Of a stretch of 64,000 nucleotides of DNA, positions 1-64,000 are shown piece by piece; position 1 is the stretch's first letter, and every line of letters starts with the position of its first letter. The position numbers and the translations under genes are program-made. Under the pieces are notes generated by a model, which ran no database searches, was not told the DNA's origin, and saw only the letters and a list, made by a program, of their open reading frames with translations. The stretch is from the NCBI GenBank assembly GCA_016935355.1, contig JAFGRC010000024.1, positions 1 through 64,000 of the forward strand, written 5' to 3'. This DNA is from Bacteroidales bacterium (GTDB lineage: Bacteria; Bacteroidota; Bacteroidia; Bacteroidales; UBA10428).

Positions 1-1
1 G

Positions 2-217
2 GAATCCGGATATCTTAATTTAATCAATGATCAACTTAATGATCTGTCCAGGAAAATTGAAAACACAGCCAGCAAAATTGAAAAATATGGATCAGAAGAT
101 TCATTTATGGGATCCGGCCTGAATCCTGATAAACCTATTGATCAAATGACTGATGGAGAAATTAACCGATTGATTGAACAAAAAAGAAAGATCCATGATC
201 AAAAAGGAGGCCATTGA
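2..217 (+). CDS. Hypothetical protein, C-terminal fragment (cut by window start)
   Basis: Frame 2 is open from the first base to a TGA at 215-217 and gives about 71 residues. They are polar and probably helical (repeated N/D/K/E, two KIE motifs), consistent with a coiled-coil tail. The residues before the stop read like a genuine protein end, and the next ORF starts at 195 inside this one, a typical phage-style overlap. No family is recognised. It is transcribed rightward, towards the leftward operon of the element. Confidence 0.5.
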   Translation, partial: ESGYLNLINDQLNDLSRKIENTASKIEKYGSEDSFMGSGLNPDKPIDQMTDGEINRLIEQKRKIHDQKGGH

Positions 218-419
218 ATTACTGGACACATCAGGTTTTATTAAGGCTTATTTTTATAACCTGTCCGGCAGCATAACTTATCAACAAGCTTATGATAAAA
301 CGGAAGATCTTTTTATGAGTTACTTCGGTAAAAGAAGATATGCAGATTATAACTCATTCCGCAATATCCTGACCCGGCACCTGAAAAGATCCAATAAAAA
401 AGCCTCAATTGCATCATAA
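195..419 (+). CDS. Small hypothetical protein (74 aa)
   Basis: The ORF track starts at a TTG at 174, but the ATG at 195 is the more credible start. It overlaps the end of the preceding frame by 23 bases, suggesting translational coupling. The product is basic with several aromatic residues and no recognisable domain or signal peptide. Together with the upstream partial ORF it forms a rightward pair that converges on the GIY-YIG-like gene. It could be an element accessory gene; function unknown. Confidence 0.55.
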   Translation: MIKKEAIELLDTSGFIKAYFYNLSGSITYQQAYDKTEDLFMSYFGKRRYADYNSFRNILTRHLKRSNKKASIAS

Positions 420-497
420 ATGAATAACCCGGGATCCTCCCCAGGTGATATAACTTTCCCCTTACAAATTTTGCTAATGATATCAGCAAACAAATCT

Positions 498-568
498 GAC
501 CTCATTAAATCAATTCTGACAAACGATCTCTGGCCGGATAATATCTGACATTATCCCAAAATCAGGTT
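498..568. repeat. Structured repeat, copy 1 of 2
   Basis: An outer stem (GACCT with AGGTT) encloses the motif ATTCTGACAAACGATCTC and an inner 7-bp hairpin (GGATAAT/ATTATCC, 7-nt loop), followed by CAAAA. The second copy at 613-682 has the same order and spacing and compensatory changes in both stems. Which strand, if any, is transcribed is not clear. Confidence 0.6.
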
Positions 569-612
569 AAACCCCCGGTATTACTATTGTTGAGGTGTTA
601 TTTGGCAAAAAT

Positions 613-682
613 GAGCCATTTTAAGCGATTCTGATGAACGATCTCCCCCAGGGTAATATAATACCATTACCCAAACTGGCTT
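613..682. repeat. Structured repeat, copy 2 of 2
   Basis: An outer stem (GAGCCA with TGGCTT) encloses ATTCTGATGAACGATCTC and an inner hairpin (GGGTAAT/ATTACCC, 8-nt loop), followed by CAAAC. Relative to copy 1 the inner stem changes A-T to G-C, and the outer stem changes C-G to G-C and T-A to C-G, so base pairing is kept while sequence differs. A weaker third echo (CTGATGAAACGATC) lies at about 698-711. The other sequence between 420 and 890 shows only the start-less open frame described separately. Confidence 0.6.
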
Positions 683-692
683 AAATTCATAG

Positions 693-986
693 ACTACTGA
701 TGAAACGATCCGGCAGACCAGGGACTTTCTGAAAGGTGAATTAGATAAGTGCAAGTCTTATAAAGATCTTGTTGATTTCAACAAGATCTTATTTGATTCT
801 GAACATTCATTTAAACAAAGTAAAACTCATGGCATAGGCCGGACCACAATCCTCAAATTCCTGGGCAAACCATGGACCGAAAACAATATAGAAATTATTG
901 ATCAGGTCTTTTATAAATCTCATTGCACATTGGCAATTCTTCAAAGATCCGTTTATGTTCTTCCAGAATGGCTTTTAACCTTTTGA
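693..986 (+). other. Open reading frame without start codon, possible gene remnant
   Basis: Between TAG at 690 and TGA at 984 the frame is open for about 97 codons, and its first two thirds have protein-like composition (an RDFLKGELDKC-type helix, then GRTTILKFLGKPW). No ATG, GTG or TTG start lies near its beginning, and its end runs antisense into the GIY-YIG-like gene. It may be a decayed gene, a coding sequence with a nearby frameshift, or chance. Confidence 0.25.
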
Positions 987-1212
987 CCGGATCGCTTCCT
1001 GTTTCTGCATTAAAATAGAATGCCATTTTGCTGCAGGCTCCCCTTATTCCTGATTTATGGGCTGTTAATTCATCCCTGATATCATTATCAGATTTGCCGT
1101 AATAAATAGCAAATTTTTGGGAATCGTATAAACCGAAAACTCCTCCAATATTCGGGGCATAAACTCCGATGGATTCCTGGGTAAAAATGTACTTTTCAGT
1201 AAATATTGCCAT
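895..1212 (-). CDS. GIY-YIG-like small protein (105 aa)
   Basis: The middle of the protein has a VFGLYDS strand, then AIYYGKSDN, then a helix beginning with Arg (IRDEL) and a His, followed by a Glu-rich helix. This is the order of a GIY-YIG nuclease fold, although the signature is degenerate (IYYGK for the usual YIG-K block). Nuclease activity is therefore inference. The gene lies beyond the terminator of the phage operon, so it probably has its own promoter. Its 3' end faces two small rightward ORFs. Accessory cargo of the element is a reasonable guess. Confidence 0.55.
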   Translation of the reverse strand: MAIFTEKYIFTQESIGVYAPNIGGVFGLYDSQKFAIYYGKSDNDIRDELTAHKSGIRGACSKMAFYFNAETGSDPVKRLKAILEEHKRIFEELPMCNEIYKRPDQ

Positions 1213-1312
1213 GGTAATTGAAAATTTGAAGATAAATTATAAGAGTGAAGGATCAGGGGATGAAAGAGATAACAAAAGGAAATTGTTATCGGCATTGCAT
1301 GAATAAAAATAT

Positions 1313-1342
1313 AAAAAAAACCCGGTATAGCAATATACCGGG
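1313..1342 (-). terminator. Rho-independent terminator of the element operon
   Basis: A perfect 9-bp stem (CCCGGTATA and its complement) closes a 4-nt loop and, read on the minus strand, is followed by eight T residues. It begins 24 bases after the stop codon of the tail-type gene, so it ends the long leftward operon. Confidence 0.88.
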
Positions 1343-1365
1343 CAAAAGAAAAAGGGGGCAGATTA

Positions 1366-3279
1366 TCAGGACCGCAATTTTATCTTTCCTCCACTACGCA
1401 ATTTTATATAACCTCCGGACCGGAGCAATAAATATCCCTGTTCTGCATAAGCATATTCAACCATATCAACTTCCCATTCATCATCATACATATTCTCTGA
1501 AAACCGTTTCAGGATAAATAACCGATCAGAACCAATGGGACATTCAATAACAGATCCGGGTTTAAAATTGCATTTCAGGGATCCGGTGATCATAGCCATA
1601 GGCCGGACATGATTTACACTTATTTCATCTGCAATAAGATTCACCAGGTGTTTCATATCTTCCGTTCCCCTTACTTTCCAAAATTGTGTTACGATATATT
1701 CATCCCCTGATTTTCTATAAAGCCCTCCCCGGTACATAATTTTGTTATTATCAATATCAGGAAGATCCCCGATCATCATCGTATAATTATCAGGTACCCG
1801 GTTTTGCTTGTCATTGATTTCAGTTATTATCGTTTGTGATTCGGGAACTTTGTTATAATTGTCAAGTTTAATGATTATATCATCTTCGCTTTTAAATACC
1901 ATCCTGGTCTTTTTTCCAACATTCATTGCATGAAATACAGGCATGAAAATCCTGACATATAATATACCTGTTAAGGCCGTTCCTCTGCTTTTTATTTCCC
2001 TGGTCCCAATAGGGATCATGGAATTTGGCTCTACCCAATCATAAAATTCACCGTCATTATTGTAAATGAAACGGGAAGTTTTATGCCAAAAACCATCTTT
2101 ATCCAAATATCGGGTTGCTCCACCGCTTGGCGTTCTGATGAATATCATTACCCGGCCCATGGCCACCTCTTCCGGATCATCAGTATAAAAAGCATTAAGT
2201 GTTAATGAAATATTAAGGAAAGTATCCTTTGAATATTGAATATCGCAAACCTGGTATTCTAAATATTTGGTTGGATTAAAACCATACGGGGAAACAGATT
2301 CATTCTTTATTCGCAATATATAATCTTCCCCATCTGTTTCACAATCAATACCACCGATGTTTTCAAAATCATAAATATCAAAAATGTTTTCATCATATCC
2401 GAAATCCTGATCCAGTATAAATTTCCTCCAGGCCGGAAGGATTGTTAATGTAGGTTCATCCAGGAAAACATTCAACGGATTGCCTTTATAATCTGTTATC
2501 TGCACCCTGGGGGAAACAACATAATTATCCTGATAATAGCCAACAGGATTATACCTACGGGCCGTAAAATCTGATTTCATGACATTGGGTGAAACGACCC
2601 ACCACCTCCCTTCCTGTTGCCATAAACGGGCATTGCCACAAGTTTTTAATATCTGATCCAGGACATCAAAACAATTCATATCATTAAACCTCCTGCAGTC
2701 AAAATAAGTCTGGTTTGCCATAGTGTCTGCATCGGTTGCATTCTGGTTTTGTTCAATGATATTTATTGCCTCTGTGAAATGCAACCCATTCTTTAACTTT
2801 ATATAAATCAGATATGTTATCGCATACCATAAAGACCATTTAAGATTCAGCCCTTGTTTCTGGCTATATTCTTCCGCATCCCAATCAATATTTTTCAGAT
2901 ATCCTAATCCATCACTGAATAAAAGTTCCACAGGATAGGGAGCCGGAGTATATGGTTCAGAATAATAATCCGGTGTCAAATATCCCTGCCAATATAATGA
3001 ACTATTAATCCATGCTTGTCCCCTGTATTTATATGAATCAGAAGTAAAAAGATCCAGGAAGGCATAATCTGTCTGGCTTTCAATCTGTACTTTGATATAT
3101 GATTTTATGATCCGGTCCTCCAATTCATCATCATCCCCCCGGCCTTCCCTGATGCAAGGCCGGGCTGTACCTGTTAATTCAGTTGATGATCCTGAATAAT
3201 TCTCTTCCTGGATCCTGAATTCACCAGCCCTGTCCAGTATCGTATGGAAGGGAACCGTATATCTTGTGCCGTATGCCAT
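1366..3279 (-). CDS. Phage tail/baseplate-type structural protein (637 aa)
   Basis: The N-terminal third carries a block resembling tail proteins of Bacteroidetes prophages: WQGYLTPDYYSE, then PYPVELLFSDGLGYLK. The rest is rich in Asp, Tyr and Trp and looks like beta-rich virion protein; no membrane segment or signal peptide is present. The last 23 residues are a short internal repeat (LLLRSGG, IKLRSGG, IKLRS). It is the last gene before the terminator, 19 bp after the terminase small subunit. In full prophages such proteins usually follow a tape-measure gene, which is not seen here. The family assignment rests on pattern memory, so the exact tail role is uncertain. Confidence 0.6.
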   Translation of the reverse strand: MAYGTRYTVPFHTILDRAGEFRIQEENYSGSSTELTGTARPCIREGRGDDDELEDRIIKSYIKVQIESQTDYAFLDLFTSDSYKYRGQAWINSSLYWQGYLTPDYYSEPYTPAPYPVELLFSDGLGYLKNIDWDAEEYSQKQGLNLKWSLWYAITYLIYIKLKNGLHFTEAINIIEQNQNATDADTMANQTYFDCRRFNDMNCFDVLDQILKTCGNARLWQQEGRWWVVSPNVMKSDFTARRYNPVGYYQDNYVVSPRVQITDYKGNPLNVFLDEPTLTILPAWRKFILDQDFGYDENIFDIYDFENIGGIDCETDGEDYILRIKNESVSPYGFNPTKYLEYQVCDIQYSKDTFLNISLTLNAFYTDDPEEVAMGRVMIFIRTPSGGATRYLDKDGFWHKTSRFIYNNDGEFYDWVEPNSMIPIGTREIKSRGTALTGILYVRIFMPVFHAMNVGKKTRMVFKSEDDIIIKLDNYNKVPESQTIITEINDKQNRVPDNYTMMIGDLPDIDNNKIMYRGGLYRKSGDEYIVTQFWKVRGTEDMKHLVNLIADEISVNHVRPMAMITGSLKCNFKPGSVIECPIGSDRLFILKRFSENMYDDEWEVDMVEYAYAEQGYLLLRSGGYIKLRSGGKIKLRS

Positions 3280-3298
3280 GATTGTAAAATTTTAATGT

Positions 3299-3811
3299 TT
3301 ATGGTTTCTCTTTATTCTCCAAATACTCTCTGAATTTTGATTTGGTTTCCTTCATTGGAATATGAATATTCTGGGCAGACGAAGGACTTAAACCGAATTC
3401 TGCAGCTAATAACCGGGCTTGTTTTAAACATTCAATTGAATATCTTGTCAGCCCGTGCATTCTGATATCAATTATTTTCCGGTCCTGTGGATCCTTCCCC
3501 GGATCATCATATTTAACCAGGATATGTTTTTTGATATCTTCCATTTCTATTTCACATTCATAGTGCGATCCAGCAAAAAAGCAGTACATGAAAAACATAT
3601 GAATGTTTAAACGATTAATTATACCCATAATAAGCAGTCTGTTACCAATTTCATAATAAATCTGTTTGTGGATCTCCCGGAAGTGATCCGGGGGATCCGG
3701 GAGCTGTTGAAGTGATTCACATTGCAAATGATTCTTTGGAATTCTGCATTTTTGCATCGTCCCCCTTAATTTTTTCACCTCAATAGGTAAACTTTTTTTG
3801 CCTCTCTTCAT
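3299..3811 (-). CDS. Terminase small subunit, P27 family (TerS)
   Basis: The protein is 170 residues, as expected for the P27 (Terminase_4) family. It has a basic N-terminus (MKRGKKSLP), a PPDHF motif near residue 40, a central helical region and the diagnostic C-terminal block AAEFGLSPSSAQNI. P27 TerS proteins recognise the packaging site on phage DNA and normally precede the large terminase gene. Here the next gene downstream is the tail-type protein and no large subunit is in the window. A stand-alone TerS is typical of satellites that redirect a helper phage's packaging machine, but the element's left end is unseen. Confidence 0.78.
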   Translation of the reverse strand: MKRGKKSLPIEVKKLRGTMQKCRIPKNHLQCESLQQLPDPPDHFREIHKQIYYEIGNRLLIMGIINRLNIHMFFMYCFFAGSHYECEIEMEDIKKHILVKYDDPGKDPQDRKIIDIRMHGLTRYSIECLKQARLLAAEFGLSPSSAQNIHIPMKETKSKFREYLENKEKP

Positions 3812-3939
3812 AATATAAAAACTATGTTTCTAAATAAATTCTTATTTGCACCTGAAAAATATTGATGAAGCCACCGGTTTCTGGCTGATAGGTTGGGAGA
3901 ATTTACCCCCCATACCCCCCTGGACTAACAATCAAATAG

Positions 3940-4476
3940 TTATACATAGATAACATTATTATATTCATTAACTGGCTCATAATATTTTAATTCAACTTCA
4001 TGAATTTTTGAATTAGTTATTTCCCCAATCCAAACCAGGGAACCAGGATAAGCCGGATCAATACAAGGCCCAACATCAATTAATTGCAGAATATTTTTTA
4101 TGATAAGGACCCGGGATCCCTGCTCATCTTTTGTCCATTCCTGGAGCCTGGGAACATAATCATATTGCAGCGAACTTCCCCTCATCCTTTTGTTTCTGAT
4201 ATCTGATTCAAACAACCGATTGAATTTTTCCTGCATATATCCATCAATAGTTTTGGCTTCATAATATATCCCTTCCTTCCTGATCAGGATCCGGACATCA
4301 CCAGGATAAGATCCCAATAAACTTTCCCTTTTATCACAATGACTGATAATACATTCAACATGATCCATGTCTGCACAATCCAAGCAATGAGGATCCAGGA
4401 TCACCCGGTAGGATCCTTGGTTGTCATGGTAATAATGACTTTCTTTTGAAAACGGTATATAGCCGGAAATCTTCAT
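3940..4476 (-). CDS. Second, divergent HK97-type prohead protease-like protein (S78 family)
   Basis: The 178-residue protein aligns by eye with its neighbour at 4861-5442. ECIISHCD occupies the place of the catalytic-His motif, then comes LLGSYPGDVRI, then RGSSLQYDY in place of the catalytic Ser motif GSSFGF. The C-terminal block DVGPCIDPAYPGS matches the family's SPV-PAYP ending. Both catalytic residues seem retained, though surrounding identity is low. Two such genes with no capsid gene is unusual. It could be a capsid-modifying factor or a degenerate duplicate; assignment is moderate because it rests on manual alignment. Confidence 0.5.
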   Translation of the reverse strand: MKISGYIPFSKESHYYHDNQGSYRVILDPHCLDCADMDHVECIISHCDKRESLLGSYPGDVRILIRKEGIYYEAKTIDGYMQEKFNRLFESDIRNKRMRGSSLQYDYVPRLQEWTKDEQGSRVLIIKNILQLIDVGPCIDPAYPGSLVWIGEITNSKIHEVELKYYEPVNEYNNVIYV

Positions 4477-4504
4477 TTTTAGACACGATATTTGTTAAGT
4501 GATA

Positions 4505-4864
4505 TCATACCATTACTTTTACTCGTTTCTGCTTCCCTGTGGACATTTTTGACTTGCGGGTATCAAATATATTCCCATCAATATAGTTGCTGAGGACTTC
4601 ATCTTTAAATATTGCTGTCATGCACTTTTCAAATTTATCCTGACCAAATAATTCATTACCGATTATTGATTCCCCAAAAGTGATTTCTCTGCCTTCAATG
4701 ACAATATTTTCATTTAAAGGCTTGCTGATCCTCCCGGTTTCATAACCGATGATCCTGCCATCCTGCTCATTACAATAAAGTTCAGCAAAGTACCTGGTAC
4801 CTGACTTTTCAAGGATAAGATACCTCACATCGTTTTTAATAAATTCTGTTGGCAGTGTTTTCAT
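4505..4864 (-). CDS. Hypothetical phage-type protein (119 aa)
   Basis: The start codon overlaps the stop of the prohead protease gene by four bases (ATGA), so the two are translationally coupled. The product begins with a beta-rich stretch (RYLILEKSGTRYFAELY) and ends in a very basic tail (KQKRVKVMV) that could bind nucleic acid. A FGESIIGNELFGQDKFEKCM segment is distinctive but I cannot attach it to a family. It sits between the two S78-family genes, which suggests a role in the same process. Confidence 0.6.
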   Translation of the reverse strand: MKTLPTEFIKNDVRYLILEKSGTRYFAELYCNEQDGRIIGYETGRISKPLNENIVIEGREITFGESIIGNELFGQDKFEKCMTAIFKDEVLSNYIDGNIFDTRKSKMSTGKQKRVKVMV

Positions 4865-5442
4865 GATAACTTGTATTTATAAAGATCCAACTCCCTTTGC
4901 TTATGCAGCCAATATCTCCGGATCCTGTCGGCCTCTGCAGGATTAAACCTTTTCAAAGAATTCAGGTTTATAGATGTTTGCGGATAGGCCGGAAACACAA
5001 CCGGGCTCAAATCATAGATCCTTTCAAATTTTTTGATCCTCCGTTCCCAAGTGCCATCTTCCCTTTTATTCCATGTATCGCCATCAGATGCAACCTTAAA
5101 TCCGAATGAAGATCCTTTGATATCTTTTCGGCTGATACCTTCCTTAACACGTTCACCAATTGAAGTAACGGGAAGATCCACAATGTACCGGACCCCTGCT
5201 GCAGTAATTTGAATATCCATTGTTACAGGATAACGGCCCAGGATATAATCCGTATTATGATTAAACAGGCTTGTTACATCAGTCCAGTTCAGGTCCCGGA
5301 CTGATTCCGGCAATATCATTTCAATAAACCCTCCCAGGTTTTTGCTCCATTTGTTGAAAACAATGCCAAGTCCCTGAATTATCCGGGAATCTTTTTTAAG
5401 TTCCAAACCTTGTACATACCGCCTTTCAATTTCCTCTTTCAT
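4861..5442 (-). CDS. HK97-family prohead protease (peptidase S78)
   Basis: The 193-residue protein has the normal family order: NLGGFIEMILPESV near residue 35, the catalytic-His motif SLFNHNTDYILGR near 58-70, the catalytic-Ser motif KGSSFGFK near 110, a conserved DTW, and the closing block LSPVVFPAYPQTS. These proteases cleave scaffold and capsid protein during head maturation. In ordinary phages the gene lies between portal and major capsid; here both are absent and the next genes are an unknown protein, an S78-like relative and TerS. It starts one base after the end of the 120-residue gene. Confidence 0.85.
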   Translation of the reverse strand: MKEEIERRYVQGLELKKDSRIIQGLGIVFNKWSKNLGGFIEMILPESVRDLNWTDVTSLFNHNTDYILGRYPVTMDIQITAAGVRYIVDLPVTSIGERVKEGISRKDIKGSSFGFKVASDGDTWNKREDGTWERRIKKFERIYDLSPVVFPAYPQTSINLNSLKRFNPAEADRIRRYWLHKQRELDLYKYKLS

Positions 5443-5443
5443 C

Positions 5444-5806
5444 TTAATTTGTATATTTGATTAATTCATCAATGTTGTTTATCCTTATGAAATCGTTGTA
5501 TATTTCAATTCCGGTACCTGCTGTCATGCATTGCAGTTTTTTTTTATAACCGTCTGATAGTTTCAAATACTGTGCTGTAACTTTCTCAATCTCATAAGGA
5601 CGTAAGGATAAAATTCCAGCATCCTGTAAATCCAGAAAAAATGACTGAAAACTTACTGGCCGGAAGGATAAACTTTCTGTATGGTAAACCCCGTTTCGCT
5701 CAATAACTTTCTTTCCATTGATAACCAGGGTATCACTGAAAGGGCTGTTTGCTATCTCCCGTTCAATGACTTTATTTATTGCCGTTGCCAATAGATTTAA
5801 ATTCAT
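5444..5806 (-). CDS. Hypothetical phage-type protein (120 aa)
   Basis: It begins with an ATGA overlap to the upstream 55-residue ORF and ends one base before the protease gene, so it is firmly part of the operon. The sequence has an amphipathic N-terminal helix (LLATAINKVIEREI) and a hydrophilic body with a cysteine near residue 93 (KKLQCMT). No membrane segment, signal peptide or known motif is visible. By position it belongs to the morphogenesis or regulatory set of the element; no function is assigned. Confidence 0.55.
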   Translation of the reverse strand: MNLNLLATAINKVIEREIANSPFSDTLVINGKKVIERNGVYHTESLSFRPVSFQSFFLDLQDAGILSLRPYEIEKVTAQYLKLSDGYKKKLQCMTAGTGIEIYNDFIRINNIDELIKYTN

Positions 5807-5970
5807 GATGCTTTGTATATACTAATTAAACACTGGTATTGTCGTTCACTTAATGATCCGGTTTGCTGATACCACCTTTGCAAAGATTTTATAAACTTGA
5901 TCTGTGGATCTGAAAGATCCTGGTTCAATGCCTGTTTGAATATTTCTATTATCTCGTCCTTCTGTTTCAT
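5803..5970 (-). CDS. Small hypothetical protein (55 aa), missed by the ORF track
   Basis: Reading the minus strand from the ATG at 5970 gives a 55-residue helical protein starting MKQKDEIIEIFKQAL and ending ISIYKAS. Its TGA overlaps the ATG of the next gene in the ATGA arrangement used repeatedly in this operon, which supports translation. It fills the otherwise unexplained gap between the replication gene and the 120-residue gene. Function unknown. Confidence 0.6.
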   Translation of the reverse strand: MKQKDEIIEIFKQALNQDLSDPQIKFIKSLQRWYQQTGSLSERQYQCLISIYKAS

Positions 5971-5977
5971 ATGGTTA

Positions 5978-6724
5978 TCATTTTACTGTTTGCCTGGCAA
6001 TTATTTCACTCATTGACTGTTTATTCCGGTTTTCATCTTTGAACCATACTGATATCATTTGTTGTTTCCAGTTTTTTACTGCCTCACCATTTTTTTGATG
6101 CCAATCAGCAACATCATAATAATTGAAGGCTTTTATTGCCGATTGTTCTGAATATCCGTTCTCTGAAAAAAATTCTTTAATTTGCTGTAATGAAGGGGGA
6201 GTAAATTTTGGTTTTTTCCCTCTTCGTTCTTTACTTTCTTTACATTCTTTACATTCTTTACATTCTTCATTAGTTGCCACTTGTTTGCCACTTGTTTGCC
6301 ACTTGTTTGCCACTTGTTTGCCGATTTGTTTGCCAGTTTCATTTTCATCAAGTTGGTATTCCTCCCATTTACAAATAGTTATAAGCCTTCCGGTCTTTGC
6401 CGATTCGTTTGTCAGAAATTTCCACTTTTCTAACTTAATTAATGCCGTTCTGATGTTCTTAATTGTAACATCACGGGCGCATTTTTCCTTTAGTGATTCC
6501 AATGATGTTATAAATTGACCTGGTTGACATTTGAATATTTTTTTATGCCACTCCCATTCATTTTCCTTGAAATTTGCCATTAACAAGCACTGGATCATAA
6601 CATCTCTTTGCTTACTGTTTAATGACCTGTATAATGGACTGTTAATAATCTTTCTATGGATTTTAACCCAGCCTCCGGAATTTTGACTATCTTTACCCTC
6701 GCTCATTTTTTCTGATTGTTTCAA
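5978..6724 (-). CDS. Replication initiator-like protein (DnaD/phage O-like)
   Basis: The N-terminal 100 residues match the winged-helix region of phage replication proteins (GGWVKIHRKIINSPLY, then KCQPGQFITSLESL). A low-complexity linker encoded by tandem repeats follows, and the C-terminal part (IKEFFSENGYSEQSAIKAFNYY, WKQQMISVWF) resembles a DnaD-type domain. Such proteins load the helicase at the element's own origin. The track start is a TTG overlapping the previous stop (TTGA); the ATG at 6706 is an alternative seven codons in. The repeats inside the gene are candidate origin iterons, as in lambda O. Confidence 0.65.
   Translation of the reverse strand: MKQSEKMSEGKDSQNSGGWVKIHRKIINSPLYRSLNSKQRDVMIQCLLMANFKENEWEWHKKIFKCQPGQFITSLESLKEKCARDVTIKNIRTALIKLEKWKFLTNESAKTGRLITICKWEEYQLDENETGKQIGKQVANKWQTSGKQVATNEECKECKECKESKERRGKKPKFTPPSLQQIKEFFSENGYSEQSAIKAFNYYDVADWHQKNGEAVKNWKQQMISVWFKDENRNKQSMSEIIARQTVK
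6229..6268. repeat. 9-bp tandem repeat inside the replication gene
   Basis: Four to five near-perfect copies of TTACATTCT occur in a row. They encode the repeated tripeptide ECK/ECKES on the minus strand, so they keep the reading frame. They lie just beside the 11-bp repeat array. Confidence 0.75.
6274..6334. repeat. 11-bp tandem repeats (candidate origin iterons)
   Basis: Three perfect copies of TTGTTTGCCAC (6281-6313) are flanked by degenerate copies on both sides. The 11-bp period shifts frame with each unit, so the protein shows an 11-residue cycle. One DNA helical turn spacing inside an initiator gene is the usual arrangement of iteron origins. Confidence 0.7.
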
Positions 6725-6885
6725 GATTTAGGGGGATCTTCGGATCCCCTTTCCGTTTCAGAAAGATCATGTTCTAATTCCTTCGCCAGATCATAATGTC
6801 CGGATTTTCGGAGTTCTTTGATCCGGTTAAAGACCAACTCCCGGAGACTTTCGTCTTGTTCAAGTGTCGCATTTTCGTGTTTCAT
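6721..6885 (-). CDS. Small hypothetical protein (54 aa), missed by the ORF track
   Basis: From the ATG at 6885 the minus strand encodes 54 residues, mostly charged and helical (RELVFNRIKELRKSGHYD), ending in PPKS. Its TGA overlaps the TTG start used by the track for the replication gene, consistent with coupling. No motif is recognised. It could be a small regulatory or replication partner protein. Confidence 0.55.
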   Translation of the reverse strand: MKHENATLEQDESLRELVFNRIKELRKSGHYDLAKELEHDLSETERGSEDPPKS

Positions 6886-6913
6886 AGTTATAATATATAT
6901 TGGTAATGATCAT

Positions 6914-7810
6914 TTACTTTGCTTTTTTCGTCTTCTGATACTGTTTCAATGTCCGTTTTTCCTGATCAGATATGGCCCCTTGGCGTTCCAGGATCTCGCC
7001 TTCGACATCCCCGACTTTTGCCCAGGTAACAGCCGATCCTCCAGAGAAATGGACTTTGCCGGATGCATTTTTAGATTGTTCTAATCTTTTTTTTGCATTA
7101 ACACCAAGTTCGACTTCAGATTTTTTCGGAAGTTCCGAATCCAAAATTTTAGTGCTAAAGCCAATCGTTGTCATCTGAGAATCGTAACTTTCATTTGCTT
7201 TTACCTGTACCAGAAAATCTCGGGGTTCTGCAAAAAATGGCTGGCCTGGCCGTTTAAGATCATGAATCCGCACCATAGTTTCAAACGCCTTCATCACTTC
7301 AACCACTTTTGGCATTATGGCTGCATAATCCTTTTTAAATTTGTTATCCAGGGAGTATTCGCATTTTTTACCGATGATTTCTTTCATGTCGGGCCTTAAT
7401 GAAGGTTCCCCTGTTTTTTCATCATACTGATAACATTCAAAATCGACAAACCCCCGGTAACCATGCACCTCAGAACGTTTTTTCAGTTCAACGATATTTT
7501 GGGGCATTGCCTGGTTAATTTGCTCATTTAATGTATCAACAGTTGGGAGTTGGGTATCGTCTTTTAGGACAAATAGCGGAAATTCCTTTTGCAACTTTTC
7601 TCTACTCTTATCAAAAATCACTTTCAACTGTTGATGCATATAAGCACCTCCGAATTTTCTGATTCCTTCGCAATATTTCGCATTGAATAGCGGTAAATTT
7701 GGTTCGGTTTGCCAAACGCTGTATAATGCCAATACCACAGTTAAGTATTGTTCGGTCGTGTGTTCTACCAGGCTGGCCCGGCTTTCGTCAAAAAAAATTT
7801 CATCTTTCAT
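6914..7810 (-). CDS. Hypothetical element protein (298 aa)
   Basis: A hydrophilic cytosolic protein with no signal peptide. Visible landmarks are an N-terminal helical half (VVLALYSVWQTEPNLP), a central region with GYRGFVDFECYQYD, a block DYAAIMPKVVEVMKAFETM, and a basic C-terminus (KRTLKQYQKTKKAK) suited to nucleic-acid contact. It begins four bases after the HTH gene, so the two share an mRNA. I recognise no family. Position between the excisionase-like gene and the replication gene suggests a replication or transfer role. Confidence 0.55.
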   Translation of the reverse strand: MKDEIFFDESRASLVEHTTEQYLTVVLALYSVWQTEPNLPLFNAKYCEGIRKFGGAYMHQQLKVIFDKSREKLQKEFPLFVLKDDTQLPTVDTLNEQINQAMPQNIVELKKRSEVHGYRGFVDFECYQYDEKTGEPSLRPDMKEIIGKKCEYSLDNKFKKDYAAIMPKVVEVMKAFETMVRIHDLKRPGQPFFAEPRDFLVQVKANESYDSQMTTIGFSTKILDSELPKKSEVELGVNAKKRLEQSKNASGKVHFSGGSAVTWAKVGDVEGEILERQGAISDQEKRTLKQYQKTKKAK

Positions 7811-7814
7811 TTCA

Positions 7815-8162
7815 CTATAGTTTTATGTTTAACTTATTTTTCGCTGATTTCATGACTGATTTTGAAACCGGATCCCCTGTCTTTTTAATTTTGGATTGTG
7901 CGTAATTTATCAGTTCGGATCTATTAAAAACCAGACGTCTTCCAATCTTTTGCTTTGGCATTTCTACCATGCTTAATTTATAAAACAGGGATTTAGAAAC
8001 CGGGCTGCCCCAGGTCTTCTGTAAAAGATCCCGGGCCTCATCTGCATTGATATTAACAGGCAATTTTTCCTTCTCTGGCTGTTGAAGTATCTTTGATTTC
8101 TGAATAGCACTCAGGATTAAGGCCTCAAGTCTTTCCTCAGTAATAACAATAAGTGGTTCCAT
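7815..8162 (-). CDS. Excisionase/AlpA-type helix-turn-helix protein (115 aa)
   Basis: The C-terminal half carries a MerR/excisionase-like HTH (HTH_17 type): NINADEARDLL, SKSLFYKL, then IGRRLVFNRSELINYAQSK, which is the usual helix-turn-helix plus wing ending. The N-terminus is a helical extension. Proteins of this kind act as recombination directionality factors or switch regulators beside integrases. The KpnI-like palindrome array at 8245-8280 lies about 85 bp upstream of its start and is a plausible binding site. Confidence 0.75.
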   Translation of the reverse strand: MEPLIVITEERLEALILSAIQKSKILQQPEKEKLPVNINADEARDLLQKTWGSPVSKSLFYKLSMVEMPKQKIGRRLVFNRSELINYAQSKIKKTGDPVSKSVMKSAKNKLNIKL

Positions 8163-8244
8163 AATTCACAGCTTTATTTCATGCTGTAAAATTACAGTCG
8201 CAATACACGAAATGCAAATTTAAAGTGCTGAAAATGATGATTTT

Positions 8245-8280
8245 AGGGTACCTGAGGGTACCTTTCAATTTTGGTACCCT
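8245..8280. promoter_or_regulatory. Triple GGGTACC/GGTACCC array, candidate operator or attenuator
   Basis: Two direct copies of AGGGTACC ten bases apart are followed by the inverted copy GGTACCCT. The second and third form a perfect 8-bp stem with a 10-nt loop. The array lies between the 290-residue gene and the HTH gene, right after the former's stop. No T-run follows on the transcribed strand, so an operator is more likely than a terminator. Confidence 0.5.
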
Positions 8281-8285
8281 ACTTT

Positions 8286-9149
8286 TTAAACAATGAATTC
8301 TTTGATATTCAAAGTATTATCCTTTATTCGGTTGGCTGTTTTGAAGATTTTGCCAATGTACCCTGGTTTAGAAGGCCCGTCAGGGAATAAAAATGATTCG
8401 CTAAAATATTGAATAAGAAACTTTTGATTTATTATTTTCTCTCTTTGCAAAGTATAAATGTCTTTTGCATTAATGAGGCAACCCAAATCCCATAATTCTG
8501 CAATTACTGAAATAAAATGATTTGCTGGTTTTTTAATTACAATAAGATTTTGTGGTTTTTGACCTTTTAGCCACAATAGAAAATGATTGACTTCAGATTG
8601 ATCAAAATACCCGATTTGAGATAAATGGCTTGCCAGGCCAATTGAATACAGTTTACTGGAAATGCCTAATTTTTCAATTTTGAAATAATTTTTTATGAAC
8701 TGGATCTTTGCCCTTAACAGGTGCATTTGGAAGTTAATGTTTAATTTTATTGGTTGTGCATTGCCCTGTATCCTGACAATTTCTGAATCGACCAGATCCC
8801 GGATTTTTCTGTAATCGCTTCCCTTAACGAAATCAACATTTTTTTGTAATAGTGCATTATTCCAATGCCTTATATTTTTTACCCTTTCCTGTTCCAGTTC
8901 TTCAAGTTGTGAATTTAAAAATTCCTTTACATCTTTTGGATCCAGTTTTTCTATAACCTGATCAATAAAAGTCCCGAAACAATGCATATTTATTTCAACG
9001 CCTTTGTCAAAAGCCCATAATCGGGATTCTCTGATCTTATCCAGTTCGGATTTTTTGGGAGGTGCATCATCCAATTTATCAGGGAAATCACCATCCCATT
9101 CATCATTCAGCCAGGCTGAATGAGCGTATTTATTTTTTAATTTTGCCAT
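8286..9149 (-). CDS. Hypothetical protein downstream of integrase (about 287 aa)
   Basis: The ATG at 9149 (MAKLKNKYAH) is preferred over the track start at 9158; either way it overlaps the integrase end. The protein is helical and charged, with no signal peptide or membrane span. There is a coiled stretch near residues 65-100 (LNSQLEELEQERVKNIRHW). I recognise no domain. Similar unknown ORFs commonly follow integrases in Bacteroidetes elements, so a role in element maintenance is possible, but nothing in the sequence proves it. Confidence 0.6.
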   Translation of the reverse strand: MAKLKNKYAHSAWLNDEWDGDFPDKLDDAPPKKSELDKIRESRLWAFDKGVEINMHCFGTFIDQVIEKLDPKDVKEFLNSQLEELEQERVKNIRHWNNALLQKNVDFVKGSDYRKIRDLVDSEIVRIQGNAQPIKLNINFQMHLLRAKIQFIKNYFKIEKLGISSKLYSIGLASHLSQIGYFDQSEVNHFLLWLKGQKPQNLIVIKKPANHFISVIAELWDLGCLINAKDIYTLQREKIINQKFLIQYFSESFLFPDGPSKPGYIGKIFKTANRIKDNTLNIKEFIV

Positions 9150-10464
9150 CCCCTTCAAATCTTAGTAGTAATTCGGCATTTTTCTGCCGTTCTTCTTTTT
9201 CAAAACTGTCCAAATAACTTTCAGTAGTCTTTTGATTACTATGACCCAGGGATTCACTAATAAAAGCAATGTTTGTTCCACTTCTTTTTAATACGGTTGC
9301 GAAACTATGTCTGGCCGTATATGTGCTGATATTTCCATATCCCAAATCCTGGCCAATCTTTGTCAATTTATCATTGATAAGTTTCGTCAAATTCTTTACT
9401 ATTCGCTTTTCATCAATTGGAGTTATATCCCCATAAAGGAATGGAAAAATGTAATTTGTTGGTTTCCGATCAGAATTCCCCCATTTTTCAATTATCGTTT
9501 GCATTTGAGGCAACAATGTTGCTGCTATTTCTTTTTGATCCGGGTTTGTTCTGGTAGTTTTCTTTCTGTAAAACCGGACTTCACTATCTTTGATATTTGA
9601 ATACCGTAAACGTAAAAGGTCATTAACGCTTATGCCATTACACAAATACATGAAAAGCCATAGATCCCTACATTTTCTCTCTGTTTCAGTTACTAATGGA
9701 TATTTAAGAACTTCATCAATCTGCGATAATGATAATGCCATTTTCCGGCCGGTCCAGTTTTGGATCTTAAATTTATCTTTCCCTTTGCCAAAAGGATATT
9801 CAGCATTTGTGATCACATCTTCTTCTTTTGCATCATTCATAATTGCACGTATGGCACGCATATACATTGAAATTGTTGTACGGCTTTTATCTTCTTCAAT
9901 CAAAAAATTTTCATACTTCTGTAACCAGGTTTTATTAATATCAGAAAATTTCAAGTCTTTAATTATGAATTTTTCTATGTTTTTAACAGTACATAAATAC
10001 CACCCTGCAGTTCCAACTTGCCCGTTTTTATTTAACTTTTCTATCTTATTATAAAAGGCTGTTAATATACTGTTCTGCATTCCCCGGCTTAATCTTGCAT
10101 TCAATTTATCATAAGAAAAGTTTCCATTTTTAATTAAAGCAATGATGTGGCTTTTAATGCCGTCAAATCCTAATTGAATTAACCCCTTTTGCTCCAGCAG
10201 GTCTTTTTTTCGTGTTGTTGTCATAGCATACCATTCATTTAATGATAAATCAACTCCTGCATTATAATAAACCTGTTTACGCTTATGAGTAACCCGAAAT
10301 TTAACATTATAAAGCCCATTGGTTTTTTTTCGCCTGGTATCAAAAACTATTGATAAAATAACCCCGGCTTTAGAATAATTTTCTGATACAAGCATTTTAG
10401 GCTCATCATTTTTCTGAAAAGATTTCTTTGTCATTACGTATGAAAATTTTTTTTGAGCATACAA
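9130..10464 (-). CDS. int: Tyrosine recombinase/integrase (444 aa)
   Basis: The order is an arm-binding N-terminus (VFDTRRKKTNGLYNVKFRVTHKRKQVYY), a SAM-like core-binding domain (residues about 130-220) and a catalytic domain. The catalytic Arg is in DLLRLRYSNI, the second Arg box is YTARHSFATVLKRSG, then LGHSNQKTTESYL supplies the last His and the nucleophilic Tyr. Length and layout match Bacteroidetes phage and transposon integrases. It lies 137 bp from a tRNA-Pro 3' fragment, its evident target. Start at 10464 is the track choice; M11 is also possible. Confidence 0.93.
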   Translation of the reverse strand: MYAQKKFSYVMTKKSFQKNDEPKMLVSENYSKAGVILSIVFDTRRKKTNGLYNVKFRVTHKRKQVYYNAGVDLSLNEWYAMTTTRKKDLLEQKGLIQLGFDGIKSHIIALIKNGNFSYDKLNARLSRGMQNSILTAFYNKIEKLNKNGQVGTAGWYLCTVKNIEKFIIKDLKFSDINKTWLQKYENFLIEEDKSRTTISMYMRAIRAIMNDAKEEDVITNAEYPFGKGKDKFKIQNWTGRKMALSLSQIDEVLKYPLVTETERKCRDLWLFMYLCNGISVNDLLRLRYSNIKDSEVRFYRKKTTRTNPDQKEIAATLLPQMQTIIEKWGNSDRKPTNYIFPFLYGDITPIDEKRIVKNLTKLINDKLTKIGQDLGYGNISTYTARHSFATVLKRSGTNIAFISESLGHSNQKTTESYLDSFEKEERQKNAELLLRFEGDGKIKK

Positions 10465-10519
10465 TTTTCATACAAATATAGAAATTAAATGAAAATACAG
10501 GAATTTAAATGAATGAAAT

Positions 10520-10541
10520 TTATCAACAAATATGTTGATAA
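10520..10541. repeat. Inverted repeat between integrase and attachment site
   Basis: Two 9-bp arms, TTATCAACA and TGTTGATAA, are separated by AATA. The repeat sits about 60 bp from both the integrase start and the tRNA fragment. It may be an integrase arm-type or excisionase site, or an operator for int. Confidence 0.45.
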
Positions 10542-10600
10542 TCAGGATAGTTAATGGTGAATTGAATTTTTATGAATATGCCTGAATTTAAGCAAATTAT

Positions 10601-10645
10601 GCTTTGGGAGCAGGTGGTCGCCAGTTCGAGTCTGGCCACCCCGAC
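10601..10645 (+). repeat. Attachment site: 3' half of tRNA-Pro (anticodon TGG)
   Basis: The segment starts in the anticodon arm (GCTTTGGGAGC, anticodon TGG) and continues through the variable loop, a perfect T-arm (GCCAG-TTCGAGT-CTGGC) and the 3' acceptor strand CACCCCGA. The 5' half (expected to begin CGGGGTG) is absent, so this is not a functional tRNA but the duplicated crossover segment. Its orientation places the intact tRNA-Pro at the unseen left end of the element. Confidence 0.85.
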
Positions 10646-10874
10646 TTTATTTAAAATAAGGTCTTATAAATAAAATACTTACAAGGCTTTTTTTATCGGT
10701 AGTACAAAAAGTAGTACAAAACATCTGTAATTTTTCAATGTAATTTTGCTGCCAGAATTGGTAATTGCCAGCATGGCAAAAATCATCTTCAGAGAACAGA
10801 CCTGGATTAGAAAGTCTTCTTCATAAATTGAATTTTATAACTTTTTCAATAATAGCTGTATATTTATACTCCAT

Positions 10875-11588
10875 ATGGCTACCACAAAGGACGAAATAGA
10901 ACTTATCATTCAGGAAGGAGAAGGTTATCGCATTGAATTTAAAGAACGCCTTACGAACCTTGACCGTGAAATGGTTGCTTTTGCAAATGGTTAGGGCGAC
11001 AGAATTTTCATAGGCATTACAGATGATGGTCGCAAAGTCGGATTTCGTGCCCCAAATGATGTAAAATCGCAAATCCAGGATATTGTCAATAATTGTGATC
11101 CACAGATAAAAATCATCATTCAACAGGTTAAAGATGTTTTGGTTGTTGAAGTTCGTGAAGGAACCGATAAACCCTATAAATGTGCAACTGGTTTTTCTAA
11201 TCGTATTGGGCCAAATTCAATGAAATTATCAAGAGATGAAATTGTTGAATTTGTCAAGTCAGAAAGGAAGATTCGCTTTGACGAAATGATTAATAAACAA
11301 TTTACTTCTAATGATTTCTCAATAGAAAAATTAAGTTCATTCCTGCAGCAAGCTGGTATTTCGCAGGTATTACCAATGCCGCAAATAATTAAAAATCTAG
11401 GAGCCGGTGATGTTGAAGCGGGTCAAATTGCTTATAATAATACTGCAGTATTGTTTTTTGCTAAAAATTTGAGCAGTCATTATTTTCTAACTGCGGTTAC
11501 TTGTGCATTATATAAGGGAAACGAGAAAGTAACCATACTTGACCGAAAGGATTTTAACGAAGATCTGATTTCGAAAACTTATACATGA
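10875..11588 (+). pseudogene. Decayed AlbA_2/Schlafen-domain ATP-binding protein
   Basis: Translation from the ATG at 10875 gives the N-terminal AlbA_2 domain (IEFKERL, then FANG, then IFIGITDDGR). Codon 40 is an in-frame TAG at 10992-10994, exactly in the conserved ANG-GG turn. After it the frame stays open to 11588 and covers the rest of AlbA_2 and a linker. The family normally runs to about 400-500 residues with C-terminal ATPase and winged-helix parts, which are missing, so the gene is both interrupted and truncated. The track shows only the part after 11139. Confidence 0.8.
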
Positions 11589-11667
11589 ATGTGATTGCTG
11601 AACGTTAAAATGAAGAATGTAATTTAATTATTCTTTATTTTTATTTCATTTCAGGTACTCAGAGTGA

Positions 11668-12105
11668 CTTAAATTGAATAAAATTAAAGTAGATGTGATG
11701 CCTACTGATGAGGATATTCTGGGATTTAACAATAAGTAGTGCACTACCGGGATTAAAAAGAAGATTTCTAAAATATTGCCTGATGGGACGAAAATATTTG
11801 TATTTCCTCCAGAGTATTATTTGGCATCGAAGTCTGAAGCACACAAAGACCGTGGAGGGAATGATCTTAGACAAAGTCATGATTTTGAAGATATTATATA
11901 CATATTTGACAATTGAATTGATATCGTTAATATTATTAAAAACGCAGATGAGGATGTAAAATACTATCTTAAAGCTGAATGCTTAAGCTTATTGGATGAG
12001 GATAATTTATCAGAGTGGATAACTTGTGCCTTACCTTTTAGTTCAGATTCAGATAGAACAGAATTAATAAATGAATTAATTTGGGATATAGCACATATTG
12101 AATAA
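11668..12105 (+). pseudogene. Decayed nucleotidyltransferase-like gene
   Basis: One frame reads as a coherent protein through two in-frame stops: VDVMPTDEDILGFNNK, stop, CTTGIKKKISKILPDG, then FPPEYYLASKSEAHKDRGGNDLR, SHDFEDIIYIFDN, stop, and ends LINELIWDIAHIE. The KSEAHKDRG and DFEDI pattern resembles the C-terminal half of nucleotidyltransferase-fold proteins related to antitoxin/toxin nucleotidyltransferases; the N-terminal GS-DxD part is gone. Family naming is tentative, but its status as a broken gene is clear. Confidence 0.6.
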
Positions 12106-12211
12106 GTGTTCGCGAAAAATTCCCAATAAAATTACCAGGCTAGAAATTGTACTTAGAATTTCAATAAGCTTTAAGCTATATAATTCGTCGTTATTATACA
12201 AAGCTTGAAAA

Positions 12212-12388
12212 ATGGAAGTCAACGGGCTGGTTATTTATCCGAAAGATGTGCAGCGAATAGCAGGGAAAAGCGAAAAGTAATGCAGGAAACTGATCAGGAT
12301 GATTAAGGAGTATTTAATGAAAGGACAACATCAGTTTGTAAGCATTACAGAATTCTGCCAGAAAACCAGGAAGAAACTAAAGGTATAA
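12212..12388 (+). pseudogene. Decayed small DNA-binding-like protein
   Basis: The frame from ATG at 12212 reads VNGLVIYPKDVQRIAGKSEK, then a TAA, then CRKLIRMIKEYLMKGQHQFVSITEFCQ, ending at TAA 12386. This is the shape of a short Bacteroidetes protein with a helix-turn-helix-like KDVQ-GKSE segment and an FVSITEF ending. One stop breaks it. Nothing else is visible between 12106 and 12436. Confidence 0.5.
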
Positions 12389-12436
12389 AAATTGAGCATG
12401 AATTATTACTGTTTCTTAGTACAGTAATGAAAAAGT

Positions 12437-12727
12437 TTAAATCGTTGCAAGAAAACCGTTTAAATCAGTCTTGTTTTTAAAATGAGTTATTGCAACATAG
12501 TCATAATCATTCTTATCGTATTCCTGTGTTTGTTTTACAGCTTCTATCATTGCCTTAACATTTGAATTGGCATTTTTTAATTGCCATTTAATATTAGCTG
12601 TTTTCAAGTATTTTATGAACTCATCGGAGAATGACCTGGAAATAAAAACTATAAGTTTTCTCAACTCCCTACTTTTTTGTCGGATGTCTTTACTATAAAA
12701 ATAACCCTCAGCACAGAAATAATTCAT
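12437..12727 (-). CDS. Small hypothetical protein (96 aa)
   Basis: The ORF is intact amid decayed genes. It has a basic stretch (SKDIRQKSRELRK), a short hydrophobic strand (LIVFIS), and alternates helix and strand to the end (YDYVAITHF). No motif is recognised, and no signal peptide or membrane span is convincing. It is divergent from the methyltransferase gene 34 bp away. It could be a genuine orphan or a last remnant of the degraded island. Confidence 0.45.
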   Translation of the reverse strand: MNYFCAEGYFYSKDIRQKSRELRKLIVFISRSFSDEFIKYLKTANIKWQLKNANSNVKAMIEAVKQTQEYDKNDYDYVAITHFKNKTDLNGFLATI

Positions 12728-12761
12728 ATTTTTAAAATCGAAAGAATGGTCATAAAACGAT

Positions 12762-13541
12762 ATGAAAAGACATTATAAAGGGATTTCAATAAACACATCA
12801 AAAAATACTCATGAAAAAGTCTTTGACCTGATAGAAAAAGACAAGAATTCAAGAATCGTTGATATTCCATGCGGATCAGGTGCATTTGTTATGAGACTGA
12901 AGGATCATGGATATCATAATGTAACTGCCATTGATATTGAAAATATTCTGGAAATTGATCATGATGATTTTATGACCGGGGATATGACAAAGGGTCTTCC
13001 ACTGGAAAATCATTCCGTAGATGTTCTGGTATGCATAGATGGCATTGAACATATCAGCCAGCAGTTCTCTTTTGTAAAAGAAGTCAACAGAATTCTGAAA
13101 GCCGGTGGAGAATTCATTATTTCAATCCCAAATATCAGCGCACTCAGATCCAGATGGAGGTGGTTCATGACCGGACACCATCACAAATGTAAATCACCTC
13201 TGGATGAAAATAATCCCAACCCCCTGCATCATATCGGGATGATCTCTTACCCGGAGATAAGGTATCTGTTGCATACAAGCGGGTTTCGGATTGTGAAAGT
13301 TATCACAAACAGAACTAAACCGATCAGCTGGTTGTATGTTATCTTTATACCTTTCAGTTTTTTATGGACGTCATTTGTGTATCACAAGTCTGGGAAAAAG
13401 GAAGGGACATCAAAAATTAACAGGGAGGTGAGAAGAAAAATGTACTCTAAGGCAATATTATTGGGTGAAAGTCTTATTGTTAAAGCAATAAAGACTTCAG
13501 CCGGCCAGGCTTTGCAATCATATAAAATAGAAAATCAATAA
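12762..13541 (+). CDS. Class I SAM-dependent methyltransferase (259 aa)
   Basis: Motif I is IVDIPCGSGAFV near residue 32-43, followed by the acidic loop TAIDIEN and the motif II region VDVLVCIDGIEHI near 90; this is a Methyltransf_11-type fold. The C-terminal part contains one hydrophobic segment (LYVIFIPFSFLWTSFVY near 195), suggesting membrane association, as in methyltransferases acting on lipids or glycan precursors. The substrate cannot be read from sequence. It is a single gene between the decayed island and the aldo/keto reductase. Confidence 0.85.
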   Translation: MKRHYKGISINTSKNTHEKVFDLIEKDKNSRIVDIPCGSGAFVMRLKDHGYHNVTAIDIENILEIDHDDFMTGDMTKGLPLENHSVDVLVCIDGIEHISQQFSFVKEVNRILKAGGEFIISIPNISALRSRWRWFMTGHHHKCKSPLDENNPNPLHHIGMISYPEIRYLLHTSGFRIVKVITNRTKPISWLYVIFIPFSFLWTSFVYHKSGKKEGTSKINREVRRKMYSKAILLGESLIVKAIKTSAGQALQSYKIENQ

Positions 13542-13633
13542 AACACGAGCGTAAAAGCTTTGCCACCAATAAAAATGATTATTCGGGTGTTCTCCCGATC
13601 AATCGGCAACCATAATTAATAAAAATTATACGT

Positions 13634-14614
13634 ATGAATTACAGAAACCTTGGTAACACCGGAGTAAAATTATCAGCGATCGGGCTGGGATGTATGGGTA
13701 TGAGCCATGCATACGGTGGAAGGGACGAAAAAGAATCGATTGCAACTTTGCACAAAGCCATAGAATTGGGTATAAATTTCTGGGATACAGCAGATTTTTA
13801 TGGTAATGGCGAGAACGAAAAACTGATTTCCAAAGTCCTGGTTCCCAACCGGGATCAGATTTTCATTGCCACAAAGTTCGGCTTCAGGGCGACGACCGAA
13901 GATGCATTTCATTTGGATGCATCGCCGGCATATATGAAAATTGCTGTTGAAGCAAGTCTGCGCAAGCTTGGAATCGAAACCATCGACCTGTATTATGCCC
14001 ACCGCATTGATCCCAACGTGCCGGTCGAAGAAATGGCCACAGCCATGGGCAATCTCGTTAAGGAAGGAAAAGTAAGGTATATCGGACTGTCGGAGGCATC
14101 AGCCGAATCCATCCGGAAAGCACATGCTGTGCATCCGGTCTCAGCGCTGCAAAGCGAATATTCAATAATAACACGTGATGCGGAAACAGAGATCCTGAAT
14201 TTCTGCAAAGAGCAGGGTATTACATTTGTCGCATTCAGCCCGCTTTCCAGGGGACTGATCACCGGTACAGTCGATCATGAGAAGCTGGAAGAAAATGATT
14301 TCAGAAGAACACTTCCCCGTTTTAAAGGTGAATACTGGAAAAACAATCAGCAACTGTCCGGAGCCCTGGCTGACATAGCTTACGGTCTGGATTGTACACC
14401 GGCACAACTTTCACTGGCCTGGATTCTGGCACAGGGTAGCCACATCATTCCCATCCCGGGAACGAAACGAAGAAAATATCTGGAAGAGAATGCGCGTGCG
14501 GTCGATATAAACCTGACTTCAAAAGATCTGAAAGCAATAGAGGATTTGCTCCTCAAATTTCCCAACATTGGTCCGCGATACAGTGAAAACCTGTCCAGAC
14601 TTGTCAGCAAATGA
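13634..14614 (+). CDS. Aldo/keto reductase (326 aa)
   Basis: The N-terminus ([20 protein letters not shown]) and [15 protein letters not shown], with catalytic Asp and Tyr, are classic. The catalytic Lys (ATKFG) and His (YYAHRID) follow, and the C-terminal NADPH-binding region holds [16 protein letters not shown]. Length is normal for the family. These enzymes reduce aldehydes and ketones with NADPH in the cytosol. It stands alone, oriented towards the convergent sugar isomerase gene. Substrate unknown. Confidence 0.93.
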
Positions 14615-14758
14615 TCCTTCGGATGTTTTAATAATAGAGAAGTCTGCAGGCAAGGAATGTGTATGGTTCTTTATTAATGTTCGCAACTTGTGAAAAACCA
14701 GGCATGTAACATATATATCAAAACTATCAGCAACCGTAAATAGCTGAAAATATACTGC

Positions 14759-15751
14759 CTATTTCTTTTCGAAAACCGAATCAAATGCAGTTTTTGAGGG
14801 CGTGAAATCTACATTTTTCACAAATTCACACGCTTCCCTTGCTCCGTGTTCACGGTCCATTCCGCTGTCCTCCCACTCGACTGAAAGCGCTCCGCTGTAA
14901 TTGATATGATTCAGGGCCCGTATGATCTCCCCGAAATCGATGTTACCGTGCCCCAGGCTCCTGAAATTCCAGTAACGGCGACGATCACCGAAAGGTATAT
15001 AGCCTCCGAAAACACCTGCTTCCCCTGAACCTCCGTACCAGCCCACATCTTTCATATGCACATGAAAAATACGGTCTGCAAACCGGTAAATGAATTCGAG
15101 ATAATCAATGCCTTGATAGCCCAGATGACTCGGATCAAAGTTAAATCCAAAGGCCGGATGATAATGCACGGCCTTAAGTGCCCTTTCAGCAGTGGCAATG
15201 TCAAAAGCGATCTCGGTTGGATGAACTTCCAGGGCATATCTGATACCCAGCTTCTGGTATTCATCAAGAATGGGAATCCAGCGCCGGCCAAAATCCTCAT
15301 AACCTTTTTCAATCATAGACTCAGGAACCGGCGGGAATGAATAAATCAGGTGCCATATGGAACTGCCGGTAAATCCATTTACAACATTAATCCCCAGTCT
15401 TTTTGCCACACGGGCCGTGTCAATAACATCTCTGGCAGCGCGTTGCCGGACGCCTTCCGGAGATCCGTCGCCCCAGATATAAGCAGGCACGATGGACTTG
15501 TGACGTTCATCAATGATGTCACAGACGCATTGACTGACAAGGTGTGTGGCAACAGCAAACAGCTTGAGTCCGTATTTTTCAAGCAGGTCCTTTCTTGCTT
15601 TGCAGTATGCATCATCAGCCTTGTTGACTTCGATATGGTTGCCGCAGCATGCAAGTTCGAGTCCGTCATAACCAAATTCTTTGGCTTTACGGCACACTTC
15701 CTCAATATCCAGATCGGTCCATTGAAGTGTGCACAGCGTTACAGGTCTCAT
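14759..15751 (-). CDS. Sugar phosphate isomerase/epimerase family protein (330 aa)
   Basis: It is a TIM-barrel of the xylose-isomerase-like (AP_endonuc_2) family. Visible metal-site strands are the N-terminal [15 protein letters not shown], central [23 protein letters not shown], the HVHMKDVGW motif and the final SVEWEDSG. No signal peptide is present. Relatives act on inositol or keto-sugar intermediates (IolE, IolI, IolH types); which one is not determinable. It lies downstream of the Gfo/Idh/MocA gene on the same strand with 296 bp between, a common pairing in sugar catabolism. Confidence 0.88.
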
Positions 15752-15952
15752 AACTATTGGTTTTAATGGTTTAATATCATGTTCAGACTAAATTTATTTA
15801 TTAAGATAAAATTCCGGAAATCAAAGTATATTTTATTTCTGCTATGATTCCGGAAATTACTGAGGGTATCAGGGCATTATTGATTCCTCTGATTTCATTC
15901 GAATATAATGAATATATTTATGTTATTAAATTGGTCTTGTGTAACTTACAAT

Positions 15953-15997
15953 GATCATATTTTCATCTTCTTTTGTGAATATATTGAAAATATGATC
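15953..15997. repeat. Long inverted repeat between isomerase and oxidoreductase genes
   Basis: Perfect 13-bp arms (GATCATATTTTCA and its complement) flank a 19-nt loop. No T-run follows on either strand, so a regulator site, mRNA-stability hairpin or weak attenuator is more likely than an intrinsic terminator. The same intergenic region contains two copies of ATTCCGGAAAT, and a third lies at the 3' end of the oxidoreductase gene. Confidence 0.6.
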
Positions 15998-16047
15998 GTG
16001 GACGTTCATTTGAAATAAGTCCTATAATTATTCATTATTTCCTTTGG

Positions 16048-17208
16048 TTATTCCGGAAATTTGAACCACTTCTGACTGTTATTGTTTCCGGATTCAACAA
16101 CAACATCAATAAATTGCATTCCGCGAATGCCATCATCAACTCCAGGAAAGTCGAGCCATTCAGGTTTTATGGCACTTCCATTCATTTTGGCCCTTACGGT
16201 CAGTGAGAAATTGCGGTATATATTGGCAAAGGCTTCAATATAACCTTCCGGATGGCCCCCGGGAGTCCTTGTGTTATGCTTTGCAATATCGCTCATGTAA
16301 GACTGACCGGTACGAATAATTTCAGCAGGACGATCAATCCATCTCACAATTAGAGTATTGGGCTCCATCTGTGACCACTTCATTCCTCCTTTCTCACCAT
16401 AAATCCGGATATTCAGGTCATTTTCCTCTCCTGCAGCAATCTGTGATGCGACCAGAACACCGCGTGCACCATTGTCAAAACGGAGCAATGCAGCACCATC
16501 ATCATCGAGCCGGCGGCCGGGGACAAAAATGTTCAGATCGGCACAGATTTCCGTTGCTTTAAGTCCGGATATATACTCTGCAAGGTGCAAAGCATGTGTA
16601 CCGATATCTCCCATACAACCTGCCTTGCCGGAACGTTTGGGATCGGTGCGCCAGGCTGCCTGGGCGTTGCCGGCATCTTCAGCTTTTTCAGAAAGCCAGC
16701 CCTGGGGATATTCGACCAGGATTTTGCGTATTTTCCCCAGATCGCCCCTTCTGATCCTTTCACGCGCTTCCTTAACTGCAGGATAGCCTGAATAGGTATG
16801 GGTCAGGGCCAGTACCAGTCCGGTTTCCTGAACTTTTGCTTTCAGTCTCCCTGCCTCGTCCAGAGTAAATGTGATCGGTTTATCGATGACAACATGAAAG
16901 CCGAGGTCCAGTGCCATATAGGCAGGCTCAAAGTGAGCCACATTGGGCGTGACGATTGTTACAAAATCCATCCGCTCCCCGTCAGGTAATCCGGCCTCCC
17001 TTTCGAACATTTCTTTGTAAGTCTTGTAAATCCTGTCATCCGGGAGGTAATAGCACCTGCCCGAGCTAAGCGATGTTGCCGGATCAATGCTGAAACAGCC
17101 ACTAACCAGTTCAATCTGGCCGTCCATAAGGGCAGCAAGCCGGTGGATCGCACCGATGAAAGCATCACTTCCACCGCCCACCATGCCCATTTTAAGTTTT
17201 CTGTTCAT
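16048..17208 (-). CDS. Gfo/Idh/MocA family oxidoreductase (386 aa)
   Basis: The Rossmann start is KMGMVGGGSDAFIGAIHR; the conserved catalytic Lys lies in VIDKPITFT near residue 110; the C-terminal substrate domain includes CMGDIGTHALHLAEYI with the conserved Asp and His. Family members oxidise or reduce sugars and cyclitols with NAD(P). No Tat signal is present, so it is cytosolic. Its neighbours are a sugar isomerase/epimerase and the wreck of a Na+/solute symporter, suggesting a former uptake-and-catabolism locus. Confidence 0.93.
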   Translation of the reverse strand: MNRKLKMGMVGGGSDAFIGAIHRLAALMDGQIELVSGCFSIDPATSLSSGRCYYLPDDRIYKTYKEMFEREAGLPDGERMDFVTIVTPNVAHFEPAYMALDLGFHVVIDKPITFTLDEAGRLKAKVQETGLVLALTHTYSGYPAVKEARERIRRGDLGKIRKILVEYPQGWLSEKAEDAGNAQAAWRTDPKRSGKAGCMGDIGTHALHLAEYISGLKATEICADLNIFVPGRRLDDDGAALLRFDNGARGVLVASQIAAGEENDLNIRIYGEKGGMKWSQMEPNTLIVRWIDRPAEIIRTGQSYMSDIAKHNTRTPGGHPEGYIEAFANIYRNFSLTVRAKMNGSAIKPEWLDFPGVDDGIRGMQFIDVVVESGNNNSQKWFKFPE

Positions 17209-17395
17209 TTGTTATTATATTAGATATCAATCTGTTTTACCCTTAAATTCAGGTTCTCTGTCCCCTGGCTAAGGATAGGAAATTTGCCGTCAAATCCGGA
17301 TTTCAAGTATAAATGTATGAAAATATTCCCTATTCTTTAGAACTTAGCCTATCTTTCAGCATGGTCTAAACTTATAACCTGAAAAAATATATATT

Positions 17396-17702
17396 ATGCT
17401 GCTCAGTTTTGTCATTTATTCACTGTTTATCGTCCTGATGGGGATTATGTTTGGCGGGACCCGGAGCAAGTTTTGGTCCGCCACTGATTTTTACCGTGTT
17501 CTGGAAGAAAACAAGCAAAACGGGAATTATTCTGGGTATGCTGGGAGGTTTTATCACCACAATTATATGGAAAGAAACGGGGCTGGATTCCGGTATTGTT
17601 TATGAAACCATTCCGGCAATTCTGGTTTCTGCATTGTTTACTTTATTTTTCAGTTCCTTCCAGAATTACACTCATAAACAAATTATTGAAGTTGGCCGGT
17701 GA
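17396..17702 (+). pseudogene. Internally deleted sodium/solute symporter (SSS family) remnant
   Basis: The first 20 residues in one frame (MLLSFVIYSLFIVLMGI) look like the first membrane helix of an SSS-family symporter. In the next frame there follows GASFGPPLIFTVFWKK, GMLGGFITTIIWKE and a last hydrophobic helix, which is the C-terminal end of such transporters. About 350-400 internal residues are missing and the join is out of frame. The two overlapping track ORFs are therefore one dead gene. It lies beside the sugar oxidoreductase, which may have lost its transporter. Confidence 0.7.
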
Positions 17703-17789
17703 TCAATTGTTTACCTATTAGAATATATTAAAACTGAGAGGATAAGAAATATGACTCCGGATTGTCAATTACAATAATATCCGAATCCA

Positions 17790-18059
17790 CTAATCAAAGC
17801 CTTTGGAAAAAAAATCCTTTACAGAAATGCCAAGCGCCCGGATCACTTTCATCAAACTGGAAAATTTCAGATCCTCACCTTTTTCATATCTGCCATATTG
17901 TGCACGGGGTAAATCATTCACATATGCAAAATCTTCATAATTGCCGTAACCTTTCTCCCGGCGCAGTTCCTTAATCCGCTTTGCAAGTTTTCTTAAGTCT
18001 TCCTCTTTGTTCTTTTTTACACCCTCTTCCATTCTGCAAAAAAAGGAAGAAAACCACAC
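17790..18059 (-). CDS. XRE-family helix-turn-helix regulator (89 aa)
   Basis: A single lambda-repressor-like HTH occupies residues about 20-80: LAKRIKELRREKGYGNYEDFAY, then LPRAQYGRYEKGEDLKFSSLMKVIRALGIS. The last 10 residues (VKDFFSKGFD) are a common tail in this small-regulator class. It is divergent from the receiver-domain gene. Tandem TTACTACTT repeats sit between the two starts and are a likely operator. Confidence 0.88.
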   Translation of the reverse strand: MWFSSFFCRMEEGVKKNKEEDLRKLAKRIKELRREKGYGNYEDFAYVNDLPRAQYGRYEKGEDLKFSSLMKVIRALGISVKDFFSKGFD

Positions 18060-18064
18060 AAATA

Positions 18065-18095
18065 TTACTACTTCAAAGTTACTACTTATTAGTGG
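18065..18095. promoter_or_regulatory. Tandem operator candidate between XRE gene and receiver gene
   Basis: TTACTACTT occurs twice, 14 bp apart, and the second copy continues into the inverted half TAGT (ACTA-CTTAT-TAGT). It lies 6-36 bp before the XRE start and upstream of the -7 box serving the other gene, a normal position for autoregulation plus control of the divergent gene. Confidence 0.45.
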
Positions 18096-18103
18096 TTTTT
18101 ATA

Positions 18104-18111
18104 TATATTTG
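18104..18111 (+). promoter_or_regulatory. Bacteroidetes -7 box for the receiver gene
   Basis: TATATTTG matches the TAnnTTTG consensus and lies about 40 bp upstream of the ATG at 18152. A clear -33 TTTG is not visible, which is often the case. Confidence 0.45.
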
Positions 18112-18151
18112 CCACAAGTTGTTATATGCTGACAATTTAAGTTATCAGATA

Positions 18152-18553
18152 ATGGTTGACGAGCCACCAAACTCTTATGAACGAAAGAAAAAAATCCTTT
18201 TCGTTGACCCTGACACATCGAGCTACCTTCTTGTTGCAAGATTATTGGCCGGCTATGATACTAAAATCATTCATAGCGGTTTTGGTCCTTATGCTATTAA
18301 GATATTCAGGAAAAATCCTTTCATCGATTGTGTAATAACCGAAATCAGGGTACCCGGACTGGATGGCTTTGAGATTCTCAGGGCAGTAAGGGAAATAAAT
18401 CCTCTGGTTACCGTAATTGCACAGACTGCTTATGTCCATGATAACATAAAACAGAAATGCCAAGATGCCGGATTCAATGAATATATCTCAAAACCGGTTG
18501 ATCTGAAATTGTTTTTGTGCATCATCAATAAAAATGTATTACATTCTGTATAA
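18152..18553 (+). CDS. Stand-alone receiver-domain protein with Glu in place of phospho-Asp
   Basis: The ATG at 18152 gives 133 residues, one receiver domain; the track's longer start lacks support. KKILFVDPD supplies the acidic pair, AQTAY the conserved Thr, and YISKPVD the conserved Lys. At the phosphorylation position the usual Asp is Glu (VITEIRVPGLDGFEIL). Glu there often mimics or replaces phosphorylation, so output may be constitutive or depend on protein contacts. There is no output domain. A hairpin terminator follows directly. Confidence 0.85.
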   Translation: MVDEPPNSYERKKKILFVDPDTSSYLLVARLLAGYDTKIIHSGFGPYAIKIFRKNPFIDCVITEIRVPGLDGFEILRAVREINPLVTVIAQTAYVHDNIKQKCQDAGFNEYISKPVDLKLFLCIINKNVLHSV

Positions 18554-18584
18554 ATAACCGTTAAAATTGGTTATTGCGTTTTTT
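18553..18584 (+). terminator. Intrinsic terminator after receiver gene
   Basis: The arms AATAACC and GGTTATT (7 bp, 9-nt loop) are followed by GCG and six T residues; the arm overlaps the stop region of the receiver gene. Confidence 0.75.
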
Positions 18585-18691
18585 ATAAATACAAATTGCA
18601 GAAACGACATTTATTGATGACTTTTTTAAGTGCAATATGTGAACAGGATTACCTTTCAGTTTGTTATACAATATATTCAACTGAAATATTA

Positions 18692-19126
18692 ATGATTATG
18701 AAAAAAAATGAAGCTTATGCAACCTGGCAAGGTAATCTGAAAAATGGAAACGGTCAGATGAGATTGCATTCGGTATCCGGTGTGTTCAATTATACCTTTT
18801 CTTCCCGGTTTGAAAAAGACAAAGGTACAAATCCGGAAGAACTCGTTGCTGCAGCACATGCCGGATGTTTTTCAATGGCACTTGCAGACATTGTGGCAAA
18901 AAAGGGTTATGAACCCGAAGAAATAAAGACAACTGCCAATGCGATCCTCTCCAATCCCGGAGACGGCTATTCAATAACTGATATGGAACTTTACACAGAG
19001 GCAAAGATCAGGGACATTGACGATACCGCATTCCAGTCACTGGCATCCGAGGCAAAACAAAACTGTCCTGTCTCCAGAACATTATCTTCAGTTAATATCA
19101 GGCTAACTGCCAGGCTTATTCAGTAA
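18692..19126 (+). CDS. osmC: OsmC-family peroxide/redox protein (about 144 aa)
   Basis: The likely start is ATG 18692 or 18698 (MKKNEAYATWQGNL); the track's extra N-terminus is not OsmC-like. The first catalytic Cys lies in ELVAAAHAGCFSMAL near residue 55 and the second in QNCPVSRTLS near 125, the two-Cys arrangement of OsmC/Ohr hydroperoxide reductases. GTNPEELVAAA favours the OsmC over the Ohr subgroup. It protects cytosolic components from organic peroxides. Monocistronic by position. Confidence 0.9.
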   Translation: MIMKKNEAYATWQGNLKNGNGQMRLHSVSGVFNYTFSSRFEKDKGTNPEELVAAAHAGCFSMALADIVAKKGYEPEEIKTTANAILSNPGDGYSITDMELYTEAKIRDIDDTAFQSLASEAKQNCPVSRTLSSVNIRLTARLIQ

Positions 19127-19198
19127 TTCTCAAAGCCTGAAATAGCAGCCTTTTCATGCATTTGCTGCAAATGGCCATAACGAACAGCGAAGATTATT

Positions 19199-19378
19199 TC
19201 AGTCGCTGTACCTTAATCTTCTGCCCCTGCCTTCACCGCCGCCTGATTTGCGTCGTTTGCCCATGCCTTTTCCGAGTTGGCGGGCAGATTCTTCCTGACT
19301 TTCGTCCTTGCATTTTCCCAGTCCGCGGCCTGTTCTTGACCCTTTTCCTTCCGGACCGGTTCCATTCATTCGTGGCAT
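19199..19378 (-). CDS. Small DUF5320-like Gly/Arg/Lys-rich protein (59 aa), missed by the ORF track
   Basis: The minus strand from ATG 19378 encodes MPRMNGTGPEGKGSRTGRG, then LGKCKDESQEE and a basic Gly-rich tail ending RRLRYSD. The beginning is the DUF5320 signature (MP-GDRTGP-G-GP-TGRG) seen in full in the gene at 23158. It lies upstream of the peptide deformylase gene on the same strand. The plus-strand ORF listed at 19156 is its shadow. The family is found with NifX/DUF134 proteins; function unknown. Confidence 0.75.
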   Translation of the reverse strand: MPRMNGTGPEGKGSRTGRGLGKCKDESQEESARQLGKGMGKRRKSGGGEGRGRRLRYSD

Positions 19379-19425
19379 AATCTCAATTTTTAAAATTAGT
19401 ATTGGTTACCTTAGTATCAGTATCT

Positions 19426-19944
19426 TTAGCTGTTAGCCGTCCTGACTATTTCCCGCAGTTTGCTTTTCAGGAGTTTCTTTCTGAGCGGACTGATCCTGTC
19501 AATAAAAAGCACTCCCTGTAAATGGTCGTATTCGTGCTGAAATATCCGGGCGATAAGTCCTTCAAGAACTTCCTCCCTCCAGTCGAAGTTATCATCCCGG
19601 TAACGTACTTCAATTTTAGCGGGCCTTATAACATCTTCATTGATGCCCGGAATACTCAGGCAACCTTCATTGTAAAAAACAGGATCCTCACTGTAATGCA
19701 AAATGACCGGATTATAAAAAGCCTTTTCCACAATTATCACTCCATTATCCTTTATCGGCGATGTGTCAATTATAAAGAGGTTCTTAAGGGCACCTACCTG
19801 TGGTCCTGCCAGACCGATCCCTTCGGCATTTTTCAGGGTCAATGCCATGTTGGCCGCCAGGGTCAGAAAGTCATCCCCTTTGTCAATATCGAAAGCTTTC
19901 TTCCTCAGTTTCGAAGAACCATATTTTATAATTGGCAGAATCAT
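19426..19944 (-). CDS. def: Peptide deformylase (172 aa)
   Basis: All three catalytic motifs are present: GIGLAGPQVG near residue 43, EGCLSIPG near 95 with the metal Cys, and QHEYDHLQG near 138 with the two metal His and catalytic Glu. It removes the formyl group from nascent proteins in the cytosol. Length is normal. It lies 13 bp after the COG0731 radical SAM gene on the same strand. Another deformylase may exist elsewhere in the genome. Confidence 0.95.
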   Translation of the reverse strand: MILPIIKYGSSKLRKKAFDIDKGDDFLTLAANMALTLKNAEGIGLAGPQVGALKNLFIIDTSPIKDNGVIIVEKAFYNPVILHYSEDPVFYNEGCLSIPGINEDVIRPAKIEVRYRDDNFDWREEVLEGLIARIFQHEYDHLQGVLFIDRISPLRKKLLKSKLREIVRTANS

Positions 19945-19957
19945 AATTTAATATTTG

Positions 19958-20896
19958 CTAAAAATGATAACTCCTTATATAATATGTTTTACCAGAATAA
20001 CTTACACTTTTTATCAAACCCTGATTTATCAGGGAATCAACCACCTTGCCATTTGTTTTATCCTGTTTAAGCAGTTCAGCCATTGTATCTTCCCGCAACG
20101 GATGAACAGCAGTAATGTTTAAAATATCCTCAAAAGCATTGCCGGTAAAGCCTGTATCCGTTCCTTCAAAACCTGTCAGCAATTCTGTGTGGATCCCGCT
20201 TTGTTGATAAATCTGCCATGCTTCTGTAATTTTATTTTCTGAAACAACTTTTACTGTTCTGACCGCCGGAGGTCTTACAGGAACCGAAAGATAAGCTTTT
20301 TCGGGATTCAGTGTTGCAATGAAGGATGCTGTTTGCTGCAGGTGCCTGTCAGAATCATTCAAACCGTCGATGAGCATGGTTTCCGTATTCAGTTTACCGG
20401 GATAATCAGCGGCAAATACTTTTAAGCCCTCCATAATCCTTTTTAATTCAATTCCTTCACAGGGCCGGTTAATTTCTCTCCAGATGCTTTCGCTGACTGC
20501 ATCCACTTTAACCGAGACCCAGTCAGCTTTCATCAGATCAGCCTGCACATGCTGATCATGAATGAGTGAGGAATTGGTAATGACTGCAATGGGAATATTG
20601 AATTCCTTTAACATTCTGATCGCTTTCCCAAGGTTCAAATCCAGGGTAGGTTCACCATTGGGAACAAAAGTCAGGTAATCCGGATAATGCTCAGGATCCA
20701 GCTTTTTCAGATGGGACTCAATATTTTCATACAGCTGTCCGGGTTCATAAAATGTTTGTCTTGTAACGGACATGTTTTTGGTAATACCGATCTGGCAATA
20801 CACACAGCTATATGAACAGATCTTATGTGAAACAATGTTGTTGATACCCAGACTTAAACCAAGTCTTCTCGATGGTATGGGGCCAAAAGCAATCAT
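19958..20896 (-). CDS. Radical SAM protein, COG0731 type (312 aa)
   Basis: The cluster-binding motif is CSYSCVYCQ near residue 28-36 and the SAM-binding GEPTLD near 108. It belongs with the Fe-S oxidoreductases related to wyosine-forming TYW1 but lacks a flavodoxin domain. The last 60 residues form a winged-helix-like tail (LREDTMAELLKQDK, VVDSLINQGLIKSVSYSGKTYYI). It is 39 bp after the end of the MinD-like ATPase genes and is commonly clustered with them in anaerobes. Substrate unknown. Confidence 0.85.
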   Translation of the reverse strand: MIAFGPIPSRRLGLSLGINNIVSHKICSYSCVYCQIGITKNMSVTRQTFYEPGQLYENIESHLKKLDPEHYPDYLTFVPNGEPTLDLNLGKAIRMLKEFNIPIAVITNSSLIHDQHVQADLMKADWVSVKVDAVSESIWREINRPCEGIELKRIMEGLKVFAADYPGKLNTETMLIDGLNDSDRHLQQTASFIATLNPEKAYLSVPVRPPAVRTVKVVSENKITEAWQIYQQSGIHTELLTGFEGTDTGFTGNAFEDILNITAVHPLREDTMAELLKQDKTNGKVVDSLINQGLIKSVSYSGKTYYIRSYHF

Positions 20897-20935
20897 ACTT
20901 TATCCTTTTATATTTGATTTACCGAATCTGAAATA

Positions 20936-21835
20936 TTATGCAATACTTTCCTGCTCATAAACGATGCTGATTAAATTATTCCACATTTTTTCAAATTCCC
21001 GGGTCAGCAATCCGTCGGGCATGAATTCACAAATTGTTTTTCCCTCTATAAGGGCATAAATCATGGATTCATCATAAGGAATTTTCCCAAGGATTTGAAT
21101 TCCTTCACTTTTTAGTCTGTTTTCAATCGTATAACTCATATCCTCATTCAGGTCATATTTGTTTATGATGACATATACCGGAGTGCGAAAACGTCCGGTC
21201 ATTTCAATAAGCCTGTTAAGATCATGCCAGCCCGACAGGGTAGGTTCCGTGACCGCTATCACCAGGTCGGAACCGGTTACGGATGAGATTGCGGGACAGC
21301 CGATCCCCGGTGGACCATCTGTTATGATGTATTCTGCATTTATTGTATCAGCCGTTTCTTTGGCATATTGCCGGATCTGCGAAACCAGTCTCCCGGAATT
21401 TTCCTCAGCTATGCCCAGTTTGCCATAAATCACAGGTCCGAAGCGGCAATTTGCAAAAAAAATACGGTTGTTTTCAAACTTTTCGATCCCGATTGCTTTT
21501 TCAGGACACGCTTCCGCACATAATCCGCACCCTTCACATGCATATTCGTCGATTATAAATTCTTCCTTTTTTACAGATATGGCGTCAAAACGGCACAATT
21601 CCATACAAAGTCCGCAACCGGTGCATTTTTCCCGTTCAATTGAAGCTTTTGCTCCACTGGTAAAACTCTCAGACTTATAAACTTCGGGGGACAATACCAG
21701 CTGAAGATCAGCAGCATCCACATCACAGTCGGTAAATACGGTTTTTTCGGTCAGTGCTGCAAATGCGGCGGTAATACTTGTTTTACCAGTCCCTCCTTTC
21801 CCGCTTAATACAACGATCTCAAACGGCTTTCCCAT
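20936..21835 (-). CDS. MinD/Mrp-type P-loop ATPase with inserted ferredoxin domain, copy 2 (299 aa)
   Basis: The deviant Walker A is VVLSGKGGTGKTS at residues 8-20. A 2[4Fe-4S] ferredoxin insert follows at about 60-120 (CTGCGLCMELC, CEGCGLCAEAC), then the ATPase resumes with DGPPGIGCPAIS. This is the COG1149 architecture. Related Mrp/NBP35 proteins bind and transfer Fe-S clusters, so an Fe-S carrier or redox-cofactor role is inferred. Its start overlaps the end of the other copy by 17 bp, so they are probably co-translated and may form a heterodimer. Confidence 0.9.
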   Translation of the reverse strand: MGKPFEIVVLSGKGGTGKTSITAAFAALTEKTVFTDCDVDAADLQLVLSPEVYKSESFTSGAKASIEREKCTGCGLCMELCRFDAISVKKEEFIIDEYACEGCGLCAEACPEKAIGIEKFENNRIFFANCRFGPVIYGKLGIAEENSGRLVSQIRQYAKETADTINAEYIITDGPPGIGCPAISSVTGSDLVIAVTEPTLSGWHDLNRLIEMTGRFRTPVYVIINKYDLNEDMSYTIENRLKSEGIQILGKIPYDESMIYALIEGKTICEFMPDGLLTREFEKMWNNLISIVYEQESIA

Positions 21836-22679
21836 TCATAATGGATTTGATGATATTAATATATATTTTTTTCAATCGGTCATCCTTTTCCGGAAGTATT
21901 TCACCTTTTGAATATGCTCTGGCATATTCTTTTTTGAAAGGGATTTCTCCAAGTAAAGTAATTTCCTGATCCCTGATATAATCATATAATGGTTCATATT
22001 CCAGTCCAGCTTTATTGACAACGATCCCGCATTTTTTGCCCAGTTGTTTCACGGTTTCCGTCATCAGTTTAAGATCATACAGTCCGAACGGGGTTGGTTC
22101 TGTTACCATTACAACATAATCGGCTTTGGAAACCACAGCCACTACCGGACAGGATGTGCCTGGCGGAGAATCATACAACACCAGGCTTTTTTGATTCGCA
22201 TGATCTATCGTTTCCCTGATCACACGGGTCTGTAATGAAACCCCAACATTCATCCTGCCTTCAATGAATTCATCTTTTGCGTAGTAATCATAATGCGTAA
22301 TGCTGCCGATCATACTGTTTTGTTCAACAACCGCTTGATCCCTGCAAACATATGAACAGGCACCACAACCATGGCACATGTCCTCCACCACTTCAATGAA
22401 CCCGACAGCTGGTAACATGACAATTGCATGAAAGGCGCAAATGTCCTTGCACCTACCACAATAAGTACACAGCTCAGGATTTATACGGGGGATGGAAATT
22501 GAAACCGGGTAACTTGCTGATTTTTGTCCATGAATAAAAATATGGCAATCGGGTTCCTCCACATCACAATCCAAAAGTTGAACATTGTAATTAAAATATT
22601 TGGTAAGTATATGAAAAAGCCCCGTGCTTAAGGTAGTTTTTCCTGTACCTCCTTTCCCGCTTGTAATTGCGATTTTCAT
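21819..22679 (-). CDS. MinD/Mrp-type P-loop ATPase with inserted ferredoxin domain, copy 1 (286 aa)
   Basis: The start is placed at ATG 22679 (MKIAITSGKGGTGKTT), since P-loop ATPases of this type begin at the Walker A strand; the track's 16 extra residues are unsupported. Ferredoxin motifs are CTYCGRCKDIC and CHGCGACSYVC; the second ATPase motif is YDSPPGTSCPV. It is parallel to the gene downstream, which it overlaps. The upstream gene is NifX-like, the standard neighbourhood of COG1149 proteins. Fe-S carrier function is inference. Confidence 0.9.
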   Translation of the reverse strand: MKIAITSGKGGTGKTTLSTGLFHILTKYFNYNVQLLDCDVEEPDCHIFIHGQKSASYPVSISIPRINPELCTYCGRCKDICAFHAIVMLPAVGFIEVVEDMCHGCGACSYVCRDQAVVEQNSMIGSITHYDYYAKDEFIEGRMNVGVSLQTRVIRETIDHANQKSLVLYDSPPGTSCPVVAVVSKADYVVMVTEPTPFGLYDLKLMTETVKQLGKKCGIVVNKAGLEYEPLYDYIRDQEITLLGEIPFKKEYARAYSKGEILPEKDDRLKKIYINIIKSIMNGKAV

Positions 22680-22727
22680 AGAGGATCCTGATTCTCTGCC
22701 AATATTGAAAAGGTGATGGTTTTGCAA

Positions 22728-23066
22728 TTAATGGTCGCAGGTATTGATGCCTGTTTTCAGATTATTCTTTATGAATTCTTCTGCCAGAACCCTGACATGT
22801 TTTTCTTCAGCACCGGTATGTACCTGTATGTTTTGTTGGTTGAATAATGATATTGCCCGGTGTCCCATGCCTCCGGCAATAACATGAGTAACGCCCCTGG
22901 ATGCAAGCCAGACAGGTAAAATTCCCGGTTCATGCCGAGGTGGAGTCAGATAGGATTCTTCAGTAATTTCCTCCCCCTCAGCCTGAAAAACAGCAAATTG
23001 TTCACAATGACCGAAATGTTGGCTCAGATAATCTCTGCTTGCCGGAATAGCAATGACTTTCTTCAT
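22728..23066 (-). CDS. NifX/NifB C-terminal-type (Dinitrogenase Fe-Mo cofactor family) protein
   Basis: ATG 23066 (MKKVIAIPASRDYLSQHFGHCEQFAVF) gives the usual start of the family, about 112 residues; the track start at 23138 adds a doubtful 24 residues. Conserved features are the HFGHC motif, EPGILPVWLA and VIAGGMGHRA. These small RNase H-like-fold proteins bind iron-molybdenum or other Fe-S precursors in nitrogen fixers, but no nif genes are seen here, so a general metal-cluster role is inferred. Confidence 0.85.
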   Translation of the reverse strand: MKKVIAIPASRDYLSQHFGHCEQFAVFQAEGEEITEESYLTPPRHEPGILPVWLASRGVTHVIAGGMGHRAISLFNQQNIQVHTGAEEKHVRVLAEEFIKNNLKTGINTCDH

Positions 23067-23157
23067 TTTTAACATTTTAATTTTCTCATCATACAAATTC
23101 CAGGAAAGAATCTTGAACAAATCCTGTTCTTTTGACAATGCGGAGCAGGAAGTATGA

Positions 23158-23535
23158 TCAATCCCTGCCCTTGTTCAGCTCCTGAATCCTTTTTTCAATC
23201 TCTTCCTGAGAACGTTTAAGGTCTTCAGCCTGTGATTTCAGCATTTTAATCTCATCATCCTTGCTGATCGTCTGCATCCACGGCGTGGTCTGATAGTATC
23301 CGGCAGACGACCATCCAAAGTGACGTCCCCAGCCATAACCACGGCCCCTTCCCATACCTCTCCCAAATCCCCTGCCAAAACCTCCTCCAAAGCCTCTTCC
23401 AAAACCAAAACCCTGGCTCATTCCGATTCCAGGTCCTTTTGTATATCCGGGTGTGTCATACCCAGAACAAAAACCTAATCCTCTTCCGGTCCTGGGACCT
23501 TGTCCCATCGGTCCGGTACGATCTCCCTGTGGCAT
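23158..23535 (-). CDS. DUF5320 Gly/Arg-rich protein (125 aa)
   Basis: The N-terminus MPQGDRTGPMGQGPRTGRG is the DUF5320 signature. The middle is low-complexity Gly-Phe-Arg repeat (GFGRGFGGGFGRG), and the last 40 residues form a coiled coil (KMLKSQAEDLKRSQEEIEKRI). It is 11 bp after a NifX-like gene and 19 bp before the extended start of another. Proteins of this kind recur beside NifX and Mrp ATPases in anaerobes; biochemical function is not established. Confidence 0.85.
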   Translation of the reverse strand: MPQGDRTGPMGQGPRTGRGLGFCSGYDTPGYTKGPGIGMSQGFGFGRGFGGGFGRGFGRGMGRGRGYGWGRHFGWSSAGYYQTTPWMQTISKDDEIKMLKSQAEDLKRSQEEIEKRIQELNKGRD

Positions 23536-23546
23536 AATAATACTTT

Positions 23547-23861
23547 TTACGGGTTTAACATTTTTATTACTTCCTCTAAAGTTTTTTGCGTATTTAATAA
23601 CTTTATCGTGATATTCAATTTGTTCAGTATCATCTGTGCCTTCGGTCCTACTTCCATAGCATGAACTTCTTTTGCACCATGATTGGCCAATAGTTCTGCC
23701 ACTTGCGGTCCAAGTCCCGATGCCGCATCCTTTTTATCGTTTACAATAAACCTGCTTTGTCTTGTATCAGTATCATACAGACAAAAGAAAGGACAACGCG
23801 CGAAACGTTCGTCTGTAAATGCATCTGTTCTATTATCTGATGCCGGTATTGCTATAATCAT
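23547..23861 (-). CDS. NifX/NifB C-terminal-type protein (104 aa)
   Basis: It begins MIIAIPASDNRTDAFTDERFARCPFFCLYD, with the family's metal-site region, and continues LGPQVAELLANHGAKEVHAMEVGPKA, the conserved helix-turn. Length is typical. It is the first gene of a leftward run: NifX - DUF5320 - NifX - ATPase - ATPase - radical SAM - deformylase. A perfect 16-bp palindrome lies 34 bp upstream, where an operator would overlap the promoter. Confidence 0.88.
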   Translation of the reverse strand: MIIAIPASDNRTDAFTDERFARCPFFCLYDTDTRQSRFIVNDKKDAASGLGPQVAELLANHGAKEVHAMEVGPKAQMILNKLNITIKLLNTQKTLEEVIKMLNP

Positions 23862-23894
23862 TTCATGATTTTTTTTACAAAAATAATATTTTAT

Positions 23895-23910
23895 ATGAAC
23901 ATATGTTCAT
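23895..23910. promoter_or_regulatory. Palindromic operator, site A (ATGAACATATGTTCAT)
   Basis: A perfect 16-bp palindrome 34 bp upstream of the NifX-like start. Two further sites with the same half-sites occur at 25013 and 33322, the latter upstream of a DUF134 regulator. Confidence 0.7.
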
Positions 23911-23939
23911 TTAATTGATTTTTTTAAATTATCTCACCA

Positions 23940-24962
23940 TTACAGTCCCGTTGCCAACATCACCGAACCAACCACCAATCCAACCAACAGATTGATAAAT
24001 TTTACCCTGACAAAATCTTTTCGTGATTCCGCCAACAGTGGCAACATGCCGTGCCCGTCCTGTACAATCGAATTGGCAATCAATATACTGAACGGCAGCA
24101 GGTTTTGTGAATACAATGTCACAAACAGCAAATGTGGTCCTGATTCAGGAATGAGTCCGAGTAAAACAGCTGTGAGCAAAACTATATAAACATTATTCTG
24201 TATAAGGTTATTCAGCATCAGGTTCGTCTGAATGAAATGCAATATAATGAAAGCTCCCCACGTCCACAAGAATATCCGTAATAAATGCTTCTTCAGAATA
24301 TGGTTGTATAAATGCTCTTTCAGAAAATGTTCGGGTACTGTTGCAAATACAAACAGCAGGAACATGCTTCCCACCAGGAATGTGACCTTTTTCCAGTCCC
24401 ATACCGGACTGCCGGTCAATCCCGTAAGCAGCATGATCACGAACAAAAGATTGAACAATATGAGCGTTGCTCTTTCGAATGACAGGTTTCTGAATTGCGG
24501 AATGATCAATTTATTGTCGAAACATTTACAATATTCCCTGTCATGGATCACAAACCCATGCTGTTTGTTTACCGGACCGTTTTTTATTGTCAGGTTCACA
24601 AACCATCCGGCAGTGATTGCTGCTGCAAGTAAAATGCCATGAATTAAAAACGCTTTCGCCGGAAACATCGCAAACATCACAAAAGCTTCATCCCCCGAGG
24701 TGGCAATCATTACCGCTACCAATCCTGCAAGACCGATCATCCGGTGTGTATACAAAGAAACAACAGTGAATGCTCCCATACAACCCGGTATGATTCCGAG
24801 TAATGCCGCGATGACAATTTGCATTATGGGAGATTTCCTAAGCTTGCCTGCCCATAAGTTTTTGCTCTGAACGTTGACGTATTCTATGGCAATCATCATG
24901 ATCAGTACGAAAACAGTGATCATCAATGTGTCTTTCAGGGTGGTAATGAAAACTCCTGTCAT
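23940..24962 (-). CDS. Putative 10-TM heavy-metal/manganese exporter (ArsP_2-like, 340 aa)
   Basis: About ten hydrophobic helices are visible in two homologous halves. Each half holds a related loop motif, ALLGIIPGCMGAF near residue 53 and VLLGLIPESGPH near 280, in inverted-repeat style. A cytoplasmic Cys/His-containing loop (HDREYCKCF) separates the halves. It resembles the putative manganese/arsenic permeases of the ArsP_2 family in the inner membrane. Its promoter region carries palindrome site B, shared with the divergent VOC gene. Confidence 0.75.
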   Translation of the reverse strand: MTGVFITTLKDTLMITVFVLIMMIAIEYVNVQSKNLWAGKLRKSPIMQIVIAALLGIIPGCMGAFTVVSLYTHRMIGLAGLVAVMIATSGDEAFVMFAMFPAKAFLIHGILLAAAITAGWFVNLTIKNGPVNKQHGFVIHDREYCKCFDNKLIIPQFRNLSFERATLILFNLLFVIMLLTGLTGSPVWDWKKVTFLVGSMFLLFVFATVPEHFLKEHLYNHILKKHLLRIFLWTWGAFIILHFIQTNLMLNNLIQNNVYIVLLTAVLLGLIPESGPHLLFVTLYSQNLLPFSILIANSIVQDGHGMLPLLAESRKDFVRVKFINLLVGLVVGSVMLATGL

Positions 24963-25012
24963 GATGCAACCTTGAAAAATTTTTATTCAAAATTAATCAA
25001 ATTAATTTTAAT

Positions 25013-25028
25013 ATGAACCAAAGTTCAT
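25013..25028. promoter_or_regulatory. Palindromic operator, site B (ATGAACCAAAGTTCAT)
   Basis: The half-sites ATGAAC and GTTCAT are identical to site A with a different 4-bp centre. It lies 51 bp before the permease start and 44 bp before the VOC gene, in the divergent promoter. Confidence 0.7.
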
Positions 25029-25071
25029 TTACATTTGTGGATGCTCTACTTTATTTAATCTTTCATACCGG

Positions 25072-25458
25072 ATGCTACAACATATAGGACTGACAGTAAA
25101 CGAATTGAAAGAAATTAAAAATTTCTATGAACAAATATTGCTTTTCAGAATGAAGTATCAATTCACCCTGGATGTTCAGATCACCCGAAAAATATTCAGT
25201 CAGGACAAAAACGTTGATGTATATGTGATGGAATATCAGGGCACGCAATTTGAAATTTTTATGGATCCCTTACCGGAAAACAAAACATTCTCACACGTTT
25301 GCCTCGCATACCCGCAACATGAATCCATTTACAATAAAGCGGTTAAACAGGGTTATAAGGCTATAGTTAAGGAGAATCCGGGTCACAACACCTGCTTCAT
25401 ATGGGATAAAAGCGGAAATATGTTTGAATTAAAACCAATACAAAATAATATCAAATAA
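25072..25458 (+). CDS. VOC-family (glyoxalase-fold) protein (128 aa)
   Basis: Four metal-ligand positions of the vicinal oxygen chelate fold can be traced: His in LQHIGLTV, Glu in QFEIFMD, His in FSHVCLAY and Glu in MFELKPI. The sequence is one typical beta-alpha-beta-beta-beta unit pair. The reaction cannot be deduced. It is divergent from the metal permease, shares the palindromic operator, and is followed 10 bp later by a flavoprotein gene, so the two are probably co-transcribed. Confidence 0.85.
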   Translation: MLQHIGLTVNELKEIKNFYEQILLFRMKYQFTLDVQITRKIFSQDKNVDVYVMEYQGTQFEIFMDPLPENKTFSHVCLAYPQHESIYNKAVKQGYKAIVKENPGHNTCFIWDKSGNMFELKPIQNNIK

Positions 25459-25468
25459 ATCTTAAAAA

Positions 25469-26830
25469 ATGAAAATGTATGATGTAATTATTATTGGAGG
25501 CGGGCCGGCGGCTATTGTAACAGGAATAACAATTAAAAAATTTTTTAAGGAGCGATCGGTCTTAATGGTTAAGGAAGATACAGAAGGACTTGTCCCTTGC
25601 GGAATACCTTATATTTTTCATGCTCTGGAAAACGATGCGGATAAAAATAAAATGGGTCCAAAGCCATTTGTCGATCTGGGCGGTGAAGTTGTAATCAATA
25701 AGGTTGTAAAAGTTAATAAAACCCATAAAGAGGTAACACTTGAAACCGGAGAAGTATACGGCTATCATAAACTCGTATTTGCAACCGGTTCTCTTCCACA
25801 AATTCCTGATTTTATACCGGGTTATAACCTTAAAAATGTCTTTTACATACAAAAGAATTTTCAGTATATAAAAGAATTGACATCCAAAATAAGAAATTAT
25901 AAAAATATAATCATTGTAGGTGGTGGCTTTATCGGAGCTGAAGTGGCTGAACAATTGGCAGCAGCAGATTTGAATGTCACCCTTATTGAAAGTGAGCCGG
26001 TTTGTTTTTCAAAGGCTTTCTCACCAGAGCTGAGTCTGATCGCTACCAGCGAACTGCAAAAAACCAGGGTACAGGTAATGACATCCCGAATTGTAAAGGA
26101 GCTTGAAGGAATCAACGACAAAGTGAATTTCGTCTTGCTTTCAGACGGAACAAAGATTGAAGCCGATGCCGTGATTTTTTCAATTGGTTACAGGGCTAAC
26201 ACACAACTTGCAATAGAAACCGGTCTGGAGTTGAATAAATACGGCGATATCCATGTAGACAATTACGGACGGACATCCATCATGGATATAAGCGCTGTCG
26301 GGGATTGCGCCCAAACATTTGGTTTCCTTACCGGACGCAGTGATATTATTAAGCTGGCTTCAACCGCAACAGCTGAAGCACGTACACTCGGTCACAATAT
26401 TTTTGGGGTAAGGATTAAAAAATGTAATTTCGGTACTTTAGGTGTTTTCTCGACTGAAATTAACGGATTGGCTATGGCCGCAGCCGGAGCCAATGAAAGA
26501 AATGCAGAAGAAGCCGGTGTACAACTTGTATCTGCTAAATTTTCATCTCCCGACAGGCATCCCGGTACCTTATCCGGGACATCCAACCTTACGGTTAAAC
26601 TTTATGCTTCTCCTGTCGACGGCAGTATTATTGGTGGTGAAACCTGGGGTGGAAAATCAGCTGGCGAGATCATAAACATCATCAGCATGGCTATACAAAA
26701 ATCCATTACGGTATACGAACTGGTTTCTTTTCAAATCGGTACGCATCCTTTATTGACAGCGTCACCCATTAATAATCCGATTATCAGGGCCGCAGAAGAA
26801 ATCATACACCAACTGCATCAATACAAATAA
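25469..26830 (+). CDS. FAD-dependent pyridine nucleotide-disulfide oxidoreductase (NADH oxidase/CoA-disulfide reductase-like, 453 aa)
   Basis: The FAD-binding start is DVIIIGGGPAAIVTG; a second Rossmann motif for NAD(P)H is IIIVGGGFIGAEVAEQ near 150; the FAD-contacting AVGDCAQ is near 278. A single redox Cys lies in LVPCGIPYIF, in the position used by NADH oxidases, peroxidases and CoA-disulfide reductases. The C-terminal dimerisation domain is complete. It probably removes oxygen or disulfide stress in the cytosol. It follows the VOC gene by 10 bp. Confidence 0.9.
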   Translation: MKMYDVIIIGGGPAAIVTGITIKKFFKERSVLMVKEDTEGLVPCGIPYIFHALENDADKNKMGPKPFVDLGGEVVINKVVKVNKTHKEVTLETGEVYGYHKLVFATGSLPQIPDFIPGYNLKNVFYIQKNFQYIKELTSKIRNYKNIIIVGGGFIGAEVAEQLAAADLNVTLIESEPVCFSKAFSPELSLIATSELQKTRVQVMTSRIVKELEGINDKVNFVLLSDGTKIEADAVIFSIGYRANTQLAIETGLELNKYGDIHVDNYGRTSIMDISAVGDCAQTFGFLTGRSDIIKLASTATAEARTLGHNIFGVRIKKCNFGTLGVFSTEINGLAMAAAGANERNAEEAGVQLVSAKFSSPDRHPGTLSGTSNLTVKLYASPVDGSIIGGETWGGKSAGEIINIISMAIQKSITVYELVSFQIGTHPLLTASPINNPIIRAAEEIIHQLHQYK

Positions 26831-26993
26831 ACAATTTCCTGAAAAGAAATCTTCTAATTTAATAAGTATTTTACCCATTATGAGCAGTGGTTTTTACACT
26901 TTAATGCTGATCAATAAAGATTATTCCTGATAAGATTTTATTTTGAGAATATTTTCATTACTTTAATGAAGAAATTAATTTTCACTAAATAAA

Positions 26994-27002
26994 TAAGGAG
27001 GT
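26994..27002 (+). promoter_or_regulatory. Full Shine-Dalgarno sequence before the ferredoxin gene
   Basis: TAAGGAGGT ends five bases before the ATG at 27008. Such a perfect site is rare in this group, whose genes mostly rely on A-rich leaders; no comparable one was noticed elsewhere in the window. Confidence 0.75.
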
Positions 27003-27004
27003 AA

Positions 27005-27256
<252 letters not shown>

Positions 27257-27271
27257 AACACATTTTTCAAA

Positions 27272-27949
27272 ATGGATGAAAATCTATTGGGCATAATAAA
27301 AAAAAACACAACCGGCATATTATCTTCACTTCCTGCAGGAGTTACAATGGTCGCCGCGGCAAAAACACGGACTCCCGATGAAGTTAAAGCAGTTATTGAG
27401 TCGGGAGTCAAAATACTTGGTTACAACTATGTGCAGGAGGCTGAAAGCATGCATGAGATTATTGGAAATACCGTTAAATGGCACATGATAGGCCATTTAC
27501 AGCGAAACAAAGTAAAAAAGGCAGTCCGTCTTTTTGATATGATTGAAACAATTGATTCTGAAGAACTTGCCCTGGAAGTAAACAGGCAATGTGCGGCAAT
27601 GAATAAAATCATGCCTGTTCTTGTTGAAATCAACAGCGGAAAAGAATCCAACAAGACCGGCATTTTACCTGAAGAAGCAGAAAAGCTGATCCTTTATATA
27701 AGTGGTTTACCATATCTGCAGGTTCAGGGATTGATGACAATGGGTCCCCGATTCGGGAAACCTGAAAAAGCAAGACCATATTTTAAAACCACAAAATCAT
27801 TATTTGATCTGATAAAACAAGCAGGCATCCCGAATATCGCCATGCGTCACCTTTCCATGGGCATGAGTAACAGTTATAAAATCGCTATTGAAGAAGGTGC
27901 CAATATCATCAGAATTGGTACCCTGTTATTTGGTGGAAGAAATTCTTAA
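27272..27949 (+). CDS. YggS/PLPBP-like PLP-binding protein (225 aa)
   Basis: The PLP Lys is in VAAAKTRTPDE near residue 32. The fold's other landmarks follow: WHMIGHLQRNK, VEINSGKESNKTG, LQVQGLMTMGP, HLSMGMSNSYKIAIEEGA and RIGTLLFG. These proteins keep PLP homeostasis rather than catalyse a known reaction. It is divergent: the usual GENYVQE motif is GYNYVQE, and it sits between a ferredoxin and a radical SAM gene rather than beside proC or cell-division genes. Confidence 0.9.
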   Translation: MDENLLGIIKKNTTGILSSLPAGVTMVAAAKTRTPDEVKAVIESGVKILGYNYVQEAESMHEIIGNTVKWHMIGHLQRNKVKKAVRLFDMIETIDSEELALEVNRQCAAMNKIMPVLVEINSGKESNKTGILPEEAEKLILYISGLPYLQVQGLMTMGPRFGKPEKARPYFKTTKSLFDLIKQAGIPNIAMRHLSMGMSNSYKIAIEEGANIIRIGTLLFGGRNS

Positions 27950-27991
27950 AGGGAAAAAGAAAACAGGCATCAGGAAGATGTTGATCATTGT

Positions 27992-29005
27992 ATGAAAGAA
28001 GCCTCATTATACTTCAAGCTCGATAACAGCAAAGTTCAATGCAACCTGTGCGCACACCACTGTGTAATCAAAACCGGGAAAAAAGGGATCTGCAAGGTTC
28101 GGGTAAATCATGAAGGAATATTATATACCAGAGCATACGGAAAGACCATCGCACAGCATGTTGATCCGGTTGAAAAAAAACCGTTGTATCATTTCTTTCC
28201 CGGTTCAAAAGCATATTCTGTCGCCACACCCGGATGCAATTTTCACTGCCGTTTTTGCCAGAACTGGGATATTTCTCAAATAATTCCGGATACCTTACTG
28301 GAATCCGGATATCCGGCAACTCCGGAACAAATTGTACGAAGTGCAAAACAAACAGGATGCCAAAGCATTGCCTATACTTATACGGAACCGACCATCTTCT
28401 TTGAATACAGTTATGACACAGCACAGATAGCCAAAAAAGAAGGAATTCAGAATATTTATGTTTCAAACGGTTACATGACATTTGAAATGCTGGAAATCAT
28501 GGCACCCTTTCTTGACGCCATAAACGTTGATCTAAAGGCATTCCGCGACGAGACGTACCGGCGGATCATCGGTGCGCGTTTACAACCCGTTCTGGATAAT
28601 CTTAAAAAAATTAAACAGCTGGGTATCTGGCTCGAGGTTACCAGTCTGATTATCCCCGGAATTAACGATGACCCTCAGGAAATAAGGGATATGGCAGCTT
28701 TTGTGGCAGACGAACTGGGACGCGACGTGCCCTGGCACATCAGCCGGTTTTTCCCTTCTTACAATATGAGTGACATGCCGCCAACACCATTGCAAACTTT
28801 GCAAATGGCCAAGGATACCGGATTTGAAGCCGGACTTCAATATGTATATCCGGGCAATGTGGCATCTCACGAGGACGTTCATACAAAATGTCCGCAATGC
28901 AGACATTTACTGATCAGGCGTTCACATTTCGGCGTGATCATGAACCATATACGGGACGGGCTTTGCCCGGAATGCGGCATGAAAATATCCGGTGTGGGAA
29001 TGTGA
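27992..29005 (+). CDS. amrS: AmmeMemoRadiSam-system radical SAM enzyme (337 aa)
   Basis: An N-terminal Cys region (CNLCAHHCVIK, KGICKVR) precedes the radical-SAM motif CNFHCRFCQNWD near residue 79. The SAM-binding TEPTIFFEY and a C-terminal zinc-like CPQC, CPEC pair complete the family layout. AmrS is related to pyruvate formate-lyase activases and is usually genetically linked to Memo and AMMECR1 domain proteins; neither is in this window. The substrate is unknown. It is 42 bp after the YggS-like gene on the same strand. Confidence 0.88.
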   Translation: MKEASLYFKLDNSKVQCNLCAHHCVIKTGKKGICKVRVNHEGILYTRAYGKTIAQHVDPVEKKPLYHFFPGSKAYSVATPGCNFHCRFCQNWDISQIIPDTLLESGYPATPEQIVRSAKQTGCQSIAYTYTEPTIFFEYSYDTAQIAKKEGIQNIYVSNGYMTFEMLEIMAPFLDAINVDLKAFRDETYRRIIGARLQPVLDNLKKIKQLGIWLEVTSLIIPGINDDPQEIRDMAAFVADELGRDVPWHISRFFPSYNMSDMPPTPLQTLQMAKDTGFEAGLQYVYPGNVASHEDVHTKCPQCRHLLIRRSHFGVIMNHIRDGLCPECGMKISGVGM

Positions 29006-29016
29006 TGTGAAAAGTT

Positions 29017-29604
29017 TTAAACATGTGCAGAATAGTGTTCCGGATTCACCAGATCGCGGTATTTGAAGACAATCTTTTTAAAGTCTTCCCATGTGTCACG
29101 CTTCAATGAAGGATCTCTCAGCAATGCTGCCGGATGATAAACAGGCATGGCCAGTCTGTTTTGCAGGCTCAGCCAGTTTCCCCGTTCGCGGGTAATTTTA
29201 CGGTCGGCACCGGCCATATATTTTAATGCTGTAGCGCCTAGTAAAATAAGTATTTTGGGATTTATCAGATCAATTTGTTTCAACAGCCAGGGCATACAGG
29301 TGGCGGCTTCCTGTGGCGTTGGTATCCTGTTATCGGGCGGACGGCATTTAACAATATTGCTTATAAATACATGTTCGTTACGGGTGAATCCGCACGCATC
29401 CAGTATTTTGTCAAGCAACTGGCCCGACTTACCCACAAAAGGCCTTCCCTGCAAATCTTCATCCCTTCCCGGCGCTTCGCCAATAATAAATATCTGAGCG
29501 TTCGTATTACCCTCACCGAAAATTACGTGGTTGCGTGATGCCGCAAGATGGCATTTTGAACATTGCAAAATCTCCTTTTTAAGCAGATTAATTTCTATAT
29601 CCAT
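29017..29604 (-). CDS. Uracil-DNA glycosylase, family 4/5 type with Fe-S cluster (195 aa)
   Basis: The active-site motif is GEAPGRDEDLQGRPFVGKSG near residue 42-61, and the second conserved block is VYHPAALLRDP near 155. Four Cys for the [4Fe-4S] cluster are visible in CSKCHLA, VKCRPP and CMPWL. It excises uracil from DNA. It is convergent with the amrS gene. Assignment to the type-4 subgroup follows from the GEAPG motif. Confidence 0.93.
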   Translation of the reverse strand: MDIEINLLKKEILQCSKCHLAASRNHVIFGEGNTNAQIFIIGEAPGRDEDLQGRPFVGKSGQLLDKILDACGFTRNEHVFISNIVKCRPPDNRIPTPQEAATCMPWLLKQIDLINPKILILLGATALKYMAGADRKITRERGNWLSLQNRLAMPVYHPAALLRDPSLKRDTWEDFKKIVFKYRDLVNPEHYSAHV

Positions 29605-29902
29605 TTTTTAAAGTTATTGCCGCAAATCGAAAAGATCACAAATTACATATTTATAAATTTAAGTTCAAGAATTTCATAAGAAATCATCATGTTATTCGTT
29701 ATCGTTTAGTATTTTTGTAAGTGATCAATAAATAATTGTTGTAAAATTAAAATTTACAAATAAGGTTTTCCCCTGCTTTGTGTAAGAAATGATCTGATCA
29801 TGAACAAGTAAAAAGATGAGGAATACTTATGACAGGGGCTGATAAAAGTCGAATGTTAAAATTTGTATATCAAGCATATATGAATATTTTTACAATGTAT
29901 GG
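29605..29902. other. Intergenic region without a gene
   Basis: About 300 AT-rich bases lie between the divergent UDG and small membrane protein genes. The only structure noticed is a pair of inverted CCCCTG/CAGGGG blocks at 29770 and 29833, 57 bases apart, too weak to call a riboswitch. Promoters for both genes must lie here. Confidence 0.4.
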
Positions 29903-30268
29903 ATGATGAACATTTACGCTAAAAACTTAACCATAAAATTTGTAACCTGTTTCATGATGGCTATTATGTGCATGCTGATTGCCAATAAGTCATTATTCAT
30001 GCATGCACATCAGCTGGTCAACGGCAAAATAATAATTCATGCCCATCTTTATAACAAATCAGCTGATACCAAGCCTTATAAGTCTCATGATCATACGGAA
30101 GACGAATTGCTTTATTTGACAATAACAGAAACCCTGTTCCTGTTTGTCTTAATATCACTTGCACTGATTCAACTTTTCATCAGATCAAAATACTACTTTC
30201 ACTGTTCGGCAAATATTGTCAAGATCTTTATGATCCGACTGACATGCAGGGCTCCTCCAATTTCTTAA
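29903..30268 (+). CDS. His-rich small membrane protein preceding a TonB receptor (121 aa)
   Basis: An N-terminal signal/anchor segment (FVTCFMMAIMCMLIAN) is followed by a histidine-rich periplasmic part (MHAHQ, IIHAHLY, YKSHDHTEDE) and a second membrane span (LFLFVLISLALIQLFI) with a basic tail ending RAPPIS. Proteins with this build often precede TonB-dependent receptors in Bacteroidetes and may hand over or sense metal ions. A metal-binding role is inference from the His motifs and the neighbour 130 bp downstream. Confidence 0.6.
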   Translation: MMNIYAKNLTIKFVTCFMMAIMCMLIANKSLFMHAHQLVNGKIIIHAHLYNKSADTKPYKSHDHTEDELLYLTITETLFLFVLISLALIQLFIRSKYYFHCSANIVKIFMIRLTCRAPPIS

Positions 30269-30398
30269 TTCAAATCTTTTCCTGACATTTAATACATTTT
30301 CCAGGGTGTTTCCCAGATAACGACCTTTCAGGAATGGTGTGTACATTCGGATATGTTAACAATCTAAAATATAATGAATTAAAGCAATAAATAACAAT

Positions 30399-32774
30399 AT
30401 GAATAAACTCATCATTATATTTATAATAATTTCTATTGTTTCTTCAAAACTTGTTTATTCCCAGAAAATAAAAACAGACGGAAATGTATTTGGACATGTT
30501 GTAAGCAATGGACAGCATATTCCATATTGCAGCATAGCGGTCAAAGGAACAGTCATAGGTGTCGTTTCTGATGAAACAGGTCATTATCAGCTTATTAACC
30601 TGCCATTAGGCACACATACCCTTGTCGTAAATTGCATCGGATATAAAACGGGTGAACAAACCATCACGATTGAAGCAAACAAAACTCTTGAGGTTAATTT
30701 TGCACTGGAGAAAGATATACTCCAAATCTCGGAAGTCATTGTTTCCTCAAGCAGAAGCGCACAGAAACGACTGGAGGCCCCTGTTATTGTCAATACCATT
30801 TCTCCGAATCTGTTTGCATCAACACAATCATTAACATTCGGTGAAGTCCTTAATTTCACACCCGGATTGCGACTGGAAAACAACTGCCAGAATTGCGGAT
30901 TCACCCAGGTTCGCATAAATGGTATGGAAGGAGCTTATTCACAAATACTCATTAACAGCAAACCGATTTTCAGCGGTTTGGCCGCAGTATACGGACTGGA
31001 GCTGGTCCCTGCAAACATGATTGAGCGGATTGAAGTTGTCCGCGGTGGTGGTTCAGCTATTTATGGCAGTAACGCTATTGCCGGAACCGTTAACCTGATT
31101 CTGAAAAATCCTGCAGTAAATACATATGAGGTTGGTATAAATACAAATTTTACAGGGGTTGGAATGAACCAATCAAACAGTCCGGCTATGGATTATTCAA
31201 CACATTTCAATACCTCCCTGGTTTCTGAAAATGGGAAAGCGGGTATTACCGTTTATGGTTTTTCACGGGAACGCAAAATGTTTGATGCCAACGGTGACGG
31301 TTTTTCTGAGATTGCCCCTTTGAACAATCTCACAATCGGATCGAGCTTCACATATCGTATAAATAACCACAGCAAACTTGGGATTGATTTCTTCAATATA
31401 AAAGAAGAGCGCAACGGAGGCAACCGGCAGGAATACCCGGTACACGAACGCGATATAGCTGAAGTTGTAAAGCACGATATAAAAACCGCAGCATTGAACT
31501 ACGAACATATATTCAGGGAATATGATTTGTTTTCCACTTTCGCATCCGCACAATATCTGAACCGTGATTCATACTACGGGGCAAACCGTTCTTTAAAAAG
31601 TTACGGCAAATCTTATGATTTCACTTATAATACAGGCGTGCAATATAAAGCTGTTTTTCATAATGCATCATTGGTTGCAGGATTTGAAAATACAGGTGGC
31701 TTTCTTACCGATAAAAAACTTGGTTATCCCGACTATGACAATGCTGTTATTGTGAATGACTCAATTACAGAAGTTCCTCATACAATGAACAACATCATCG
31801 CCGAACAATCTTCTATTACAACAGGGATTTTCGTTCAATTCGAACGTACAATTAACAAGATCAAACTGGAATTGGGCGGACGGTACGAAAATTATAATCT
31901 AAAAAACCTCGCAAAAGATAATTACAAAAAAAGCGGTAATATAATCAGTCCGAGAATCAGTCTCATGTACAATATATCTGAATATTTACAGGTACGAACC
32001 AGCTATTCGCAAGGATACCGTGCTCCGCAGATTTATAACGAGGACCTCCATATTGAGACCTCAGGTTCCCGGCAGGTCATCCATGAAAACGATCCTGAAT
32101 TAAAACATGAGAACAGTTACAGCATTATGGCATCGCTTGATCTTAACAAGCGTATCGGGACCGTATATACCGGTTTATTAGTTGAGGCTTTTCATACGAG
32201 ACTCAAAAATCCGTTTTTAAATGAATTTGGTCTGCCCGATGAAAACGGGATCGTGGTTTATACCCGAAAAAATGCAAAAACCGGTGCAACAGTATACGGA
32301 TTCAATTTTGAAGCGAATCTTAAACTAATTGAAAACTTCGGATTTTCTTCGGGTTTTACGATCCAGACCAGCAAATATGATTCGGTTCAACAGTTTAATG
32401 AAAAACATTTCTTCAGAACGCCTGATCATTATGGATTTTTCACAGTGGATTGGGATTGTGCGAAAAGCTTCCGGCTGTCTGTTACGGGAAATTATACAGG
32501 TAAAATGCTTGTTCCCTATTTTGGGACTGAAACCGATCCGGATCAGGGAGAAATACGGGAGTCCGGACTTTTTTTTGATGCAGGACTGAAACTTAGATAT
32601 AATATGAAACTCAACGGATCAACCTTTCAATGGTTTGCCGGAATTAAGAATATTTTCAATTCATATCAGAAAGACTATGACTCAGGAGTCAACCGTGACC
32701 CCGGTTATACGTACGGACCCATTTTGCCACGCACTGTGTATTTCGGGATTAAAATCGGGGACATGCTTAACTGA
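30399..32774 (+). CDS. TonB-dependent receptor with CarboxypepD_reg-like domain (791 aa)
   Basis: A signal peptide (LIIIFIIISIVSSKLVYSQ) leads into a carboxypeptidase-regulatory-like domain at residues about 30-110 (GVVSDETGHYQL). The plug domain follows (VIVSSSRSAQKRLEAPV to GGGSAIYGSNAIAGTVNLIL, near 230), then a 22-strand-type barrel ending in an aromatic-rich strand. It imports a ligand across the outer membrane using TonB. Because a His-rich protein precedes it and DUF134 and NikR genes follow, a metal complex is the likely cargo, but this is inference. Confidence 0.93.
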   Translation: MNKLIIIFIIISIVSSKLVYSQKIKTDGNVFGHVVSNGQHIPYCSIAVKGTVIGVVSDETGHYQLINLPLGTHTLVVNCIGYKTGEQTITIEANKTLEVNFALEKDILQISEVIVSSSRSAQKRLEAPVIVNTISPNLFASTQSLTFGEVLNFTPGLRLENNCQNCGFTQVRINGMEGAYSQILINSKPIFSGLAAVYGLELVPANMIERIEVVRGGGSAIYGSNAIAGTVNLILKNPAVNTYEVGINTNFTGVGMNQSNSPAMDYSTHFNTSLVSENGKAGITVYGFSRERKMFDANGDGFSEIAPLNNLTIGSSFTYRINNHSKLGIDFFNIKEERNGGNRQEYPVHERDIAEVVKHDIKTAALNYEHIFREYDLFSTFASAQYLNRDSYYGANRSLKSYGKSYDFTYNTGVQYKAVFHNASLVAGFENTGGFLTDKKLGYPDYDNAVIVNDSITEVPHTMNNIIAEQSSITTGIFVQFERTINKIKLELGGRYENYNLKNLAKDNYKKSGNIISPRISLMYNISEYLQVRTSYSQGYRAPQIYNEDLHIETSGSRQVIHENDPELKHENSYSIMASLDLNKRIGTVYTGLLVEAFHTRLKNPFLNEFGLPDENGIVVYTRKNAKTGATVYGFNFEANLKLIENFGFSSGFTIQTSKYDSVQQFNEKHFFRTPDHYGFFTVDWDCAKSFRLSVTGNYTGKMLVPYFGTETDPDQGEIRESGLFFDAGLKLRYNMKLNGSTFQWFAGIKNIFNSYQKDYDSGVNRDPGYTYGPILPRTVYFGIKIGDMLN

Positions 32775-32856
32775 TCAATGGTTTATTGATGAATGCTTAA
32801 TTTATCTAAATAACAAATCATGATCTGCTAATGTTCTTGGAACAGTTTTTAAATAC

Positions 32857-33270
32857 TTATGTTGAATTCCCCGGTTTGTTTATCTGAATAATATTGTCTG
32901 AATCACATTTTCTGCAATGCTGCGCAGGTTTCAGGGTCACCATCGTCTCATTGCAGCTGTGGCACTTATACCAGTAATTTTCTGTAATATAAGACCCGCC
33001 CCGGATTATAATAGCCTTTCCTTCAATAAAAGCTTTTGCTATATTTTTGCGTGCTTTCTCATACAGGCGGGTGAATGTCGGGCGGGATATGTGCATTTTT
33101 TCAGCAGCTTCTTCCTGGGTAAGATTTTCATAATCTGCAAGCCTTATGGCTTCAAACTCTTCAAACAACAGATTGACCGATTCCAGCTCACGCATGGGAA
33201 TGCCAAACGGCTTGTACCCTTCCATGGGTGGCATCATGGCAATCCTTCTGCGTCTGATTCGATTCGGCAT
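32857..33270 (-). CDS. DUF134 (UPF0251) family DNA-binding regulator with zinc ribbon (137 aa)
   Basis: The N-terminus MPNRIRRRRIAMMP is basic. A sigma-70-region-4-like HTH covers about residues 35-95 (EEFEAIRLADYENLTQEEAAEKMHISRPTFTRLYEKARKNIA). A zinc-ribbon pair, CHSCNE and CRKCDS, is near the end. DUF134 proteins are often genomic neighbours of NifX/Mrp proteins. A palindrome identical in half-sites to those upstream of the NifX and permease genes lies 51 bp before this start, suggesting that this protein is the regulator and controls itself. Confidence 0.88.
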   Translation of the reverse strand: MPNRIRRRRIAMMPPMEGYKPFGIPMRELESVNLLFEEFEAIRLADYENLTQEEAAEKMHISRPTFTRLYEKARKNIAKAFIEGKAIIIRGGSYITENYWYKCHSCNETMVTLKPAQHCRKCDSDNIIQINKPGNST

Positions 33271-33321
33271 TCTTTTTTATTTAAAAGTACAATAAATTTT
33301 TTTACAAATTTAACATATCAA

Positions 33322-33337
33322 ACGAACATAAGTTCAT
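33322..33337. promoter_or_regulatory. Palindromic operator, site C (ACGAACATAAGTTCAT)
   Basis: It matches sites A and B except for one base in the left half-site. It lies 51 bp upstream of the DUF134 start, the same distance as site B from the permease start. Confidence 0.65.
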
Positions 33338-33425
33338 TTAAAATGATTTTTATTATGAATTTGAAAAAAACTGTTTTATGTTGTATAAAAAATCGGAAAT
33401 GATCATTACAATATCAGAAAAAATA

Positions 33426-33433
33426 TATATTTG
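33426..33433 (+). promoter_or_regulatory. -7 box of the nikR promoter
   Basis: TATATTTG fits TAnnTTTG, 32 bp upstream of the nikR start codon. The inverted repeat at 33438 would cover the transcription start. Confidence 0.45.
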
Positions 33434-33437
33434 CAGA

Positions 33438-33464
33438 GTGTTACGAAATTTAAAATAATAACAC
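33438..33464. promoter_or_regulatory. Candidate NikR operator
   Basis: GTGTTA and TAACAC are separated by 15 bp, comparable in layout to the long-spaced dyad GTATGA-N16-TCATAC bound by E. coli NikR. It lies between the -7 box and the nikR start codon, consistent with autorepression. Confidence 0.5.
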
Positions 33465-33465
33465 T

Positions 33466-33867
33466 ATGTCAGTAATCCGGTTTGGAGTTTCCCTTGAACA
33501 GGAAATGCTTGATACTCTGGATGAATACAGCAATGACAATCAACTTGCAAACAGATCCCAGGCAATACGACATCTGATCAACAACAACCTGGTGGAAAAA
33601 AAATGGCAATGCAACCATATTGTAGCAGGTTCCATTACCCTGGTCTACGATCACCATAAACATGATATGTTGAACCACCTGACTCAAATTCAACACAAAT
33701 ATTTTTCCGTCATACTTTCATCGCTGCACTTTCATTTGAATCATGACAAATGCATGGAGATCATTGCAATAAAGGGGAAAGCCGTATTGCTGACCAAACT
33801 TGCAGATGAACTCATTGCAGTAAAGGGGATACAACACGGAAAACTGACCATGAGCAGGGCCGATTAA
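33466..33867 (+). CDS. nikR: Nickel-responsive regulator NikR (133 aa)
   Basis: The N-terminal ribbon-helix-helix domain is VIRFGVSLEQEMLDTLDEYS, followed by NRSQAIRHLI. The C-terminal ACT-like domain carries the nickel ligands: His in QIQHKYF, His-X-His in LHFHLNHD, and Cys in DKCMEII. It represses nickel uptake when nickel is plentiful. It heads a rightward set containing a TonB receptor, binding lipoprotein, permease, ATPase and FmdE-type protein, and a candidate operator lies in its leader. Confidence 0.95.
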   Translation: MSVIRFGVSLEQEMLDTLDEYSNDNQLANRSQAIRHLINNNLVEKKWQCNHIVAGSITLVYDHHKHDMLNHLTQIQHKYFSVILSSLHFHLNHDKCMEIIAIKGKAVLLTKLADELIAVKGIQHGKLTMSRAD

Positions 33868-33932
33868 TTTTTTTCTCAGTGAGTAACACGAAAACATAAA
33901 CAGTGACACCAATTATTATTTGCATTTTTCAC

Positions 33933-35966
33933 ATGTATTTCACAAAAAAAATAAAAACTGCATGGCTTTTTGTTGCCGTAATGATCCCGGTGCAAAACCT
34001 GTATTCCCAGGAAATGCTTATGGACACCATTATGCTGGATGAGATCGTTGTTACCGCGACAAAAACACAGCGAAATCTGAAAGATGTGCCGGCAAGGATC
34101 TCCGTCATCAGGTCCGGGATCATTGAAAACGCGCCGGTATTGGAGCTGGATGACATTTTGAGATTCACCGCGGGGATCAATGTGAACCGTTCCACGGGTA
34201 TTTACAGCCAGAGACCCATGGTTACCCTTCGCGGGCTTTCGGGTGACGAACAATCCAGGACACTGGTATTGATGAATGGCGTGCCCATCAATACTTCCGA
34301 TGAAGGCGGGGTGAACTGGAACCGTATGAATCCGAATGATATTGACCGCATTGAGGTATTTAAGGGTCCTGGCTCCTCACTTTACGGCAACAATGCAATG
34401 GGAGGCGTGATCAACCTGATCACCAGAATACCATCAACCCCGCAGGAAGTATATGCGGCCATCTCCTATGGTACTTTCAATACCATAAGAGAGGACCTGA
34501 ACATCAGGATCCGTACAGGAAAGGGTTTTTACGGATCGCTATCACAATATTATGTACAAAGCGACGGCTACAATAATATTCCTGAAGAAGACCGCACGCC
34601 GTATGATGTCGCAAGGTCGCTCGAAGAAATCGGCATTTCCGCGAGGGCGGGATTCGATAAAAATCGCTGGTTCAATGCTGAAATGCAGTATGATGTTTTC
34701 AGGGACAAAAGGGGTGAAGGTTATCAGATTTATACTCCTGATGGCTGTTATCGGAATTTCAACACGAATTTATTACGGGGTAACATAAAAGGCAGTGGTG
34801 AAAAAACACGCTATGACCTGAACCTTTACTATCAGCTGGAGCATTACTATGACGTAAATGAAAAGCTCAGAGGAACGGCTTATACACGATACGATGTGAA
34901 TTCTTTTCGTGTGGATATGGGGTTACTGTTCAGCATCAGCAGGGAATTGACTGAAAACAATACGTTGACCGGAGGATTTGAGTTGAAGCAGGGAAGCATT
35001 AAAGGGGGAGATTACTATCAGACAGAACCCTATGATACGGTCTACAATGCAGGAAAAATCCGTACCCTTGCAGGTTATATCCAGGATGAACATGCATTAT
35101 TCAAAAATAAAATAAGGCTCATTGCCGGTTTACGCTTTGACCGGGTCACATTTGCCGACGGTGAATTTTATACTACCGACCCATGGAACACAACACCGGA
35201 ACTGACCGATCACACATGGTCGGAAATATCACCCCGTCTGGGCCTGCGTTTTAATTTCATCCGGGAAGTCAGTGCCTATGTATCCTACTCTCACGGTTTC
35301 AGGGCTTCCATTTTGGATGATCTTACCCGCACAGGCTGGATGTGGGTTGGTCCGAAATATGCAAATCCCGATCTGGGTCCCGAATCCATTAACAATTATG
35401 AAACCGGACTGGATATCACACCCGTCATTAATATGAAAATATCAGCATCAGCTTATTATGCCAAAGGAGATGACATGCTGTATTATGTTACCACCGGTGA
35501 CAGCCTTTTCGGCCGTCCCATTTACATCAGGGAGAATGTTACCTCTGTAACGATGAAAGGTCTGGAATTTGAAATGAATTACGAACTTCTGAATAATATT
35601 AACCTGCTGGCCAGTTATAATTATGCAGATTCTAAAATAGGTACTTTTGCCGAAAGACCGGAGCTTGTCAATAAACAACTGTCCTATGTGCCCAAACACA
35701 GGGCCTCCGTAACAGTACTCTGGAGAAACAAGATTGTCAACTTAAATATCAGGGGATTGTATAAAGGTGACCAATTTGGCAATGACTTAAATACTGAAAT
35801 AATTGACTCTTATGTCACTTTTGACGCACAGTTATCCCGGTCAATTAAGCAGAACTTTACCGTTTCACTGGATATTCAGAATATCCTTGACAACCGGCAC
35901 ATGGAAACAATTGACTATATCGCACCGGGGAGAATCATGTCCTGCAGAATGGCTGTCAAGTTTTAA
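33933..35966 (+). CDS. TonB-dependent receptor, probable nickel receptor (677 aa)
   Basis: The ATG at 33933 (MYFTKKIKTAWLFVAVMIPV) gives a proper signal peptide; the track's GTG start adds ten residues. The plug starts with MLDEIVVTATKTQRNLKDVP and includes GPGSSLYGNNAMGGVINLI; the barrel ends with RIMSCRMAVKF. No regulatory-like N-terminal domain is present, unlike the receptor at 30399. Position between nikR and a complete ABC importer makes a nickel complex the probable ligand, which is inference. Confidence 0.88.
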   Translation: MYFTKKIKTAWLFVAVMIPVQNLYSQEMLMDTIMLDEIVVTATKTQRNLKDVPARISVIRSGIIENAPVLELDDILRFTAGINVNRSTGIYSQRPMVTLRGLSGDEQSRTLVLMNGVPINTSDEGGVNWNRMNPNDIDRIEVFKGPGSSLYGNNAMGGVINLITRIPSTPQEVYAAISYGTFNTIREDLNIRIRTGKGFYGSLSQYYVQSDGYNNIPEEDRTPYDVARSLEEIGISARAGFDKNRWFNAEMQYDVFRDKRGEGYQIYTPDGCYRNFNTNLLRGNIKGSGEKTRYDLNLYYQLEHYYDVNEKLRGTAYTRYDVNSFRVDMGLLFSISRELTENNTLTGGFELKQGSIKGGDYYQTEPYDTVYNAGKIRTLAGYIQDEHALFKNKIRLIAGLRFDRVTFADGEFYTTDPWNTTPELTDHTWSEISPRLGLRFNFIREVSAYVSYSHGFRASILDDLTRTGWMWVGPKYANPDLGPESINNYETGLDITPVINMKISASAYYAKGDDMLYYVTTGDSLFGRPIYIRENVTSVTMKGLEFEMNYELLNNINLLASYNYADSKIGTFAERPELVNKQLSYVPKHRASVTVLWRNKIVNLNIRGLYKGDQFGNDLNTEIIDSYVTFDAQLSRSIKQNFTVSLDIQNILDNRHMETIDYIAPGRIMSCRMAVKF

Positions 35967-35991
35967 AAATCGTGTTCATTCCGAATTCAAT

Positions 35992-37083
35992 ATGAGAACA
36001 ATACAATATCTGATCCCGTTCATTTTATCCGCCCTCATCATGGGGTGCAAAAGCAATCCCTTATCAAATCAGGATGGGGAAACAGCTGTCACGGACATGC
36101 TGGGAAGGCAGGTCATGATCCCGTCCGCTGTAAATAGAATAGTGGGATTGCGTGCAGGGGCATTGCGACTTCTGGTTTATATGGATGCAGTTGATATGAT
36201 TGCAGGAGTTGAAGAATCTGAAACAGATGAAACCAGACCGTATTTGCAGGCGCATCCGTCATTGAAAGAGTTACCTGTGGTCGGTCCCTCCATGGGCGGT
36301 GATGCCGAACTGATCGTAAAAATAAATCCCGATGTCATCTTTATCAGCTATACCACAAAAGAGGATGCTGATGCCCTCCGGCATAAAACCGGTATACCGG
36401 TAATTGCCGTTGAATGTCCTGAGTTCGGTACGGAACGTGATATCCTTTATGCATCTTTATCCCTGATCGGCAAAGTACTGAACAAGGAACAGCGGGCTGA
36501 TTCACTGATATCTTATATTGACCGGTCGGTTGAAGAACTCCACAACCGTACAGCAGAAATCCCCGTGCAAAAAAAACCTTCGGTTTACATCGGAGGTGTT
36601 CCATACAGCGGTTCACACGGTATTAACTCAACGCAACCCTGGTTCCCTCCATTCATGTTTGTCAATGCCATCAATGCGGCTTCAGAAATTGATGAAAGAC
36701 TTGTTTCTCATGTTAAAGGTACCTATATTGATAAAGAACAACTGCTGATGTGGGATCCTGATGTGTTATTCATTGATGAGTCCGGTTTAAGCATGGTCAG
36801 ACAGGATCTGGCGAAAGGTACAGCCTTGTTCAGCAATTTAAAGGCTGTGCGAAATGACAGCATATTCATACTGCTACCTTATAACAACTATGCCGTTAAT
36901 TACGAACTGGTCCTGGCAAATGCCTGGTATGCGGGTAAAATATTATATCCGGACAATTTTGCAGATGTTGAGATCCAGGAAAAAACGGATGAAATATTGA
37001 ATGTTTTTCTGGGCCAGGCATTTTATAAAAAACTGATGAACAACTCATCTGCTTTAAGGCAGCTTAAAAAAGATGAATTCTGA
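35992..37083 (+). CDS. ABC transporter substrate-binding lipoprotein, FepB/BtuF type (363 aa)
   Basis: ATG 35992 starts a lipoprotein signal (LIPFILSALIMGC), so the track start at 35803, inside the receptor gene, is rejected. The helical-backbone metal-complex binding fold is shown by VTDMLGRQVMIPSAVNRIVGL near the N-terminus and INPDVIFISYTTKED near 110. PYSGSHGINSTQPWFPP is distinctive of this subgroup. It binds the ligand in the periplasm and delivers it to the FecCD-type permease, whose gene begins at its stop codon. Confidence 0.9.
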   Translation: MRTIQYLIPFILSALIMGCKSNPLSNQDGETAVTDMLGRQVMIPSAVNRIVGLRAGALRLLVYMDAVDMIAGVEESETDETRPYLQAHPSLKELPVVGPSMGGDAELIVKINPDVIFISYTTKEDADALRHKTGIPVIAVECPEFGTERDILYASLSLIGKVLNKEQRADSLISYIDRSVEELHNRTAEIPVQKKPSVYIGGVPYSGSHGINSTQPWFPPFMFVNAINAASEIDERLVSHVKGTYIDKEQLLMWDPDVLFIDESGLSMVRQDLAKGTALFSNLKAVRNDSIFILLPYNNYAVNYELVLANAWYAGKILYPDNFADVEIQEKTDEILNVFLGQAFYKKLMNNSSALRQLKKDEF

Positions 37084-38153
37084 TGCCGGAAAGGATTATC
37101 GCACAATACCGCAATTCCCTGAAAAGGAGGTCATACTTCATCATAACGGTGTCTGCCGTTCTGCTGATCACTATCTATATTGCACTGGTTTCGGGTTCGG
37201 CTGATATCGGCATCAAAGATCTGATCGACCTGCTGCTGGGTAAAGGAACGCCTTTAACATCGCAGATCGTTTTGCAGATCAGGATGCCACGCATTACCGG
37301 TGCCATCCTGGGTGGCACCGCGCTTGCAATATCCGGTGCGGTGATCCAGAGCCTGTTGAGAAACCCCCTGGCTTCACCTTTCACGCTTGGGATCTCCGGA
37401 GCATCCGCGTTTGGTGCAGCTTTCGCCATTATTGTTCTCGGAGCGGGCAGCAGCTATGCCGGCTCAAATGATATTCCTTTAGTCACACAACCCTATCTTG
37501 TCACGGGTTCAGCGTTTGTATGGAGCCTCGGCAGTGTTGCCGTTATCCTGCTGTTGTCGAGATACAGGGGAGCAACGCCTGAAATCATCATCCTTTCCGG
37601 TATTATCATCAGCTCACTGTTCGCGGCAGGTATTTCTGCCATGCAATATTTTGCTGACAACGTGCAACTGGCATCTATTGTATTCTGGACATTCGGGGAT
37701 CTGGGAAGAGCGTCCTGGAAGGATACACTCATCCTGGTGTTGATACTCCTCCCGGTCCTGGTTTATTTCATATACCAGCGCTGGAACTATAAATCCCTGA
37801 ATTCAGGTGACGATTATGCCAGAAGTCTGGGAGTCAACGTTACAAGGGTCCGGTTGTCGGGTATGGTCGCGGCATCTCTTGCAACGGCTGTCGTGGTATC
37901 CTTTTACGGCATTATAGCCTTTGTCGGACTGGTGGTCCCTCATATTGTACGCCGCATCATCGGAAGTGACGAACAGTTCTTAATACCCGCCGCGGCTGTT
38001 TTTGGAGGAATGTTTTTATTGCTGGCCGATACACTGGCAAGAACCATCATATCTCCGGTGATCCTGCCGGTGGGTATTCTGACATCTTTTATCGGTGCTC
38101 CTTTATTCTTATTTTTGCTGATAAGGGGCATGGAAAAAAGTTACTGGACATGA
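37083..38153 (+). CDS. FecCD-family ABC transporter permease (356 aa)
   Basis: About ten membrane helices with the family's hallmark RMPRITGAILGGTALAISGAVIQ near residue 65-87, then RNPLASPFTLGISGASAFGAA. The C-terminal signature is FVGLVVPHIVRRIIGSDEQFLIP, ATPase contact region included. It forms the inner-membrane channel as a homodimer. The start codon overlaps the stop of the binding-protein gene, and the ATPase gene follows 16 bp later. Confidence 0.95.
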   Translation: MPERIIAQYRNSLKRRSYFIITVSAVLLITIYIALVSGSADIGIKDLIDLLLGKGTPLTSQIVLQIRMPRITGAILGGTALAISGAVIQSLLRNPLASPFTLGISGASAFGAAFAIIVLGAGSSYAGSNDIPLVTQPYLVTGSAFVWSLGSVAVILLLSRYRGATPEIIILSGIIISSLFAAGISAMQYFADNVQLASIVFWTFGDLGRASWKDTLILVLILLPVLVYFIYQRWNYKSLNSGDDYARSLGVNVTRVRLSGMVAASLATAVVVSFYGIIAFVGLVVPHIVRRIIGSDEQFLIPAAAVFGGMFLLLADTLARTIISPVILPVGILTSFIGAPLFLFLLIRGMEKSYWT

Positions 38154-38169
38154 CTCATTCTTTGACCGT

Positions 38170-38928
38170 ATGAAAATAACTGTCCACGATATTGAATTCA
38201 GCTACAACGGGTCGCCTGCATTGCAAAATGTAAACACGGCAATAGAAAAAGGTGATTTTGTCGCCCTGGTAGGTCCCAACGGTTCAGGGAAAAGTACTTT
38301 AATCAAATGTCTGAACGGCATATTAAAGTACAGAAAAGGAGCCGTGCTCATTGATGACAGACCAATGGATGCTTTCACACCCAATGAACTGGCAAAAGAA
38401 ATGGCTTACGTTCCCCAGAGCGAAAACAAAAAATCGGCATTGCATGTTTTCGACGTCATACTGTTGGGCCGTAAGCCCTATATATACTGGAAACCTTCTG
38501 AGCATGACCTCAGGGTTACCGCCAATATCATGAAAACACTTCATCTGGAAGATCTGGCCATGCGTGACGTGAATACATTAAGCGGAGGACAGCAGCAAAC
38601 CGTTTATATTGCAAGGGCACTTGCCCAGGAACCGGACATCCTGCTTCTCGACGAACCTACGGCCAATCTGGATATAAAACACCAGGTTGAGGTGCTGGAA
38701 CTTTTAAAAAAACTGGCCAACAACGGAATTACCGTTATTATTGCCCTGCATGACATCAATATGGCGATGCGGTATGCCACCAGAATCATGATGTTGAAAA
38801 AAGGCAGCATATTTGCGAGCGGTGGCAGAGAAACCATTACAAAAGAGAATATTGAAGAGCTTTATGATATTAAAGTGCACATTATCAGGGACAATGGCAA
38901 TATTTTTATCGTTCCTGACAGATCGTGA
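38170..38928 (+). CDS. ABC transporter ATP-binding protein, FepC/BtuD type (252 aa)
   Basis: Walker A is GPNGSGKST, the Q-loop is YVPQSE, the signature is LSGGQQQTVYIARALAQEP, Walker B is ILLLDEPTANLD, and the H-loop is ALHDINMAMRYA. It powers the importer formed with the upstream FecCD permease. Everything needed for catalysis is present. The TsaA-FmdE fusion gene follows 22 bp later. Confidence 0.96.
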   Translation: MKITVHDIEFSYNGSPALQNVNTAIEKGDFVALVGPNGSGKSTLIKCLNGILKYRKGAVLIDDRPMDAFTPNELAKEMAYVPQSENKKSALHVFDVILLGRKPYIYWKPSEHDLRVTANIMKTLHLEDLAMRDVNTLSGGQQQTVYIARALAQEPDILLLDEPTANLDIKHQVEVLELLKKLANNGITVIIALHDINMAMRYATRIMMLKKGSIFASGGRETITKENIEELYDIKVHIIRDNGNIFIVPDRS

Positions 38929-38950
38929 AACAAATTGAGATTATTATAGT

Positions 38951-40063
38951 ATGGACACATATCAAATTAAACCGGTTGGCTTTGTTGTCAATGAATTTAA
39001 TGATCCCGGCGACCGCCATAAAATAAAGGAACAACCGAGTACAATCATCATACATGATATTTTCATTGAAGGACTTCTTAATATCGAAGCATGTGCGTTT
39101 CTTGACATTGTTTATTATTTGCACAAATCCGAAGGGGATCAGTTGTCCGGCACTACACCTTCCGGTGCCTTGCGCGGCGCTTTTGCCTCCCGGAGTCCCT
39201 TACGGCCTAATCCGATAGGCATTACAACGGTAAAGCTCCTGGAACATGATCATAACAAACTGGTGGTAAAGGGACTTGATGCCATCAACCGGACTCCTGT
39301 AATCGATATCAAATGCTGCGACACATCCCTGTTTGCTGCTGAACTGGATTCGAACTCCGTTCACAATTCCATTCTGATGGCGGACCCGCGGATTGAGATC
39401 AGGAATCATATAATAAATAGCCAGACTGAAATATTGATGTTGAAAGCCGGGCAAATGCACGGACATTATTGTCCGGGGCTCGCGATGGGTGTTATGGCAG
39501 CAACCTATGCCATGCATGAATTGACGACCGACTCCGACGGTATGGAGGACCTGCTGGCCATCACCGAAACCAACAATTGTTTTTCCGACGGTGTGCAATT
39601 CGTTACAGGATGTTCGTTTGGCAACAATGCGCTGATTTTTAAAGATATAGGCAAAACAGCTTTTACATTGACAAAACGTGACGGCAAGGGCATCAGGATT
39701 TGTTCGAGGCATGAATCAAGAAATGTCATTCAGGAGGCATTCCCCGGTTATCAGCAGTTATATGAAAAAGTGATAGCACAACAGGATCATGATCCCGGAC
39801 TGGTAGCAAAATATAAAAAATCAGCACTGGACCGGGCTTTCGGGACTTTATCCCTTCCGTTTGACAAACTTTTTACCGTCAGCCGCATCCGTGCTGACAT
39901 CCCCCCTTATGCACCCGTTCATGAGAGTATGGTCTGTTCCGTCTGTGGCGAAAGTGTAATGGCTTCAAGGACCGTCAAACGGAACAAAAAACCGGTGTGT
40001 GCGGTTTGTGCCAGGACACCCTGTAATACACTTACCGGGGAAGGGATCATAATAAACAAATGA
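38951..40063 (+). CDS. TsaA(TrmO)-FmdE fusion protein with C-terminal zinc ribbon (370 aa)
   Basis: Residues 1-125 are a TsaA/TrmO-like barrel (SRSPLRPNPIGITTV, GLDAINRTPVIDIK). Residues about 165-300 are FmdE-like, with GHYCPGLAMGVMAA and ETNNCFSDGVQFVTGCSFGN holding conserved Cys and His. A four-Cys zinc ribbon (CSVCGE, CAVCAR) closes the protein. TrmO methylates tRNA t6A; FmdE was named from a formylmethanofuran dehydrogenase operon and its role is unsettled. As the last gene of the NikR-linked importer operon, a role in metal handling seems more likely than tRNA methylation. Confidence 0.85.
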   Translation: MDTYQIKPVGFVVNEFNDPGDRHKIKEQPSTIIIHDIFIEGLLNIEACAFLDIVYYLHKSEGDQLSGTTPSGALRGAFASRSPLRPNPIGITTVKLLEHDHNKLVVKGLDAINRTPVIDIKCCDTSLFAAELDSNSVHNSILMADPRIEIRNHIINSQTEILMLKAGQMHGHYCPGLAMGVMAATYAMHELTTDSDGMEDLLAITETNNCFSDGVQFVTGCSFGNNALIFKDIGKTAFTLTKRDGKGIRICSRHESRNVIQEAFPGYQQLYEKVIAQQDHDPGLVAKYKKSALDRAFGTLSLPFDKLFTVSRIRADIPPYAPVHESMVCSVCGESVMASRTVKRNKKPVCAVCARTPCNTLTGEGIIINK

Positions 40064-40276
40064 TTGAAGGTGTTTACTGAAAAACATTATCAACAGTATT
40101 TTTCCTGACCTTCCTCAAATACCAGTCCTTTTTGTCCTGAAATTCATGAAAACCGTCCGGTCTCATATACGCCTGTCCCTGTAACCGTAACAAAATTAGC
40201 CAATTTATCCGAACCATCATGAAAGTGACAGATTCAACATAAACGGGTATATACAGCCAGTAAACAGTATAATATC

Positions 40277-40374
40277 CTGTTCGATATCGTACAATACTGT
40301 TCAGAATCATAACATTGATACCGAATGCATACACTTGTAAAACACTGTAACATATTGAAATTCTGTTCAATATC
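40277..40374 (+). promoter_or_regulatory. Three CTGTTC direct repeats, possible activator sites
   Basis: CTGTTCGATATC (40277), CTGTTCAGAATC (40297) and CTGTTCAATATC (40363) are spaced about two and six helical turns apart, just upstream of the sigma-54-like promoter. Enhancer-binding proteins use such upstream sites. The rest of this 378-bp gap (40064-40441) shows only the doubtful minus ORF listed by the track. Confidence 0.4.
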
Positions 40375-40379
40375 TTCTT

Positions 40380-40395
40380 TGGCATGGTTCATGCA
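40380..40395 (+). promoter_or_regulatory. Candidate sigma-54 promoter for the GRAM gene
   Basis: TGGCATGGTTCATGCA has the invariant GG and GC separated by exactly ten bases and differs at two positions from the TGGCAC-N5-TTGC consensus. Transcription would start near 40406, 36 bp before the ATG. Confidence 0.55.
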
Positions 40396-40441
40396 TTGAT
40401 GATATTACACTGAATAACCTGCAGTATCAAATTAAAGCAAT

Positions 40442-40750
40442 ATGAAAATTACGCTTCAACCCAATGAAATGATCATCAGAGCAGGAAACTCAAACCTGCT
40501 GCTGAATGGACAGAAGATAAACGGAAAACTGATTGCCACGAATCAGCGGATATATTTTAAAACCATCCGGGAAGACTACAGACAGAATGACAGGGAAATC
40601 ATGCCCGGTGAGATCAGTGAGCTGCATTTTTTCAATACCATGTGGGTCTTACCCAATGGTATGAACATCAAGACCAAAAACGGTGGCGAAATTCACTTTG
40701 AAGTAAACAATCGCAGCGAATGGGCCAAAATCATCACGAAAATGTATTGA
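40442..40750 (+). CDS. GRAM-domain protein (102 aa)
   Basis: The whole protein is one small beta-barrel-like GRAM/PH-type domain: MIIRAGNSNLLLNGQKINGKLIATNQRIYFKT, then EISELHFFNTMWVLPNGMNIKTKNGGEIHFEVNNRSEWAKII. There is no membrane segment. Bacterial single-domain GRAM proteins are poorly understood; membrane or lipid binding is suggested from eukaryotic relatives. It is monocistronic with an apparent sigma-54 promoter, suggesting conditional expression. Confidence 0.8.
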   Translation: MKITLQPNEMIIRAGNSNLLLNGQKINGKLIATNQRIYFKTIREDYRQNDREIMPGEISELHFFNTMWVLPNGMNIKTKNGGEIHFEVNNRSEWAKIITKMY

Positions 40751-40797
40751 CTTGTCCCGTATCTATCGTCAGGAACCGTTAACATCTCTTAAACAGG

Positions 40798-42258
<1,461 letters not shown>

Positions 42259-42349
42259 TCATGCAATAAAAATATCAACTTTTACACCACCTGATATTCT
42301 GTTCCATGCAGATTCAGTAATTCACGTATCAGATTCAGTGTTTTTCGTA

Positions 42350-43003
42350 TTATATGTCTATTATATTGTTCCGGATCGCAAACTTTATCATGTCGACCGA
42401 TGTTTTCAGGTTGAGCTTCTGCATGATATGATTCTTATGAGTCTCGACGGTACGGACACTTAGAAACAGTTTGTCCGCTATTTCCTTGTTTGTAAGACTG
42501 CTGCCCCACAATCTCAGGATCTCGATTTCACGGACGCTGAGGTTGCTGATATCAGCAGAACCATCATCACTTTTCAGTTTGTTTACATATTTGTTCAATA
42601 GCAAACTGGTAATGGACTTGCTGAAATAATCATGGCCGTTTCGCAAAGTATAAATTGCTTCTATCAGCTCATTCCGTTCCGTCTCTTTGGAGAGAAAACC
42701 TTTCGCACCGGCCTTAATGATTTTCAGTACCGTTTCTTCGTCACTGTGGACGGAAATGACCAGGATCATAACTTTCGGATGGGATATACCGACTTGCATC
42801 ATCAGATTCAGCAGCTGAATTGAAAGAATATGCACATTTATGATCAGAACATTGATCTTCAAAATCATGAGCTGATCCAAAAGCTTGTTTTTTGAATCAG
42901 TCTGGAGCATGATTTCCATATCTTTTACATTGTTCAGCAATGAGCTGATGCCCTCCCGAACAAGCCTGTGCTCATCATAAACAGCCAGTGTAATATTCCC
43001 CAT
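42350..43003 (-). CDS. NarL/LuxR-type response regulator lacking the phospho-Asp (217 aa)
   Basis: The receiver has the acidic start AVYDEHRLVREG, Ser/Thr in VISVHSDEET and Lys in GFLSKETER. The phosphorylated Asp position is Asn (VLIINVHILSIQ), and the following MP-G turn is also lost. The LuxR HTH is intact (LSVREIEILRLWGSSLTNKEIADKLFLSVRTVETHKNHIMQKL). It begins six bases after the stop of the 1527-residue PPDK_N-like protein, so the two are one operon. It is probably controlled without Asp phosphorylation. Confidence 0.92.
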   Translation of the reverse strand: MGNITLAVYDEHRLVREGISSLLNNVKDMEIMLQTDSKNKLLDQLMILKINVLIINVHILSIQLLNLMMQVGISHPKVMILVISVHSDEETVLKIIKAGAKGFLSKETERNELIEAIYTLRNGHDYFSKSITSLLLNKYVNKLKSDDGSADISNLSVREIEILRLWGSSLTNKEIADKLFLSVRTVETHKNHIMQKLNLKTSVDMIKFAIRNNIIDI

Positions 43004-43009
43004 AACGCT

Positions 43010-46000
43010 TTAATTATAAATGACTGCAGATGTTTTTATTCTTCCGTCCATATATACCAGCAGTGGTTTTTCGAAGCGGACATGTTTGAAATACCTGGTC
43101 TGGTGCACAATGTATTGTTCGTCCAGTATGTTCCATCTGATAAAGTCGTTCATGGATGTTTCCTGAATGGAAAAATACCCGATATTCATGGAAGTCAGAT
43201 TGTGGAAAAAATGCGAACCCAATGACGAATCCAGCGGAAAATTTGCCAGGCTGACTTCAACGATAACCTTGGCGTTTGAGATCTGCGGCCATATGACGGG
43301 TATCCCGAGGAAAGGATCGCGCGTTCCCCATCTTCCGGGACCGATCAGGATATATTGCTTGTTTTGCCGGATCATTTTGTTGTTCAGCTTGTCGATCTCA
43401 GCAACCATCTCCTGGGTTTTCAGCTTATCAAAATGTTTGATATCGATAAAGATCACATCCTGAATGTAATTGACTTCACCGTTACCCAAACTTGATCTCG
43501 TATACAATAACATTTGTGATCTGTCAAGTTTGTCAAAATCAATACTGAGACTATAGTGGCTACCTATCAGCGGTTTGATCTGCAGCAGATAGAACGACGG
43601 AAGGTTGTTTTCCGTCCTGTTCAGATCAACCGCATATTCAATCTCAACCGGGGATCCCAGGGCCTCTTCCATAGTAATAAGCATATTATCAATTGTTTCC
43701 GCAAGAGGTATGTAATCATACTTCAATATATCGGCAAAATTCAGTATGCGCGGACCGGCATCCGATAAACCGGGTTCTATCCTGTCATTATCAGGATTAT
43801 AGACCGAAACACAATGATTTAATGTCTGCTGTTTTTCTGCTTCACTGATATCAAGCAATAAAAGAGAAGCCAGTTCACCGTTTTTGACGTAGTCAAAATC
43901 ATTCTTGGAACAATCAAGCGCATAGAACTTTACCTGTGAGGTATTGATCAGGTCCTTGGTCGTGAACATTTCAACATTCGGGTATTTTGGTGAAAACCTG
44001 TAGGAATTCCATCCTTCCATAACATAAGAACCCAAACCGAAAGCCACAACCGCAAATCCTTCCTCCGGTTTCATATGGGCGACGGGATAATAATTAAATG
44101 ATTGTGCAACTCCGCTCAGATGCGGGTAATAATAACTGTCGTATTGTGCGCCAACCAGTTCCTGCAGGACAATAGCCATTTTTTCTTCCTCAACCTTATG
44201 GTTTATGGATCTGAAGAAGTTCTTCGATTTCCCGGAAAAAACCGATGCGTATACCAGTTTTATGGCATTGACCAGACTTTTTAATACTGATTTTTTATTT
44301 CCCCTGTTGTTCGGCAGAATGTAAGTATCAAAAATACCTGCAAATGGCTGAGTGAGAGAATCTTCAGAAATACTTGATGAACGTACGGCAATCGGTTTCT
44401 CAACCTGATCCAGGAAAAACTCAAGCTTTTTAATCAGACTTTCAGAGAGATCTGCCCGGATGAAATGATTTTTTAAGTCACCGAATTCCATTTCAGGATT
44501 GATAATAAAATCAAACAAATCATTTCTTTCAATAAAATCTTCAAATTCATCCGTACCGACGATCGCCGTAACCGGGGCCCTTATGTTGATCCTCCCGTTC
44601 AGCGCTGAAAAGTCGAGGTTATTGACCAGTGCATTGATAAAGGCCAGCCCTCTTCCTTTCCCGCCAAACGATCCCGGGGATAACGACACGATGTTCTTTT
44701 CATCCAGCGTAGCCGTCTCATCAAAGTTCAATACCTTACCCTTCTTTTTTTCGTCTTTGTATTTTTTAATTGTATCAATAAATAATTTCTTTGATTCCAC
44801 AACCTGCCGGATATCGTCAATTCTTAAAGGATTCAATGTTCTTGCCAGTTCGATCTCCCCTCTTGCCATGAGCCATAATGAAAACTGGTTTTCCGAAGCG
44901 TGCAGATAAAATGTCTCATCAGGGATGGCTTTGAGCAGTGATTCGAATTCTCTCATTGAGCTGGCAACTGCTATCGGCCTGCCTTCTTTATCCCTGAAAA
45001 TAAAGTCGCCAAAGCCCAGATAAGCATTCAGGAAATTCTTCAGATCATTTAAAAGGGTTTCTGAATTTTTATTGATGAAACTGACATTCAGCTTCCCGGC
45101 CAGCTGCTCATTGCTTTTTTCGGATGACTGAAGAATAATGGGCAGGTTAAGAATATGAGATTTCATGTATTTGATAAACCGGATCCCCGCTTTTTTATCA
45201 GGCCTGCCATCTCTTTCAAATTCCACATCCGATATCACACAAAGCAAGAAATCCTTATACTTTTCAAAGATGCTCATCGCATCCTCATAATTCGTGGCAT
45301 GTAATATTTTTGGCCTCGACCTCATTTTGCAAATCTTGTCAAGTTCATTTTTTTCCACTTCAGGCAATACCTGCTGTACCTGACCAAATACTATGGAATA
45401 TAAAATGGGAAGGTATTTGGAATAGTACTGGGCAGAATCTTCGATCAGGAGAATAATCCTCACCAGACCTATTTTGGTGTCATTTTCAACATTTACCTGA
45501 TCCTCTATCGATTTGACCATCGCAAAGAAGATCTGTGAATCGCCGGTCCACATAAAAAGCTTATTAACCGAGCTGATGGTGGGAACCAGCTCTTCAAAAT
45601 ACTGTATGTTACTCTTCTGGTTCAGCAAAAGATATATCAGGAGATCCGGGCACTTTTCCCTGATCTGATCGCTCAACCTGACCGGAGTCTCCCGGTCCAT
45701 TCCCACCATAATGATCACAAGATCAAAACGTGTATTGTCAAGCAGACCCATAGCTTCCTCGGTTGTGGTAACACCCGTGATCCTCGGCAGGGAAAAAAGA
45801 CTGTACTGGTATATGATTCCCATGAACTGCTCAAAGAAACTGCTTTCATTTTCGAGCGTGAAGGCATCGTATAGGGTAGCGACAAAAAGTATCTCTTTCA
45901 CCTTATACTTCATCATGTCAAGATATATATATTTCTCAATGGTTTGCTGATTGAAGAAAAGCTGCAGGGGTCGTTTATTCCTGATCAGGGATTGCCGGTA

Positions 46001-47593
46001 TTCGTCAGGTTTAAAGACCGGTACCGCGCTGAACTTTATCTTGTTGATAATTTCCCTTCCCTTGTAATTATTCAGATAGCCGCTTATCAGTTTACCCAGA
46101 TTGAATATCAGATTCCGTTCTTCTTTCATAAACGGACCTTCGTATGAATCCGGAAATTCCTTCTGGTAGAATACTTCAATGATCCCCTTTTTGTTGTCAA
46201 CAGTGATGAAATTCTCTTTCTGTACCCACATGGTTTCGGAAAAATTCCTGCTGACATAGGTTTTTCCTTCAAAGCGGATCCTTGCAGCGGTATATCCGGG
46301 ATACTGCCATGATCCTGGTATAATTGAGACGATTTTTTGTAATGTTTCATCGACGGGCCTGCTCATGGAAATGATCCGGGTGGTCTGATTAATAAGCTTC
46401 AGTTCCTTTAACCGTTCCCGGTTTTCATACAACAGGTTGTTAAAGACATTCCTGATTGCCGAACCGGCAATCAGGCTTGCAATATTGATCAGCAGATCCC
46501 GCTCCTCCTTTAAAAATGGACCTTCATCAGCTTCAGGAAATTCCTTCAGATAGAAAACCTCAATAATGCCTTTAAGCTTTTTGGGACTTTCAAAACTCTG
46601 ACGCTGAACCCATAATGTTTCAATAAAATTTTTACTGGTAAAGATCCGGGAATCATATGTGATCCTGACAGCTGTATATTCGGGATATTGATAGGCTTCC
46701 GGCAGAATGGCACAAATGGTCTGCAATGATTCATCCACAGTCCTGCTCTCCCTGAGGATCAGTGAAGTCTGATTAAGTCCCCTTAATTCCTTTAATCTTT
46801 CAGCGTTCTTCTGGATCAGCTGCTCCAGTTCAATCTGGGAACCTGAATTTGAAATCAAAGAGGACAAGGTGTTGATGAGCATCAGTTCTTCCTTCAGGAA
46901 AGGACCTTCAAAGGCCACCGGGAATTCCTTCAGATAATAGATTTCAATAGTCCCGGTTTTCAACTTTGGTGTTTCGAATGTCTTGTTCAGCACCCAAGGT
47001 GTTTCCTTAAACTTTCTGCTTGTGAAGACCATGTCCCCGAATGTAATTCTGGCGGCTGTATACGCCGGATACTGAAAAGCTTCGGGAAGCAGCAGACAGA
47101 TCTCCTGCAACGACTCTTCAAATGAAATGCCACGTTTCAGTATCTCTGCCGTTCTGTGTATGCTTGTCAATTCTTTGATCCTCTCGGTGTTTTCATGCAA
47201 TATGCCGGCCAGTAAATAATTGGATATTTTACCCGAGATCAGGTCACCAATATTTGCTATAAAACTGTTATCCTGTTTCAGCAACTCTTTGGCCGATATT
47301 TCATTTAATTTTCCCGAATGGTGGATTTCGATAATGCCCTTGATCTTATCCGTTATGTCAAACAAATGCCTTTCAAGCCAGCGTGATGTCTTGAAATCTG
47401 CACTTCTGAATTCATGATGATCATATGAAATATAAACTGACAGTTTGTCGGGTTCAACATATGCCTCCCGGATGATATCACAAATCTGCTGTAAAGCCAG
47501 CTCTATCGATCCTGTTTCATTCAGCAGCTTCGCAGTCTTTGTTATGGCTGATAACCTTCGACCGGCAACCTCATAATCCAAATGTTCCGCCAT
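43010..47593 (-). CDS. Giant sensor-like protein: four N-terminal repeats, receiver-like region, PEP/pyruvate-binding ATP-grasp domain (1527 aa)
   Basis: Residues about 10-520 hold four related units. Units 2-4 share (S/R)xxxxSLQxICxxLPEAxQYPxYTAxRI, then SRxFxETxWV and EIFYLKEFP-x-EGPFLKEE; unit 1 is more divergent. They resemble a GAF-like sensory fold. Residues about 550-880 are receiver-like, including a DVEFERDGRPD loop. Residues about 980-1400 are a PPDK_N domain: GSFGGKGRGLAFINAL, IAVRSSSISEDSLTQPFAGIFDTY, and E(I/Y)AVD with LLQIKPL. The phosphohistidine and PEP-binding domains of PEP synthase are absent, so it is probably a signalling relative rather than the enzyme. Confidence 0.85.
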   Translation of the reverse strand: MAEHLDYEVAGRRLSAITKTAKLLNETGSIELALQQICDIIREAYVEPDKLSVYISYDHHEFRSADFKTSRWLERHLFDITDKIKGIIEIHHSGKLNEISAKELLKQDNSFIANIGDLISGKISNYLLAGILHENTERIKELTSIHRTAEILKRGISFEESLQEICLLLPEAFQYPAYTAARITFGDMVFTSRKFKETPWVLNKTFETPKLKTGTIEIYYLKEFPVAFEGPFLKEELMLINTLSSLISNSGSQIELEQLIQKNAERLKELRGLNQTSLILRESRTVDESLQTICAILPEAYQYPEYTAVRITYDSRIFTSKNFIETLWVQRQSFESPKKLKGIIEVFYLKEFPEADEGPFLKEERDLLINIASLIAGSAIRNVFNNLLYENRERLKELKLINQTTRIISMSRPVDETLQKIVSIIPGSWQYPGYTAARIRFEGKTYVSRNFSETMWVQKENFITVDNKKGIIEVFYQKEFPDSYEGPFMKEERNLIFNLGKLISGYLNNYKGREIINKIKFSAVPVFKPDEYRQSLIRNKRPLQLFFNQQTIEKYIYLDMMKYKVKEILFVATLYDAFTLENESSFFEQFMGIIYQYSLFSLPRITGVTTTEEAMGLLDNTRFDLVIIMVGMDRETPVRLSDQIREKCPDLLIYLLLNQKSNIQYFEELVPTISSVNKLFMWTGDSQIFFAMVKSIEDQVNVENDTKIGLVRIILLIEDSAQYYSKYLPILYSIVFGQVQQVLPEVEKNELDKICKMRSRPKILHATNYEDAMSIFEKYKDFLLCVISDVEFERDGRPDKKAGIRFIKYMKSHILNLPIILQSSEKSNEQLAGKLNVSFINKNSETLLNDLKNFLNAYLGFGDFIFRDKEGRPIAVASSMREFESLLKAIPDETFYLHASENQFSLWLMARGEIELARTLNPLRIDDIRQVVESKKLFIDTIKKYKDEKKKGKVLNFDETATLDEKNIVSLSPGSFGGKGRGLAFINALVNNLDFSALNGRINIRAPVTAIVGTDEFEDFIERNDLFDFIINPEMEFGDLKNHFIRADLSESLIKKLEFFLDQVEKPIAVRSSSISEDSLTQPFAGIFDTYILPNNRGNKKSVLKSLVNAIKLVYASVFSGKSKNFFRSINHKVEEEKMAIVLQELVGAQYDSYYYPHLSGVAQSFNYYPVAHMKPEEGFAVVAFGLGSYVMEGWNSYRFSPKYPNVEMFTTKDLINTSQVKFYALDCSKNDFDYVKNGELASLLLLDISEAEKQQTLNHCVSVYNPDNDRIEPGLSDAGPRILNFADILKYDYIPLAETIDNMLITMEEALGSPVEIEYAVDLNRTENNLPSFYLLQIKPLIGSHYSLSIDFDKLDRSQMLLYTRSSLGNGEVNYIQDVIFIDIKHFDKLKTQEMVAEIDKLNNKMIRQNKQYILIGPGRWGTRDPFLGIPVIWPQISNAKVIVEVSLANFPLDSSLGSHFFHNLTSMNIGYFSIQETSMNDFIRWNILDEQYIVHQTRYFKHVRFEKPLLVYMDGRIKTSAVIYN

Positions 47594-47616
47594 TGATATG
47601 TTTTTTAATCAATATC

Positions 47617-47624
47617 CAAAATTA
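47617..47624 (-). promoter_or_regulatory. -7 box for the giant sensor gene
   Basis: On the minus strand TAATTTTG matches TAnnTTTG, 24 bp before the ATG at 47593. No clear -33 box was found. Confidence 0.4.
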
Positions 47625-47779
47625 CAAAACTGTCGGATATATTTTGTCATCCAGAGGATCAGAGAAACATCTCTTAAAGCAAAAAATGGGATGAGTGCAC
47701 TCCGGGGTAAGGTTTAGTGCTGATGAAATGCAACGAGCAGCTTATGAAACCGAAAATTTCAAAAAGGATGTTGATTCCG

Positions 47780-49270
47780 TCAGATCCCGGATAAGTACCT
47801 GTGTATTGCAAATGCGGCCTTTCTTCCATCTCCCATGGCAGCAATAACAGTGGCACCACCCCTTACGATATCACCTCCTGCATAAAATCCTTCAACATTT
47901 GCTTTCATCAGTTCTCCGCAAACTTCAATAGTACCGGAAGGAGTGACCTTAAGTTCGGGCATGTGCATTGATATTAAAGGATTGGGGGAAACCCCGATGC
48001 TGACAATTACCATATCTGCCTGGAGAGAATATTCCGAATCTTTGAGCGGTACCGGTCTGCACCGTCCCGATGCATCGGGCTCACCCAATTCCATTCTGCG
48101 AAGTTTAATCCTGTTCACCCTTCCGTTTTCATCTGCAAGATATTCAACCGGTTCATTCAGGTTTAAAAATTCGACTCCCTCTTCCATGGCGTGCTTGATC
48201 TCTTCTTTTCTTGCAGGCATTTCATTAAAAGACCTCCGGTAGATGATCATTGCCCGTTCAGCACCCAGCCTTTTTGCCGTTCGAACGGAATCCATGGCTG
48301 TATTTCCTCCGCCGATCACGGCTACATTTCTTCCATAAAACACAGGAGTGTCATAATCCTGTTTTGCTGCGCCCATCAGATTGATCCTTGTGAGATATTC
48401 ATTGGCAGACATGATGCCAACGTGATTTTCTCCGGGAATGTTCATAAACTTTGGTAATCCGGCACCACTGCCGATAAAGAAAGCTTTATAACCCGACTCT
48501 TTCAGATCATCATGCGACAATGTTTTACCGATGATGATATTTGTGTAGAACTTAACGCCTATCTTTTTCAGGTTGTCGATCTCAAATTCTATGATATGAT
48601 TCGGCAGCCTGAATTCAGGTATGCCATAACGCAACACTCCTCCCAGTTCGTGCAATGCTTCATAGACCGATACCTGATACCCGTAACGGGCAAGGTCACC
48701 TGCTGCTGCAATACCTGCGGGGCCCGATCCGACCACAGCCACTTTTACCTGTGATATTTTCCCGATTTCAGGAATATAAGTTGTACCGGATTCTCTTTCG
48801 TAATCTGCAACAAACCTTTCGAGATAACCGATTGCAACAGGTTCTTTATTCAGCTTATCAAAATAAATGCAATTCTTCTCACACTGAACCTCCTGCGGAC
48901 AAACACGGCCGCAAATTGCAGGGAAAAGATTGCTTTGTTTGATGACCTGTGCAGATTTTAAAAAATCACCGGCCTCAATGTACTTTATGAATGTTGGTAT
49001 ATCAACACCGACCGGACAACCCTGTATGCAGGGCGGATTGGCACAATCCAGGCAACGCTGCGCCTCCTTTACGGCCTCAAAGACTGACAAACCCTTATTC
49101 ACCTCGGTATTGCCCTTCAATCTTTCAATAGGATCTTCCATGGGCATCACGACCCTTTTGATCGCCATTCTTTCCTTTGCTGTCATCGATTTGCGCAGTT
49201 CTTTGCGCCACTCATCTCTTATCATAACAGGCTCAATGCTTAATTCCTTCATATTGATATCAATTGGCAA
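47780..49270 (-). CDS. nfnB: NfnB-type NADPH oxidoreductase / glutamate synthase small-subunit family (496 aa)
   Basis: An N-terminal Fe-S region holds CLDCANPPCIQGCPVGVD and CGRVCPQEVQCEKNC. FAD binding is VAVVGSGPAGIAAAGDLARYG, and NADPH binding is VAVIGGGNTAMDSVRTAKRLG. The closing FAD motif is GFYAGGDIVRGGATV. With the adjacent FAD/[2Fe-2S] subunit this forms the NfnAB/SudAB pair, an electron-bifurcating or ferredoxin:NADP+ oxidoreductase, rather than true glutamate synthase, whose large subunit is absent. It overlaps the partner gene by 11 bp. Confidence 0.9.
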   Translation of the reverse strand: MPIDINMKELSIEPVMIRDEWRKELRKSMTAKERMAIKRVVMPMEDPIERLKGNTEVNKGLSVFEAVKEAQRCLDCANPPCIQGCPVGVDIPTFIKYIEAGDFLKSAQVIKQSNLFPAICGRVCPQEVQCEKNCIYFDKLNKEPVAIGYLERFVADYERESGTTYIPEIGKISQVKVAVVGSGPAGIAAAGDLARYGYQVSVYEALHELGGVLRYGIPEFRLPNHIIEFEIDNLKKIGVKFYTNIIIGKTLSHDDLKESGYKAFFIGSGAGLPKFMNIPGENHVGIMSANEYLTRINLMGAAKQDYDTPVFYGRNVAVIGGGNTAMDSVRTAKRLGAERAMIIYRRSFNEMPARKEEIKHAMEEGVEFLNLNEPVEYLADENGRVNRIKLRRMELGEPDASGRCRPVPLKDSEYSLQADMVIVSIGVSPNPLISMHMPELKVTPSGTIEVCGELMKANVEGFYAGGDIVRGGATVIAAMGDGRKAAFAIHRYLSGI

Positions 49271-50093
49271 CCTTTCCTTTCAGAAACTCCCCGTAATTAT
49301 ATTTCTCTTCTTTTTTGTATCCGGCGAGCCGGATAAGCAATTCATCAAAATCGACTTCATGAGCATTGAACTCAGGTCCGTCAATACATGCGAATTTTCT
49401 TTGTCCTGCCACGGTAACCCTGCATGCCCCGCACATCCCCGTCCCATCTATCATAATTGTATTCAGACTGGCAATTGTGGGAATGTTGTACTTTTTCGTA
49501 AGCAAGCTGGTGTATTTCATCATAATGGCCGGACCAATGGTAACCGCCTTATGAATTGTTTCTCGCCGGATGATTTGCTCCATCCCTTCCGTGATCAGTC
49601 CTTTCATGCCCTGACTGCCATCATCCGTCATCACCAGTAATTCATCGGAAAAAGCACGCATCTCTTTTTCGAGTATAACCAGCTCTTTTGTCCGGGCAGC
49701 CAATACCGTTACAATACGGTTGCCTGCTTCGTGAAATGCCTCAGCGATGGGTAAAAGCGGTGCTATTCCAACCCCGCCACCGGCACACAGTACGGTCCCG
49801 ACTTTTTCAATGTGTGTGGGACGGCCCAGGGGACCGACAACATCGGTTACCGTTTCTCCGACTTTCAGACTCGCAATTTTATGACTGCTGACACCAACAA
49901 TCTGTACAATCAGCGAAATGGTTCCCTTCTCTGCATCCGATCCGGTTATTGTCAGCGGAATCCGTTCACCCTTCCGTCCTATTTTCACAATCACAAAATT
50001 TCCGGGTTGTCTTTTTCTGGAAATCAGTGGCGCTTCAATTTCAAACCTGACAACATTCTTTCCAAGGTTTTCTTTTGCAATAACCTTATTCAT
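49260..50093 (-). CDS. nfnA: NfnA-type FAD/[2Fe-2S] oxidoreductase subunit (277 aa)
   Basis: ATG 50093 (MNKVIAKENLGKNVVRFEIEAP) is the usual family start; the track begins 11 codons earlier. The FAD-binding RIPLTIT and NAD-binding LCAGGGVGIAPLLP are present. The [2Fe-2S] site uses Asp and three Cys in MIDGTGMCGACRVTV and FACIDGPEF, as in NfnA and dihydroorotate dehydrogenase electron-transfer subunits. It is upstream of the large subunit and co-transcribed. Physiologically it links ferredoxin, NADH and NADPH pools in anaerobes. Confidence 0.9.
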   Translation of the reverse strand: MNKVIAKENLGKNVVRFEIEAPLISRKRQPGNFVIVKIGRKGERIPLTITGSDAEKGTISLIVQIVGVSSHKIASLKVGETVTDVVGPLGRPTHIEKVGTVLCAGGGVGIAPLLPIAEAFHEAGNRIVTVLAARTKELVILEKEMRAFSDELLVMTDDGSQGMKGLITEGMEQIIRRETIHKAVTIGPAIMMKYTSLLTKKYNIPTIASLNTIMIDGTGMCGACRVTVAGQRKFACIDGPEFNAHEVDFDELLIRLAGYKKEEKYNYGEFLKGKVAN

Positions 50094-50151
50094 GCCCTTT
50101 TTCGTATGAAAATAATGTATCTTCACTAAACAAATAAAAGACTAATAAATA

Positions 50152-50172
50152 TTACGTATTTCCTCTACGTAA
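50152..50172. promoter_or_regulatory. TTACGTA-N7-TACGTAA inverted repeat, candidate operator
   Basis: Two perfect 7-bp half-sites, with a further ACGTAACG nearby at 50176, lie 59 bp upstream of nfnA and 142 bp upstream of mlaE, in their divergent promoter region. Confidence 0.45.
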
Positions 50173-50313
50173 ATGACGTAACGGATTTTCTCACGCGTTT
50201 TCCGTTTTCAGGTACTGACCGTGTATTAATTCCGCCCTTTAATCTTTTATTCACCAAATTGAATTTGTAAATTTACATGAGATGCAAACTGCAAAGGTAA
50301 TCAAATATACTAT

Positions 50314-51150
50314 TTGCATATTGCTATGATGTTGCTGAAACAAAACATGCGACAAATGAATGGCACCAGTCATAAAGGTTTTCTGCCATATCAGCCGGTC
50401 CGTGAAATTTTTAAAGAAATTGGGGCTATTGCATCGTTTTCTACAACAGTAACCAGGCAACTCTTTAAAAGGCCTCTGGAACTCCCGGAATTATTAAGGC
50501 AGTCCTATTACCTGGGATACAAAGCCCTGCCGCTGGTACTGATCACGGGATTCATCCTGGGTATGGTATTGACTATACAGATGAGACCCCTGCTGGTGGA
50601 TTTTGGGGCTGAATCAGAATTGCCCGGATTGGTTACCATTTCTATTGTCCGTGAGATCGGACCCGTTATAATCGCCCTGATCTGTGCGGGGAAAATTGCC
50701 TCGGGAATAGGCGCGGAACTGGGTTCCATGCGCGTCACAGAGCAAATTGACGCCATGGAAGTATCAGGGACAAATCCTTTGAAGTTCCTTGTGGCAACAC
50801 GTGTTTTATCAACCACATTCATGGTTCCCCTGCTTGTTATTGTTGCCGACTTTATTTCCCTGATCGGATCTTACACTGCCATGAACATTCACAGCAATAT
50901 ATCCCTCTCACTGTACCTGTCACTTTCCTTTGATGATCTTACCTTTCTGGACGTGATCCCGGCTACGGTAAAAACTGTTGTGTTTGGTTTTATCATAGGT
51001 ATTGTGGGCAGTTATAAAGGCTATCATGCAGAAATGGGTACCGAATCGGTCGGAATAGCAGCCAATTCAGCTGTGGTAACCGCCTCCCTGTCTATTTTTG
51101 TGATCGACCTGCTTGCTGTACAAATCACGGATCTGATTTCCATTCTGTAA
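50314..51150 (+). CDS. mlaE: MlaE-family phospholipid ABC transporter permease (278 aa)
   Basis: Five to six hydrophobic helices occur with the family motif ISIVREIGPVIIALICAGKIASGIGAELGSMRVTEQIDAMEVSGTNPLKFLVATR spread over residues about 110-165. The first 45 residues are polar and cytosolic; an internal start at M5 or M6 is possible. MlaE is the membrane core of the MCE lipid-transport machine that moves phospholipids between the two membranes. The ATPase gene starts three bases after its stop. Confidence 0.93.
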   Translation: MHIAMMLLKQNMRQMNGTSHKGFLPYQPVREIFKEIGAIASFSTTVTRQLFKRPLELPELLRQSYYLGYKALPLVLITGFILGMVLTIQMRPLLVDFGAESELPGLVTISIVREIGPVIIALICAGKIASGIGAELGSMRVTEQIDAMEVSGTNPLKFLVATRVLSTTFMVPLLVIVADFISLIGSYTAMNIHSNISLSLYLSLSFDDLTFLDVIPATVKTVVFGFIIGIVGSYKGYHAEMGTESVGIAANSAVVTASLSIFVIDLLAVQITDLISIL

Positions 51151-51153
51151 CAT

Positions 51154-51885
51154 ATGGAAAAATTAATTGAAATACAGGACTTACGAAAGTCATTTGCGGG
51201 CAGAGAAGTATTAAAGGGCATTGACCTTACATTGAAAAGGGGTGAAAATGTTGTGTTGCTGGGCAGGTCGGGTATCGGAAAAACGGTGCTGATAAAGTGT
51301 ATTGTCGGTTTGGTCATACCGGACTCAGGTATCATTAAAGTGTTTGGTGAAAACATAAAAGGCCTGAACGGCGAAGGATTTAATGAGTTGCGAAAGAAAG
51401 TCGGCTTTTTATTCCAGGGTGGTGCTGTGTATGATTCCATGACGGTCCGTGAGAACCTTGAGTTCCCGGTCCGGAGAAACCTCATGATCAAAAAAAATCA
51501 GGGTGAGATCGAAGAAATGGTAAAAAAGGCACTGGGCAATGTCGGTCTGCTTGATGCGATCGACAAAATGCCCTCCGAGCTGTCAGGCGGTATGCGAAAA
51601 CGTTTGGGACTGGCCAGGACCTTAATTCTGAATCCGGAGATCATACTCTACGATGAACCGACGACGGGACTGGATCCGATTACTTCAAAAGAAATTATTG
51701 AGCTGATCCTGAAAATTCAGGAGAAGTACAATACCTCTTCGATTATCATCACACATGATATGCATTGTATCAGATCAACAGCAAACCAAATCCTGCTGAT
51801 CAAAAACGGTATCATTTACGCGGAAGGTACTTTGAGCGACTTTATGAACAGTCAGGATAAAGAAATTAAATCGTATTTTTCTTAA
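51154..51885 (+). CDS. mlaF: MlaF-family ABC transporter ATPase (243 aa)
   Basis: Walker A is GRSGIGKTV (Gly-Lys-Thr retained), the Q-loop LFQGGAVYDSMTV, the signature ELSGGMRKRLGLARTLI, Walker B IILYDEPTTGLDP, and the H-loop IITHDMHCI. LSGGMRKR and QGGALYD-type Q-loops are characteristic of the MlaF subgroup. It drives lipid transport with MlaE and MlaD, between which it lies. Confidence 0.95.
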   Translation: MEKLIEIQDLRKSFAGREVLKGIDLTLKRGENVVLLGRSGIGKTVLIKCIVGLVIPDSGIIKVFGENIKGLNGEGFNELRKKVGFLFQGGAVYDSMTVRENLEFPVRRNLMIKKNQGEIEEMVKKALGNVGLLDAIDKMPSELSGGMRKRLGLARTLILNPEIILYDEPTTGLDPITSKEIIELILKIQEKYNTSSIIITHDMHCIRSTANQILLIKNGIIYAEGTLSDFMNSQDKEIKSYFS

Positions 51886-51896
51886 AAAAACCTGTC

Positions 51897-52835
51897 ATGC
51901 AAAACAAAACATCGAATTATGTTAAACTGGGTATTTTCGTTGTATCCGCAATCCTCATATTCGTGCTCGCCATCTATTACCTTGGTAGCAAACAACACCT
52001 TTTCAGAACAAATTTTGTTGTTTATACCGATTTCAGAACTGTAAAGGGACTCAAGACAGGGAACAACGTCAGGTTTTTGGGAATAGATGTCGGGACCGTA
52101 TCCGCCATTACGATCATCAATGAGTCACTGATCAGGGTCAGAATGACCATTGACGAGGACGTAAAACAATTTATCAAGAAGGACTCAAAAGTTGAGATCG
52201 ACAGTGAGGGACTTATGGGAAGCAAAATCATCACAATCATTCCCGGAACGATGTCTGCCGGTATTGTTGATGATGACGATACGCTGGAATCCATAGAAAC
52301 GGTAAATGTTGAGGATATTCTGTCAGAACTGGAAAGAACAACAGGATACACAACCCGCGTAGCTTCCAACCTTGATGAAATTACCCGGAAAATTAACCAG
52401 GGCGAAGGCGATCTGGGAATGCTTGTAAACGAAACCTCTCTGAAAAACGAACTGGACCGGTCCACCCGGGAAATTAATCTGCTGGTGCAGGAACTCAGAC
52501 AGGTGATCAGTAAGTTCAACTCCACTGATAATGATATGGGCCGGTTGCTTAACAATAACAGCGTTACGGAAAGGTTTGCCGGCATTGCCGAAAACCTTGA
52601 CAGTGCCTCTTCTGATGCGCGCAAAATAACGCAGGAACTGAACCGGGCTGCCGAAGCCATCAATTATGGCAGTGGAACCATACACCGGTTGATATACGAC
52701 ACCATTTTTATCCGGGGAATTGACACTACCTTATTGAATGTAAATGCCGGGATCGATGAGGTAATCGAGACTGCCGACGCAATTAAGAAAAGCTGGATCA
52801 TAAACGTGGGCTCAAAAAAAGGGAAGAATAAATAA
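51897..52835 (+). CDS. mlaD: MlaD/MCE-domain lipid-transport protein (312 aa)
   Basis: One N-terminal anchor helix (LGIFVVSAILIFVLAIYYLG) is followed by the MCE domain at residues about 35-115 (VVYTDFRTVKGLKTGNNVRFLGIDVGTVSAI). A long helical C-terminal region then runs to the end (LVQELRQVISKFN, GRLLNNNSVTERFAGIAENLDSASSDA). It is the periplasmic hexameric ring of the Mla system. The other Mla parts (MlaC, MlaA) are not in the window, as in many Bacteroidetes. Confidence 0.93.
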   Translation: MQNKTSNYVKLGIFVVSAILIFVLAIYYLGSKQHLFRTNFVVYTDFRTVKGLKTGNNVRFLGIDVGTVSAITIINESLIRVRMTIDEDVKQFIKKDSKVEIDSEGLMGSKIITIIPGTMSAGIVDDDDTLESIETVNVEDILSELERTTGYTTRVASNLDEITRKINQGEGDLGMLVNETSLKNELDRSTREINLLVQELRQVISKFNSTDNDMGRLLNNNSVTERFAGIAENLDSASSDARKITQELNRAAEAINYGSGTIHRLIYDTIFIRGIDTTLLNVNAGIDEVIETADAIKKSWIINVGSKKGKNK

Positions 52836-52892
52836 GAACATATTTAAAATACCATCATATTTGCATAGATGATTAATAAGTAAAGTTTACCG

Positions 52893-55106
52893 ATGGATCG
52901 TATCAGGAAATTTGGCACGGCACCTGTTTTCTTTACAGCGATATCAACCATACTGGGGGCCATACTATTCCTAAGGTTCGGATATGCCGTCGGTACCCTG
53001 GGTTTCTGGGGTGTTGTTCTGATCATCATGCTCGGTCATGCAATAACCATCCCCACTGCCCTTGCCATTTCCGAGATAGCCACCAATAAAAGGGTTGAAG
53101 GCGGAGGCGAGTACTTTATCATTTCAAGGTCATTCGGATTGAACATCGGGGCTACCATCGGTATCGCGCTTTTCCTTTCTCAGGCCATCAGCGTGGCTTT
53201 TTACGTTATCGCATTTACCGAAACCTTCGAGTTCTTCTTCAATTTCATGAAGGACAAGGCTGGTATAAACCTTCCCAGACAGATCATCAGCATACCTGTA
53301 ATGCTGCTGCTTGCCATGATGATCTTAAAAAAAGGTGCAAACCTGGGTGTTAAAACACTTTATCTGGTTGTTGCCGTATTGTTCATTTCTCTTTTTTTAT
53401 TCTTTATCGGAAAAACTGCGCACGCCGACCAGTCTTCCTTTAACCTGGCAAACGCCCAGTTCCGCAATACTTTCGATTTTTTTAAGGTTTTTGCCATTGT
53501 CTTTCCGGCATTTACAGGAATGACGGCGGGAGTGGGACTTTCAGGTGACCTTAAAAATCCGTCCAGATCCATTCCGCTCGGCACGACACTTGCGACAATT
53601 TCCGGAATGATCATTTACTTCTTTGTGATCTACAAACTTGCCCTGTCTGCCAGTCCGGATGACCTTGTGAACAAACAACTGATCATGAGTGAAATTGCAG
53701 TTGCCGGGATGGTGGTGATACCCCTTGGACTTGCAGCTTCAACAATATCTTCGGCACTCGGTTCCGTGATGGTGGCACCCCGCACGCTTCAGGCACTTGC
53801 ATACGATCATTCCTTTCCGATACCCATCGTGAACCGCTGGCTTGCGCGCTCCAGAAAAACTGATCAGGAGCCCGTCAATGCCTCTTTTGTCACGTGTTGC
53901 ATTGCATTGTTGTTTGTCGCTCTGGGAAATGTTAATGCTGTCGCCCAGATCATCTCCATGTTCTTCATGGTCACTTATGGTTCATTATGTCTGATCTCAT
54001 TCCTGAATCATTTCGGTTCTTCACCTGCATATCGGCCTTCATTCAAATCAAAATGGTACCTTTCGCTTACCGGATTTATCGTTTCCGTCTGGATCATGTT
54101 TAAGATCAATACCGTTTATGCTGTAGTTGCATTTTCCTTAATGACTGCACTATACATTTTTATAAATACTTATCATTCAAAAAGGAAAGGACTGGTTTCC
54201 ATTTTTGCAAACACCATCTTCCAGATCAACCGCAACCTTCAGGTTTACCTGCAGAAAAGAGGCAGCCACAAGACCTATACTGAATGGCGCCCGAGTGCCA
54301 TCTGTATTTCCAGGTGCTCATTCGAACGCAACAATGCGCTGAAACTCCTCAGCTGGATTTCGTACCGGTATGGATTCGGGACCTACCTTCACCGCATTGA
54401 GGGCTATTATTCAAAAAGCACATACCAGCGGGCCCGTGAGGAGCTGCAAAAATTACTGAAAAATATTAACACTGACAGCTATGTGTACATCGACACCATC
54501 ATATCACCTTCTTACACAACCGCCGTTGCCCAGGCTATTCAGATACCGGGCATTGCCGGAATGGAAAACAACATGGTTATTTTTGAATTCGATAAGGAAA
54601 AACCGGATGAACTGCCTGCCATTATTGATAATTTCAATCTGGTTAATGCCGGTAATTTTGACGTGTGTATTCTTGCAGCAAGCCACAAACCCAAGTATTA
54701 TAAGAACGGTATCCACATATGGATCAAATCGACCGATTCGGAAAATGCCAATCTCATGATCCTGCTGAGCTTTATCATTCTGGGGCATCCCGACTGGCAT
54801 CAGGGGAACATCAGAATCTTTGATATTTGTAAGCAGAAAAATTATAATGAGACCAGTGACCTTATGGATGATCTGATCGAAAGCGGCCGGCTTCCCATTA
54901 CCTCAAAGAATGTTGAGATCATCGTCCAGAAAGACGATGTATCCTCCAAAAAGCTGGTCAATACCTATTCCGCCGAAGCCGGATTAACCATCATCGGTTT
55001 CCGGGAGGAAACCCTGAACCACGAGGGAGAGAAGCTGTTCACCGGATATGATGATCTGGGAGATCTTCTCTTTGTCAATTCCTGCACACAAAAGATCATA
55101 GATTGA
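52893..55106 (+). CDS. APC-superfamily amino acid/cation transporter with long C-terminal domain (737 aa)
   Basis: The N-terminal 450 residues form about 12 membrane helices, beginning TAISTILGAILFLRFGYAVG, the hallmark first helix of APC and cation-chloride cotransporter relatives. TAGVGLSGDLKNPSRSIPLGT is the conserved helix 6-7 loop. Residues about 450-737 are a soluble cytosolic region similar in arrangement to the C-terminal domain of Na-K-Cl-type transporters. The next gene, a truncated methyltransferase, starts with a TTG overlapping this stop codon. Confidence 0.88.
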   Translation: MDRIRKFGTAPVFFTAISTILGAILFLRFGYAVGTLGFWGVVLIIMLGHAITIPTALAISEIATNKRVEGGGEYFIISRSFGLNIGATIGIALFLSQAISVAFYVIAFTETFEFFFNFMKDKAGINLPRQIISIPVMLLLAMMILKKGANLGVKTLYLVVAVLFISLFLFFIGKTAHADQSSFNLANAQFRNTFDFFKVFAIVFPAFTGMTAGVGLSGDLKNPSRSIPLGTTLATISGMIIYFFVIYKLALSASPDDLVNKQLIMSEIAVAGMVVIPLGLAASTISSALGSVMVAPRTLQALAYDHSFPIPIVNRWLARSRKTDQEPVNASFVTCCIALLFVALGNVNAVAQIISMFFMVTYGSLCLISFLNHFGSSPAYRPSFKSKWYLSLTGFIVSVWIMFKINTVYAVVAFSLMTALYIFINTYHSKRKGLVSIFANTIFQINRNLQVYLQKRGSHKTYTEWRPSAICISRCSFERNNALKLLSWISYRYGFGTYLHRIEGYYSKSTYQRAREELQKLLKNINTDSYVYIDTIISPSYTTAVAQAIQIPGIAGMENNMVIFEFDKEKPDELPAIIDNFNLVNAGNFDVCILAASHKPKYYKNGIHIWIKSTDSENANLMILLSFIILGHPDWHQGNIRIFDICKQKNYNETSDLMDDLIESGRLPITSKNVEIIVQKDDVSSKKLVNTYSAEAGLTIIGFREETLNHEGEKLFTGYDDLGDLLFVNSCTQKIID

Positions 55107-55540
55107 AACGCAGATTAAACCGTTTTCTTTACCCTGCAACATTGGTGTTGTTTCTTACTGCAGGCTGCTTCCGGGATAAGGTCTATACCCGGACAAATGA
55201 AAGTCAGTCCGGGCGAAACAAAAACAATCAGGTTGCACAAAACACTGAAAATACCGCTCTTCAGGTTGTTGAAAACAAAAGTATCGAAAATACCGGAAGC
55301 CAGAACCCGGTAAACCCCGACAGAAAAGTGGAAGATTTTCTGAACAGCAGAATCAGAAGCTGGCGTGACGCAAATGTGCCCTATGCCGATGGTAAATTGC
55401 TGCATGATATTATAGTTGATCACAACTATCAGCATGCTGTTGAAATCGGTACTTCAACGGGCCATTCTGCCATATGGATCGCATGGGCATTGAGTAAAAC
55501 AGGGGGCAGACTGATCACCGGAATCTGGCTTCCGTTTTAG
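55103..55540 (+). pseudogene. Truncated lipoprotein O-methyltransferase (paralogue of 58990-59652)
   Basis: A lipoprotein signal (LFLTAGCF), a charged linker and the first third of a class I methyltransferase are present: VEDFLNSRIRSWRD, then VEIGTSTGHSAIWIAWALSKTGGRLIT. Just after this strand the sequence departs from the paralogue and stops at GIWLPF. Motifs beyond the SAM-binding loop, including the metal/catalytic part, are missing, so it cannot be active. Its stop overlaps the stop of the convergent gene. The start is a TTG coupled to the transporter stop. Confidence 0.8.
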
Positions 55541-56880
55541 TGGTAATAGCTTCCTCCGCCTCCTCCAAACCTCGGATTCACAATATTGTTGTAAATCGAT
55601 CCGAATGTATAGCTGATGCCGACACCGCCATCATACCTGAAATTGGTTTCCAGCTCCTTCAACCTCAGGTAAATTTCCTGCTCCGACCGGCCACCTTTTG
55701 CAAGTTCGATCTGGTTGTGTATGAGCGCTACCCCTCCGTTAACATTCAGTGAAAGCCCCTTAAAGAGTCTTATTCTGATATAACCGTCAAGCTCAACGCT
55801 GTTCTTTCTAAAATCATGCAAATAATTTGATGCTCCCAGGGAAATATTGACCGAACCCCATCTTTGCTCAACATCCAGGGAAATATCAAGCACCTGCTCA
55901 ATCAGCTTTTCCTCCACCTGGTCATAAACCGTTGAGTCGACATAATTGTTGTATATAAATCCCAGGCTGTACCTGATCACCAGCTGTCTTTGATTGGACT
56001 GGGTATACGGGAAAATGTTGTATTCAATCGCCGGTTGCAGTCCTATTTTCAGATTCAGGTTGCTGTAAGTAGATGATGAAGTACGTGCAATCAAACCAAC
56101 CGACCAGTGATCCGCTATACTTTTTACCGTCAGACTGTTAAAACTCCAGGATTTTCTTATCGCTTCGGTCCTGACTTCGACTGTATCCCCCGTTTCCTCA
56201 TCTTTTTTTTCACGGATGAATATATTCATATTGAAACTGTGGTTAAAATTGTTCTGCAGTTTCCATTCGGGCGTTACCCTGTTTGCGGATATCCTGTTGC
56301 TCCAGGAATATTCCCGCTCACTTTTTTCCAGACTGAATTCGGGTTCCGTCTCGAGGTCAAAAACCCAGAAGTTCCATTTATCGGCAACCTGTTCATGTTC
56401 CTCCTGTGTCTCTCCTTCATACCTGATCGATACATTCCTGATGATCGGAGTTTTTGCCACATAGCGCATGAGTCCTGCTGCTATTGTATTGGTGAGTCCC
56501 GTGCGGGTAATGTCCTGGGTATCATCCGGACTGCTGCTATAGGTCAGTGTATCCTTTATGCCTTCAAAATTCTCCTGGCCTGAATAAAACAGTGTATATT
56601 CCGAACCTCCGCTTCCGGTCGATTGTCGCGTAACCTGCAAATAGACCTGAGCCTCACGGACATCCCTGACATAATTGATATAGGGCATTTCTTCCCGCAT
56701 GTAATTCATGTCACACGACTGGCAATCCATGAATAAACGTATCGCATTTTTTCGTGTTGTATCCGCATCTGAAACGTCATCCTGCGCAGATACCAATGCA
56801 GTAAAAAACAGTGGTAATATCAGCCAGGCAATGATAACCTTCCCGGCAGCAATCGATAATTTTCTTTTGGTCATAACCAT
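55537..56880 (-). CDS. Exported beta-rich, probably outer-membrane protein (447 aa)
   Basis: A signal peptide (VIIAWLILPLFFTALVSAQ) is followed by a short region with a Cys pair (FMDCQSCD) and then many alternating polar/aromatic strands typical of a beta-barrel (SWSVGLIARTSSSTYSN-like stretches, YIRIRLFKGLSLNVNGGVA). The C-terminus is Gly-rich and ends in aromatic residues and His (GGGGSYYH). I do not recognise the family. It is convergent with the truncated methyltransferase and divergent from the LytS-type kinase gene. Confidence 0.7.
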   Translation of the reverse strand: MVMTKRKLSIAAGKVIIAWLILPLFFTALVSAQDDVSDADTTRKNAIRLFMDCQSCDMNYMREEMPYINYVRDVREAQVYLQVTRQSTGSGGSEYTLFYSGQENFEGIKDTLTYSSSPDDTQDITRTGLTNTIAAGLMRYVAKTPIIRNVSIRYEGETQEEHEQVADKWNFWVFDLETEPEFSLEKSEREYSWSNRISANRVTPEWKLQNNFNHSFNMNIFIREKKDEETGDTVEVRTEAIRKSWSFNSLTVKSIADHWSVGLIARTSSSTYSNLNLKIGLQPAIEYNIFPYTQSNQRQLVIRYSLGFIYNNYVDSTVYDQVEEKLIEQVLDISLDVEQRWGSVNISLGASNYLHDFRKNSVELDGYIRIRLFKGLSLNVNGGVALIHNQIELAKGGRSEQEIYLRLKELETNFRYDGGVGISYTFGSIYNNIVNPRFGGGGGSYYH

Positions 56881-57035
56881 TTCATTTAAATTAGTATGGT
56901 GTTATGCCTGCTGTAAGAATGGCAGACACCAGAAAATGTTAATATTCCTGCCGTAAATATTCATAAAATATTGAATATCATAAAAGAATTTGAACCAATT
57001 GACTCACTGGGCATACCAATAACCCTACGCCATTA

Positions 57036-57051
57036 ATATTATGCATAATAT
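57036..57051. promoter_or_regulatory. 16-bp perfect palindrome upstream of the LytS-type kinase
   Basis: ATATTATGCATAATAT lies 91 bp before the kinase start and 156 bp before the divergent exported-protein gene, so it could serve either promoter. Confidence 0.4.
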
Positions 57052-57141
57052 GGGTTTACATTATGAGAAACCGGGATTTGGTACATTTTTTTTCAAAATG
57101 ATTTTTCAAATCAATACTTTTGACGGCATGATGACGAAAGA

Positions 57142-58143
57142 ATGAAAAACAAAATTGCACTTCAAACGGTCTTCTGGATCATCGTATTGGCTATAAATAT
57201 AGCGTTATGGTACCGCTTTGATGATTTCAGATCGGAATGGCTTGATGAAACCGCCTATATCATTTGTTACGGTTTCGTATTTTATTTCAATGTTCTGTAC
57301 CTTTTTCCAAAATACTACAGTACAAAAGGAGAAATTTATTTTCTTTTCAGTATACTGCTGATCCTGTTTTTTACCATAGCAGGACCAATACTCAACGGTC
57401 TGATTTACTACCTGCTGGGGCACCATCGTATTCGCTGGTTCAGAAGTACTGAAGTTTTTACTCAGTCCCTCTGGTTAATATTGATCTATCTTGCAGGAAC
57501 CGTTTATTCCATTCAGGAAATGCTTAACAAGCAAATCAAACGCAATCAGAAAATTACGGAAGAAAAACTGGAAACGGAATTGCAATTGCTTAAAAACCAG
57601 ATAAATCCACACTTTCTCTTCAATGCATTGAACAACATCTATTCGCTTTCCTATACGAAATCGGACCGGGCCCCTGAAAGCATTCTGAAACTGTCCGACA
57701 TGTTGCGTTATGTAATTGAGGACTGCAGCAAGGATCATGTAACCCTCAACGAAGAAATTGCTTACATCATTAATCTCGTTGATTTTTACAAAATGAAGAG
57801 CCCTGAAAAAAGAAATATTAAGTTATCCTATAAAGTTGATCACCCCGGCCTATCCATTGCCCCGATGCTTTTTATCCCCTTTGTCGAGAACAGCTTTAAA
57901 TACAGTAGGATAGAAGAAGATCCCTCAGGTTTTATTGACATAACACTCAATGAAAACAATAACACGGTTATCTTTGCAATTCAGAATTCAATATTTTCAA
58001 AAAGAACTATTTTACAGGGTTCCGGACAGGGGATCTCCAATGTAAAACAAAGACTGGATATTATTTATCCACAGCAGCATTCGTTGACAATTGAGGGTGA
58101 TGACAAAGCATATTATCTCGAATTGAAAATAGATCTGGTATGA
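57142..58143 (+). CDS. LytS/YehU-type sensor histidine kinase (333 aa)
   Basis: Four hydrophobic segments fill residues about 5-140. The His_kinase motif LKNQINPHFLFNALNNIYSLS is near residue 150-170, with the phospho-His in NPHFLFN. The ATPase part has FIPFVENSFKYS (N box) and GSGQGISNVKQRL (G box). There is no separate sensor domain, so the membrane part presumably senses the signal. The regulator gene starts with an ATGA overlap. Confidence 0.93.
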   Translation: MKNKIALQTVFWIIVLAINIALWYRFDDFRSEWLDETAYIICYGFVFYFNVLYLFPKYYSTKGEIYFLFSILLILFFTIAGPILNGLIYYLLGHHRIRWFRSTEVFTQSLWLILIYLAGTVYSIQEMLNKQIKRNQKITEEKLETELQLLKNQINPHFLFNALNNIYSLSYTKSDRAPESILKLSDMLRYVIEDCSKDHVTLNEEIAYIINLVDFYKMKSPEKRNIKLSYKVDHPGLSIAPMLFIPFVENSFKYSRIEEDPSGFIDITLNENNNTVIFAIQNSIFSKRTILQGSGQGISNVKQRLDIIYPQQHSLTIEGDDKAYYLELKIDLV

Positions 58144-58871
58144 AATTGAATTGTGCTGTTATTGATGATGAATACCTGGCAAGGCAATATATTATAGACT
58201 ATATAAAAAAGCTGCCTTTTTTAAATCTTGTTGGTGATTATAATTCACCTTTGCTTGTCATTGAAGAAATCAAGCATAACAAAATAGATATTCTTTTTCT
58301 TGACATCCAGATGCCGGATATAACAGGACTGGATTTTCTGAGATCGCTGAATCCCCAGCCCTATATAATCTTCACCACTGCGTACAAAGAATATGCTCTT
58401 GACGGGTATGAACACAATGTGGTTGATTACCTGCTTAAGCCATTTTCATTCGACCGTTTTCTGAAGGCTGTAAATAAGGTTATCGATAAGATACAGCAAG
58501 AAACAAAGCAGCCGGCTGGTGATAATAATCATGACATAAATGAGAAACCCCGGATTGAGGATACTTACATGATCATCAGGGCAGACCGGAAACTCTATAA
58601 GATAAATTACGATGATCTGATATACATGGAAGGACAAAAAGCCTATGTTACCTTTCATACAAAAGAAAGAAAAATTACCGCACTGATCACTTTAAGGGAA
58701 CTTGAAGATACTTTGCCTGAAGATCTGTTTGTGAGAATACACAAATCATTCATAGTGTCCGTTAAACATATCGATTCACTGGAAGGGAACCTGCTTGAGA
58801 TCGACGGTAAGAAGCTTTCTGTCGGTACCAGCTACCGTGGTCGTGTTGAAAAACTGTTCAGAATAAAATGA
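58140..58871 (+). CDS. LytTR-family response regulator (243 aa)
   Basis: The receiver is normal (CAVIDDEYLARQYI, phospho-Asp in LFLDIQMPDITGLDF, FTTAYKEYA, LLKPF). After a charged linker the LytTR DNA-binding domain follows (YDDLIYMEGQKAYVTFHT, VRIHKSFIVSVKHID). It works with the kinase encoded immediately upstream. Targets probably include the neighbouring lipoprotein methyltransferase and transporter genes, but this is only positional inference. Confidence 0.95.
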   Translation: MKLNCAVIDDEYLARQYIIDYIKKLPFLNLVGDYNSPLLVIEEIKHNKIDILFLDIQMPDITGLDFLRSLNPQPYIIFTTAYKEYALDGYEHNVVDYLLKPFSFDRFLKAVNKVIDKIQQETKQPAGDNNHDINEKPRIEDTYMIIRADRKLYKINYDDLIYMEGQKAYVTFHTKERKITALITLRELEDTLPEDLFVRIHKSFIVSVKHIDSLEGNLLEIDGKKLSVGTSYRGRVEKLFRIK

Positions 58872-58989
58872 ATTCCTCAGGTCAATACCTGTTAAAAGTT
58901 GTTAAATCTTTAAACCAAAAAGCAGATACTTATATTTATTTTGAATAAGAACATTAGATTTACCATAAAATACAAAAAACAACAGTAAA

Positions 58990-59652
58990 ATGAACCTTAT
59001 TTCCAGTAAAAATATCAGCATCCTGATCATGCTGTTCTTTATTGCTGCCGGCTGTATGCAGGATAATGCCTATACACAGACCGGACAAAGACCTGCTGTA
59101 AATGAAATTGACAGGCAGGTGCAGGATTTTTTAAACAGTAATGCCTACCGCTGGCGTGATATGAATGTTCCGGCAACTGATGGACAGTTGCTGTACGACA
59201 TCATTGTGGAAAATAATTATAAAAACGCCGTTGAAATCGGTACTTCAACGGGCCATTCGGGAATATGGATCGCCTGGGCCCTGAGTAAGACCGGAGGCAA
59301 ACTGATCACAATTGAGATCGATGAAAGACGGCACAAAGAAGCTCTTGCCAATTTCGAAAAAGCAGGCGTAGCCGATTATGTTGATGCCCGGCTCGCCGAT
59401 GCCCATGAACTTGTGCCACAATTAAAGGGACCTGTGGACTTTGTTTTCAGTGATGCCGATAAAGACTGGTACATCAATTATTTCAAAGCTCTGGATCCAA
59501 AGCTTGTTGTCGGAGGATGTTTTACAACACACAACGTAAGCAGGAGAAGCAACTTCAATTTTTACAACTATGTCAGCAGTCTGTCCAACTATGAAACCAC
59601 GCTGGACACCAGGGGTGGTGGTGTGGCAATAAGTTATAAAATAGCAGATTAA
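58990..59652 (+). CDS. Lipoprotein class I O-methyltransferase (220 aa)
   Basis: A lipoprotein signal ends in LFFIAAGC near residue 22. The rest is a complete O-methyltransferase fold: NVPATDGQLLYDIIV, motif I VEIGTSTGHSGIWIA, the acidic LITIEIDERRH, VDFVFSDADKDWYINYF and a C-terminal GGGVAISYKI. The fold belongs to the caffeoyl-CoA/catechol OMT group. Lipid anchoring outside the cytoplasm is odd because the donor SAM is cytosolic. An APC transporter gene follows 8 bp later, and a truncated paralogue sits next to another APC gene. Confidence 0.85.
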   Translation: MNLISSKNISILIMLFFIAAGCMQDNAYTQTGQRPAVNEIDRQVQDFLNSNAYRWRDMNVPATDGQLLYDIIVENNYKNAVEIGTSTGHSGIWIAWALSKTGGKLITIEIDERRHKEALANFEKAGVADYVDARLADAHELVPQLKGPVDFVFSDADKDWYINYFKALDPKLVVGGCFTTHNVSRRSNFNFYNYVSSLSNYETTLDTRGGGVAISYKIAD

Positions 59653-59660
59653 AAGGACAG

Positions 59661-61016
59661 ATGGTTGACGGATCGGAAAATCATTTACCGCGTAAGATAG
59701 GTTTATTTTCAGCTTCCAACATCGTTATTGCCAACATGATCGGAGCCGGGATCTTCACAACTTCCGGACTGCTGATGAGTGGACTGAACAATCCGTGGTT
59801 ACTGATCACACTGTGGGTGGTTGGCGGCGTTGTTGCCCTGTGCGGAGCCCTTTCCTATGCAGAACTCGGAGCCGCCATGCCTCATGCAGGTGGAGAATAT
59901 GTCTTCCTTTCGCGGTTGTACCATCCTGCATTCGGTTTTCTGAGCGGATGGGTCTCTTTTATCGTGGGGTTTTCCGCACCCATAGCCGCCTCAGCAATCG
60001 GATTCAGTGAGTATTTTTTCAGGGCGTTCCCCGGACTTATTGAAGTCGGTACCTCTGGTGTTTTCCTGTCCACCTACCTGAGCAAGATCCTTGCCATTTT
60101 CATTATACTGCTATTTACTTTCATTCATTTACGGGGACTTGAATTCGGTGCAAAAGTACAGAACTACCTTACGCTGTTAAAAGTCGGTCTTATTGTGGTA
60201 TTGATTTTCCTGGGTTTGTCATTTGGAAATGGAAATTTCAGCCATTTTTCCATGGGTACCCCGGTCGCTTTTAATTTCAACGCACTCAAAACCATGGGAC
60301 TGTCACTCATGTGGATCATGTTTGCATACAGCGGATGGAATGCCTCGACTTATATCGGCTCCGAAATCACCAACCCGGTCAGGAACCTGCCTCGCTCACT
60401 GTTGTATGGGACCGGTATCGTAATGATCATGTATGTTCTGCTGAACATCATTTTTGTATATGCAACACCCCCTGAAGAAATGAAAGATGTCATATCCATC
60501 GGGGGACTGACGGTCCGGAATCTGTTTGGAAGCTCAATGGAATTCACTTTCTCACTGCTCATAGCATTTGCATTGTTCTCATCCTTAAGTGCCTTTATTA
60601 TAATTGGCCCCAGGGTTTATTATTCCATGGCACTGGACGGATATTTTTTTAAAGTTATGGCAAAAGTTCATCCGAGATTCAACGTGCCTTCAGCTTCCAT
60701 CATGTTACAGGCAGGTATTGCGATCATCATGGTCCTCTCAGGAACATTCGACCAGATCCTTACCTATATGGGTTTTTCACTCGGACTATTTCCGATATTA
60801 GCTGTTGCAGGTGTGTTTAAACTGAGGGCATCGGGAAAGAGCAAGCTGATGCTTCGTGGTTTCCCCTGGCACCTGGTTGTTTATCTGTTTTTTGGAATCA
60901 TGATGCTCGTACTTTCATACCTTGAACGCCCCGTCGAGTCTTCCATAGCACTGGCTACTGCAATCGTAGGGATACCTTTATTTTATTTCTTCAAAAAGAA
61001 AAACCACGGTAATTAA
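59661..61016 (+). CDS. APC-family amino acid permease (451 aa)
   Basis: Twelve membrane helices, with the conserved start IVIANMIGAGIFTTSGLL in helix 1, CGALSYAELGAAMPHAGGEYVFL in helices 2-3, and the helix 6 region MFAYSGWNASTYIGSEITNPVRNLPRSL. This is the short APC type without extra domains. It probably exchanges or imports amino acids or amines. It is in one operon with the lipoprotein methyltransferase, so the substrate of the two may be related. Confidence 0.93.
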   Translation: MVDGSENHLPRKIGLFSASNIVIANMIGAGIFTTSGLLMSGLNNPWLLITLWVVGGVVALCGALSYAELGAAMPHAGGEYVFLSRLYHPAFGFLSGWVSFIVGFSAPIAASAIGFSEYFFRAFPGLIEVGTSGVFLSTYLSKILAIFIILLFTFIHLRGLEFGAKVQNYLTLLKVGLIVVLIFLGLSFGNGNFSHFSMGTPVAFNFNALKTMGLSLMWIMFAYSGWNASTYIGSEITNPVRNLPRSLLYGTGIVMIMYVLLNIIFVYATPPEEMKDVISIGGLTVRNLFGSSMEFTFSLLIAFALFSSLSAFIIIGPRVYYSMALDGYFFKVMAKVHPRFNVPSASIMLQAGIAIIMVLSGTFDQILTYMGFSLGLFPILAVAGVFKLRASGKSKLMLRGFPWHLVVYLFFGIMMLVLSYLERPVESSIALATAIVGIPLFYFFKKKNHGN

Positions 61017-61040
61017 TTACATTTCGTTATTTACAAGAAA

Positions 61041-61985
61041 ATGAACCATGATCATATACTTGTAAAGATTTTGTTTATTATATTTACACAAATTACAACC
61101 GTGACAGGCAGTAAAATCAACCGGGTGATTCAGATTGGAAGTAAAGAACTCGGTATTCTGGCAGTCATCAGTCTGGGTGTTTTTCTGTTCGTCCTTTTCT
61201 TTCAACCTTTCCCATTTGAATACAGGGATTTTAATGACAGTTTACTGTTTATTGCAGGACTGGGAGGTATTGTTTTTCTCATCCTCTGGATCACCAGGAT
61301 CATATTCTCTTTCCCCTGGAATTCAAGGCAGGATCAAAATCCTGATGACCTGATGCCATCCTATCTTCATGGATTCCTGATCCTGGTCCTCTGTTCGGTT
61401 GCTTTTTTATTCTATCTGCGTTATGTGGGAAAAATACCCGTTACTTTTTATAATGCCTTTAAGGTGGTTTTAATTTGTTTTGTTCCTCCGCTGGTACTTA
61501 GGCTGTATTATACATACAAGCGTCTTGCGCTTCAAAGCAAAATCCTGGAATATGAAAGAGAAAGCCTGCAAGGGCAAATTGAATCTTACAGGGAAAACAA
61601 CCTGAACAAAAGAATTGAGTTCATTACCGATAACATCAGGGAAAACCTGATGCTGCTGCCGAGAGATATCGTATGTATCAGATCAGCAGACAATTATGTG
61701 GAAATCATTCATAAGGAAGAAGAACTTTTTAAAAAGAAACTGATCAGAAATACACTCAGAAATGTTGAACAAATGCTGAAACCCTGGTCGGTTTTTATCC
61801 GTTGTCACCGTACCTGCATTGTAAACATTCTTCATGTACAAAATCTCTATAAAAAGTATAACAACCACCACATTAAGATCAAGGGATATGATGAAGAGAT
61901 TCCTGTCTCGCGGCAGTACCTTTTCCGACTTAAAGAAGCCCTGGATAAGGGCCAGGGGCAGATAAAATTCGCCCCCGCCGACTGA
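61041..61985 (+). CDS. Membrane-anchored LytTR-domain regulator (314 aa)
   Basis: Four hydrophobic helices lie in residues about 40-165 (LGILAVISLGVFLFVLFF, LLFIAGLGGIVFLILWI and others), then a coiled linker (ILEYERESLQGQIESYREN). The C-terminal LytTR DNA-binding domain holds LPRDIVCIRSADNYVEIIH and VFIRCHRTCIVNILHV. There is no receiver, so membrane helices probably sense directly and hold the DNA-binding domain at the membrane. It follows the permease gene by 24 bp. Confidence 0.88.
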   Translation: MNHDHILVKILFIIFTQITTVTGSKINRVIQIGSKELGILAVISLGVFLFVLFFQPFPFEYRDFNDSLLFIAGLGGIVFLILWITRIIFSFPWNSRQDQNPDDLMPSYLHGFLILVLCSVAFLFYLRYVGKIPVTFYNAFKVVLICFVPPLVLRLYYTYKRLALQSKILEYERESLQGQIESYRENNLNKRIEFITDNIRENLMLLPRDIVCIRSADNYVEIIHKEEELFKKKLIRNTLRNVEQMLKPWSVFIRCHRTCIVNILHVQNLYKKYNNHHIKIKGYDEEIPVSRQYLFRLKEALDKGQGQIKFAPAD

Positions 61986-62110
61986 AACTCGCCTCCCGTA
62001 ATCGTTTTATGCCACTTATCAGCCGCTGCTGGTCCCTAAAATTTTCCCGGAACATGTTATGGATATAACTTTATCCCGGATTATGAATTCTTTATTTTAT
62101 TAATTCTTTA

Positions 62111-63598
62111 TTGATCATGAATATATTACTTGTATATCCCAAATTCCCCGATACTTACTGGAGTTTCAAACATGCACTGAAATTCATTTCCAAAAAATCC
62201 CTGAACATTCCGCTCGGACTGATCACTGTTGCTTCAATGTTGCCGGAAACGTGGAATAAGAAACTAACCGATATGAATGTTTCAAAGTTGAAAGAAAAGG
62301 ATATTGCATGGGCTGACTTTGTATTCATCAGTGCAATGGCTGTGCAGTCCGCCTCAGTCAGGGAGGTTGTCAGACAATGCATACAATTAAATACCAGAAT
62401 TGTGGCCGGTGGACCATTGTTTACTGAAGAATTTGAACAGTTCCCTGATGTTGATCATCTTGTTCTGAATGAAGCGGAAGTCACACTGCCTTTGTTTATC
62501 AGTGATCTGAACAACGGGGTTTTAAAGAGAATTTACCGGACCGATCAGTTTGCAGATATAACCCAATCACCTGTTCCGGATTATTCACTGCTCAGCCACC
62601 GGCATTATGCAATGGCCGGGATCCAATATTCCCGGGGTTGTCCGTTCGATTGCGAATTCTGTGACATCACTGCTTTGTTCGGACGGCGTGTCCGGACAAA
62701 AACTCCCGCTCAGATCATTGATGAACTCACCTTGATGCATAAATCGGGATGGCGTGGAAGTGTGTTCTTTGTTGATGACAATTTTATTGGACATAAAAAG
62801 AAAATTAAGACCGAACTTTTACCGGAAATGATCAGATGGATGAAAGCAAATAAACAGCCGTTTATTTTTACTACTGAAGCATCCATAAATCTTGCGGACG
62901 ACAAGGAACTTATGGAGATGATGGTCGCTGCCGGTTTCAACAAAGTCTTTGTTGGTATTGAAACACCCGAAGAATTATGTCTGACGGAATGTAACAAGTT
63001 TCAAAACAACAAGCGGGATATGGTATATAATGTAAAATGCATTCAACAGTCGGGAATGGAGGTCACCGCAGGTTTTATCGTTGGATTTGACAATGACCCG
63101 GACAATATTTTTCAGCGCCAGGTCGATTTTATTCAGCAGAGCGGCATCATCACTGCGATGGTAGGATTGCTCAATGCACCACGTCTGTCAAAATTATACC
63201 AGCGTTTGCATGGTGAAGGAAGAATCATTTCGTCATTCTCCGGTGACAACACCGATTATTCCATGAACTTCATCCCCAAAATGGACAGGGAAACGCTGAT
63301 GAAAGGTTACCAGAAGATCATTCACGGGATCTATTCCAGTAAATCCTATTATGACAGGGTGCTGCTGTTCCTGAAAAACTATGATCCGCCCTTCAAGGCA
63401 CAACGCAAAATCACATTGAAAAAGCTCTCAGCACTTTTGAAATCCATCCTGATTCTGGGGATCCTGAAAAAAGATCGGCAATACTACTGGAACCTCTTTT
63501 TCTGGGCTCTGTTCAATAAACCGAAATCCTTTCCCCTGGCCGTTACATACAGCATCTACGGTTATCATTTCAGAAAGGTATTCCACAGGGACATTTGA
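62111..63598 (+). CDS. B12-binding-type radical SAM protein, DUF4070-like (495 aa)
   Basis: Residues 1-150 form a cobalamin-binding-like Rossmann domain (NILLVYPKFPDTYWSF, RIVAGGPLFTEEFEQFPDVDHLVLNEAE). The radical-SAM motif is CPFDCEFCDI near residue 180, followed by FFVDDNFIGHKKK. The last 150 residues (FSGDNTDYSMNFIPKM, YDRVLLFL) fit the DUF4070 tail. Relatives include methyltransferases and cyclases of many pathways; the substrate is not readable. It is monocistronic with a short AT-rich leader. Confidence 0.85.
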   Translation: MIMNILLVYPKFPDTYWSFKHALKFISKKSLNIPLGLITVASMLPETWNKKLTDMNVSKLKEKDIAWADFVFISAMAVQSASVREVVRQCIQLNTRIVAGGPLFTEEFEQFPDVDHLVLNEAEVTLPLFISDLNNGVLKRIYRTDQFADITQSPVPDYSLLSHRHYAMAGIQYSRGCPFDCEFCDITALFGRRVRTKTPAQIIDELTLMHKSGWRGSVFFVDDNFIGHKKKIKTELLPEMIRWMKANKQPFIFTTEASINLADDKELMEMMVAAGFNKVFVGIETPEELCLTECNKFQNNKRDMVYNVKCIQQSGMEVTAGFIVGFDNDPDNIFQRQVDFIQQSGIITAMVGLLNAPRLSKLYQRLHGEGRIISSFSGDNTDYSMNFIPKMDRETLMKGYQKIIHGIYSSKSYYDRVLLFLKNYDPPFKAQRKITLKKLSALLKSILILGILKKDRQYYWNLFFWALFNKPKSFPLAVTYSIYGYHFRKVFHRDI

Positions 63599-63798
63599 TT
63601 CAGCCGTTTTTTTAATAATTGGTTGTATCTGGTATTTTTGTATCCGGAAATCAATCAGACACTTTGGAACCCATACACAGCTGCTGGGCAAAACAGACTG
63701 CCAAAAACGCAATTTTATACAGGAGCGTGGTCTTTGTGAGAACATTGCATTATATTCGCTGGCAACAACAATGCATCGTTAACCATTATTATCATAAC

Positions 63799-64000
63799 AT
63801 GTCACGGAAAATCATCCTGTTCATCATTGGCATCCTGTTTACAGCCAATTTCTTCGTCACAGCTCAAAAAAATCTTTCCATTGAAGATTGCGTAACCGGA
63901 TACGCATCTTACCTCAGGCCTGCGGACCTGGAAAAGATATCATGGCGGCCGGCAACCTGCAACTTCACCTATGTCGAAGCGGAAAAACTGGTACAGGTAC
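63799..64000 (+). CDS. Exported S9/dipeptidyl peptidase IV-like protein, N-terminal fragment
   Basis: The gene runs off the window. ATG 63799 begins a signal peptide (ILFIIGILFTANFFVTA) followed by QKNLSIEDCVTGYASYLRP and LEKISWRPATCNFTYVE, which resembles the start of the beta-propeller of Bacteroidetes DPP-IV/S9 peptidases. The catalytic domain is not visible, so the assignment rests on about 50 residues. Confidence 0.6.
   Translation, partial: MSRKIILFIIGILFTANFFVTAQKNLSIEDCVTGYASYLRPADLEKISWRPATCNFTYVEAEKLVQV

Follow-up and report, generated by a model that had tools for sequence, protein, structure and literature searches.

A tRNA-Pro-associated candidate phage satellite with a small terminase and two prohead proteases in a Bacteroidales genome

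INTRODUCTION

What kind of mobile element encodes a small terminase, head-maturation proteases, and a tail protein and yet lacks most of a virion? The best-known satellites are those of Proteobacteria and Firmicutes, and Bacteroidales are major bacteria of the animal gut. The window analyzed here, a 64,000-bp stretch of a Bacteroidales genome (contig JAFGRC010000024.1, referred to as C133), opens with such an element, hereafter E1. The original prediction took positions 1 to 10,645 to be a candidate satellite. None of the satellite families in a 2024 review is from Bacteroidota (PMC11389934), and the open literature that we searched contained no published description of an E1-like modular satellite family.

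RESULTS

Boundaries and gene content of E1

Contig C133 ends at position 1 of the window, but the element does not start there; it runs on for ~1.55 kb into contig C135 of the same genome. The two contigs overlap by exactly 58 bp, with an exact match; the join was based on this overlap, an ORF that stays in frame across it, and a matching att copy, not on reads. Contig C135 carries an intact tRNA-Pro gene (L007:1561-1635, identified by ARAGORN) and, within it, the second copy of the att repeat (attL, L007:1561-1606). The 46-mers at the two ends are identical, and E1 measures 12,147 bp from att to att. Its left part contains small ORFs only, encoding a weakly HEPN-like protein of 153 aa and proteins of 116 and 119 aa, the last from the ORF that spans the join. 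The predicted gene content was confirmed, and only the predicted start at position 1 had to be given up. The features of E1 on the window are listed below; E2 and E3 are sister elements in the same genome.

1 to 217, plus strand: 3' part of the 119-aa ORF entering from C135, in frame over the 58-bp overlap
895 to 1212, minus strand: 105-aa protein, possibly a degenerate GIY-YIG protein (weak; PF01541 E value 0.048, below cut-off)
1320 to 1343, minus strand: strong terminator-like hairpin, a 10-pair stem followed by TTTTTTT, just beyond the last stop; operon end
1366 to 3279, minus strand: tail-tip/baseplate hub-like protein, 637 aa (PHROG virion protein, 1.5e-6)
3299 to 3811, minus strand: P27-family small terminase, TerS (PF05119, 1.4e-5; phrog_83, 2.5e-17)
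3940 to 4476, minus strand: S78 prohead protease copy b (S78b), divergent (PF04586, 2.4e-7)
4505 to 4864, minus strand: 119-aa protein between the two proteases, no family match
4861 to 5442, minus strand: S78 prohead protease copy a (S78a) (PF04586, 1.5e-32)
5444 to 5806, minus strand: 120-aa protein, 45-49% identical to the E2 copy; its place directly upstream of an S78 gene is the same in the two elements
5803 to 5970, minus strand: 55-aa protein common to E3 (50% identical)
5978 to 6724, minus strand: DnaD-like replication initiator/helicase loader (phrog_2514, 4e-26)
6721 to 6885, minus strand: 54-aa protein, 57% identical to the E2 copy
6914 to 7810, minus strand: 298-aa core protein, 33% identical to an E2 protein
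7815 to 8162, minus strand: HTH (excisionase/AlpA-like) protein; its own HTH_17 match is weak (0.12)
8286 to 9158, minus strand: 290-aa protein, function unassigned, kept in E2 (BLASTP 7e-11 to L008:12842-13741)
9130 to 10464, minus strand: tyrosine integrase (Pfam Phage_integrase, 1.4e-12; Phage_int_SAM_5, 1.8e-19)
10600 to 10645: attR, 46-bp direct repeat of the 3' end of tRNA-Pro(TGG)

All of the named genes lie on the minus strand and form the compact leftward operon originally described, running from the integrase to the hairpin at 1343-1320, and Pfam and PHROG matches bore out its gene set (HTH protein, replication initiator-like protein, two S78 proteins, P27 TerS, and tail-type protein). 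The integrase, HTH, and replication genes are all intact. The assignment of the HTH protein draws on its homolog in L073, an element of another genome described below, which matches HTH_17 at 1.3e-11 and AlpA at 4.5e-4, the latter just below the cut-off. The replication protein is 31% identical to that of prophage G153a, and the integrase is 53% identical to that of L073 and 39% to that of L079/G064. Pfam and PHROG matching of the whole of E1, left part included, found no large terminase (TerL), portal, capsid, or tape measure; the absence of the first three, noted for positions 1 to 10,645, holds for the element closed at the intact tRNA-Pro on C135, so that the finding named beforehand as one that would refute the prediction did not occur. 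The same databases gave no matches in E1 to sid, psu, delta, or alpha-type P4 genes, and neither a relaxase or mobilization gene nor a capsid-size factor was recognized in it.

S78 proteases

Both S78 proteins score above the curated Pfam cut-off for PF04586. Residues H62, S112, and D144 of S78a fall in columns invariant in 18 aligned sequences, and S78b conserves the same columns as H46, S102, and D134, so that both are predicted members of Peptidase_S78 with conserved active-site residues. S78a shares 44% identity with the S78 of phage G410, its best or near-best relative. S78b has diverged strongly from its phage counterparts, and its AF2 model resembles the herpesvirus protease weakly. It is 58% identical to its E2 counterpart, and the dN/dS of 0.23 between the two shows, at the level of sequence, purifying selection on this second protease.

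Probing IMG/VR, GTDB contigs, and ~400 genomes of the order with S78b and the 298-aa core protein returned chance-level or distant matches only, and in 392 genomes of the order the core protein had, apart from its E2 counterpart, no clear relative. The pair was thus found in this genome alone, and E1's own subgroup is narrow. A single-sequence query of IMG/VR with S78a gave no match; searching that database with S78 required an alignment as the query. PDB sequence searches with S78, hub, and TerS yielded nothing useful.

TerS, tail hub, and a candidate helper lineage

A single phage, G410 (contig of 37.5 kb), holds relatives of TerS, S78a, and the hub, and E1 has about 0.32 the length of this candidate helper-lineage phage. 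The stand-alone P27 TerS, 33% identical to that of G410 (a best or near-best relative, as for S78a) and 34% to that of E3, is a predicted redirector of helper packaging. The 637-aa protein has its best relative in the G410 gene directly after the tape measure (29% identity over the full 637 aa). It models as a tail hub: Foldseek matched its AF2 model to Mu gp44-type hubs (5e-5, probability 1.0), a fold claim that excludes the poorly modeled residues, about 294-515. The proposed search for a helper found a related TerS in G410; it did not find a shared packaging site, as DNA comparison of E1 with G410 gave chance matches only and no cos/pac site was identified next to TerS. Nor was a helper-type TerL seen in the host MAG, in a search run without a positive control, and hence no resident helper was seen.

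Gene order in phages and in E1

TerS precedes the S78 protease in 60 of 60 scored phage loci, and the order in E1 is the opposite: S78-S78-TerS-hub, versus TerS-TerL-portal-S78-MCP-...-TMP-hub in phages. Deletion alone could not derive the former from the latter. Among 45 S78 loci with adequate flanks, TerL and portal were both missing in just three: L073, L079, and a high-GC locus whose ORF calls are unreliable.

Sister elements and relatives in other genomes

At least three such elements occur in this genome, E2 and E3 each being cut by a contig end. E2 (contig C42) encodes an integrase, orf299, an HTH protein, orf275, DnaD-like and DnaC-like proteins, orf95, and S78b. The terminal 50 bp of C42 match window positions 3959-4008 exactly, so that E2 may have a TerS and hub in common with E1. 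E3 (contig C1, at tRNA-Arg) retains a replication-gene fragment, orf60, TerS, orf108, and S78.

Searching genomes for the predicted gene set, which for S78b and the core protein led nowhere else, did reveal four relatives that have integrase or replication genes in common with E1-E3 and carry other partial cassettes. L073, in Bacteroidales PFL1, is a 9.3-kb element with a 42-bp att repeat at tRNA-Arg; its cargo consists of S78 (44% identical to that of E1), bSEFIR (1.3e-72), and a SIR2-like gene, with no virion gene besides S78. L281 has a TerS-like/TerL cassette and a replication gene 60% identical to that of L073; L226 has a TerS and TerL cassette; and L079/G064 carries tape measure, S78, and MCP without TerL, TerS, or portal. 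All four have direct repeats at tRNA genes and are intact units recurring in independent genomes. The replication-associated gene of L073, L281, and E3 is unclassified, versus a DnaD-like loader in E1. Phage genes in several relatives could be residues of ancestral prophages.

The integrase was rejected as a satellite marker: among ~40 related-integrase loci, only L226 was seen to have phage packaging genes without a full phage. Several others resembled islands of an unrelated kind, and relaxase-like genes were present in some (L230 and L234). L106 was not accepted as an S78-only element, as it lies on a high-GC contig where the ORF caller picks wrong frames.

DISCUSSION

E1 has the general make-up of a satellite, that is, a small att-bounded element with integrase and replication genes and an incomplete virion set. 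With a few genes for building or filling particles and the rest missing, it probably commandeers a helper phage, and we regard E1 as a likely helper-dependent phage satellite integrated in tRNA-Pro. The recurrence of its layout, the different cassettes on a common backbone, a gene order unseen in the surveyed phages, and the purifying selection on S78b all support this interpretation, which was originally made from the window.

E1 would thereby encode its own integration, regulation, and replication and take nearly the whole virion from an infecting HK97-type siphophage. Helper infection would turn it on, leading to excision and replication. Its TerS may then bind the helper TerL and direct it to satellite DNA. 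Helper procapsids would be where the S78 proteins work, the most likely effect being to bias or reroute scaffold or capsid maturation in favor of the satellite (head size or head choice), and the hub may replace or compete with the helper tail tip, possibly altering the range of cells open to the particles.

E1 could instead be a decayed and rearranged G410-lineage prophage, now immobile, from which TerL, portal, capsid, and the majority of the tail genes have disappeared. A single phage lineage contains relatives of TerS, S78a, and hub, the replication gene is like that of a full prophage from the same genus, and no resident helper was seen in the host MAG. We consider this unlikely, since the cassette genes are without exception intact, full-length ORFs, both proteases retain their active-site residues, S78b is under purifying selection, and the att repeats are perfect. 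Moreover, the inverted TerS and S78 order defies simple deletion, further elements of the same layout exist, and other cassettes, as well as defense genes, are found on the same backbones.

The defense genes adjoining S78 in L073, together with the divergence of S78b from phage copies, could also suggest an island that mainly acts against phages, its proteases and hub being decoys that poison incoming phage assembly and transfer being secondary or absent. Pure defense, however, needs no TerS, replication protein, or integrase with intact att sites, and the presence of relatives at different tRNA genes implies mobility, so that this explanation is very improbable. Least credible is the possibility that E1 is an integrative element whose transfer occurs through conjugation or natural uptake and whose phage genes were acquired by chance. 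Relaxase-like genes do occur in some elements with related integrases, but none was recognized in E1, whose cargo is made up specifically of genes for packaging, head maturation, and the tail tip that have relatives in a single phage lineage.

As a likely satellite, E1 can be compared with known systems. PICIs and SaPIs are likewise ~10-kb att-bounded islands with an integrase, their own replication gene, a stand-alone TerS, and an HTH regulator, the counterpart of which in E1 is a putative one; they are about one third of helper size, and some encode head-morphogenesis factors (PMC6092414). E1 differs in having two S78 proteins and a tail hub in place of CpmA/B, Ccm, or Rcm-type size factors, in having a DnaD-like loader rather than a PICI-type pri-rep replication module, and in its host, since that article makes no mention of Bacteroidales. 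Phage head genes are found in cf-PICIs (PMC11389934, PMC10803314), which the relative L079/G064 resembles in its capsid gene and S78. Unlike cf-PICIs, E1 has no capsid or portal of its own and no TerL, and L079 is without portal, TerS, and TerL and has an added tape measure. PICMIs and P4-like satellites are small and integrated, as is E1, and PICMIs, like L073, pair minimal mobility genes with defense genes (PMC10803314). PICMIs integrate at fis, and no TerS-type redirection gene was found in them (PMC10803314), whereas E1 is inserted at tRNA-Pro and has TerS; it differs from P4-like satellites in that sid, psu, and delta were not seen. HK97-like siphophages of the G410/G153a type have an S78 and a hub homologous to those of E1, with TerS homology to G410, but they carry the full TerL-portal-S78-MCP-tail set.

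It is quite possible, if still short of probable, that these elements form a modular Bacteroidales satellite superfamily, in which related integration and replication backbones carry interchangeable helper-specificity sets (TerS/TerL, protease, capsid, and tail hub). In the E1 branch, S78 would serve as the head-hijacking factor, and the hub would alter particle targeting. If this is true, Bacteroidales have their own phage parasites, which carry defense genes and borrow TerS, head proteases, and tail hubs. Capsid assembly would then be taken over in a new way, by the proteases, and the hub suggests that satellites can alter where particles deliver DNA.

Boundaries and gene content of the tRNA-Pro element

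The host genome assembly (2.83 Mb, 173 contigs, 94% complete, 0.2% contaminated) is interrupted within the tRNA-Pro element, hereafter E1: the window covers positions 1-64,000 of contig C133, and its position 1 is a contig end. The final 58 bases of reversed contig C135 are identical to the start of C133, a 119-aa ORF reads in frame through this join, and tRNA-Pro(TGG) lies on C135, 1.55 kb further left. The 3' end of the tRNA gene (46 bp) has an exact second copy at window 10600-10645, where no second tRNA gene was found. Based on the overlap, the tRNA gene, the repeat, and the in-frame ORF, E1 measures 12,147 bp from att to att. ORFs cover about 88% of it, and its G+C content is 35.5%, versus 40-42% in the adjoining chromosome. 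On C135, a CACACC/CACACT microsatellite occurs immediately 5' of the tRNA gene (L007 about 1636-1740).

The leftward operon of the original prediction was recovered, entirely on the minus strand. From the integrase, it encodes a 290-aa protein, an HTH protein, 298-aa and 54-aa proteins, a DnaD-like replication protein, 55-aa and 120-aa proteins, the prohead protease S78a, a 119-aa protein, a second S78 family protein (S78b), the small terminase TerS, and a 637-aa tail-type protein, directly followed by a strong terminator-like hairpin. Left of the terminator, through the C135 part up to the intact tRNA-Pro, only short ORFs occur, which are weakly GIY-YIG-like, weakly HEPN-like, or unknown. Genes for a large terminase (TerL), portal, capsid, or tape measure were not found anywhere in E1, C135 part included. 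The genes whose presence left of the window had been named as counting against a satellite are thus absent, and E1 remains a candidate satellite.

Virion-related proteins of E1

S78a is a clear prohead protease, and S78b is its divergent paralogue (25% identical). Across 18 aligned S78 sequences, the columns of S78b H46, S102, and D134, corresponding to S78a H62, S112, and D144, are invariant; given what is known of the family, we read these residues as a putative catalytic triad. The AlphaFold2 model of S78b (mean pLDDT 80) had cytomegalovirus protease among its top matches, weakly (E 0.05, prob 0.84), as fits the known relationship between prohead and herpesvirus proteases. Between E1 and E2, a further element of the same genome, S78b has a dN/dS of about 0.23 at a dS of about 1.3, indicating purifying selection for the greater part of its divergence.

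Homologues of the 637-aa protein are encoded immediately behind the tape measure in the HK97-like phages G410 and G153a, and also occur among the structural genes of phages of Cellulophaga and Flavobacterium. The model of the E1 protein, poor in the middle, resembles baseplate hubs of the phage Mu gp44 type (Foldseek E 5e-5, prob 1.0), and we call this protein the hub.

HMMs built from local sequences were run on 122 S78 loci. TerS preceded S78 in all 60 loci having both, and in 27 of 27 the hub gene lay after S78. E1 instead has its two proteases ahead of TerS, with the hub gene about 20 bp beyond TerS. Of the 45 loci whose flanks reached 6 kb or more upstream and 4 kb or more downstream, only L073, L079 (both described below), and one unreliable high-GC locus lacked both TerL and portal.

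Related elements with other phage cassettes

Relatives of E1 comprise E2 and E3 in the same genome and four elements elsewhere, the latter with other cassettes:

E2, L008:11539-17820, end of contig C42: integrase, orf299, HTH, orf275, orf56, DnaD-like, DnaC-like, orf95, and S78b, within which the contig ends
E3, L017:17404-20000 and L018, end of contig C1, adjoining tRNA-Arg(TCT): replication-gene fragment, orf60, P27 TerS, orf108, S78 of another subfamily, and a 130-aa ORF
L073:5206-14551, Bacteroidales bacterium PFL1, 9.3 kb, perfect 42-bp repeats at tRNA-Arg(ACG): integrase (53% identical to that of E1), HTH, 445-aa replication-associated gene, the defence genes bSEFIR and a SIR2-like gene, and one S78, its only recognized virion gene
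L079:892-13475, contig C12 of genome G064, 12.5 kb, 18-bp repeats at tRNA-Arg(TCT): integrase (39% identical to that of E1), tape measure, S78, and HK97-type capsid gene
L281:4101-11269, 7.2 kb, tRNA-Met, 17-bp repeat: DUF5681 (TerS-like) and TerL
L226:104-10306, IMG/VR, 10.2 kb, tRNA-Gly, 20-bp repeat: TerS and TerL

E2 is colinear with the early genes of E1, its genes following the order of their E1 homologues. The last 50 bp of C42 are identical to window 3959-4008, which suggests that the two elements exchanged DNA recently or that they share the region further downstream. In E3, no TerL follows TerS up to the contig end that cuts the element, and the 130-aa ORF is 61% identical over 74 residues to the 116-aa protein of E1. 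Neither TerL nor portal was found in L079, which is either a remnant or a satellite that brings along a capsid and tape measure of its own. L281 and L226 have an integrase-HTH-replication backbone with the terminase pair as their only recognized phage genes.

The 445-aa gene of L073 matched no family, and we infer from its position that it is a replication gene. L281 carries this gene at 60% identity, but with a terminase cassette. One replication gene is thus common to L073, L281, and E3, accompanied by three different phage cassettes, an arrangement hard to reach by independent prophage decay. It is what a modular satellite family would predict. A distant relative of this gene also occurs on contig C204 of genome G039, which carries (L282:11758-11981) the tRNA pair of the E1 insertion site, tRNA-Pro(TGG) beside tRNA-Ser(GCT).

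A candidate helper lineage

The 37.5-kb phage G410 (locus L116; L272, L273; IMG/VR 3300031651_000007) has a TerS, protease, and hub related to those of E1. It gave the top hub match (29% along the full length; both proteins are 637 aa long), shared the best S78a match (44%) with a near-identical contig, and came close to the best for TerS (33%). We take G410 as a sample of the putative helper lineage, not as the helper itself. The length of E1 is 0.32 of that of G410, similar to the third of helper size that has been reported for PICIs (PMC6092414). An HNH gene and TerS lie at opposite ends of the G410 contig, as would be the case if these ends were near the packaging site.

No packaging site was found in E1. 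The host genome yielded no helper-type TerL, so any helper would have to be supplied from elsewhere; satellites have been described for which the known helpers are foreign to the strain (PMC11389934). Among the open-access papers listed for phage satellites of Bacteroidota, Bacteroidales, Bacteroides, or Flavobacter, none described such elements, and the known satellite families of PMC11389934 do not include elements like E1 and its relatives. The E1 proteases could redirect helper head maturation, alter head size, or stop helper assembly.
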